A stretch of DNA of 34,962 nucleotides from Candidatus Chisholmbacteria bacterium. GTDB taxonomy: Bacteria; Patescibacteriota; Microgenomatia; UBA1400; JACOWY01. Below the pieces are notes generated by a model. It was not told the DNA's origin. It did no database searches and saw only the letters and a list, made by a program, of their open reading frames with translations. Each line of letters starts with the position of its first letter. Position 1 is the first letter of the stretch. Positions 1 to 34,962 of this stretch are shown one piece after another. The position numbers and the translations under genes are program-made. The stretch covers positions 1 through 34,962 of the forward strand of contig JACOWY010000024.1 of NCBI GenBank assembly GCA_016176555.1, read 5' to 3'.

Positions 1-126
1 GGCGGCGGCGGAAGTGGCGGCGGCGCTAGTGATGATGGAAGTGCGGGGAATGGTCAAGCATTTGGGGGGCATGGTGTATTGCAGGAGTTGACCAAGACTA
101 ACTTGACAGGTGTGGGACAATTGTAA
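1..126 (+). CDS. C-terminal fragment of an upstream CDS, Gly/Ser-rich tail (GGGGSGGGASDDGSAGNGQAFGGHGVLQELTKTNLTGVGQL*), truncated by window edge
   Basis: Frame 1 open from base 1 to TAA at 124-126; low-complexity Gly-rich tail. Confidence 0.55.
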   Translation, partial: GGGGSGGGASDDGSAGNGQAFGGHGVLQELTKTNLTGVGQL

Positions 127-218
127 TTCTTGTTTTCGTTGATTTATTCGTTCTCCTTGACAGTGACCTTAGAGACAAGGTTAGATTGAAAGGTTCTTTT
201 ATTGGTTTGAGGAGCAGT

Positions 219-2348
219 TTGCAGCTAGTAATTGTTGAATCACCTACTAAAGCCAAAACGCTCGGGCGGTTTTTGGGCAAAGATTACAGCGTGATGGCCA
301 CCATGGGCCACGTACGGGATTTGCCTAAAAGTACTTTGGGGGTAGACGTGGAGCATGACTTTAAGCCCGAATATGTGGTGGTGGAAGGGCGGGAAGGAAC
401 GATAGCAGCCATAAAAGCGGAAGCGAAGAAGGCAGCGAGAGTGATTTTGGCGACAGATCCTGACCGCGAGGGTGAGGCGATCGCTTACCATACGCGGCGA
501 CTTTTGACTGATGGTAAAAAAGTGGGGGAGGGTAAATATGGCAGGATTGTGTTTCATGAAATCACGCCACACGCGGTAGAAGAGGCGCTCAAACACGTAG
601 GGAGAATAAAAAAAGATTTGGTGCATGCTCAAGCGGCGCGAAGAGTTTTAGATCGACTGGTGGGCTATAAGCTGTCGCCGCTTTTGTGGCGCAAAGTGCG
701 GCGCGGGCTGTCGGCGGGGAGAGTGCAGAGCGTGGCAGTGAGACTCGTCGTGGAGCGGGAGCGAGAGATTGAGGCGTTTAAGGCTAGCGAATATTGGGTG
801 GTAAGAGTAGAAGTACAAAAAGTACAAAAGGTACAAGAAGTATCCCGTAAAGCTTCGCCACGGGGCGAGCAAGAGGGAGAGGAAAAGTTTTGGGTGGAGC
901 TATGGGCTATTGAGGGGAAGCAAGCGAAGCCCGGGACATTTTTGATTCAAGACAAAGCCAGGGCAGATGCGGTGCTGGCGGATTTGAAAGCCGCGGCCTT
1001 TCGGGTGAGCTCGGTGACGCGCACGGAGGTACGGCAGAATCCCTCGCCGCCGTTTATGACGAGCACCTTGCAGCGGGCGGCGGCGACTCACTTTGGCTGG
1101 AGTAGTCGGCGGACCATGCGCAGTGCCCAAGGTTTGTATGAAAAGGGTTTAATTACTTATCACCGAACAGATAGCTTGTCTATTTCGGAAGTGGCCATAA
1201 AGGAAGCGGCGGCGTTTATTAAAGAAAAGTATGGAGCGGAGTATGGACTACCACAGCCACGGCGGTTTAAGTCGCGCAGCCGCCTGGCCCAAGAAGCGCA
1301 TGAAGCAATCCGGCCGACGGATGTCGCGCGAGTGGCAGGCGACGGTAACGGGGCGGGCAAAGAGAGCGGCAGGCTTTATGACCTGATTTGGCGGCGGTTT
1401 GTGGCTTCGCAGATGGCGCCAGCAGTGTACGACAGAACGCGGGTAGACGTCGAGGCCACGAAACCTAATAGGGTACAAAAGGTACAAGAAGTACAAGAAG
1501 TACGGAAAGTATCAGGGGTATCAACAATAGGAAAAGGAGGGACAACGTATACCTTGAGGGCGACTGGGAGTGTGATGAAGTTTGATGGGTTTATGAAAGT
1601 GTATCGAGCTCGGGGAGAAAACGACAGCTTGCTGCCGGAAGTACAAGAGAATGAGGTTTTGAAGCGAGAGAAAGTGACCTCGGAGCAAAAGTTTACAGAG
1701 CCCCCGGCGCGGTTTAACGAGGCCTCGCTGATTAAAGCTTTGGAAGAGCGGGGTATTGGCCGGCCGTCTACCTATGCGCCGACAATTTCTACGATCCAAA
1801 GTCGGCAGTATGTGGAAAAACAAGAGCAAAGGTTTTACCCGACGGCCATTGGAGTAGCGGTGACGGATTTTCTGCTAAAGTATTTTCCCAAAGTTATGGA
1901 TTACGATTTTACGGCCACGGTGGAGGGTGACTTGGACGAGATCGCATCGGGCAAGAAAGATTGGGTGAAAGTTATGCGGACTTTTTACGGACCGTTTGAT
2001 AAAAATGTTGAGGAGGTGGGTGATAAGGCTAAGCGAGTGAAGGTAAAAACAGAGGAGACGGGAAGAGCCTGCCCGGAGTGTAAAGAAGGTAAAGAGGTGA
2101 TTCGCGTGGGGAGGTTTGGGAAATTCCTTTCCTGCTCGAGGTTTCCCGAGTGCCGCTACACGGCGCCGTTTATTGAGCGGGTCAAGGGGGTGCGGTGCCC
2201 CAAAGATGGGGGCGAGATTGTGATCAGAAAAACCCGCAAAGGCAAGCGGTTTTATGGCTGTAAAAACTACCCCAAGTGTGATTGGGCTTCGTGGCGGAAA
2301 CCGAAGAGAGGTGGTGGGGTGGAGGGAGATAGTAAGATAGCAAGCTAG
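219..2348 (+). CDS. topA: DNA topoisomerase I (type IA) with C-terminal zinc-ribbon modules
   Basis: LVIVESPTKAKTLGRFLG TOPRIM start, DPDREGEAIAYH, GLITYHRTDS, ERGIGRPSTYAPTIS, CPEC/CKNYPKC zinc modules; likely TTG start at 219 with GAGGAG upstream (ORF track starts at 186). Confidence 0.96.
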   Translation: MQLVIVESPTKAKTLGRFLGKDYSVMATMGHVRDLPKSTLGVDVEHDFKPEYVVVEGREGTIAAIKAEAKKAARVILATDPDREGEAIAYHTRRLLTDGKKVGEGKYGRIVFHEITPHAVEEALKHVGRIKKDLVHAQAARRVLDRLVGYKLSPLLWRKVRRGLSAGRVQSVAVRLVVEREREIEAFKASEYWVVRVEVQKVQKVQEVSRKASPRGEQEGEEKFWVELWAIEGKQAKPGTFLIQDKARADAVLADLKAAAFRVSSVTRTEVRQNPSPPFMTSTLQRAAATHFGWSSRRTMRSAQGLYEKGLITYHRTDSLSISEVAIKEAAAFIKEKYGAEYGLPQPRRFKSRSRLAQEAHEAIRPTDVARVAGDGNGAGKESGRLYDLIWRRFVASQMAPAVYDRTRVDVEATKPNRVQKVQEVQEVRKVSGVSTIGKGGTTYTLRATGSVMKFDGFMKVYRARGENDSLLPEVQENEVLKREKVTSEQKFTEPPARFNEASLIKALEERGIGRPSTYAPTISTIQSRQYVEKQEQRFYPTAIGVAVTDFLLKYFPKVMDYDFTATVEGDLDEIASGKKDWVKVMRTFYGPFDKNVEEVGDKAKRVKVKTEETGRACPECKEGKEVIRVGRFGKFLSCSRFPECRYTAPFIERVKGVRCPKDGGEIVIRKTRKGKRFYGCKNYPKCDWASWRKPKRGGGVEGDSKIAS
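813..845 (+). repeat. 9-bp tandem repeat (family A) inside topA: GTACAAAAA GTACAAAAG GTACAAGAA GTA
   Basis: Direct inspection; encodes VQKVQKVQEV. Confidence 0.9.
1473..1526 (+). repeat. 9-bp tandem repeat (family A) inside topA, six phased units
   Basis: GTACAAAAG GTACAAGAA GTACAAGAA GTACGGAAA GTATCAGGG GTATCAACA; encodes VQKVQEVQEVRKVSGVST. Confidence 0.9.
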
Positions 2349-2351
2349 CGA

Positions 2352-2425
2352 GATAACAAGTTATTGAGTTACTGAGTTAATTAAGTTAATTAAGGTAATT
2401 AAGGTAATTGAGGTAATTAAGGGAA
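2352..2425 (+). repeat. 9-bp-period degenerate tandem repeat (GAGTTACTG / GTAATTAAG type)
   Basis: ttattgagttactgagttaattaagttaattaaggtaattaaggtaattgaggtaattaag. Confidence 0.8.
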
Positions 2426-2595
2426 ATCATAAGTAGAAATTAGACGTAAGGAAATTAGAAAGTGGTAATAGAAAATAGGAACTGGAAATTAGCGATTATC
2501 TATTGACTTAATGACAATGAATGACATTTATGACAACTGTATGACCAGCTGGTTTGGGTGTTGTAATTTTCTCTTCGATGCGGTAGGTATTAAAT

Positions 2596-3150
2596 ATGTT
2601 TCTGGCGCAGAAAGAAATTTTAGGGCGGGTGAAAAACGGTTCGATTCGATTGAAGCCATTTTCGAAAGATCAACTGGGATCGGCGGCTTATGACCTCAGA
2701 TTGCATCAGAACTTTCGGGTGTTTGTGGGAGCGGAGACGCACATTGATGTGAAAGAACCTTTTGACGTGACGAAACTCAAGCGAGTTAAACTCGGAGGAG
2801 CATTTGTGATTCACCCCGGAGAGTTTGTGCTGGCGAGTACGCTCGAGGAGGTGAGTTTGCCTGGGGACTTGATGGGCGTTTTAGAAGGGAGGTCAAGCTT
2901 GGGAAGAATTGGGTTGATTGTGCACGCGACGGCGGCGTTTATCGGCCCGGGATTTGCCGGTCACCTGACGTTTGAAATGAGTAATATATCGTCATTACCC
3001 ATACAACTCTATGCTGGCATGAGGGTGGCGCAATTGGCATTTGCGACATTAAGTTCGACAGTACCTCTGTCTCGTGGCACAGCTAAAAGCCGGTATCAAG
3101 ACCAAGCCCCGCCGACGCCGAGTAAGATTTGGCAGGACTTTGAGAAATAA
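2596..3150 (+). CDS. dcd: dCTP deaminase / dUTPase family
   Basis: GSAAYDLRL, HPGEFVLASTLE, GRSSLGRIGLIVHATAAFIGPGFAGHLTFEMSN motifs. Confidence 0.93.
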   Translation: MFLAQKEILGRVKNGSIRLKPFSKDQLGSAAYDLRLHQNFRVFVGAETHIDVKEPFDVTKLKRVKLGGAFVIHPGEFVLASTLEEVSLPGDLMGVLEGRSSLGRIGLIVHATAAFIGPGFAGHLTFEMSNISSLPIQLYAGMRVAQLAFATLSSTVPLSRGTAKSRYQDQAPPTPSKIWQDFEK

Positions 3151-3186
3151 ATATGGCGGAGCAGGCATCGATAGGATTAGGCTCGG

Positions 3187-4446
3187 ATGGCGAGAGCAAA
3201 TAGTTTTGTTTCCAAAAAAACAGCCCGGTCAATTCTCTCGGCGTTGCTGGCGCCGGAAGACGTCCGGCGGCTAGAGTTTTTGCGGGCGGTGTTACTGTGT
3301 GGTTTTCCTGGCAGCGGCAAAAGTACAGTGGGGTATTTGCTGTCGACAATTTATGGTTTCGAGCGGTTTTCCACGGATCAAATTCGGATGAAAGAGCTAT
3401 ATCCAGGGCAGAAGCACCGGCAAGCGTCGGAGCACGAGCAAGTGATGACAGCGCGACATTTAGTGTATGAAGAGTTGGCGCGGCGGGTGGGGAAAGCGGT
3501 ACAAGCCGGTAAGCGAGTGGTGGTGGATGGGACGAATTTGGATGAAAAGCGGTTGATGATTTTGGGCGCGATTCTCTCAGCCGCTTCGGCAGAGCAGGTG
3601 GCGTTTATTGTATTCAAGACGCCGGAATGGATTATGCGGCAACGGTTTTTGCAAAAAAGTGAAGAAGAAATGAGAAAATGGTGGAGTGTGTATAAATATT
3701 GGAGAGGATATATGAAGAAAGGTAACGCGTCGTTTCCGACAGAGAGTATGTTTCCGCGCATTCGCTTGATGCAGGTGCGGCGCTATGCCCTGAAGACGTT
3801 TGATTGGGTACCAGATATCAAATTGATTTTGTGGGACGTGGATGGGACGTTTTATAGATTCACATCCCGGCTAGAGAATCCAGTAGATAAACTTTTTATC
3901 CAAGCATTCACCAAAGCCTTTGGTAAAACTCCAAGAGACTCGAAGAGGGAATTCTGGCAGCGGTATAAAGACTTGGGGAGTAAAACCAGAGTCCTTAATT
4001 CGGTAGGGCTTGATGGCAAGGCTGAAGTGGCTCGTATGTCAGTCAAGATTCCGTTTGAAACTTTGTTAAAAAGGGATAAAAGGCTGGCGAAAACGATTAC
4101 TAGCTTAGGGCAGCTTAAGCACGTGATTCTGACCAACACGACCAGGGCAGTAACAGACCGCAAGCTTAAGGCGCTGGGACTCAAACAGGATTTATTTGAT
4201 GAAATCTTAGTGACACATGAGGCACCATATCTTAAACCTGAGCCAAAGCTTTTCTCTTGGGCAGCCAAAAAAATGGGCGTAAAACCGGAGCAGATTCTGG
4301 CTGTAGGTGATAGAGAGCAGACAGATATTTTGCCGGCCAAAAAGGTGGGAATGCGCACGGCCTATGTGTGGGGCAAGAGCCGAGAGGCGGATGTGAGCTT
4401 TGCCACAGTTTACGAAGTGGCGGAGCTGTTTGGGAAAGAAGTGTAG
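3187..4446 (+). CDS. P-loop kinase (AAA_33-like) fused to HAD-superfamily phosphatase (PNKP-like architecture)
   Basis: GFPGSGKST Walker A; WDVDGTFYRF HAD motif I; LTNTTRA motif II; GDREQTDILPAKKVGM motif IV. Confidence 0.85.
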   Translation: MARANSFVSKKTARSILSALLAPEDVRRLEFLRAVLLCGFPGSGKSTVGYLLSTIYGFERFSTDQIRMKELYPGQKHRQASEHEQVMTARHLVYEELARRVGKAVQAGKRVVVDGTNLDEKRLMILGAILSAASAEQVAFIVFKTPEWIMRQRFLQKSEEEMRKWWSVYKYWRGYMKKGNASFPTESMFPRIRLMQVRRYALKTFDWVPDIKLILWDVDGTFYRFTSRLENPVDKLFIQAFTKAFGKTPRDSKREFWQRYKDLGSKTRVLNSVGLDGKAEVARMSVKIPFETLLKRDKRLAKTITSLGQLKHVILTNTTRAVTDRKLKALGLKQDLFDEILVTHEAPYLKPEPKLFSWAAKKMGVKPEQILAVGDREQTDILPAKKVGMRTAYVWGKSREADVSFATVYEVAELFGKEV

Positions 4447-4448
4447 AA

Positions 4449-4487
4449 AAACAAATATCATAAATCATATATCATAGATCATATATG
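4449..4487 (+). repeat. Short-period repeat family B (ATCATAAATCAT), direct orientation
   Basis: aaatatcataaatcatatatcatagatcatatat. Confidence 0.8.
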
Positions 4488-4850
4488 TCGGTCGCTCGGC
4501 AAAAAGAATTCCTCGACCGTCTCAAAAAATTCGCTATTGATTGTGATAACTATCAGGAGCAACTTCCGAGGAACCCGACTAATAGAGTGTATAGTTTCCA
4601 ACTGCTTAAATCGTCATCATCTATTCCAGCAAACTACGCCGAATCCATGTGTTCTTTAACGACAAACGATTGGATTCACGATATCAACAAATGTAGGAAG
4701 GAGTCTAACGAGAGTGAAGTCTGGTTGGATCTTCTGAGTCGTCGCAATACAGTCAACAAGAAAGAGGGATTACGACTGCATCAAGAAGCAAAGGAATTTG
4801 TCTTAATATTCAGCCGTTCTCTCAAAACTGCTCGGCGCAACAAAATGTAG
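4485..4850 (+). CDS. Four-helix bundle protein (S23 / TIGR02436-like)
   Basis: FxLLKSSSSIPANYAES and helical pattern typical of the four-helix bundle family associated with 23S rRNA intervening sequences. Confidence 0.8.
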   Translation: MSVARQKEFLDRLKKFAIDCDNYQEQLPRNPTNRVYSFQLLKSSSSIPANYAESMCSLTTNDWIHDINKCRKESNESEVWLDLLSRRNTVNKKEGLRLHQEAKEFVLIFSRSLKTARRNKM

Positions 4851-4852
4851 CT

Positions 4853-4888
4853 GTATATGATTTATGATTTCTTATATATGATTTATCC
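4853..4888 (-). repeat. Short-period repeat family B, inverted orientation (ATGATTTATGATTT)
   Basis: tgtatatgatttatgatttcttatatatgatttat. Confidence 0.75.
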
Positions 4889-4891
4889 CTG

Positions 4892-6268
4892 ATGGCGGTT
4901 TCCCCCCTTGATGATCGGTATGCCGAGAGCCTCCAAGAATTGGAGGCGGTGTTTTCCGAACGCCGATTGGTGAAGAATCGGGTAGAGGTGGAGGTGAGGT
5001 ACCTTTTGGCGTTACTTAGTGTCCGAGGGTTGTCCATTGAAAAAGTATCTCTAGCGCAACAGCGGAAGCTTTTGGGAATAGTGGAGAAGTTTAATGAACG
5101 TGATTTTGCCCGAGTCAAGGAGATTGAGAAAACGACGGATCACGATGTCAAGGCGGTGGAGTATTTTTTGCAAGCTAGGCTAAGACGACTGCGGTTGGAG
5201 GGATTGATCCCCTGGATTCATTTTGGTTTGACGAGTGAAGATACGAATAATTTGGCGCAGGCGCTGCAGTACCGTGAGGGATGTCGAGTGATTTTGCAAG
5301 CAGGCAAGAGTTTGCAAGAAGCTTTGGCCACGATCATTGCGGACAATGCGGGGGCAATGATGCTAGGGAGGACTCATGGGCAGCCGGCGGTGCCGACTAC
5401 TTTGGGCAAAGAGCTTTTGGTGCATACTTTAGGAATTCAAGAGTCACTGGAAAACATTAGGGATCATGAGCATCGGGGAAAACTGACGGGGTCGGTGGGG
5501 ACGCTGGCGGCACACACGCTGGCTTTTCCTAAAGTGAACTGGCTGGATTTTGCAGAAAAATTTGTGCGCAGTCTCGATTTGGAGCCGGAGATGGTGACGA
5601 CGCAGGTGTTGCCACCGCTATCGGTGATGCGCCTGTTTGCTACCTTAGAACAGCTGAGTTTATTGTTAGCCGCTTTAGCTAAAGATTTGTGGTGGTATGT
5701 GGCGTTTGGGTATTTGGCGCAAGCGAAGATTAAGGGGTTTGTGGGGTCGTCCACTATGCCGCAGAAGGTAAACCCGCGGATGTTTGAAAATGCCGAAGGA
5801 AACGCAGAGCTCTCGGCAGCCTTGTTTTCTTTTCTTTCCCGGCAGCTTTCTTATAGCCGGTTACAGCGGGATCTTTCGGGGAGTACGGTGAAGCGCAATG
5901 TAGGCGTGGCCTTTGGGCACCTTTATTTGGCGACAATGAGTATGAGTAAAGGTTTAGGCAGAGTGGCGGCAGATCCAGGGCGGATGAGAGAAGAGCTTGA
6001 GGCGCACCCGGAGGTGATAGCTGAAGGAGTGCAGACACTTTTGAGAGCAGTAGGAGATGAAAAGGCATATGAAAAAGTGAAAGAGGTTTTTCAGGCTGAT
6101 AATTTTTCTTTGGAAAAACTGAGGGATTGGGTTAAAAGAGAAAAAATATCGGCGCACGCAAAAGAAAGGCTTGCAAGCTTAGACGCAGCGGCGTATGGTG
6201 GGGTGGCTGAAAAGCTGACGAAGATGAAGCTGACTCAATTAAAAAAGCGAATTAATCGATTAGCGTAA
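4892..6268 (+). CDS. purB: Adenylosuccinate lyase
   Basis: SPLDDRYAE start, TSEDTNN, GRTHGQPAVPTTLGKE, GSSTMPQKVNP signature. Confidence 0.96.
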   Translation: MAVSPLDDRYAESLQELEAVFSERRLVKNRVEVEVRYLLALLSVRGLSIEKVSLAQQRKLLGIVEKFNERDFARVKEIEKTTDHDVKAVEYFLQARLRRLRLEGLIPWIHFGLTSEDTNNLAQALQYREGCRVILQAGKSLQEALATIIADNAGAMMLGRTHGQPAVPTTLGKELLVHTLGIQESLENIRDHEHRGKLTGSVGTLAAHTLAFPKVNWLDFAEKFVRSLDLEPEMVTTQVLPPLSVMRLFATLEQLSLLLAALAKDLWWYVAFGYLAQAKIKGFVGSSTMPQKVNPRMFENAEGNAELSAALFSFLSRQLSYSRLQRDLSGSTVKRNVGVAFGHLYLATMSMSKGLGRVAADPGRMREELEAHPEVIAEGVQTLLRAVGDEKAYEKVKEVFQADNFSLEKLRDWVKREKISAHAKERLASLDAAAYGGVAEKLTKMKLTQLKKRINRLA

Positions 6269-6270
6269 TT

Positions 6271-6345
6271 GTCATTCTGAGTCGAGTTTGGCTCGACGAA
6301 GAATCTGAGAGATCTTTCGCTGCGCTCAGGATGACAGATGGGGAA
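6271..6345. repeat. GTCATTCTGAGTC...GACGAAGAATCT dispersed palindromic repeat
   Basis: gtcattctgagtcgagtttggctcgacgaagaatct; same flanks recur at 32818. Confidence 0.75.
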
Positions 6346-6350
6346 GGATA

Positions 6351-7658
6351 ATGCTTAAGCACACGGCCATTGTGGGGACCCAGTGGGGGGATGAAGGTAA
6401 AGGCAAAATTGTTGACCATTTAGCCAAAAAGTTTGGGGTGGTGGTGCGGTATCAGGGTGGCCCGAATGCGGGGCACACGGTGGTGGTGGGTAAGGAAAAG
6501 TTTGCTCTGCACTTGATTCCATCGGGCATTTTGCAAAGCGACAAGATGTGTGTGATTGGGGACGGAGTGCTTTTGCACCCAGAGACTTTGGTGGGTGAGT
6601 TGACTGATTTGCATAAACGAGTGGGTAAGCTGGCGAGGTTAGTAGTGGGGCTCAAGACCCAACTGATTATGCCTTGGCACATTGCCCTCGATGGCATTGC
6701 CGGCGGCAAAGTGGGGACGACCAAACGGGGCATTGGGCCGGCGTATGCGGATGCGACGGCACGAAGGGGAATTCGAGTGATGGAGGCACTAGACAAAAAG
6801 AGATTTTCCGTGAGGGTTAAAGAAGAGGCAGCGTGGAACAAAAAAATGATTGGGGTGTATGAAAAGCATTTTGGCGTTAAACCGAAGGAGCGAAAAGACT
6901 ATGGTCTTATTGGGGTGACGGACGCGACTAAGATTATTCGGGAATACCGGCGCTACTTTAGTCAATTAAAGCGGTTTGGGGTGGGTTTTGCGGACACTTC
7001 GGAGACACTGACGAAGGCTGAGAAACGAGGCCAGCGGATTTTGTTTGAGGGGGCACAAGCGACCCTTTTGGATATCACTCATGGTGACTACCCATTTGTG
7101 ACCAGTTCCCACCCGACGGTTGGAGGGCTTTTCATCGGCACTGGTTTTCGGCCGCGGGAGCTTTCCGTCATAGGTGTCGCTAAGGCATATAGCACGCGGG
7201 TGGGCAACGGGCCCTTCCCTTCAGAATTAACCAACAAAATTGGTGAAGGGATGCGGGAGCGGGGGCACGAGTATGGGACGACGACGGGTCGGCCGCGGCG
7301 GTGTGGCTGGCTGGATTTGGTGATTATTCGGTACGCGGCGCGGATCAATGGTTTGGATGAGATAGCGATGACGAAACTTGACGTATTGACGGGTTTGAAA
7401 ACGCTTAAGGTATGCGTGGGGTATCGGCTGGGAGGGAGGAAAATAACGGAATATCCGGCGGACGTGACGGTTTTGGAGCGGTGTCGGCCGGTGTACCGAA
7501 CACTTAGGGGTTGGAACGAGGATATTTCAAAAGTGCGGCGGTTTTCAGAACTACCCCGGGCGGCGCGAGAGTACGTGCAGTTTGTGGAAAAGGCTTGTGG
7601 TTTGCCGGTGAAGCTCGTTGGAGTAGGGCCGGGAAGACAGGAGATAGTGACTAGATAG
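6351..7658 (+). CDS. purA: Adenylosuccinate synthetase
   Basis: GTQWGDEGKGKIVDHLA, QGGPNAGHTV, GTTTGRPRRCGWLD. Confidence 0.97.
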   Translation: MLKHTAIVGTQWGDEGKGKIVDHLAKKFGVVVRYQGGPNAGHTVVVGKEKFALHLIPSGILQSDKMCVIGDGVLLHPETLVGELTDLHKRVGKLARLVVGLKTQLIMPWHIALDGIAGGKVGTTKRGIGPAYADATARRGIRVMEALDKKRFSVRVKEEAAWNKKMIGVYEKHFGVKPKERKDYGLIGVTDATKIIREYRRYFSQLKRFGVGFADTSETLTKAEKRGQRILFEGAQATLLDITHGDYPFVTSSHPTVGGLFIGTGFRPRELSVIGVAKAYSTRVGNGPFPSELTNKIGEGMRERGHEYGTTTGRPRRCGWLDLVIIRYAARINGLDEIAMTKLDVLTGLKTLKVCVGYRLGGRKITEYPADVTVLERCRPVYRTLRGWNEDISKVRRFSELPRAAREYVQFVEKACGLPVKLVGVGPGRQEIVTR

Positions 7659-7669
7659 TTTATGGCTTC

Positions 7670-7726
7670 CACTCCGGGAGTGAAACTCCTATTTTTACTT
7701 CCGATTTGGGTTTCACTCCCGGAGTG
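7670..7726 (+). repeat. 57-bp palindromic element R1: CACTCCGGGAGTGAAAC...GTTTCACTCCCGGAGTG
   Basis: Inverted repeat; a reverse-complement copy is at 25029-25084. Confidence 0.85.
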
Positions 7727-7792
7727 AGAAAAGATTCTTTTTGGCCCAAGATGTGGATTGCAAAGGTTCGGAGCTTTCAATAAGATTAAGTC

Positions 7793-8419
7793 ATGATTCA
7801 GAAAGGAAGTCTTGTTAGCTTTGAAGGTGGCGAAGGGGCAGGGAAGACGACACAGGTGAAGCTTTTGGCCGAGAGACTGCGGGAGCACGGTAAGGAAGTA
7901 GTCGTTTGCCGGGAACCGGGGGGAACAGAGATTGCCGAGCAGATACGGCAGGTGGTGCTGTCGACACACAATCGCGGCATGGATGAACGAGCGGAGCTCA
8001 TGTTGTTTATGGCAGCGCGGGCGCAGCTTTTTGCGGAGATAGTCAAGCCGGCTTTGAGTGAGGGAAAGATAGTGCTGGCAGATCGAAGTCGGGATTCATC
8101 GGTGGTGTATCAAGGTGTGAGGGGGCTTGAAGCAGAATTTATAGAGACTCTCAATGACTTGGTGATGGAAAACGTCAAGCCTGAGGTGACGTTTCTTTTA
8201 GACGTGCCGGTGGAAGTGGGGCTGAAGCGGTATTTGGACATCAATCGGTTTGAGCGGGAAGATGGTGGGTTCCACGAAAAAGTGCGACAGGCGTATTTGC
8301 GGCTGGCTGAGAAAGAACCCGAGCGATGGGTGGTGATTGATGGGACAAAATCAATTGAAGTGGTGGCTGAGGAGGTGTGGGGAGAAGTGAGGAAGAGAAT
8401 GAAGCTTAGAGCTTCATAA
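7793..8419 (+). CDS. tmk: Thymidylate kinase
   Basis: FEGGEGAGKTTQVKLLAERL, CREPGGTEIAEQIR, DRSRDSSVVYQG. Confidence 0.96.
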   Translation: MIQKGSLVSFEGGEGAGKTTQVKLLAERLREHGKEVVVCREPGGTEIAEQIRQVVLSTHNRGMDERAELMLFMAARAQLFAEIVKPALSEGKIVLADRSRDSSVVYQGVRGLEAEFIETLNDLVMENVKPEVTFLLDVPVEVGLKRYLDINRFEREDGGFHEKVRQAYLRLAEKEPERWVVIDGTKSIEVVAEEVWGEVRKRMKLRAS

Positions 8420-8442
8420 ATCATATATCATATATCACAAAT
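8411..8442 (+). repeat. Short-period repeat family B (ATCATATATC)
   Basis: ttcataaatcatatatcatatatcacaaatc. Confidence 0.7.
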
Positions 8443-8443
8443 C

Positions 8444-8505
8444 AAAGTTCAACTTTGTCTGGATTGATATATAAACCCTTTTAAATTTAAAGTTTCGCTT
8501 AGCCG
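8444..8505 (-). pseudogene. Degenerate remnant resembling the 3' end/downstream palindrome of the RAYT-like gene at 21906-22619
   Basis: aaagttcaactttgtctggattgatatataaacccttttaaatttaa aligns with 21895-21955 aaagttcaactttattcggattgatctatcaattcttttggatttaa. Confidence 0.6.
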
Positions 8506-8538
8506 TTGACTTGTAGCTTTTAGCTTCCAGCTTCTCGC

Positions 8539-8619
8539 TTCTCATACTTCTAATACCCTCCATACCTTTCGTACTTTTAATACTTCTTGTACATTTTGTA
8601 CCTTTTGTACTTCTTGTAC
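8539..8619 (-). repeat. 9-bp tandem repeat (family A), nine phased units, inverted orientation
   Basis: TTCTCATAC TTCTAATAC CCTCCATAC CTTTCGTAC TTTTAATAC TTCTTGTAC ATTTTGTAC CTTTTGTAC TTCTTGTAC. Confidence 0.92.
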
Positions 8620-8651
8620 GTTTAATCTTGGCTGGCGCCAAGATTTGGGGG

Positions 8652-8680
8652 TTGACAGCTTTAGAGTGCTGCCCTATATT
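8652..8680 (+). promoter_or_regulatory. Predicted sigma70-type promoter TTGACA-N17-TATATT
   Basis: -35 at 8652-8657, 17-nt spacer, -10 at 8675-8680. Confidence 0.7.
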
Positions 8681-8686
8681 GGCTTC

Positions 8687-8811
8687 ATCAGTCAGTGCCC
8701 AATGGTGAGACGCTCGCCTCTGACGGCGAGTCATAGACACTCACTTTTGGTCCAAGTAACGAACCCCGCCAAGGCGGGGGGGAAACCAAGCATCAAAGAT
8801 GAGTGTTTTTT
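8687..8811 (+). ncRNA. Putative structured leader/sRNA ending in a terminator-like hairpin plus T-tract
   Basis: CTCGCC/GGCGAG hairpin enclosed by GTGAG/CTCAC; competing ACACTCA(8737)/TGAGTGT(8800) stem enclosing CCCCGCC-AAGG-CGGGG, then TTTTTT. Confidence 0.5.
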
Positions 8812-8855
8812 GTTTTCAGCAAATTAAGCAAGTTACTAATAATTATTTGACACGA

Positions 8856-8880
8856 CCGCAGCTTTAGGCTGCGGTTTTTT
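8856..8880 (+). terminator. Rho-independent terminator CCGCAGC-TTTAG-GCTGCGG-TTTTTT
   Basis: Perfect 7-bp stem, T6 tract, 5' of the gene at 8896. Confidence 0.85.
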
Positions 8881-8895
8881 ATTTGGAGGAAAACT

Positions 8896-9678
8896 ATGGG
8901 GACTAGCCCGGATTTGAATAGAGAGCGAGTGGCGGAGTTAACGGTTGTGCCTCGAGGGCCACTGTGGGAAGCTGTGATGGAGGCGCCTGATGCGCGGACA
9001 TTGCAGCTACTTCTTCTTGGAGATGTGCAGGCGAGAGGTGAAGTGGTAGCAACTTCGGAACATCCGTTTGATCCCCGTAACCCATTTGTTCGGTGGCCGG
9101 CAATGAATGTTAAAGCAGAAGGTGGAGTGGCTGCGGCACTCGGTAGGTTGGCTCAGATGACTTTTGGCTTAGACGGAGATTCGCGGTTGGTACTATTCGG
9201 TATTCCTCGGTCAGCTAGGTTTATGGGACAGTCAATAATGGAAGCGGGTTTGTTTCCTGGTGCCAGTGTAGCTCTTGTCACTAAAGATCCAAGGGAGATT
9301 GCTCCAGGTACAAGCGTGAGTCAGGTGGACGTGTTGTCCTATGTCCATAATAGGAGACCAGATGGAAGTCGGGGGGCAGAAGTGATTCATTTTTCCAATC
9401 CCGAACAATATCCAGGGGCCACGGTGCTTGTGTGTGAGGACGCCTTGGCACAAGGAAGGACATTAGAAGGAGTAGGGGGACATCTCAGAGAACTTGGAGC
9501 AGAGAGAGTGTATGGTGTGGTAGCCCTATCTAAAGGATTCATTCAAGGAGGAACTGAGGCAGTTCTTGCTTCAGGTTTTTTTGATGGTCTGATTGAGGCG
9601 GTGAGGGTAGCGGAAGTTATTGGACCAGGACCAGCTCGAGAGAATGTTATTTTCGATACCCCTGCTTTAAGTAAATGA
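8896..9678 (+). CDS. Phosphoribosyltransferase-like protein (type I PRTase fold)
   Basis: ATVLVCEDALAQGRTLEGVGGHLRELGAERVYGV resembles the PRPP-binding loop; SD GGAGG. Confidence 0.55.
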   Translation: MGTSPDLNRERVAELTVVPRGPLWEAVMEAPDARTLQLLLLGDVQARGEVVATSEHPFDPRNPFVRWPAMNVKAEGGVAAALGRLAQMTFGLDGDSRLVLFGIPRSARFMGQSIMEAGLFPGASVALVTKDPREIAPGTSVSQVDVLSYVHNRRPDGSRGAEVIHFSNPEQYPGATVLVCEDALAQGRTLEGVGGHLRELGAERVYGVVALSKGFIQGGTEAVLASGFFDGLIEAVRVAEVIGPGPARENVIFDTPALSK

Positions 9679-9691
9679 ATTCTATGTTAGT

Positions 9692-9757
9692 TACTGACAT
9701 TTGCCAACGATTCGACAAACTATATTTTGCCATTGTGGATGGAGTTGGCACAGTAAA
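9692..9757 (+). pseudogene. Degenerate duplicate of the 5' end of the PRTase gene at 9990
   Basis: LLTFANDSTNYILPLWMELAQ* vs LLTFAKDPTSYIAPSWGELAK; about 75% nt identity over ~63 bp by hand alignment. Confidence 0.75.
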
Positions 9758-9778
9758 TTAAAGGAGGTGAGGTAGTTT

Positions 9779-9961
9779 ATGGCAGAACAAAATTTTAGAG
9801 GAGATCCTCCAGCTGAGGATGCTACTCAGAGCCCAGCTGGTCAGGAAGATCAGGATGAATTTGATCCAAATCATCCATTTTTAGATCCCGGAGCTTTCGC
9901 TCCAGGTCCTGATGGGTATTTGGAAAGAGAACTGCCTGTTTCTCAGCCGGAAGGTGAATAA
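9779..9961 (+). CDS. Small acidic Pro/Asp/Glu-rich protein (60 aa), unknown function
   Basis: Near-perfect SD (AAAGGAGGTGA) upstream; low-complexity disordered composition. Confidence 0.6.
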   Translation: MAEQNFRGDPPAEDATQSPAGQEDQDEFDPNHPFLDPGAFAPGPDGYLERELPVSQPEGE

Positions 9962-9989
9962 TAGCTTATACAAAAAGTGACTGCGGTTA

Positions 9990-10607
9990 ATGAGCTCTAA
10001 ACTACTGACCTTTGCCAAGGACCCGACAAGCTACATTGCCCCGTCGTGGGGTGAGTTGGCAAAGCTGGCTTTTGAGGTGGCAAAAAAGATTATTGCCGAT
10101 AAGAGGAAATTTGATCGACTCGTGACCCTTTCCAAGGGAGGATGGTCGATGACATGTTCGTTGGTGGATTTGCTCCAGATTCCTTTGGTAGCGAGTTTAG
10201 GCGTAAAGTTTTATACCGGGATCGATGAGCGGTTAGAGAAGCCGACTGTGTACCAAGACTTGCCTAAAGATGTTAAAGGCCAGCGGGTGTTACTATTTGA
10301 TGACGTGGCGGATACGGGGAGGTCGTTGGTGTTTGCTAAGGATTATTTAGCGAGAATGAAAGTTAAGTCGGTGACGACGGCGACTCTTTACTATAAACCT
10401 CACTCAGAATATAAGCCGGATTACTTTGCCGCCGAAACCAGTGCCTGGATTCTTTTTCCTTACGATGTGAGGGGGACGATTCGGACGCTCGGAGCCAAAT
10501 GGGGTAAAACTAGTATTGCTCAAACAGAGATGAAGAGACGATTTAAGCAGTGTGGTATTGATGAAGAATGGATTGACTACTTTTTGAAACTGGAGGTAAA
10601 GACGTGA
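9990..10607 (+). CDS. Purine (xanthine/hypoxanthine-guanine-like) phosphoribosyltransferase
   Basis: LVTLSKGGWSMTCSLVD, VLLFDDVADTGRSLVFAKDYL PRPP motif. Confidence 0.75.
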   Translation: MSSKLLTFAKDPTSYIAPSWGELAKLAFEVAKKIIADKRKFDRLVTLSKGGWSMTCSLVDLLQIPLVASLGVKFYTGIDERLEKPTVYQDLPKDVKGQRVLLFDDVADTGRSLVFAKDYLARMKVKSVTTATLYYKPHSEYKPDYFAAETSAWILFPYDVRGTIRTLGAKWGKTSIAQTEMKRRFKQCGIDEEWIDYFLKLEVKT

Positions 10608-12127
10608 TCTTGGTGGTTGATTTTGGATCGCAGACGGCACACCTGATTTCCCGCAGGATTCGAGACTTGGGCGTGCCCGTCCAGGTGGTGGAGCCGGAGA
10701 AGGTGATGCAAAAAATCAATGGGCATAGATCCAGCGGCATCATTTTTTCCGGTGGGCCGGCGTTCGTCAATGTGAAAGGATCGCCGACGATTGATAAAAA
10801 GGTTTTTGATGCGGGTATTCCCATTTTGGGTATTTGTTACGGGATGCAGCTGACGGGGTATCTTTTAGAAGGCAAAGTGAAGCCGGGGAAGGTGAAAGAG
10901 TTTGGCCCGGCCGTGTTGCAGATTAATACTGCATCGAAATTGTTTGCTGGGTTCTCGGGTAAGCCATTTCAGGTGTGGATGAGTCATGGGGATACGGTGC
11001 TAGAGCCGCCGAAGGGCTTTGACATGATTGCTTCTACTGCGGATATTAAAGGTGGGGCGATGCACGATGAGAAACGGAAGATTTATTGCATTCAGTTTCA
11101 TCCGGAGGTGGAGCACACCCGGTTTGGCAAGCTGATGTTACGAAACTTTGTGGCAGAGATCTGTGGTTTGAAGACCAAAAACCACCGCACTGATTTAAAG
11201 GGACTGATCGCTCAAATAAAGAGAGATATTGGTCGGGCAAATGCTTTGTGTGCCGTTTCTGGTGGGGTGGATTCGACGGTGGCGGCAGCTTTGGTGGCCC
11301 GCGCAGTGGGCAAGCAACTCGTGCCGGTGTACATTGAAAGTGGGTTGATGAGGTTAGGCACGGCAGAAGAGGTGCGGCAGATTTTTACCAAGCAATTTAA
11401 GATTCAGCCAGTAATTGTGGAGGCAAGAAAGGAGTTTTTAACTGCGCTCAAAGGGGTTAAAGATCCGGAGGAAAAACGCCAGGCCATTGGGGCTTTGTAT
11501 ATTAAGCTGTTTGAAAAAGAAGCCAAAAAGCATAAGGGGATGGACGTTTTAGTGCAAGGGACGATTTACTCCGATGTCATAGAGAGCAAGGGGACTAAAC
11601 ACGCAGATAAGATCAAGTCGCATCACAATGGGGGAGGCTTGCCAAAAGAACTTGGAGTTAAACTGGTCGAGCCTTTGAGGGGTTATTACAAAGACGAAGT
11701 GAGAAAAATTGGGCGCAGGTTAGGGTTGCCGAGGAGATTGGTGCAAAAGCAAGTATTTCCGGGGCCGGGACAGGCAATCCGCATCGTGGGGGCAGTGACT
11801 GAAAAACGTTTGGCACAACAACAGCAAGCAGATCAGATAGTCTTGGAAGAGATGGAAAAATCAGGTTGGCTCAAAAGGGTCTATATGTCTTTCCCGATTA
11901 TGACGGGGGCGCCCTCGACAGCGGTCAAGGGTGACGGCAGATTTTTTGGCGAGGTGGTGGCACTGAGGATTATTGAATCGAAAGACGTGATGACGACAAA
12001 TTGGGCTCGATTGCCCCATTCTTTGCTGCAAAAAATGTCTTCGCGAATTGTTAATGAAGTGCCGGACGTGTCGCGGGTGGTGTATGATATTACCACCAAG
12101 CCGCCGGCGACGATGGAGTGGGAGTAG
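10604..12127 (+). CDS. guaA: GMP synthase (glutamine-hydrolysing), GTG start
   Basis: GICYGMQLTGYLL, IQFHPEVEHT, AVSGGVDSTVAAAL, GPGQAIRIVG, TTKPPATMEWE C-terminus. Confidence 0.97.
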   Translation: MILVVDFGSQTAHLISRRIRDLGVPVQVVEPEKVMQKINGHRSSGIIFSGGPAFVNVKGSPTIDKKVFDAGIPILGICYGMQLTGYLLEGKVKPGKVKEFGPAVLQINTASKLFAGFSGKPFQVWMSHGDTVLEPPKGFDMIASTADIKGGAMHDEKRKIYCIQFHPEVEHTRFGKLMLRNFVAEICGLKTKNHRTDLKGLIAQIKRDIGRANALCAVSGGVDSTVAAALVARAVGKQLVPVYIESGLMRLGTAEEVRQIFTKQFKIQPVIVEARKEFLTALKGVKDPEEKRQAIGALYIKLFEKEAKKHKGMDVLVQGTIYSDVIESKGTKHADKIKSHHNGGGLPKELGVKLVEPLRGYYKDEVRKIGRRLGLPRRLVQKQVFPGPGQAIRIVGAVTEKRLAQQQQADQIVLEEMEKSGWLKRVYMSFPIMTGAPSTAVKGDGRFFGEVVALRIIESKDVMTTNWARLPHSLLQKMSSRIVNEVPDVSRVVYDITTKPPATMEWE

Positions 12128-12129
12128 AG

Positions 12130-12846
12130 ATGAGTCAAGTTTTACTCACTGCAACCGGGATTCCTGGAGCGGGAAAGACGGAGTTGGTTAAGGCTTTGTT
12201 GGGGCAGATGCACCTAGAAGGTGTAGCTGCACATTTTGTCGAGGATTTTCCGTTGATGTGGGATTGGGTGAGAGAGAATATTGGCCGAACTGATTTGGTG
12301 AGAATGGAGGGAGAGACTTTTGTATTAGTGCCTGAGGCATATAGGTTTTTATCTCCATATGTAGCTGGGCTTATGGGGAGAGAAGCAGCCAGGCTATTCA
12401 ATGAGGGAGCTCAGGTGGTGATTGTGGAAGCAGCCCGGGGTGCTTTTGGGAAAGATAGGTACGACCATGATCTGTTTATGCCTTTACAGGAGAGACTTTG
12501 TGGTTTTATAGATGAAATTGCTTTGGCAAATGTAGAAGTTGCGTCGTCGATCGATTCGGTTGTGAGTAGGGCGGAATTGAGATTTAAGCAAGATCCCACT
12601 GCGCCTCCGCCTGATATTCCTATGAGATATGTGAATGGGGATACTGGTTTGCCATGGGCATCGTCAGTGAGTGAGTTAGAGGGGGCACATTTAGGAATGC
12701 CGGTGGTTATGAATGAGAGCTCGTATAATGCCGAAGGTATTGAAGGTATGCCTGCTTTGGCGGAGACTGCGTACCATAATTTAAGATTTGGTTTGGATCA
12801 GCTGGCAGGAGAACGAGGTAGAATAGGACAAGGTTTTGAGCGGTAG
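12130..12846 (+). CDS. P-loop NTPase / nucleoside-kinase-like protein
   Basis: GIPGAGKTELVKALL Walker A; ATG at 12130 preferred over GTG at 12118. Confidence 0.65.
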   Translation: MSQVLLTATGIPGAGKTELVKALLGQMHLEGVAAHFVEDFPLMWDWVRENIGRTDLVRMEGETFVLVPEAYRFLSPYVAGLMGREAARLFNEGAQVVIVEAARGAFGKDRYDHDLFMPLQERLCGFIDEIALANVEVASSIDSVVSRAELRFKQDPTAPPPDIPMRYVNGDTGLPWASSVSELEGAHLGMPVVMNESSYNAEGIEGMPALAETAYHNLRFGLDQLAGERGRIGQGFER

Positions 12847-12852
12847 TGGTAT

Positions 12853-13458
12853 ATGAAGAGCCCCCTTTTATTTCCAGAAGAGAAGGTTTTGCAAGAGGTG
12901 ATATTGCCTGATTTGGATAAAGGTAGGAAGGGGTTTGATCGATTGCACACAGAAGCGGTGGTGCATTGGATGAAAAAGATTTGCGAGAGTGTTCCTTTGT
13001 TGGAAGAGAGGGTGCTGGTGACGGCAGCATATGCCCATGATTGGGGATACTTCGGCATGTTTCCGAAGAGAACGACTTTGGATACGGTTACCGCGAGGAA
13101 AGAAGCCCATGCGCGAATTGGGGCCAAAAAAATAGGGGCTCTTTTACGGACACGACTGAAGAAAGTATTTTCAGAACAGGAGATTAAGCGAATACAACAT
13201 TTAGTATTTGTGCATGACAAATTAGGTGAATTATCTGCAGATGATGAGATAGCGATCATGGAGGCGGACACTTTAGGAGCGTTGGATACTACGATTGTAC
13301 GACCAACTTACTCAGCCGAGGATAATAAACGTTACATTGATGAGCAGGTGTTAAAGCTGCGAAGACCGCTGTTTCGGCACAAGTTGGCGATTGAGGTATT
13401 TGAAGAAGTGTTGGAGCGAAGGAGAGAGTTTTATCGACGGAAAGCTAGTAAGAGTTAG
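12853..13458 (+). CDS. HD-domain phosphohydrolase
   Basis: RLHTEAVVHW, AAYAHDWGYFG (HD), HLVFVHD, MEADTLGAL. Confidence 0.7.
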   Translation: MKSPLLFPEEKVLQEVILPDLDKGRKGFDRLHTEAVVHWMKKICESVPLLEERVLVTAAYAHDWGYFGMFPKRTTLDTVTARKEAHARIGAKKIGALLRTRLKKVFSEQEIKRIQHLVFVHDKLGELSADDEIAIMEADTLGALDTTIVRPTYSAEDNKRYIDEQVLKLRRPLFRHKLAIEVFEEVLERRREFYRRKASKS

Positions 13459-13464
13459 AACTTT

Positions 13465-14241
13465 ATGTTCAGCGAAGGAAAAGCGTTAGCAATTTTAAAG
13501 AAGAAAATTAAGAAACCTCCTGAGACGTTGATGATTTTGGGGAGCGGATGGAAGAGCGTGGCCGATTTGGTTGAAGAAAGGGAGGAGATTAGTTATCAAG
13601 AACTTTTTGGGGTGGGGACGAGTGTGCCGGGGCATGTAGGGAAACTGGTGGTGGGCAGGCTTGGTGGCAAAACCGTAGCACTCATGGTGGGGCGGTTTCA
13701 CTTATACGAAGGCTATACCGCTTTCGAGACGACGATGCCTATCAGGGTGCTGGCGCGAATAGGGGTGAAGCAGATGATAGTGACTGCGGCTGTGGGAGCG
13801 CTTAATCCAAGATACAAGGTCGGGGATTTGGTGATTTTGTCAGATCTCTTGACGCTTTTGTTGCAGGATAGGCCTTTGAGTGGGCCGCAGTTTTTGGATA
13901 TGTCGGCGGTGTTTGATGAGGAGATGCGGGAGGCAGCAAAGACTGTTTTGAAAAAGGAAAAAGTTCGATTTTGGGAAGGGGTGTATGGCTACTACTCTGG
14001 CCCCAATTTTGAGACTCCCACCGATAAAAAAGCATTAAGACTATTGGGCGCTGATGTGGTGGGAATGAGTACCGTGCCGGAGGTGATGATGGGTTTGCAT
14101 TTAGGTCTTAAAATCTTGGGGTTGTCGTTCGTGACTAATCTGGCGTTGGTAAAGCATGATCATAGAGAAGTGTTACGAGAGGCGGAGCGAGGGAGTGAGC
14201 AAATGAAGAAAGTGCTGGCGGGGATAGTTTCTGTTGTTTAA
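13465..14241 (+). CDS. Purine nucleoside phosphorylase
   Basis: LGSGWKSVAD, GRFHLYEGY, TAAVGALNPRYKVGDLVILSD, YYSGPNFETPTD, VGMSTVPEVMMGLHLGLKILGLSFVTNLA. Confidence 0.9.
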   Translation: MFSEGKALAILKKKIKKPPETLMILGSGWKSVADLVEEREEISYQELFGVGTSVPGHVGKLVVGRLGGKTVALMVGRFHLYEGYTAFETTMPIRVLARIGVKQMIVTAAVGALNPRYKVGDLVILSDLLTLLLQDRPLSGPQFLDMSAVFDEEMREAAKTVLKKEKVRFWEGVYGYYSGPNFETPTDKKALRLLGADVVGMSTVPEVMMGLHLGLKILGLSFVTNLALVKHDHREVLREAERGSEQMKKVLAGIVSVV

Positions 14242-14277
14242 ATACTTAATTTAACCTGAATTACGAAATTAAACCTC

Positions 14278-14395
14278 TGGTATAAACATAGATTCTGAAA
14301 CAAGTTCAGAATGACATCTTGAGGAAGTAATATTGTCATGCTGAATTCGTCATCCTGAATTCAGTTCAGGATCAGCATCTTCCTCTGGTGAATTT
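14278..14395. repeat. Nested copies of the dispersed GTCATNCTGAA...TTCAGGATGACA repeat
   Basis: gattctgaaacaagttcagaatgacatc; gtcatgctgaattcgtcatcctgaattcagttcaggatcagcatctt. Confidence 0.65.
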
Positions 14396-14495
14396 TGTAA
14401 CTGGGGTTAATTTAGGCATTCTACAGAACGTATGTAACGGTGGTGTAATTTTTCGCTAGAATTGTGATACTATCTTTTATCTCCTTAAGATTATT

Positions 14496-16349
14496 ATGAG
14501 TTTGCGTGAACGACTGCTGGCTTCTCCCGAAAGGCCTTATCTTTTTGAAAGAAGCGAAGAGGTTGATTGGGATATGACCTTTGAGTTTGCGGCGGTCGGG
14601 ATGTTGGCGTGGCTACGAGAGAGTGCATTTCGCCCTCGATCAAGATCAAAAATTGTTCAAGATGCCTGGGTGGCAGCAAGTGAGGGTAATCTTGAGAGAT
14701 TTGTCTTAGAGGGGCTTGAAGTAATCAAGGAGGCTGAGTTGGGGAAAAGAGCCGCCAATAGCTTGCGCCTAGCTTTGGGTGAAGATGCGCATAACCCGGG
14801 TGTAGAAAGTCAATGGGGAAGGGATTTGATCTGCGCTTATGAGGATCCTAATGTTGCTGATCATGGTGCGCCCCATGGCCGGGTGGTTAAGGCGTGGGTG
14901 ATGGCGGGCTTGAAGGAGATTCCAGAGCTTAGGCACACTCATTCAGTAGTGTCCATGGTGCGATCGATGATGGATTTCCCTTACAGCCATGATATGGCAA
15001 AAGCGTATTGGGAGTATAAGAACCTGGCAGAAGAGCGAGTGTCACCAACAGTTGGGCATAATTTTGCTGGGGCGAATATGAAACTCGCCTTGCACACTCG
15101 GTATGCGCAGGAGAATGGAGTACGGAAACGAGACGCTTGGAGGGTAGAAGCCTTTGCTGCGGCTATGGGTTTGCTTCACTCGGAGCCGGAAAAGTTTAAG
15201 GAGCGGCGCGAAGCCCAGGGGAAAACGCTGACTAGGAATGCAGGAACTTTGGTGGGTTTATGGGATGAAAATCAACTTGACGTGCTATCTTTAACTCCGG
15301 CGCAAACAATGCGTATGGGTGCTTATCTTCGCCGAGGTGTGGGAGGGGATGTGGATGACCCGAAGCTAGGATTGCCCCGCGATTTTGTACGGGAATATGG
15401 CCCCGAGATCGGTCGGTTGCGTAATAATCACGACCCCCTGATTATAGAACTCGACGATCGGGATCGAGAGGCATTTTGGCTGGCAGCAGAACTTTGTGTG
15501 TGGGCAGATAGGATGGCAATGATTGCTCCATATCAAAATTCAGTTTTTAGAACATTTCTTTCTCCACAATCTAAGGATAGGCCGCTTTATCCCAGCGGCT
15601 TAACACCGGGGCAGGTTTTGGAGCAGGTGGCTGCTGCGAAAGGTGATTTGGTCGATGGGCAAGACAGTGATGTGCGGCGCAAGATGTTTGAGATCATAGA
15701 CCTTGACAATTTTTCGCCCGATTCATTGGTTGGTAAAAGTGACTTTGTTCGGCTAGTGCACAAAGATAATGCAATGCTTGGGGCTCTGGCATTTCGGCGG
15801 ATAGCGGGAGCGGTGATGCGGGGTGATTTACACGAAGTTAACGAACTCTATGAGCGGAGAATGACGCGGGTGCGAGAAAAGGCGCTGCGTCGTTCGGGCT
15901 ATTCTTTGGGAGAGCAAGTATGGTATCGCAATCTGGCACCGCATCTTTTTAACCTTCTTTCAAATGGACAGGATCGCTATATGCGTTTCATGGATGGTTT
16001 GATTAGAGCTGGTAGTTTTGATACGGAGCGCTACGAGCTTAAGCTAGAGAAATTGAAGATAGAGAGAAACTCATTGTTAACAATTTTGGCGAAGAAACGT
16101 CAACCTGAAGAATTAGAAAATTGCCTTGAAGTTATTGACGGAGAGATTGATTGGCTGAGGCGCCATTATGGGGTTAACGAGCGAGAAATGAGACGTTACG
16201 AACAGATGGTGGAGAGGTGGCAGTCACCATCGATGCAGCCTTACAAAGATGCCGAATCGCTCGGGGGTGAGCCTCACCTTCTGAGAGAGCCCTCTGAAGT
16301 AGCCAAAAGGCTATTCCACTTTGGTTCATTGGCGTCAAACCACCGATAA
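14496..16349 (+). CDS. Large uncharacterised protein (617 aa) with a divergent HD-hydrolase-like core
   Basis: Ordered motifs DHGAPHGRVVKAW, YSHDMAKAY, VGHNFAGANMKL, AAELCVWADRMAMIAPY resemble the HD superfamily. Confidence 0.5.
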   Translation: MSLRERLLASPERPYLFERSEEVDWDMTFEFAAVGMLAWLRESAFRPRSRSKIVQDAWVAASEGNLERFVLEGLEVIKEAELGKRAANSLRLALGEDAHNPGVESQWGRDLICAYEDPNVADHGAPHGRVVKAWVMAGLKEIPELRHTHSVVSMVRSMMDFPYSHDMAKAYWEYKNLAEERVSPTVGHNFAGANMKLALHTRYAQENGVRKRDAWRVEAFAAAMGLLHSEPEKFKERREAQGKTLTRNAGTLVGLWDENQLDVLSLTPAQTMRMGAYLRRGVGGDVDDPKLGLPRDFVREYGPEIGRLRNNHDPLIIELDDRDREAFWLAAELCVWADRMAMIAPYQNSVFRTFLSPQSKDRPLYPSGLTPGQVLEQVAAAKGDLVDGQDSDVRRKMFEIIDLDNFSPDSLVGKSDFVRLVHKDNAMLGALAFRRIAGAVMRGDLHEVNELYERRMTRVREKALRRSGYSLGEQVWYRNLAPHLFNLLSNGQDRYMRFMDGLIRAGSFDTERYELKLEKLKIERNSLLTILAKKRQPEELENCLEVIDGEIDWLRRHYGVNEREMRRYEQMVERWQSPSMQPYKDAESLGGEPHLLREPSEVAKRLFHFGSLASNHR

Positions 16350-16409
16350 ACACCAGTTCTTCCACTAGACATTTGGTAGACCTTGGGTTAGATTGGCTTA
16401 AAGATTTCG

Positions 16410-17744
16410 ATGCAGTACTTACGGAAAACTGATCCGGTGACGCTGTCCATAATTAGAGCTGAAGAGAAACGGCAGCGGGAGGAGCTGATGCTCATTCCTT
16501 CGGAAAACTACGCCTCGCGGGCGGTGTTGGAAGCTTCGGGGTCAGTCTTAACTAACAAATACGCGGAAGGGTATCCGAGGCGGCGCTACTACCAGGGCAA
16601 CACGAATATTGACGACGTGGAGCTTTTAGCCCAAGAGAGAGCTAAAAAGCTTTTTGGCGTGCCGCATGCCAACGTGCAGCCGTACTCGGGGTCGCCGGCA
16701 AATTCGGCGGTGCAGTTTGCGACGCTGGAACCGGGCGATACTGTCATGGGCTTAGCGCTAGCTTCGGGCGGGCACTTGACCCATGGCCATCCGAAGATTA
16801 CTTTTTCCGGCAAGTTTTTCAAAAGCGTGCAGTATAACGTGGGTAAAAATGGTTGGTTGGATTACGATGAGATTGCCAAAATGGCCAAGAGGGAAAAGCC
16901 GAAGTTGATTATTGCGGGGACGACGGCGTATCCACGGATTTTGGACTGGAAAAAGTTTAGTCAGATTGCCGAGAGTGTGGGGGCGTATCTGATGGCCGAC
17001 ATTGCCCACATTGCGGGGTTGGTGGTGGCTGGAGCGCACCCCTCGCCGGTGCGCTGGGTGCATGTGGTGACGACGACGACGCACAAAACTTTGCGCGGCC
17101 CGCGAGGGGCAATGATCTTGGTGACGGCGAGGGGGCTTAAAAAAGATCCGGATTTTGGGAGCAAAATTGATCGGGCGGTTTTCCCGGCGTTGCAAGGAGG
17201 GCCACACAACCACACTACAGCAGGAATTGCGGTGGCCCTTCGCGAAGCTCAGGGTAAACTTTTCAAGACCTATGGAAAACAGATCGTTAAAAATGCGAAA
17301 GCATTGGCTGAGAGTTTAATGAAAAAAGGATTTGAGTTGGTGTCTGGTGGGACGGATAACCACTTGATGCTCGTGGATTTACGCAACAAAGGCGTGAGTG
17401 GTTGGGTAGTAGCGTGGGCTTTGGATAAAGCCGGGATTATCCTCAACTATAATAGTGTGCCGTTTGACACCAACCCCCCGATGTTTCCCTCGGGGATGCG
17501 GTTGGGGACGCCGGGAGTGACGAGCCGGGGGATGAAAGAGCGGGAGATGGTCAGGATTGGGACGTGGATTAACGAAGTGGTGGAGCACGTTAAAGACGAA
17601 AAATTGCCTGGGGATAAGGAGCAGCGGACTGTGTGGACTAAGGCGTTTTTGGGGAGAGTCGCTAAAGATCGGTTTTTGGCAAAGATTAGGGGAGAGGTAC
17701 GGAGTTTAGCGCGACGGTTTCCGCTGCCGGGGATTGATCGGTAG
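16410..17744 (+). CDS. glyA: Serine hydroxymethyltransferase
   Basis: LIPSENYAS, NKYAEGYPRRRYYQG, VTTTTHKTLRGPRGAMI, TAGIAVALREAQ. Confidence 0.97.
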   Translation: MQYLRKTDPVTLSIIRAEEKRQREELMLIPSENYASRAVLEASGSVLTNKYAEGYPRRRYYQGNTNIDDVELLAQERAKKLFGVPHANVQPYSGSPANSAVQFATLEPGDTVMGLALASGGHLTHGHPKITFSGKFFKSVQYNVGKNGWLDYDEIAKMAKREKPKLIIAGTTAYPRILDWKKFSQIAESVGAYLMADIAHIAGLVVAGAHPSPVRWVHVVTTTTHKTLRGPRGAMILVTARGLKKDPDFGSKIDRAVFPALQGGPHNHTTAGIAVALREAQGKLFKTYGKQIVKNAKALAESLMKKGFELVSGGTDNHLMLVDLRNKGVSGWVVAWALDKAGIILNYNSVPFDTNPPMFPSGMRLGTPGVTSRGMKEREMVRIGTWINEVVEHVKDEKLPGDKEQRTVWTKAFLGRVAKDRFLAKIRGEVRSLARRFPLPGIDR

Positions 17745-17745
17745 G

Positions 17746-18474
17746 TTAACTCAGATTAGTAAATTGAGCGAGTGTTTTGGCGAAGAGAGAATTTTCGGCG
17801 GCGAGGTTTTCCATATCGTGGAGAGCAGTGTTGGCGACTTGATCTGGGGTAAGGTGAGTAGTGTCGATGACGACGTCGTTGTGTCTGCTAAAGAATTCGA
17901 CCGTAGCAGGATAATTATCTGCTGGGGGGATGGCTAAGTCGTAGTCTCGATTAAAACGGTAAACATTATTGCCGGTGCGATCTAAGTTTTTCTTTACTAA
18001 ATCTTCGACCCTTAGAACTACAGGTTCATTGGCTTCTACCATGCGATGGTGAATTCTTTCTGCGCAAACAGTAGGAACGCCGTGAAGATAGATACCCAAT
18101 GAGAAGGGAAAGAAGCCAGGTTGGGAAAAGCGACCTTGGACAATGCGGAAGAGGTGGGAGTCAATGAGAAGGGCCCGTTTCTGTGCGCTTAGTTCTGCAG
18201 TGTACCGGTCCGGGTACATCGTTTGGTCTTCATTGTGTTGACTTTGAAAATCTAGGAGGGCTGCCTCGTCGGTCGTGGTTGCGGCAGCCCTTTGTTGCAT
18301 CATCCAATCACGGACGAAGTCACCGACTGAAAAATAATCGATACCAAATGTACTGGCTAGTTCCCGGCCGAGAGTGCCTTTGCCGGTACCTGCTACGCCG
18401 CTGACGATTATGGTGAGGCCGTTAGGTTTTTGGTTTGGCTCGGGTTCGGACTTTAGAGTGAATATTTCTGCCAT
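17746..18474 (-). CDS. Cytidylate-kinase-like P-loop kinase
   Basis: IIVSGVAGTGKGTLGRELASTFGIDYFSVGDFVRDWM. Confidence 0.7.
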   Translation of the reverse strand: MAEIFTLKSEPEPNQKPNGLTIIVSGVAGTGKGTLGRELASTFGIDYFSVGDFVRDWMMQQRAAATTTDEAALLDFQSQHNEDQTMYPDRYTAELSAQKRALLIDSHLFRIVQGRFSQPGFFPFSLGIYLHGVPTVCAERIHHRMVEANEPVVLRVEDLVKKNLDRTGNNVYRFNRDYDLAIPPADNYPATVEFFSRHNDVVIDTTHLTPDQVANTALHDMENLAAENSLFAKTLAQFTNLS

Positions 18475-18529
18475 GCGGGCGTATCTTACTCTAAGAGAGG
18501 TTTGATGTGAATGTTGTTACAATGAGCTG

Positions 18530-19396
18530 ATGAATGCCGTTGTTTTTGATGGCAATGCCTATGCGGCGGAAAAAGAGCGAGAGTTGAGAGAGTTAGTGGC
18601 AAAATTAGGTAGGCCGTTGAAGTTAGTCAGCGTTGTCATCGGTGATGATCCGGCGAGTCATTTGTATGTGCGGCTGAAAGGAGAAGCAGCTCAAAGGATG
18701 GGAATTCAATTCGACAAAGTCGAATGGCACATAGCACATAGCACATGGCACATAGATCAGTTAGTAGAGAAAATAAGAGTTTTTAATGCGGATCCAACAG
18801 TCACAGGAGTGATGGTGCAGTTGCCGTTGCCTTTAGAAATTAGAGAGCGGACGGTAGAGGTGTTGGATGCGATTGAGCCCAAAAAAGACGTGGATGGTTT
18901 GACGTCGACAAATCTTCGATTAATTCAAGAGGGTGAACCACGAGTGCTGCCAGCGACGGTGAAGGCGGTGGTGAGCATCCTGGAATCAGTAATCAGTAAT
19001 CGGCAATCAGTAATCAGTGAATATTTAACAGGAAAGAACGTAGTGGTGGTGGGGAGGAGTAGAGTGTTGGGGCAGCCGTTGGCGGCGGAACTTAGGCGGC
19101 TTGGCGGCGAAGTGACGGTGGCGCATACGCAGACACCTGATTTGAAGTCGGTGACAAGAGAGGCAGAAGTTCTGGTGTCAGCTACAGGGAAGGCGGGTTT
19201 GATTACTGGTGAGATGGTTAGAGATGGGGCGGTGGTGATTGATGTGGGTGAGCCAAAGGGAGATGTGGAGTTTGCCAGCGTCAAGGAGAAAGCCTCATTT
19301 ATTACGCCGGTTCCCGGGGGTGTGGGGCCAATGACAGTGGTGAGTCTGCTGGAGAATGTGGTTGAGGCTGCGGCAGCAACATATCATAAATCATAG
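18530..19396 (+). CDS. folD: Bifunctional methylenetetrahydrofolate dehydrogenase/cyclohydrolase
   Basis: VIGDDPASHLYVRLK, GVMVQLPLP, KDVDGLTSTNL, VVVVGRSRVLGQPLAAEL, DVGEPKGDVEF, PVPGGVGPMTVVSLLENV. Confidence 0.95.
   Translation: MNAVVFDGNAYAAEKERELRELVAKLGRPLKLVSVVIGDDPASHLYVRLKGEAAQRMGIQFDKVEWHIAHSTWHIDQLVEKIRVFNADPTVTGVMVQLPLPLEIRERTVEVLDAIEPKKDVDGLTSTNLRLIQEGEPRVLPATVKAVVSILESVISNRQSVISEYLTGKNVVVVGRSRVLGQPLAAELRRLGGEVTVAHTQTPDLKSVTREAEVLVSATGKAGLITGEMVRDGAVVIDVGEPKGDVEFASVKEKASFITPVPGGVGPMTVVSLLENVVEAAAATYHKS
18724..18758 (+). repeat. Short tandem repeat inside folD (GGCACATAGCACATAGCACATGGCACATAG)
   Basis: Direct inspection; encodes WHIAHSTWHID. Confidence 0.8.
18983..19020 (+). repeat. 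7-bp tandem repeat inside folD (AATCAGT x5, one degenerate)
   Basis: aatcagtaatcagtaatcggcaatcagtaatcagt; encodes SVISNRQSVIS. Confidence 0.85.
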
Positions 19397-19490
19397 ATCA
19401 GATATCATATCAGGACACCTCCCAGGTGTAAGCAATTCTCACCTGGGAGGTGGTAAATATGATTTATGATATCTGGTTTATGATATACTA
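19380..19490. repeat. Family B repeats in inverted arrangement around palindromic element R2
   Basis: ATCATAAATCATAGATC left, ATGATTTATGATATCTGGTTTATGAT right, palindrome between. Confidence 0.75.
19409..19454 (+). repeat. 46-bp palindromic element R2 (CACCTCCCAGGTG...CACCTGGGAGGTG)
   Basis: Exact reverse complement of 24632-24677 by eye. Confidence 0.9.
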
Positions 19491-19559
19491 TCGAGATCTC
19501 GCACACCGATACCCGTCTCCTGATTTTCAGAGGTTCGGTGGAGGATTTAAGGAGACACG

Positions 19560-20348
19560 ATGAAGACAAGCGAAAAAGCTAGTGCAAATTTTGTAGTTCC
19601 CCTAGAGGAATTGTTGGAAGCAGGGTCTCATTTTGGGCACCAATCAAAGCGGTGGAATCCCAAAATGAAAGAGTATTTATATACCGTGCGGGGTGGGGTG
19701 CACATTTTTGATTTGGTCAAGACGGCGGAGAAGCTCAAGGAAGCGGGTGATTACCTCCGGGATTTAGCGGCCAAGGGTGGCTCGATTGTGTTTGTGGGCA
19801 CCAAAAGGCAAGCACAAGAGATCATTAAGGAAGAGGCACAAAAAGCCGGAGCTTATTTTATCGCCGAGCGGTGGCTCGGGGGCATTATCACCAATTGGGA
19901 AGAGATATCCAAGCGCTTAAGGCACCTAGAGGAAACCAAAGTAAAGAAAGAAGCGGGAGAATTTAAAAAATACACCAAGAAAGAAAACGTGCTCATCGAT
20001 CGGGAGATCGTGAAGTTGACCCGGTTCTTGGGTGGTTTGACTGGCCTTAAGGCGGTGCCGGATGCAATTGTAGTGGTGGATGTAACCCGAGAGATAGCGG
20101 CGGTGAGAGAAGCGAAACTTCGAGGAGTGACGGTAGTGGCGATAGTGGATAGCAATGCTGATCCTGACTTTGCGGACTATGTCATCCCGGCTAACGACGA
20201 CGCGGTGCGGTCGATTAAGCTCGTTGTGGCAGCATTGGCAAAGGCGGTGGCGGAGGGGAAAGCGATGGGAGAGAAGAAGGGGAAGAGAAGTACGGAAGGT
20301 ACGGAAAGTATCAGAAGTAAGAAAAATATCATAAATCATAAATCATAA
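19560..20348 (+). CDS. rpsB: 30S ribosomal protein S2 with repeat-derived C-terminal tail
   Basis: EAGSHFGHQSKRWNPKMKEYL, FVGTKRQAQEII, ERWLGGIITNW; tail KRSTEGTESIRSKKNIINHKS from repeats. Confidence 0.96.
   Translation: MKTSEKASANFVVPLEELLEAGSHFGHQSKRWNPKMKEYLYTVRGGVHIFDLVKTAEKLKEAGDYLRDLAAKGGSIVFVGTKRQAQEIIKEEAQKAGAYFIAERWLGGIITNWEEISKRLRHLEETKVKKEAGEFKKYTKKENVLIDREIVKLTRFLGGLTGLKAVPDAIVVVDVTREIAAVREAKLRGVTVVAIVDSNADPDFADYVIPANDDAVRSIKLVVAALAKAVAEGKAMGEKKGKRSTEGTESIRSKKNIINHKS
20290..20319 (+). repeat. 9-bp tandem repeat (family A) in the rpsB 3' end
   Basis: GTACGGAAG GTACGGAAA GTATCAGAA GTA. Confidence 0.85.
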
Positions 20349-20357
20349 ATCATATAG
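20326..20357 (+). repeat. Short-period repeat family B overlapping the rpsB stop
   Basis: aatatcataaatcataaatcataaatcatat. Confidence 0.8.
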
Positions 20358-20367
20358 AGACCAACTT

Positions 20368-20826
20368 ATGACGACAATGGATGAGATTAAGAGACTACGC
20401 GAAAAGACAGGTGCTGGGGTGATGGATGCCAAGCGGGCACTTGAAGAAGCGAGTGGCGACATGACCAAGGCAGAAGAGATAATTCGGCAAAAAGGATTAG
20501 CCAAGGCGGAGAAGAAGGCAGGCCGGGAAACCAAAGAAGGTTTGGTCTACGCCTATGTCCACCACGACGGTAGAAGCGGAGCCATGGTGGAATTGCAGTG
20601 TGAGACGGATTTTGTGGCCCGCTCCGATGCGTTTAAAGATTTAGCCAAAGAGCTCGCCATGCAAGTGGTGAGCATGGAGCCTAAGGACACTGAGGAGTTT
20701 TTGGGGCAAGAGTATATTCGCGATCCGCAGCTGACGGTTAAAGATGTGATTGCTGCTGTGGTAGGTAAAGTTGGGGAGAATATCAAACTGAAGCGGTTTG
20801 TACGGTTGGGGTTGGGAGAAGAATAA
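20368..20826 (+). CDS. tsf: Elongation factor Ts (short form)
   Basis: IKRLREKTGAGVMDAKRALEE, KGLAKAEKKAGRETKEGLVY, ELQCETDFVARSDAFK. Confidence 0.95.
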   Translation: MTTMDEIKRLREKTGAGVMDAKRALEEASGDMTKAEEIIRQKGLAKAEKKAGRETKEGLVYAYVHHDGRSGAMVELQCETDFVARSDAFKDLAKELAMQVVSMEPKDTEEFLGQEYIRDPQLTVKDVIAAVVGKVGENIKLKRFVRLGLGEE

Positions 20827-20830
20827 GTTT

Positions 20831-21226
20831 TTACTGATTTTGCTGGTCAAGTAATTCTTTCAGCAGCCCGAGAAAGACGAGTCCATTAATTCTCTCAGCT
20901 CCCAGATCAATGTCAGTTATAAGAGCATCAAACTCTAAGGCTCCAGCGCCAACTTGTTTGAGGACGTCTTCGCAGTTTGAGAATGGGAGAACAGTTGCGC
21001 CTCGTGAGGAAAGAAAGTCTCCATGCAAATCAAGATTGTCTGGATCGTCGTCGATAAGGACTACAGTTTTTCCAACTAACGTTTCATACCACCCTATCAA
21101 GTCTTCAGTTTTTTGTTTCCTGAAGAAATGTTTAGCCCCGGCCCTAGTTGCTTTAGCTTGATAGTCAGCCTCTTCATCGGGGTAGACTGCGCTATAGACA
21201 GTAATATCTAGTTGTTCGAATTTCAT
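20831..21226 (-). CDS. Receiver (REC)-like protein with apparently permuted secondary-structure order
   Basis: N-terminal ITVYSAVYPDEEADYQAKATRAGAKHFFRK (REC second half) then KTVVLIDDDPDNLDLH...ALITDIDLG (REC first half); start could be TTG 21280. Confidence 0.7.
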   Translation of the reverse strand: MKFEQLDITVYSAVYPDEEADYQAKATRAGAKHFFRKQKTEDLIGWYETLVGKTVVLIDDDPDNLDLHGDFLSSRGATVLPFSNCEDVLKQVGAGALEFDALITDIDLGAERINGLVFLGLLKELLDQQNQ

Positions 21227-21293
21227 GGTAAACGCTGATTTTACACCAAAAGACTGTTTTCGCAAGATATATCGTTGCAAACGAAGCTAGAGG

Positions 21294-21875
21294 TTGTTAG
21301 ACTTCAGCCAGTATATGCAAGAGATTTTGGATAAGGCCAGGGGTGATTTTGAGAGGGTCATAGCCGTGCTCAATGATGACCTTTCCACGGTGAAGACGGG
21401 AAGAGCGAAGCCCTCACTCGTCGAAAAAGTGATGGTGGAGGCGTATGAAGGGCAGCCGCGAATGGCTTTAGTGGAACTGGCGACGATTTCCGCGCCTGAT
21501 CCACAGACACTCGTGATTCAGCCGTGGGATCGGTCGATTTTAGAAAAAATAGAAAAGGCCATCTCGATATCGAGTTTGCAGCTTCATCCCGTGGTTGATG
21601 GTGACATGGTGCGGATTAGTATTCCGCCTTTGACGGAGGAACGCAGAGTTGATTTGGTGAAGCTGACCAAACAAAAACTGGAAAGCGGGCGGGTGCTCTT
21701 GCGGCAAGCGCGGGGGGAGATTCGCGACGAGATTGAGGCCAAGAAAGGCCAGCCGGGGGTGTCGGAGGACGACATTCATGAAGGCTTTAAAAAGCTCGAT
21801 GAGCTGACAGATGAGTTTATGAAAAAGATTGAAGAGGTTGGGGTAGCGAAAGAAAAAGAGCTGATGACCATGTGA
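21294..21875 (+). CDS. frr: Ribosome recycling factor (start may be ATG 21315)
   Basis: LSTVKTGRAKPSLVEKV, ISAPDPQTLVIQPWD, IRISIPPLTEERR-like segment. Confidence 0.94.
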   Translation: MLDFSQYMQEILDKARGDFERVIAVLNDDLSTVKTGRAKPSLVEKVMVEAYEGQPRMALVELATISAPDPQTLVIQPWDRSILEKIEKAISISSLQLHPVVDGDMVRISIPPLTEERRVDLVKLTKQKLESGRVLLRQARGEIRDEIEAKKGQPGVSEDDIHEGFKKLDELTDEFMKKIEEVGVAKEKELMTM

Positions 21876-21894
21876 TGGAGTAAAGAAAGTAAAG

Positions 21895-21907
21895 AAAGTT
21901 CAACTTT
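21895..21907. repeat. AAAGTTCAACTTT palindrome downstream of the RAYT-like gene
   Basis: Same 13-mer at 22652-22664 and 8444-8456. Confidence 0.8.
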
Positions 21908-22619
21908 ATTCGGATTGATCTATCAATTCTTTTGGATTTAATACTTCGTTAGTATTTGTTTGAGAGAGAACGAAGTTGCCATAGCTTTCAGGAGAGGAAA
22001 ATTCTCCCAAGATAGGTTGTGGGTTGCAAAAGTAGCTGGTATCGAAGGTAAATCCTGGTTTGAAAGTAAAGGGGGCGGGTTTACCGAGATACTGAGGATA
22101 GGTTGACCAGAGGTAGTTAACGAGATGAAGGGGGTTGATGTTTGTTTTGGAACTTTTGACTGGGTTGGAGTGGATATAGCCTGAGAGATGCAGGTTTTGC
22201 GGATCCGACATAATGATAACGGTTTTGACAGTAGAGGACATTAGGCGGCCTTCGCGCTGATGGCGAGTATTGAAGTATTTGGTGTAACTGCCTATAAGTC
22301 TTCTGAAGACATGAGTGTTGATGCGAGGGGCGGGGAGTTGAAGGTGAAGATGAAAGTGGTTGGGCATCAATATAGCGGACAGAATGTTGAGGATTGGTTT
22401 TCCGTACCGTTTATTTAGTGCCAGAAGGGTGAAATCCTCTGGTGTCAAATGGCCTTTATCAATTTGCTCAATGAAGACAGACATGCTTGGTGATTGGGGG
22501 CGGATAGAAAGGGTAAGAGCTAGCAAGAAGCGAACGCGGTCATGATCGTCGAGGAAAATCAAGCGTTTGTCCACCCCGCGGGCGTATGCATGTAGATAAT
22601 AATCGAGATGTTTAGACAT
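21906..22619 (-). CDS. REP-associated tyrosine transposase-like protein (Y1_Tnp / IS200-like fold)
   Basis: ILMPNHFHLHLQLP (HUH-type motif), IGSYTKYFNTRHQREGRLM (Tyr motif), SGYIHSNPVKS. Confidence 0.85.
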   Translation of the reverse strand: MSKHLDYYLHAYARGVDKRLIFLDDHDRVRFLLALTLSIRPQSPSMSVFIEQIDKGHLTPEDFTLLALNKRYGKPILNILSAILMPNHFHLHLQLPAPRINTHVFRRLIGSYTKYFNTRHQREGRLMSSTVKTVIIMSDPQNLHLSGYIHSNPVKSSKTNINPLHLVNYLWSTYPQYLGKPAPFTFKPGFTFDTSYFCNPQPILGEFSSPESYGNFVLSQTNTNEVLNPKELIDQSE

Positions 22620-22651
22620 AAATTTATTTTAGGCTGTATATAGCTCTAAGT

Positions 22652-22664
22652 AAAGTTCAACTTT
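22652..22664. repeat. AAAGTTCAACTTT palindrome on the other side of the RAYT-like gene
   Basis: Direct inspection. Confidence 0.8.
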
Positions 22665-23442
22665 GTTTTAAGAGCCAGGAAAGAAGTTTTTTCCAGGAGT
22701 TTTGAATTGCTTTTTCGCCCAAAACCTCGACAGTCAAAAAACCAGTGTAAGTTTTGGCTTTAACTGCGTTGACTAACTGCTCTAGGTTGATTTCCCCGAG
22801 GCCGAATTCAAGATGGTCGCCGCCTGCTCTAGTGCCGTCGACGAGGTGGATATTTTTTATCTGGTGGTGATGTTGGTTAAAAATCCTGGTGGGATTTTCG
22901 ATTTGACGCCAAGCATGGCCAGTGTCGAGAGTTAAGGGAATGGTGGGAAAGATTTTGGCGAGGGTGGTTGTATTGAATGCCGAAAGGCGGACGCTGTGGC
23001 CGGGAGGGAGGTTTTCAATAGCAAGTTGGGGTTTGATTTCAGAAATTAGGGGGAACAGCTCTTTTTTTAGAGTAGTGGTGACCGCTGCTACTGAATGGAA
23101 GAAAGGGTAGTTGCCAAGGTGGAAGGTGATGAGTTCGGCTTTTAGTCTTTTGGCGAGAGCGGCAGTGTCTTTGAGGGTCCGATAGGCGGCGGCACGAAGG
23201 TGTCGGTTAGGTGAGACAAACGAGGTTTCGATAAAAGGGGCATGGACAAGGTGCCGATAGGTAGCGAGATTAGTATTGAGCCAAATAACGTCTTCATTTT
23301 TGAGGGGTAGCGACTCGAGCCAGATTTCGATGTGGTCGACTTTGGGGAGTGCCTTGATGAAGCGAAGCTGTCTTTCCCAATCGTTGCGATTGTGATTCAG
23401 GAGGTTAAAGAAAACTCCTTTAGAAGGAAGAACCTTTTGCAT
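22657..23442 (-). CDS. TIM-barrel protein (AP endonuclease 2 / sugar phosphate isomerase-epimerase family)
   Basis: LITFHLGNYPFF, LAIENLPPG, LTLDTGHAW, IKNIHLVDGTRAGGDHLEFGLGEINLEQLV. Confidence 0.8.
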   Translation of the reverse strand: MQKVLPSKGVFFNLLNHNRNDWERQLRFIKALPKVDHIEIWLESLPLKNEDVIWLNTNLATYRHLVHAPFIETSFVSPNRHLRAAAYRTLKDTAALAKRLKAELITFHLGNYPFFHSVAAVTTTLKKELFPLISEIKPQLAIENLPPGHSVRLSAFNTTTLAKIFPTIPLTLDTGHAWRQIENPTRIFNQHHHQIKNIHLVDGTRAGGDHLEFGLGEINLEQLVNAVKAKTYTGFLTVEVLGEKAIQNSWKKLLSWLLKQS

Positions 23443-23456
23443 GTTAGAATTCTAGC

Positions 23457-24602
23457 ATGACGTTTTTGATTTTCTTGATTGTGCTTTCTCTTCTAGTCAT
23501 GGTGCATGAGCTGGGGCACTTTATTTCCGCCAAGAAGAGCGGCATCCTGATAGAGGAATTTGGCTTTGGGTTGCCTCCCCGGATTTGGGGCAAGAAAATT
23601 GGGGAGACAATTTACAGTCTGAATCTTTTGCCGATTGGAGGCTTTGTGAAGCTGTTTGGGGAAGAGCAGCATGAAGTACAAAATGTACAAGAAGTACAAA
23701 AGGTACAAGAGGTAGGTGTTGAACGAGCCTTTTTTCAAAAACCACGTGGGGTGAGAGCGGTGATTTTGACTGCTGGGGTGGCGATGAACTTCCTTTTGGG
23801 GGTGCTATTATTTTCGATAATTTATAGCATTAGCGGCGTGCCGGCGGAAACTGACGAGGTGCGGATAGTTGAGGTAGTACCGGGGAGTCCGGCAGCAGAG
23901 ATGGGACTTACAGCTGGGGAAGAAGTGTATTCTGTCAATGGCGAGGAAGTGATATCGACCAACCAATTTGTGACATTGATAAGCGAGAAGGCAGGAAAAG
24001 AGCTAGAGCTTTTAGTGGGAGAGCCAGATTTGCAGGCGTACGGACGAATAGTGACGGTAACGCCGCGGGAGAACCCGCCCGAAGGCGAAGGGGCATTGGG
24101 GGTGGTGGTGAGCAATGTACAGCTGACCCATTACCCTTTTTGGCAAATGCCGTTTAGAGGCGCGTGGTTTGGATTGCAAGAAGCGTTTGCTTGGGGAATG
24201 ACGATTATTGGGGGGCTCTTTGTGATGGTGAGGGACTTACTGTTTGCGGGAGTGGTGCCGCAGGACGTGGCGGGGCCGGTGGGGATTTTTCAATTGACGG
24301 GGACGGTGGCCCAAGCGGGGATTTTGCCGCTTCTCCAATTTGTGGGAGTCTTGTCGGTGAATTTAGCTGTCTTGAATCTTTTGCCCCTTCCGGCATTGGA
24401 TGGGGGGAGGCTGGCGTTTTTGGGGTTTGAGGCTTTGACGGGGAGAAGGGTGCACGCGCGAGTGGAACAGTGGGTGCACGCAGCGGGGATGGCGCTATTA
24501 TTGTTTTTAATGCTCTTGGTGACCCTAAATGACGTGGTGCGGATTACGGGAGCCGGGACAGTGTGGGGATTGTTTGAAAAGGTGGCGGGGCTTTTGGGCT
24601 AG
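23457..24602 (+). CDS. rseP: Site-2 protease / membrane zinc metalloprotease with PDZ domain
   Basis: HELGHFISAKKSG, GGFVKLFGE, PDZ region, NLLPLPALDGGRL. Confidence 0.93.
   Translation: MTFLIFLIVLSLLVMVHELGHFISAKKSGILIEEFGFGLPPRIWGKKIGETIYSLNLLPIGGFVKLFGEEQHEVQNVQEVQKVQEVGVERAFFQKPRGVRAVILTAGVAMNFLLGVLLFSIIYSISGVPAETDEVRIVEVVPGSPAAEMGLTAGEEVYSVNGEEVISTNQFVTLISEKAGKELELLVGEPDLQAYGRIVTVTPRENPPEGEGALGVVVSNVQLTHYPFWQMPFRGAWFGLQEAFAWGMTIIGGLFVMVRDLLFAGVVPQDVAGPVGIFQLTGTVAQAGILPLLQFVGVLSVNLAVLNLLPLPALDGGRLAFLGFEALTGRRVHARVEQWVHAAGMALLLFLMLLVTLNDVVRITGAGTVWGLFEKVAGLLG
23676..23714 (+). repeat. 9-bp tandem repeat (family A) inside rseP
   Basis: GTACAAAAT GTACAAGAA GTACAAAAG GTACAAGAG GTA; encodes VQNVQEVQKVQEV. 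Confidence 0.9.
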
Positions 24603-24631
24603 CCAGGTCCGAGAGCGGACTTGGCTTGTTG

Positions 24632-24677
24632 ACCACCTCCCAGGTGAGAATTGCTTACACCTGGGAGGTGTCCTGAT
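24632..24677 (-). repeat. 46-bp palindromic element R2, second copy
   Basis: Exact reverse complement of 19409-19454. Confidence 0.9.
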
Positions 24678-24707
24678 CGGGGTGGGTATCTATAGTGCCA
24701 GGAGGTT

Positions 24708-25005
24708 TACAGTATCACGGGGTTTACAGTCTCAAAGGTGAGACTGTAAGCTCTCCTTTTGAAGCTAAATTTGACACTGTAGCCCTTCGCATTGAGACTA
24801 TAGTGAGACTGTAGCTTTTGGGTTGAGACTGTAGGCTTTGGGTTTGAAGCTAAATCTGACACTGTAGCTCTTTAATTTGACACTGTAGTGACACTGTAGC
24901 CTCTCGCATTGACACTGTAGTGACACTGTAACTACTGTTTTTGAAGCTAACTCTGGCACTGTCGGCTGGGGGGTTGGCACTATAGTGACACTAGAGACTG
25001 AGAAT
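24708..25005 (+). repeat. Compound repeat array: GACACTGTAGTGACACTGTAG submotifs in higher-order units starting TTTGAAGCTAA
   Basis: TTTGAAGCTAAATYTGACACTGTAGC-like units near 24758, 24843 and 24940. Confidence 0.85.
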
Positions 25006-25015
25006 TTTTGGGTTA

Positions 25016-25021
25016 TATAAT
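25016..25021 (+). promoter_or_regulatory. Candidate -10 box (TATAAT) upstream of proS
   Basis: ggttaTATAATactttt; -35 not convincing. Confidence 0.4.
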
Positions 25022-25028
25022 ACTTTTA

Positions 25029-25084
25029 CACTCCGGGAGTGAAACCCAAATCTGAGTTAAAATAAGAGTTTCACTCCCGGAGTG
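25029..25084 (-). repeat. Palindromic element R1, second copy, inverted relative to 7670
   Basis: cactccgggagtgaaacccaaatctgagttaaaataagagtttcactcccggagtg. Confidence 0.85.
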
Positions 25085-25135
25085 GGAGGCTACGGGTTTA
25101 CACGAGAGAGTCTATATTAGATACTTAAGAAATAT

Positions 25136-26821
25136 ATGCGGCAGTCGAAGTTGTTTGGCAAGACTTTGCGGCAAAAGCCCAAATCGGCGACGGTGAAAAG
25201 CCACGAGCTTTTATTAAAGGCTGGTTTTATCAAGCCCGTGGCGGCGGGGATTTATAGCTTTATGCCGTTGGGCTTCAGGGTGTTGGAGAAAGTGGATCGG
25301 ATTATCAAAGAGGAGCTGGCTCGCGAAGGCGTGCAGCATTTGCTCATGCCTCTCGTTCACCCGAGTACCTTGTGGCAAGAAACGGGCAGACGCAAAAAGA
25401 TGGAGCGGATTTTAGCCACCTTTAGGGCGCGGCATGGGGGAGAGTATCTTTTGGCCCCGACGCATGAAGAGACGGTGACGGATTTGGCGCGATTGTTTGT
25501 GCTCAGTTACCGCGATTTGCCGGTGATTGTGAATCAGAACCAATGGAAATATCGCGACGAAGTTCGGGCGACGGGAGGCTTACTGCGCACCCGTGAGTTT
25601 TTAATGCAGGATGCCTATAGCTTTGACGTGGACGAAGCGGGTTTGGCTGAGGCGTTTACCAAAGTCAGCCGGGCGTATCACCAAATTTTCAAGCGGATGG
25701 GTTTTGCCATGACGGTGGTCAAGGCTGATAGCGGGGCCATTGGGGGGGCGGGCTCTGAGGAATTCATGGTGATCAGCGATGCAGGGGAGGATTTGATTTT
25801 TGTCTGCGACCAGTGTGATTACAAAGCCAATTTAGAAAAAGCTGAGTCGGTACCAGCGCCTTTCAAGCAAGATGAGGAAGTGAAACCGATGGAGGCAGTG
25901 CTGGGTAAAGGCATTATTGGAGTCGAGGCTTTGGCTAAGCATTTGAGGATTCCGGTGGAGAAGACGACGAAAACACTCTTGTATCAAGCTGATGAGCGAG
26001 TGGTGGCCGTGTGTGTCAGAGGGGAATATAAAGTGAGTGAGGTGAAGCTGGGGAATCTTTTGGGGGTGAGTGATCTAGCCTTAGCGAGCGAAGAGGTGGT
26101 AGAGAAGTTGACGGGAGCTAAGGTGGGCTATGCCGGGCCAGTGGGTTTACCCAAAGAGGTCGAAGTAATTTGGGATAGGACGACTGAGGGCAGAGTGAAC
26201 TTTGAGTGTGGTGGCAACAAGACTGATTATCACAACATTAATGTCAACTTTGGCAGGGACCTTTCGAGGCCGAAAGAATTCGTTGACGTCCGAGAGGTGA
26301 AAGTTGGCGAAGGGTGTGTCAATTGCAAGGCAGGCAAACTCAAAGAACAGCGAGCCATAGAACTAGCTCACGTCTTCAAACTGGGGACTATTTATTCCGA
26401 GGCTATGAGAGCTCATTTTTTAGATGAGAAAGGGGCCAAAAAACCTTTGGTGATGGGGTGCTATGGCATTGGCATGACCAGGCTCGTGGCGGCAGCGGTG
26501 GAGCAGCATCACGATGACAAAGGGATGATCTGGCCTGAGGCGATGGCCCCATATCGAGTGCATTTGTTGTCGCTTAGGGCAGAGGGCGTAGAGCAAAGAG
26601 CAGAGAGAGTTTATGAAGAACTGTTACATGCAGGTATCGAAGTGTTGTGGGATGATCGGGAGGAATCGGCGGGGGTGAAGTTTGCTGACAGTGATTTGAT
26701 TGGGATACCAGTGCGGTTGGTGGTGTCAGCCAAGACAGGTGAGAAGGTGGAATGGAAGAAAAGAGATGAGCAAGAGGTCGAGCTACTCGATTTGGACGAA
26801 GTAAAGACACGGTTGAAGTAG
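25136..26821 (+). CDS. proS: Prolyl-tRNA synthetase (bacterial type)
   Basis: LLKAGFIKPVAAGIYSFMPLGFRVLEKV, APTHEETVTDLAR, TREFLMQDAYSFD, GCYGIGMTRLVAAAVEQHHDDKGMIWP. Confidence 0.97.
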   Translation: MRQSKLFGKTLRQKPKSATVKSHELLLKAGFIKPVAAGIYSFMPLGFRVLEKVDRIIKEELAREGVQHLLMPLVHPSTLWQETGRRKKMERILATFRARHGGEYLLAPTHEETVTDLARLFVLSYRDLPVIVNQNQWKYRDEVRATGGLLRTREFLMQDAYSFDVDEAGLAEAFTKVSRAYHQIFKRMGFAMTVVKADSGAIGGAGSEEFMVISDAGEDLIFVCDQCDYKANLEKAESVPAPFKQDEEVKPMEAVLGKGIIGVEALAKHLRIPVEKTTKTLLYQADERVVAVCVRGEYKVSEVKLGNLLGVSDLALASEEVVEKLTGAKVGYAGPVGLPKEVEVIWDRTTEGRVNFECGGNKTDYHNINVNFGRDLSRPKEFVDVREVKVGEGCVNCKAGKLKEQRAIELAHVFKLGTIYSEAMRAHFLDEKGAKKPLVMGCYGIGMTRLVAAAVEQHHDDKGMIWPEAMAPYRVHLLSLRAEGVEQRAERVYEELLHAGIEVLWDDREESAGVKFADSDLIGIPVRLVVSAKTGEKVEWKKRDEQEVELLDLDEVKTRLK

Positions 26822-26893
26822 CATTTTTTTGTCTTTTTGCTACTTGCGAGGGAGAATTTGTATGGTAGAGTGAATTTATATTGCCCGGTGAGC

Positions 26894-26914
26894 CCCGTAA
26901 AAATTTTTTACGGG
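26894..26914. repeat. Perfect 21-bp palindrome CCCGTAAAAATTTTTTACGGG
   Basis: 10-bp arms around a central T. Confidence 0.7.
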
Positions 26915-26924
26915 ACAAGTTATA

Positions 26925-26961
26925 CCACGTTCTCTTTGACGAAAGCGGACGTGGTTTTTTT
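26925..26961 (+). terminator. Predicted terminator CCACGT...ACGTGG + T7
   Basis: ccacgttctctttgacgaaagcggacgtggttttttt. Confidence 0.7.
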
Positions 26962-27058
26962 GCTCTACGAGAGCAGTGATTTCCTTGGTCATCGCAAAAG
27001 TGTTTTTTATTCATTGTCAATTCTCTCAAGAAAAGGTTACGTTTAAAAACGCAGAAAA

Positions 27059-27265
27059 TGTCAATTTCTTTGCGTGCCCAAAGAAATTGACGAAAGAAAG
27101 GGCACCCGTTGAAAGCCTGTCGGAAAGTTTTGCCTCGGCTGGCGGAAGGTCTTCTCCGGCTGTCGCCGGATCAGCCCGCTGCCGCTCCTTCCGGAATTCC
27201 CTGTGGTCAGTTCCGGCTTTCCGCTCAGCCTCGGCGGCACCTTTCAGCGGCGCGGCTTTCAAAAG
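27059..27265. repeat. GC-rich structured element headed by TCAATTTCTTTGCGTGCCCAAAGAAATTGA and GGGCACCC
   Basis: 11-bp stem with loop GTGCCC complementary to downstream GGGCAC; outer GAAAGCC/GGCTTTC arms at 27111 and ~27254. Confidence 0.6.
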
Positions 27266-27311
27266 GGATATTAACCATTAGAAATTAGGTCAATTAGAAA
27301 TTAGGAATTTT

Positions 27312-27383
27312 GTGCTGTACCTCTTGTACTTCTTGTACCTTTTGTACTTTTGATACTTTCCGTACCTTCCGTACCCTCTTTAC
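27312..27383 (-). repeat. 9-bp tandem repeat (family A), eight phased units, inverted orientation
   Basis: ctgtac CTCTTGTAC TTCTTGTAC CTTTTGTAC TTTTGATAC TTTCCGTAC CTTCCGTAC CCTCTTTAC. Confidence 0.9.
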
Positions 27384-27391
27384 TTGCTACA

Positions 27392-28258
27392 ATGGCGTTG
27401 ATGTCCAAAACTATCGTGACGCATCTTAACCCTGACCTTGATGCCTTAACGGCGGTGTGGCTTTTAAAGCGCTTTGGGGGAGAAGAGTTTGTAGAAGCCC
27501 GACTAGCCTTTATTCCAGCGGGTGAGACGTACCGTGGTGTTGCGGTCGATAGCGACCCTGAGGTGGTGCACGTAGATGTGGGATTGGGAAAATTTGATCA
27601 CCATCAAGTCGATATGAGAACATCAGCAGCGGAGCTCGTATATCAAAGTTTAGGGAAAGAAAAGCCGGAACTTACCGAAGATGAAGCATTAAAACGCTTA
27701 GTGGCCATCGTAGTTGATATTGACTATGGAGCAGGAGATTTGAGTTATCCGGAAGCGGCTTCGGATCGGTATGCAATGCTATTTAATGAGCGGCAGATTA
27801 TAGGCGGGTGGTATAGGGTGTTTCCCGGGCAAAGCGACAAGATTGCGGAGCTCGGGCTCACGGTGCTTGATGGGGTATATGAAAGTCTGCGAGGCAAGGT
27901 AGTGGCTGAGGGTGAGTTTGAGCGGGCGAAAGAGTTTGAGACGCAGTGGGGGAAGGGGATTGGGATGGAAACAGCTGAGCGGGAGTTTGGGACACTGGCA
28001 TTTGCTCGGGGGTACACGGTAGTGGTGACCAAAGATCCAGAGGGAGGGAACGTGCGGGTCAAGGCGCGGGAGAAGCAAGGCGGGAAACGGATTGATTTAA
28101 CGCCTCTTTATAACTCGGTACGAGAAAAGGATCCTGAGGCAGATTGGTATTTCCATGTGAGCCGAAAAATGCTGTTGAATGGCTCACGGGTGAATCCAAA
28201 GATGAAGGCGAGTAGATTAACGCTGGCGCAGGTGATTGCTTTGTTGCAGCATGCCTAA
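27392..28258 (+). CDS. DHH/MYG1-like metal-dependent protein, uncharacterised
   Basis: VTHLNPDLDALTAVWLLKRF and VHVDVGLGKFDHHQ; ORF track start at 27350 lies in the repeat, ATG 27392 or 27401 preferred. Confidence 0.6.
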   Translation: MALMSKTIVTHLNPDLDALTAVWLLKRFGGEEFVEARLAFIPAGETYRGVAVDSDPEVVHVDVGLGKFDHHQVDMRTSAAELVYQSLGKEKPELTEDEALKRLVAIVVDIDYGAGDLSYPEAASDRYAMLFNERQIIGGWYRVFPGQSDKIAELGLTVLDGVYESLRGKVVAEGEFERAKEFETQWGKGIGMETAEREFGTLAFARGYTVVVTKDPEGGNVRVKAREKQGGKRIDLTPLYNSVREKDPEADWYFHVSRKMLLNGSRVNPKMKASRLTLAQVIALLQHA

Positions 28259-28322
28259 TCCCACACTATGGGGTTTATATTGGGGGTAGTGAGGGTTGTA
28301 ATGGTGGTGTACAATCACAATC

Positions 28323-28664
28323 ATGGATGATTGTATTTTTTGTAAAATTATTGCGGGAGAATTACCGACAAAAAAAGTGAGTGAGGGGGATGGATGGGTG
28401 GCTTTTCGAGACATTGCCCCTAAGGCGCCGGAGCACGTGCTCATAGTACCTAAGGAGCATATAAGGAGCCTCGGGGAGGCGCAGGATACTCATAAAGACA
28501 TGTTGGGGCGGCTGATGTTAGCCACCAGAGAAGTAGCGGAGACTTTGGGTATACGGGATGCCTATCAGGTGAAAGTGTTTTCGGGTGAGAACGCGGGGCA
28601 AACAGTGTTTCACCTCCATTTACACTTGACGGGTGGGTGGAAAGAAAAGCAAAGTGATAATTAA
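28323..28664 (+). CDS. HIT-family hydrolase
   Basis: CIFCKIIAGELPTKKV, AFRDIAPKAPEHVLIVPKEHI, GENAGQTVFHLHLHLTGG. Confidence 0.95.
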   Translation: MDDCIFCKIIAGELPTKKVSEGDGWVAFRDIAPKAPEHVLIVPKEHIRSLGEAQDTHKDMLGRLMLATREVAETLGIRDAYQVKVFSGENAGQTVFHLHLHLTGGWKEKQSDN

Positions 28665-28680
28665 CGGTTATTAACAATAT

Positions 28681-28791
28681 AACTTGAGGGTCCCGATACA
28701 ACGCTTACTTGCTCCCATGGTCTACGTCCATGCGTCGCAAGAGCGCGTTTACGGGACACCTCGGGTTAAACAAGTTTAACTCGAGGGGGGG
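28681..28791 (+). promoter_or_regulatory. Structured 5' leader of rpsU with two mutually exclusive stems
   Basis: AACTTGAGG:CCTCGGGTT versus CCTCGGGTTAAAC:GTTTAACTCGAGG; GTCCCG...CGGGAC core. Confidence 0.6.
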
Positions 28792-28805
28792 TGCGTGAAT
28801 GATTC

Positions 28806-29000
28806 ATGGCCACAGTAGTGAGAGCAAAACCAGATGAAAGCGCTGATAGCGTGATTCGGCGGTTTAAGAAAAAAGTCTTTTCTGATGAGGTACTTTTGGA
28901 GCTCAAGAAGAGGGAATATTATAAGAAGCCTTCGTTGGAACGGAAAGAACGGTTGGCCGAGCTTAAACGCCGCAGACGTCATCAGCGGTCTTTTTCTTAA
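28806..29000 (+). CDS. rpsU: 30S ribosomal protein S21
   Basis: VRAKPDESADSVIRRFKKKVFSDEVLLELKKREYYKKPSLERKERLAELKRRRR. Confidence 0.92.
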   Translation: MATVVRAKPDESADSVIRRFKKKVFSDEVLLELKKREYYKKPSLERKERLAELKRRRRHQRSFS

Positions 29001-29017
29001 GTTGAGACAAAACTTTC

Positions 29018-29437
29018 ATGTATAGTGTTGAAATCACCGGTGAGTCGCGGTTTCCGGTGGACCGAAAGCGAGTGAGGGCAGTGGTGGCTCGAGTGCTTAA
29101 GGCATACGGGGTCCAAGGTGCGGTGGTTGTGGGGGTACGGATTGTGGGCGATCGGAAAATGCGCCAGCTCAACTCGGACTTTCGCCGCGTGGATAGCACG
29201 ACTGATGTGTTGAGTTTTCCCACTGAGGATCCTTCGGCTGCTCTCAGGACAAGTCCTTCGGCTGCGTACGGCGGATTTGCCTATCCCAAAGAAGAAGCCT
29301 TTCCTTTAGGAGATATCGTGATTTCGTACCCTCAAGCGAGACTGCAAGCAGCGGAGCGAGATATCCTGGTTAATGATGAGATTGAGGCTCTTTTGGAGCA
29401 TGGAGTGAAGTCGTTGTTGGGAGAGCACGACGAGTAA
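29018..29437 (+). CDS. ybeY: YbeY-family endoribonuclease with altered metal motif
   Basis: DRKMRQLNSDFRRVDSTTDVLSFP, LGDIVISYPQARLQA, EHGVKSLLGEHDE. Confidence 0.8.
   Translation: MYSVEITGESRFPVDRKRVRAVVARVLKAYGVQGAVVVGVRIVGDRKMRQLNSDFRRVDSTTDVLSFPTEDPSAALRTSPSAAYGGFAYPKEEAFPLGDIVISYPQARLQAAERDILVNDEIEALLEHGVKSLLGEHDE
29230..29275 (+). repeat. CCTTCGGCTGCTCTCAGGACAAGTCCTTCGGCTG palindromic repeat inserted in ybeY
   Basis: Encodes PSAALRTSPSAAYGG between the conserved SFP and LGDI motifs. Confidence 0.7.
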
Positions 29438-29543
29438 GTTTAAAGTTCAAAGTGCAAAGTGCAAAGTTGTGGTGTAAAGTTTAAAGTTGTTCAAAAGCTG
29501 CAGTTGTAACTTTTAACTTTGAACTTTTAATTTTTAACTTAGA
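29436..29543. repeat. AAAGTTCAAAGTGC short repeats with inverted counterpart (AACTTTTAACTTTGAACTTTT)
   Basis: Left half direct, right half reverse-complement orientation. Confidence 0.75.
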
Positions 29544-30508
29544 CTATGGCTTCGCTTTACCTACAGTATCGACCCCAACGGGTTAAGGATTTGGACCTGA
29601 AGACGGTGAGGGAGTTTTTTGAGCGGATTTTACTTTCAGGAAAAGTGAATCACGCTTATTTGTTTACCGGGCCAAAGGGAGGGGGGAAGACTTCGGCGGC
29701 GCGGATTTTGGCGAAGATCGTTAACTGCACTAAGAACGAGGCGGTGATGCTGGGTAAAAGAAAGAAGTTTGAAGAGCCATGTAATAAGTGTGTGGCGTGT
29801 AAGAGTATAGCTTCGGGCAGCATGGTGGATTTAATTGAGATTGATGCGGCTAGTAACCGGGGGATAGATGATATCCGGGATTTGCGAGAGAAGATTCGGC
29901 TTGCCCCGGTGGCGGCAGCGCGCAAGGTGTACATCATTGATGAAGTGCACATGCTGACTTTGGAAGCGTTTAACGCGCTGTTGAAGACTTTGGAGGAGCC
30001 CCCTTTGCATGCGGTGTTTATTTTGGCCACGACTGAGGCCCACAAAGTGCCGGAGACAATTGTGTCGCGCTGTGTGAGAGTGGTGTTCCCCAAGGCTTCG
30101 AGAGAAGAGATCCGGCGAAGTTTAGACCGGGTGGTGAAGGGAGAGAAGTTAAAAGTCGCCAGCGATGCTTTAGATATGCTTTCTTTTTGGCCCAAGAAGA
30201 GACTCGGGCAGCTTTGGCAGAAATTGATCGTTTGGAAAACTTAGGGGTGAATTGGACAGTAGTGGTGGCGCAAATGATTGAAACGACGAGGCAGCAACTG
30301 ATGGTGGTGTTGGGGGTGGAACCTCAAGAGAAAAGGGTGACCGCATTGGGATCGTTAGACGAGAGGACGCTTTGGCTCCTGGTAGACGCGTTGCTTCTGG
30401 CGGCGAGGCGGATACGATCTTCGGACATCGCCCAGTTGCCACTGGAGATGATGGTAGTGAGGTGGGGGGAAGGAAAAAAGCACGAAGCACGAGATACAAA
30501 TTACGAAG

Positions 30509-30604
30509 GTACAAGAGGTACAAGAAGTATGGAAAGTACGGAGGGTATGGAAAGTATCGGAGGGGAAGGTAGAACAGGTAGTGCAAGTAGAACAAGTAGA
30601 GAAG
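30509..30604 (+). repeat. 9-bp tandem repeat (family A) in the dnaX C-terminal region
   Basis: GTACAAGAG GTACAAGAA GTATGGAAA GTACGGAGG GTATGGAAA GTATCGGAG gggaag GTAGAACAG GTAGTGCAA GTAGAACAA GTAGAG. Confidence 0.9.
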
Positions 30605-30923
30605 ACATTGAGGAAATATCTATGCCGCCGCCTCGCTCACGCTCAGTCGCTGTTTCTCGCGGGTTCGAAATAGCGGAGGTGGAGAAGCGATGGCATGAAG
30701 TGCTCTCGGCAGTGAGACCCCACAATCATAGTGTGGAGGGGCTCTTGAGATCGACGCGGCCGGCGGCAGTTAAGGGTGAGACGCTGGTTATAGAAGTGTT
30801 TTACCAGTTTCATTTGGATCAACTAAAACAGGAGCGGTTTATGCAGATAGTCGAGGGGGCGCTCCAAGAGGTATTTTCCCACCGCTGGCGACTGCAGTAT
30901 CGATTGGGAGAGAGAGCGCACCG

Positions 30924-31018
30924 CCCCATTCGGCAAGTCTTCGACCGTGAGGCTCAGACCGAATCGGCTCAGGACGTGCCGCCCATTCGGCAAGCTCAGG
31001 ACGTTCCGCCCACCCGAG
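30924..31018 (+). repeat. Direct repeats of CCCATTCGGCAAG...GCTCAGGACGTKCCGCCCA in dnaX
   Basis: Two tandem copies encoding QDVPPIRQAQDVPPTR. Confidence 0.75.
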
Positions 31019-31102
31019 AAAACACTTTGGAAAATATTTCCGCTGAAGTTACGGATGAGGACGTGGTTAAAGTGGCTGAGGAGGTGTTTGGGGCGGAATA
31101 GT

Positions 31103-31144
31103 GAGTTACTTAGTTACTGAGTTACTAAGATATTGAGTTAATAA
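31103..31144 (+). repeat. 9-bp-period repeat GAGTTACTT AGTTACTGA GTTACTAAG
   Basis: Same type as 2352-2390. Confidence 0.7.
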
Positions 31145-31148
31145 TCAC

Positions 31149-31215
31149 CGTCCCAGGAGTCGCTTCGCAACACCTGGGAGGTGGCCGAATGGACTCCTCC
31201 CAGGTGGGTTTCTCA
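31149..31215. repeat. Degenerate/rearranged R2-type palindrome (CACCTGGGAGGTGG...CTCCTCCCAGGTGGG)
   Basis: Shares the CACCTGGGAGGTG half-element with 19409 and 24632. Confidence 0.7.
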
Positions 31216-31273
31216 CAAGATACTTGATGTTTAAATAGAAATTACTGGTACAATACCTAAAAGGAGAGCTTAT

Positions 31274-31360
31274 ATGTTTGACAAATTAAAACAGCTCAAA
31301 CAAATAGCTACGCCTCGCTTGCGCTCGGCCGCTGTTTGTTTTGACAACTTTAAATCTTAG
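31274..31360 (+). CDS. 28-aa upstream ORF duplicating the ybaB N-terminus (MFDKLKQLKQIATPRLRSAAVCFDNFKS*)
   Basis: First ten residues identical to the downstream YbaB; SD AAAAGGAGAG. Confidence 0.65.
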   Translation: MFDKLKQLKQIATPRLRSAAVCFDNFKS

Positions 31361-31389
31361 ATTTTACAAATTTAGTTGGAGTACTTTCA

Positions 31390-31676
31390 TGTTTGACAAG
31401 CTTAAGCAATTAAAACAAATGAGGGACCAGGCGCTGAAGATCCAGCAGCAATTGCAGGCTGAAGAGATTGTGGTGGAGCGAGGGAATGTGCGGGTGGTGA
31501 TTTCGGGGGACCAGAAGATTAAAGAGCTGTCGGTGGGAGGCATCAGTAGCGACGAAGTGATTAATGCGCTTAATGATGCGATTAAACAATCGCAACAGCT
31601 GGCGGCTAAGAAGCTTCAGGAAATGAGCGGTGGGTTGACGGGGATGATGCAAGGCCTTGGCGGGGGAACCTCATAA
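31390..31676 (+). CDS. ybaB: YbaB/EbfC nucleoid-associated protein (ORF track start 31341 probably too far upstream)
   Basis: MFDKLKQLKQMRDQALKIQQQLQAEEI, GNVRVVISGDQKIKELSV. Confidence 0.9.
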
Positions 31677-31679
31677 AAT

Positions 31680-31825
31680 TTCATTAGATCTCGGAATACT
31701 CAGAAGGCTCAGAAGATCAGAGATTCTCAGTATATCGGAATATCGGAAATCCAGAGTAGGAGGTCCTTTCCGATTTTCAGGTTTTCTGGTACTCTGGTTT
31801 TCCGAGTTATCTGAGTTTTCTGAAT
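31680..31825. repeat. TCAGAA/TCGGAA short repeats (left) and inverted TTCTGA/TTCCGA (right) forming a large imperfect hairpin
   Basis: Direct inspection. Confidence 0.75.
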
Positions 31826-32770
31826 ATGCTTAAACAGGTAGTAGTGACCGGTTCGTTGGCGTTTGATCAGATCGCTAATTTTCCGGGGAGGTTTGCAGAT
31901 CACATTGATGCCAAGAAACTCCATATATTGAATATTAGTTTTTTAGTGGAGACATTGCGGGTAGAGCGAGGCGGGACGGGTGGCAACATGGCGTACACGT
32001 TAGCGCTTTTGGGCACAAGACCGAGACTCGTGGCAGCGATAGGTGGAGACGGGGAAGCATACGAGAAGGATCTGGCGAGAGTGGGTGTGAACGTGTCGGG
32101 CGTGAGAGCGTTTGCGAAAGAGAGAACGGCTATGGGGTTTGTGGTGACTGATAAAGACGACAACCAGATATGGGCTTTCTATGGGGGGGCGATGAGGCGC
32201 ACGAGCGAAGTGAAACTAATAGGACTCACCCCGGAAAGTTTGGTGATCATCGGACCGAGCGACCCCAAAGCAGTGGTGGAGTACGTGCGGACTTGTCGAT
32301 TACACAAGTGGCCATATCTTTATGATCCGGCGTTCCAGCTTCCCCAGTATTCTCGAGCCCAATTGCGGTCGGGCGTGTTGGGAGCCCAGATAGTGGTGGG
32401 GAATGATTATGAGATAGCCCAACTCAAACGTTTGGGTAGCATAACTAAAACAGAACTAATCTCCCGGGAGCGGGTGGTGGTGACGACCTTGGGGGATAAG
32501 GGGTCGAGGATCGAGCGAGGGCGAAAGACGTGGCACATTCCCGCGGTGAAGGTGAGGCAAGCAATCGATCCGACGGGAGCGGGCGACGCGTATCGGGCGG
32601 GGTTAGTGGCAGGCTTTTTGCGAAATCTTCCCCTCGATGTCTGCGGGCGGATGGGGTCTTTGGCGGCCGCGTATACGGTGGAAAAGTATGGGACGCAGAC
32701 CCACCGGTTTACTTTGGAAGAGTTTAAGCGGCGGTATCGAGAGAACTTTGGGGAGCGGTTGCCGATTTAA
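31826..32770 (+). CDS. PfkB-family carbohydrate/nucleoside kinase (adenosine-kinase-like)
   Basis: VTGSLAFDQIANFPG, GGTGGNMAYTLALLG, DPTGAGDAYRAGLVAGFL. Confidence 0.88.
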   Translation: MLKQVVVTGSLAFDQIANFPGRFADHIDAKKLHILNISFLVETLRVERGGTGGNMAYTLALLGTRPRLVAAIGGDGEAYEKDLARVGVNVSGVRAFAKERTAMGFVVTDKDDNQIWAFYGGAMRRTSEVKLIGLTPESLVIIGPSDPKAVVEYVRTCRLHKWPYLYDPAFQLPQYSRAQLRSGVLGAQIVVGNDYEIAQLKRLGSITKTELISRERVVVTTLGDKGSRIERGRKTWHIPAVKVRQAIDPTGAGDAYRAGLVAGFLRNLPLDVCGRMGSLAAAYTVEKYGTQTHRFTLEEFKRRYRENFGERLPI

Positions 32771-32817
32771 ATACTTAGACTTTTTCTCTCGTCATGCTGA
32801 ATTTAATGTTAATCATG

Positions 32818-32856
32818 TCATTCTGAGTCCGGCAGCTGCCGGACGAAGAATCTCGT
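32818..32856. repeat. GTCATTCTGAGTC-CGGCAGCTGCCG-GACGAAGAATCT dispersed repeat
   Basis: Same flanks as 6271. Confidence 0.75.
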
Positions 32857-32890
32857 TTCTATGGTGCTGACGAAGCCTTATCCTCCTTCG

Positions 32891-33009
32891 CAGAAAACCA
32901 TGGGCGTGAGCCCGTGGATGAATGCGAAGAGTTTTCTGCTTCGGCGGGATTTCGCTCCCGACGAAGCAGTGAGGAGAAGATACCCCGGGTTTTAACCCGG
33001 GGAGCTTCA
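32891..33009 (+). mobile_element. Three-hairpin element ending CCCCGGGTTTTAACCCGGGGAGCTTCA, resembling an IS200/IS605 right end / omega-RNA-like remnant
   Basis: CCATGGGC-gtga-GCCCGTGG; GCTTCGGCGGGA/TCCCGACGAAGC; CCCCGGGTT/AACCCGGGG. Confidence 0.5.
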
Positions 33010-33013
33010 TTTT

Positions 33014-33285
33014 GTGTATATTCTGACTAATCGGTACAATACGGTATTCTATGTTGGTGTTACGAACGATTTGGTTAGGCGGATTTGGCAACATAAAGAT
33101 GGTTCTGTTAAGGGATTTACAGTAAGTATAAGTTGACTAGACTTATTTACTACGAAGTATTTAACGATATAAAAGAGGCTATTGCGCGAGAGAAATACAT
33201 TAAGGGCAAGAAGAGAGATTACAAATTGAAGTTAGTTGACAGCATGAATCCAAGCTGGGTGGATCTTTATAATACCCTAATCTAG
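33014..33285 (+). pseudogene. GIY-YIG nuclease family gene, frameshifted near 33118-33135
   Basis: VYILTNRYNTVFYVGVTNDLVRRIWQHKDGSVKGFT // KYKLTRLIYYEVFNDIKEAIAREKYIKGKKRDYKLKLVDSMNPSWVDLYNTLI*. Confidence 0.85.
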
Positions 33286-33287
33286 GA

Positions 33288-33360
33288 GCGTGAGATCCTT
33301 CTGCTTCGCTGCGCTCAGCATCAGGATGACAATGCTCCGCTCAGGATGACAATAAGATTA
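33288..33360. repeat. CTTCGCTGCGCTCAGCATCAGGATGACA dispersed repeat copies
   Basis: gagatccttctgcttcgctgcgctcagcatcaggatgacaatgctccgctcaggatgacaa. Confidence 0.7.
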
Positions 33361-33387
33361 GTTAAGATGACAGGTTGAGGAAACATT

Positions 33388-34698
33388 ATGGTGTCACTGG
33401 TAAAACATGATATCAAGGATGTGAAACTGGCTCCCCAGGGCAAAAAACGGATTGAGTGGGCAGCTTTGGAAATGCCGGTCATCGCAGAGATTGGAAAACG
33501 TTTTGCCAGAGAGAAACCGCTCAAAGGGAAGATGCTCGCAGCATGTTTGCATGTGACGGCAGAGACAGCTAACTTGGTGCGGGTGCTTAAAGCAGGTGGG
33601 GCGACAGTAGTGGTGTGTGCCTCAAATCCCCTTTCGACTCAAGATGATGTGGCGGCGAGTTTGGTGAGTAATTTTGGAGTGGCCACTTTTGCTATCAAGG
33701 GTGAAGATAATGTGACGTATTATCGACATTTAAATCAGGCGTTGGATTTTAAGCCGCAGCTGACTATGGATGATGGAGCTGACCTCGTCGCTAGACTGCA
33801 TCAAATTTTGAAAAGGTCGAACCCTTCAAAGCAGCGGAAGGGTTCGACCTTAATAAAAAAAGGATGGGAATTCTACGGTAGCAGTGAAGAGACGACTACG
33901 GGGGTTATCAGGCTCAGGGCCTTGGAAAGAGAAGGCAGGCTTCAATTTCCGGTGATGGCGGCTAATGATAGTGCGACCAAGCACCTGTTTGACAATCGCT
34001 ATGGCACGGGGCAATCGACCATTGATGGGATAATGCGGGCCACCAATGTGCTACTCGCGGGTAAGACTTTTGTGGTAGTAGGGTACGGCTACTGCGGCCG
34101 GGGGGTGGCGATGCGAGCAGAAGGGATGGGAGCCAATGTAGTGGTGGTGGAAGCGGAGGCGGTGCGGGCTTTGGAAGCGGCGATGGATGGCTACCGGGTG
34201 ATGACGATGAAAGCAGCGGCTGCGGTGGCTGATATCGTAGTGACGGTGACGGGCGATAAGCGGGCGGTGTCTCTCTCGGATATGAAACTGATGAAAGATG
34301 GCGTGATTTTGGCTAACAGCGGGCACTTTGACGTGGAGATCGATGTGGCGGGTTTGCAAAAGCAAGCACGAAAAGCGAGGAAAGTGCGGGAGTTTGTGAC
34401 CGAATACGTGTTGAGCCCGGGGAAACGGATTTACCTTTTGGCTGAGGGGAGACTCGTCAATCTCTCGGTGGCAGAAGGGCATCCCCCAGCGGTGATGGAC
34501 ATGAGTTTTGCCAACCAAGCTTTGGCCGCTGAGTATTTAGTCAAAAACCAGGGAAAATTGGAGAAGAAAGTGTACGTGTTGCCCAAAGAAATTGACACAA
34601 TGGTGGCGAGTTTGAAGTTAAAGTCGATGGGGATGGGAGTACAGCAGTTGACGCGAGAGCAGAAGAAGTATTTGACGAGCTGGGAAGAGGGAACCTAG
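33388..34698 (+). CDS. ahcY: S-adenosylhomocysteinase
   Basis: CLHVTAETANLVRVLKAGGA, SNPLSTQDDVAASL, EETTTGVIRL, GYGYCGRGVAMRAEGMGA, NSGHFDVEID. Confidence 0.95.
   Translation: MVSLVKHDIKDVKLAPQGKKRIEWAALEMPVIAEIGKRFAREKPLKGKMLAACLHVTAETANLVRVLKAGGATVVVCASNPLSTQDDVAASLVSNFGVATFAIKGEDNVTYYRHLNQALDFKPQLTMDDGADLVARLHQILKRSNPSKQRKGSTLIKKGWEFYGSSEETTTGVIRLRALEREGRLQFPVMAANDSATKHLFDNRYGTGQSTIDGIMRATNVLLAGKTFVVVGYGYCGRGVAMRAEGMGANVVVVEAEAVRALEAAMDGYRVMTMKAAAAVADIVVTVTGDKRAVSLSDMKLMKDGVILANSGHFDVEIDVAGLQKQARKARKVREFVTEYVLSPGKRIYLLAEGRLVNLSVAEGHPPAVMDMSFANQALAAEYLVKNQGKLEKKVYVLPKEIDTMVASLKLKSMGMGVQQLTREQKKYLTSWEEGT
33813..33851. repeat. Perfect 15-bp inverted repeat inside ahcY (AAGGTCGAACCCTTC-N9-GAAGGGTTCGACCTT)
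   Basis: Encodes RSNPSKQRKGSTL, an insertion before EETTTGVIRL. Confidence 0.9.
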
Positions 34699-34738
34699 AA
34701 AATTTTCAATTTTCAAATCCCAATTTTCAAACGAGGGG

Positions 34739-34767
34739 TTGACAGGGATTTTTTGAGTGGCTACACT
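34739..34767 (+). promoter_or_regulatory. Predicted promoter TTGACA-N17-TACACT for the riboswitch transcript
   Basis: -35 at 34739-34744, -10-like at 34762-34767. Confidence 0.6.
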
Positions 34768-34784
34768 AGGGAAGTTAACAATTT

Positions 34785-34920
34785 ATAGATCAAGAGTGGT
34801 GAGTAGGGAACTGGCCCGTTGACTCATCCAGCAACCGACCTCGGTTATCGGGACACGGTGCTTCAGCCAGCCCTGACTGCGTAGGCAAGTCCGAAGGGAA
34901 CGATAGGGCGTCACTAACCG
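34785..34920 (+). promoter_or_regulatory. SAM-I-clan (SAM-I/SAM-IV-like) riboswitch
   Basis: atcaagagtggtgagtagggaactggcccgttgactcatccagcaacc...acggtgcttcagccagccc...gaacgataggg. Confidence 0.8.
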
Positions 34921-34941
34921 TGATGGCAAACTATTATTCAT

Positions 34942-34962
34942 ACCTCCTTCGGGAGGTTTTTT
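34942..34962 (+). terminator. Rho-independent terminator ACCTCC-TTCG-GGAGGT-TTTTTT, likely the riboswitch expression platform
   Basis: Perfect stem, UUCG tetraloop, T-tract at window end. Confidence 0.85.

Follow-up and report, generated by a model that had tools for sequence, protein, structure and literature searches.

A gene on the minus strand at positions 20831–21226 of the window (the whole 34,962-nucleotide stretch of Candidatus Chisholmbacteria DNA that was analysed) encodes what we judge, with a probability of roughly 75%, to be a free-standing single-domain response regulator of the CheY/Spo0F type whose receiver (REC) domain is naturally circularly permuted. The open reading frame is intact and comprises 131 codons plus a stop, with the ATG at 21226 and the stop at 20831–20833, and its translation is the one quoted in the original prediction; according to the ORF listing, an in-frame TTG at 21280 is the furthest-upstream possible start. 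Codon usage supports the frame, as it reaches 0.107 bits per codon, a value equalled in 3 of 2000 base shuffles, versus 0.023 or lower for the remaining five frames at this locus. Directly 5' of the ATG lies a promoter-like element, TTGCGA-16-TAAAAT (21238–21265, minus strand), recognized by consensus match only and so near the start codon that the transcript would be near-leaderless; consensus matching gives three promoter-like sites in the region versus 0.8 expected. The GC content of the gene is 43%, compared with an average of 49%.

The original prediction had described a protein that opens with the second half of a REC domain and continues with the first half, and both parts of this description hold. 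Residues 7–50 (21077–21208, minus strand) correspond to β4-α4-β5-α5, as indicated by the AlphaFold2 elements, a REC-HMM shuffle test and extension of the PF00072 match upon de-permutation, whereas residues 54–130 (20837–21067, minus strand) correspond to β1-α1-β2-α2-β3-α3, as indicated by PF00072, AlphaFold2 and Foldseek half-matches. The junction Val51-Gly52-Lys53 (21068–21076, minus strand), delimited by the AlphaFold2 boundaries, leads from α5 to β1 and replaces the usual chain ends. PF00072 matches residues 55–124 to profile positions 1–66 of 111 only (33.7 bits, E = 4e-8), which is above the curated cut-off of 30.2 bits; in the whole-genome scan the protein scored 29.4 bits, slightly below that cut-off. 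When the N-terminal ~50 residues are shifted to the C-terminal end (de-permutation), the protein gives a single continuous match to profile positions 1–103, and the score rises from 30.4 bits for the first half (N-half) of the domain alone to 37.5 bits and, with loose ends trimmed, to 44.6 bits. Furthermore, ordinary receivers from the phylum were used to build two REC HMMs, one in permuted and one in normal order; the window protein scored 33.0 bits with the former and 26.0 bits with the latter. The first ~50 residues alone matched the REC HMM at a level attained by 2 of 2000 shuffles. Judged from sequence alone, the signal of the second half (C-half) is real but weak, about 5 bits; order, residues and fold jointly support the assignment.

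A search of the window protein against 53 relatives returned, besides itself, one match (E = 4.8e-5, residues 18–129). This homologue, designated G003:C21, is a protein of 123 residues with 33% identity from another family of the same taxonomic order, and its ATG is preceded by the Shine-Dalgarno-like sequence GGAAAGGAAGG. The succession LEIILMSS...AGSGVFLTKGD...LRGQRVVIVDDK...VVITDIQMPGMNG...LRELFPKQ displays the permuted order with similar end points. De-permutation raised its PF00072 score from 52.8 to 59.2 bits over profile positions 1–99, and in the shuffle test its N-terminal part was matched by 25 of 2000 shuffles. G003:C21 is the sole full-length relative found and it is a permuted protein of about 123 residues; the proposal that a search for orthologues would recover the same order is thereby borne out, and the competing expectation, that the orthologues would turn out to be tandem REC-REC proteins of which the window copy is merely a truncated version, is not what was observed.

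All catalytic pieces of a receiver are kept in the permuted order, as had been claimed. On the minus strand, these are the conserved β4 Ser/Thr, Ser12 (21191–21193); the conserved β5 lysine, Lys37 (21116–21118); the acidic metal-binding pair at the end of β1, Asp59-Asp60 (21047–21052); and Asp105 (20912–20914), which ends β3 and is the residue predicted to be phosphorylated. All are invariant in both permuted proteins, and Lys37 and Asp105 are also invariant in every row of the permuted REC alignment. We take Ser12, Lys37, Asp59-Asp60 and Asp105 to be the equivalents of CheY Thr87, Lys109, Asp12-Asp13 and Asp57, respectively, and Phe34 to be the aromatic residue at the position of CheY Tyr106. 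The positions conserved between the window protein and its homologue include S12, A29, G30, F34, K37, D59, D60, T104, D105, N114 and G115. Thus, in both proteins the canonical receiver active site is divided between the swapped halves, and each half is present once, in swapped order and with the complete catalytic set, as in a natural circular permutation; the 131-residue frame holds one copy of each half rather than two complete receiver domains.

The structures of both proteins were modeled with AlphaFold2 using two-row alignments of the window protein and its homologue. The window protein reached a pLDDT of 88.0 and a pTM of 0.84, and the homologue 87.0 and 0.82; two of the five models for each protein were confident, the remaining three being poorer. 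By DSSP, both models display the succession E-H-E-H-E-H-E-H-E-H, corresponding to β4-α4-β5-α5-β1-α1-β2-α2-β3-α3, and the canonical order running from β1-α1 to β5-α5 is absent from both. The five strands and five helices may adopt a CheY-like three-layer fold (sheet order 2-1-3-4-5), with packing judged from the pTM and the DSSP order. The two halves, whose failure to come together had been named as grounds for rejecting the idea, appear to form a single globular unit that is predicted with confidence. Foldseek, an order-preserving comparison, returned REC matches covering about half of each model, mostly over 69–100 alignment columns, as would be expected if a permutation prevented the other half from being aligned sequentially; against the PDB, it gave no match at E ≤ 0.001 for either model.

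The break lies near the border of the two folding subdomains of CheY. Since receivers swap segments at this border (PMC6718144, PMC8498639), its position explains why a permutation would be tolerated, but for the same reason a domain-swapped dimer or oligomer, in which each REC unit is built from two chains and the halves of a single chain do not pack on each other, stays a live alternative. PhCheY swaps near the same border, at a β3-α3 hinge (PMC6718144), and the CRE1 receiver swaps at the β4/α4 border (PMC8498639), although in both the gene order is normal and the exchange occurs between chains rather than as a permutation within one; the junction of three residues is also short. We nevertheless regard such an assembly as very unlikely, given that the predicted monomers are compact and confident (pTM 0.84 and 0.82). 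Moreover, the chain ends of flavodoxin-like folds are near enough to be joined, and permuted flavodoxin-like lobes are stable (PMC9815098).

As to the origin of the two permuted proteins, a single inherited one is favoured by the sequence comparisons, although it is not proved. BLASTP aligns them over their whole length, junction included, with E = 1e-9, and the junction motif L-x-G-[KQ]-x-V-V is common to both. In a full-length tree of de-permuted sequences they form one clade (100/84), in which the branches are long, that of the window protein reaching 2.95 changes per column, and the N-half tree also unites them (85/85). By contrast, the C-half tree does not unite the pair, and half-by-half searches do not return the two permuted proteins as each other's closest relatives, which leaves the single origin unproven. 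These same results, together with the differing genomic places of the two genes and the abundance of tandem REC genes as raw material, could speak for two independent permutations at the same cut point, one per lineage. We consider this doubtful in view of the full-length alignment, the trees and the common junction; it would, in any case, be compatible with the proposed function.

The permuted arrangement is rare, and two members were found, although the order may hold further divergent ones. A profile of the two proteins, searched against overlapping genome samples (88 from the order, 374 from the class and 380 from the phylum), recovered no third member, only normal REC genes. A second profile, obtained by artificially permuting ordinary receivers, was searched against ~750 sampled class and phylum genomes and, among the matches listed, the window gene was the sole single frame of ~130 residues spanning the whole profile. 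The other listed full-length matches that were placed correspond to REC genes lying side by side with intervening stops (e.g. G233, G339, G201, G006, G479) or to frames of ~265 residues, the size of a fused REC-REC protein (G648, G560). Tandem REC units of this kind, whether as neighbouring genes or as fusions, are common in the phylum, and G006 belongs to the same order as the window genome. At three loci (L078, L082 and L083), a histidine-kinase gene is followed by two or three close-packed small REC genes, some of which share a frame with only a stop codon between them; L082 and L083 additionally carry a gene for a PilB-like ATPase. Among viral contigs, plasmids and phages, no relative of the permuted receiver was found. 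One contig match (L003) was dismissed as chance similarity to a Lon-like protease sequence, and the cRec domains of jumbo phages, described as divergent rather than permuted receivers (PMC7824862), were set aside, as none of the matches link to them.

Circular permutation is expected to arise through duplication followed by loss of the ends, and the tandem REC units are a likely source of it here. The front unit would probably have lost its first half and the rear unit its second half, leaving a permuted receiver. The same raw material could, however, have left behind a degenerating relic, derived from a REC-REC tandem (one protein or two genes) that lost both ends, and is functionless and only accidentally permuted; the long branch of the window protein, the under-average GC content and the small size and orphan status of the gene, at a locus that is variable, would fit such decay. 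We find this unlikely, as the frame is open with gene-like codon usage, all catalytic residues are retained at only 33% identity to the homologue, which occurs elsewhere with the same ends, and the fold is predicted with confidence. The existence of a functional, naturally permuted family of phosphorylatable switches, with chain ends at the α3-β4 border, is in our assessment probable.

The gene lies between tsf, which ends at 20826, and frr, in the orientation and with the neighbours originally reported. It had also been pointed out that pyrH often occupies this spot, but this proved irrelevant, and a replacement of pyrH was dropped as an explanation, since in relatives tsf and frr are either directly adjacent or separated by varied ORFs. 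The tsf-frr spacer (20827–21300 in the window; compared across L048–L077) is variable across the order, being empty or short in some genomes and elsewhere occupied by unrelated ORFs of either orientation (227–283 residues, for example); the permuted gene thus occupies a variable site rather than taking the place of pyrH. Next to frr, a minus-strand frame (21906–22619) that carries an HFHLHLQ motif resembles, by eye, REP-associated/IS200-type (Y1) transposases. Elsewhere in the window, ARAGORN reported a tRNA-Gly at 4919–5015 within a purB-like frame (4892–6268), probably a false positive. The gene for G003:C21 sits not near tsf but after a sugar-nucleotidyltransferase-like gene, in a neighbourhood unrelated to that of the window. 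No kinase was found among the ORFs of the window, and neither a kinase nor an effector lies beside either permuted gene; the permuted protein is an orphan. The window genome contains three HATPase-type loci, two of which are histidine kinases near ordinary REC genes: one (contig C40) with an OmpR-type regulator and an orphan REC, the other (contig C5) with a REC beside a PilB-like ATPase. The orphan REC protein of C40 (L038, minus strand, 1360–1965) has a basic C-terminal tail, KRRRRRSLF, and its gene, close to one for a PAS-containing histidine kinase, is convergent to that of the OmpR-type regulator.

Receivers rank with the most abundant signalling domains known; the window protein has an intact but rearranged REC catalytic domain. 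Compared with stand-alone receivers of PF00072 such as CheY, Spo0F and DivK, the window protein has the same ten elements, Asp pair, phospho-Asp, Ser/Thr and Lys, but places β4-α5 before β1-α3 and is without the Lys-Pro after β5. The best sequence match of its β1-α3 half, albeit weak (E ~0.01), is the receiver of RssB (PDB 3eod, 7l9c, 6z4c), which is similar throughout this half, including the LVGK lead into β1, but is ordered normally and followed by a C-terminal output domain. In the phylum, REC-REC tandems, as single proteins or as neighbouring genes (e.g. L031, L078, L082, L083), present the same β4-α5/β1-α3 succession across the domain border; they consist, however, of two complete domains (about 260 residues) or of separate genes with a stop between them. 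A natural circularly permuted receiver was not found in the open-access literature, and engineered permutants are known for another flavodoxin-like-derived protein (PMC9815098).

In the proposed arrangement, the chain would begin at β4 and finish after α3, the new ends representing the old α3-β4 loop, and the old C-terminus (α5) would be fused to the old N-terminus (β1) via about three residues. In the CheY fold, the α3-β4 loop is on the opposite side of the sheet from the active site. Asp105 may be phosphorylated in a Mg-dependent manner by a histidine kinase whose gene lies elsewhere in the genome, and switching may proceed via Ser12, Lys37 and Phe34. By analogy with CheY, Spo0F and DivK, the output would then be exerted through protein contacts, or the protein might serve as a phosphorelay step or sink.

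Because order-dependent profiles annotate permuted proteins as half-domains, others may be mis-filed as truncated. If the family is indeed functional, the covalent wiring of its α4-β5-α5 output face to the catalytic half would be unlike that of known response regulators. Moreover, if active, the window protein would provide a natural test of which aspects of REC allostery depend on chain connectivity, as well as of the view that CheY folds as two subdomains (PMC6718144).
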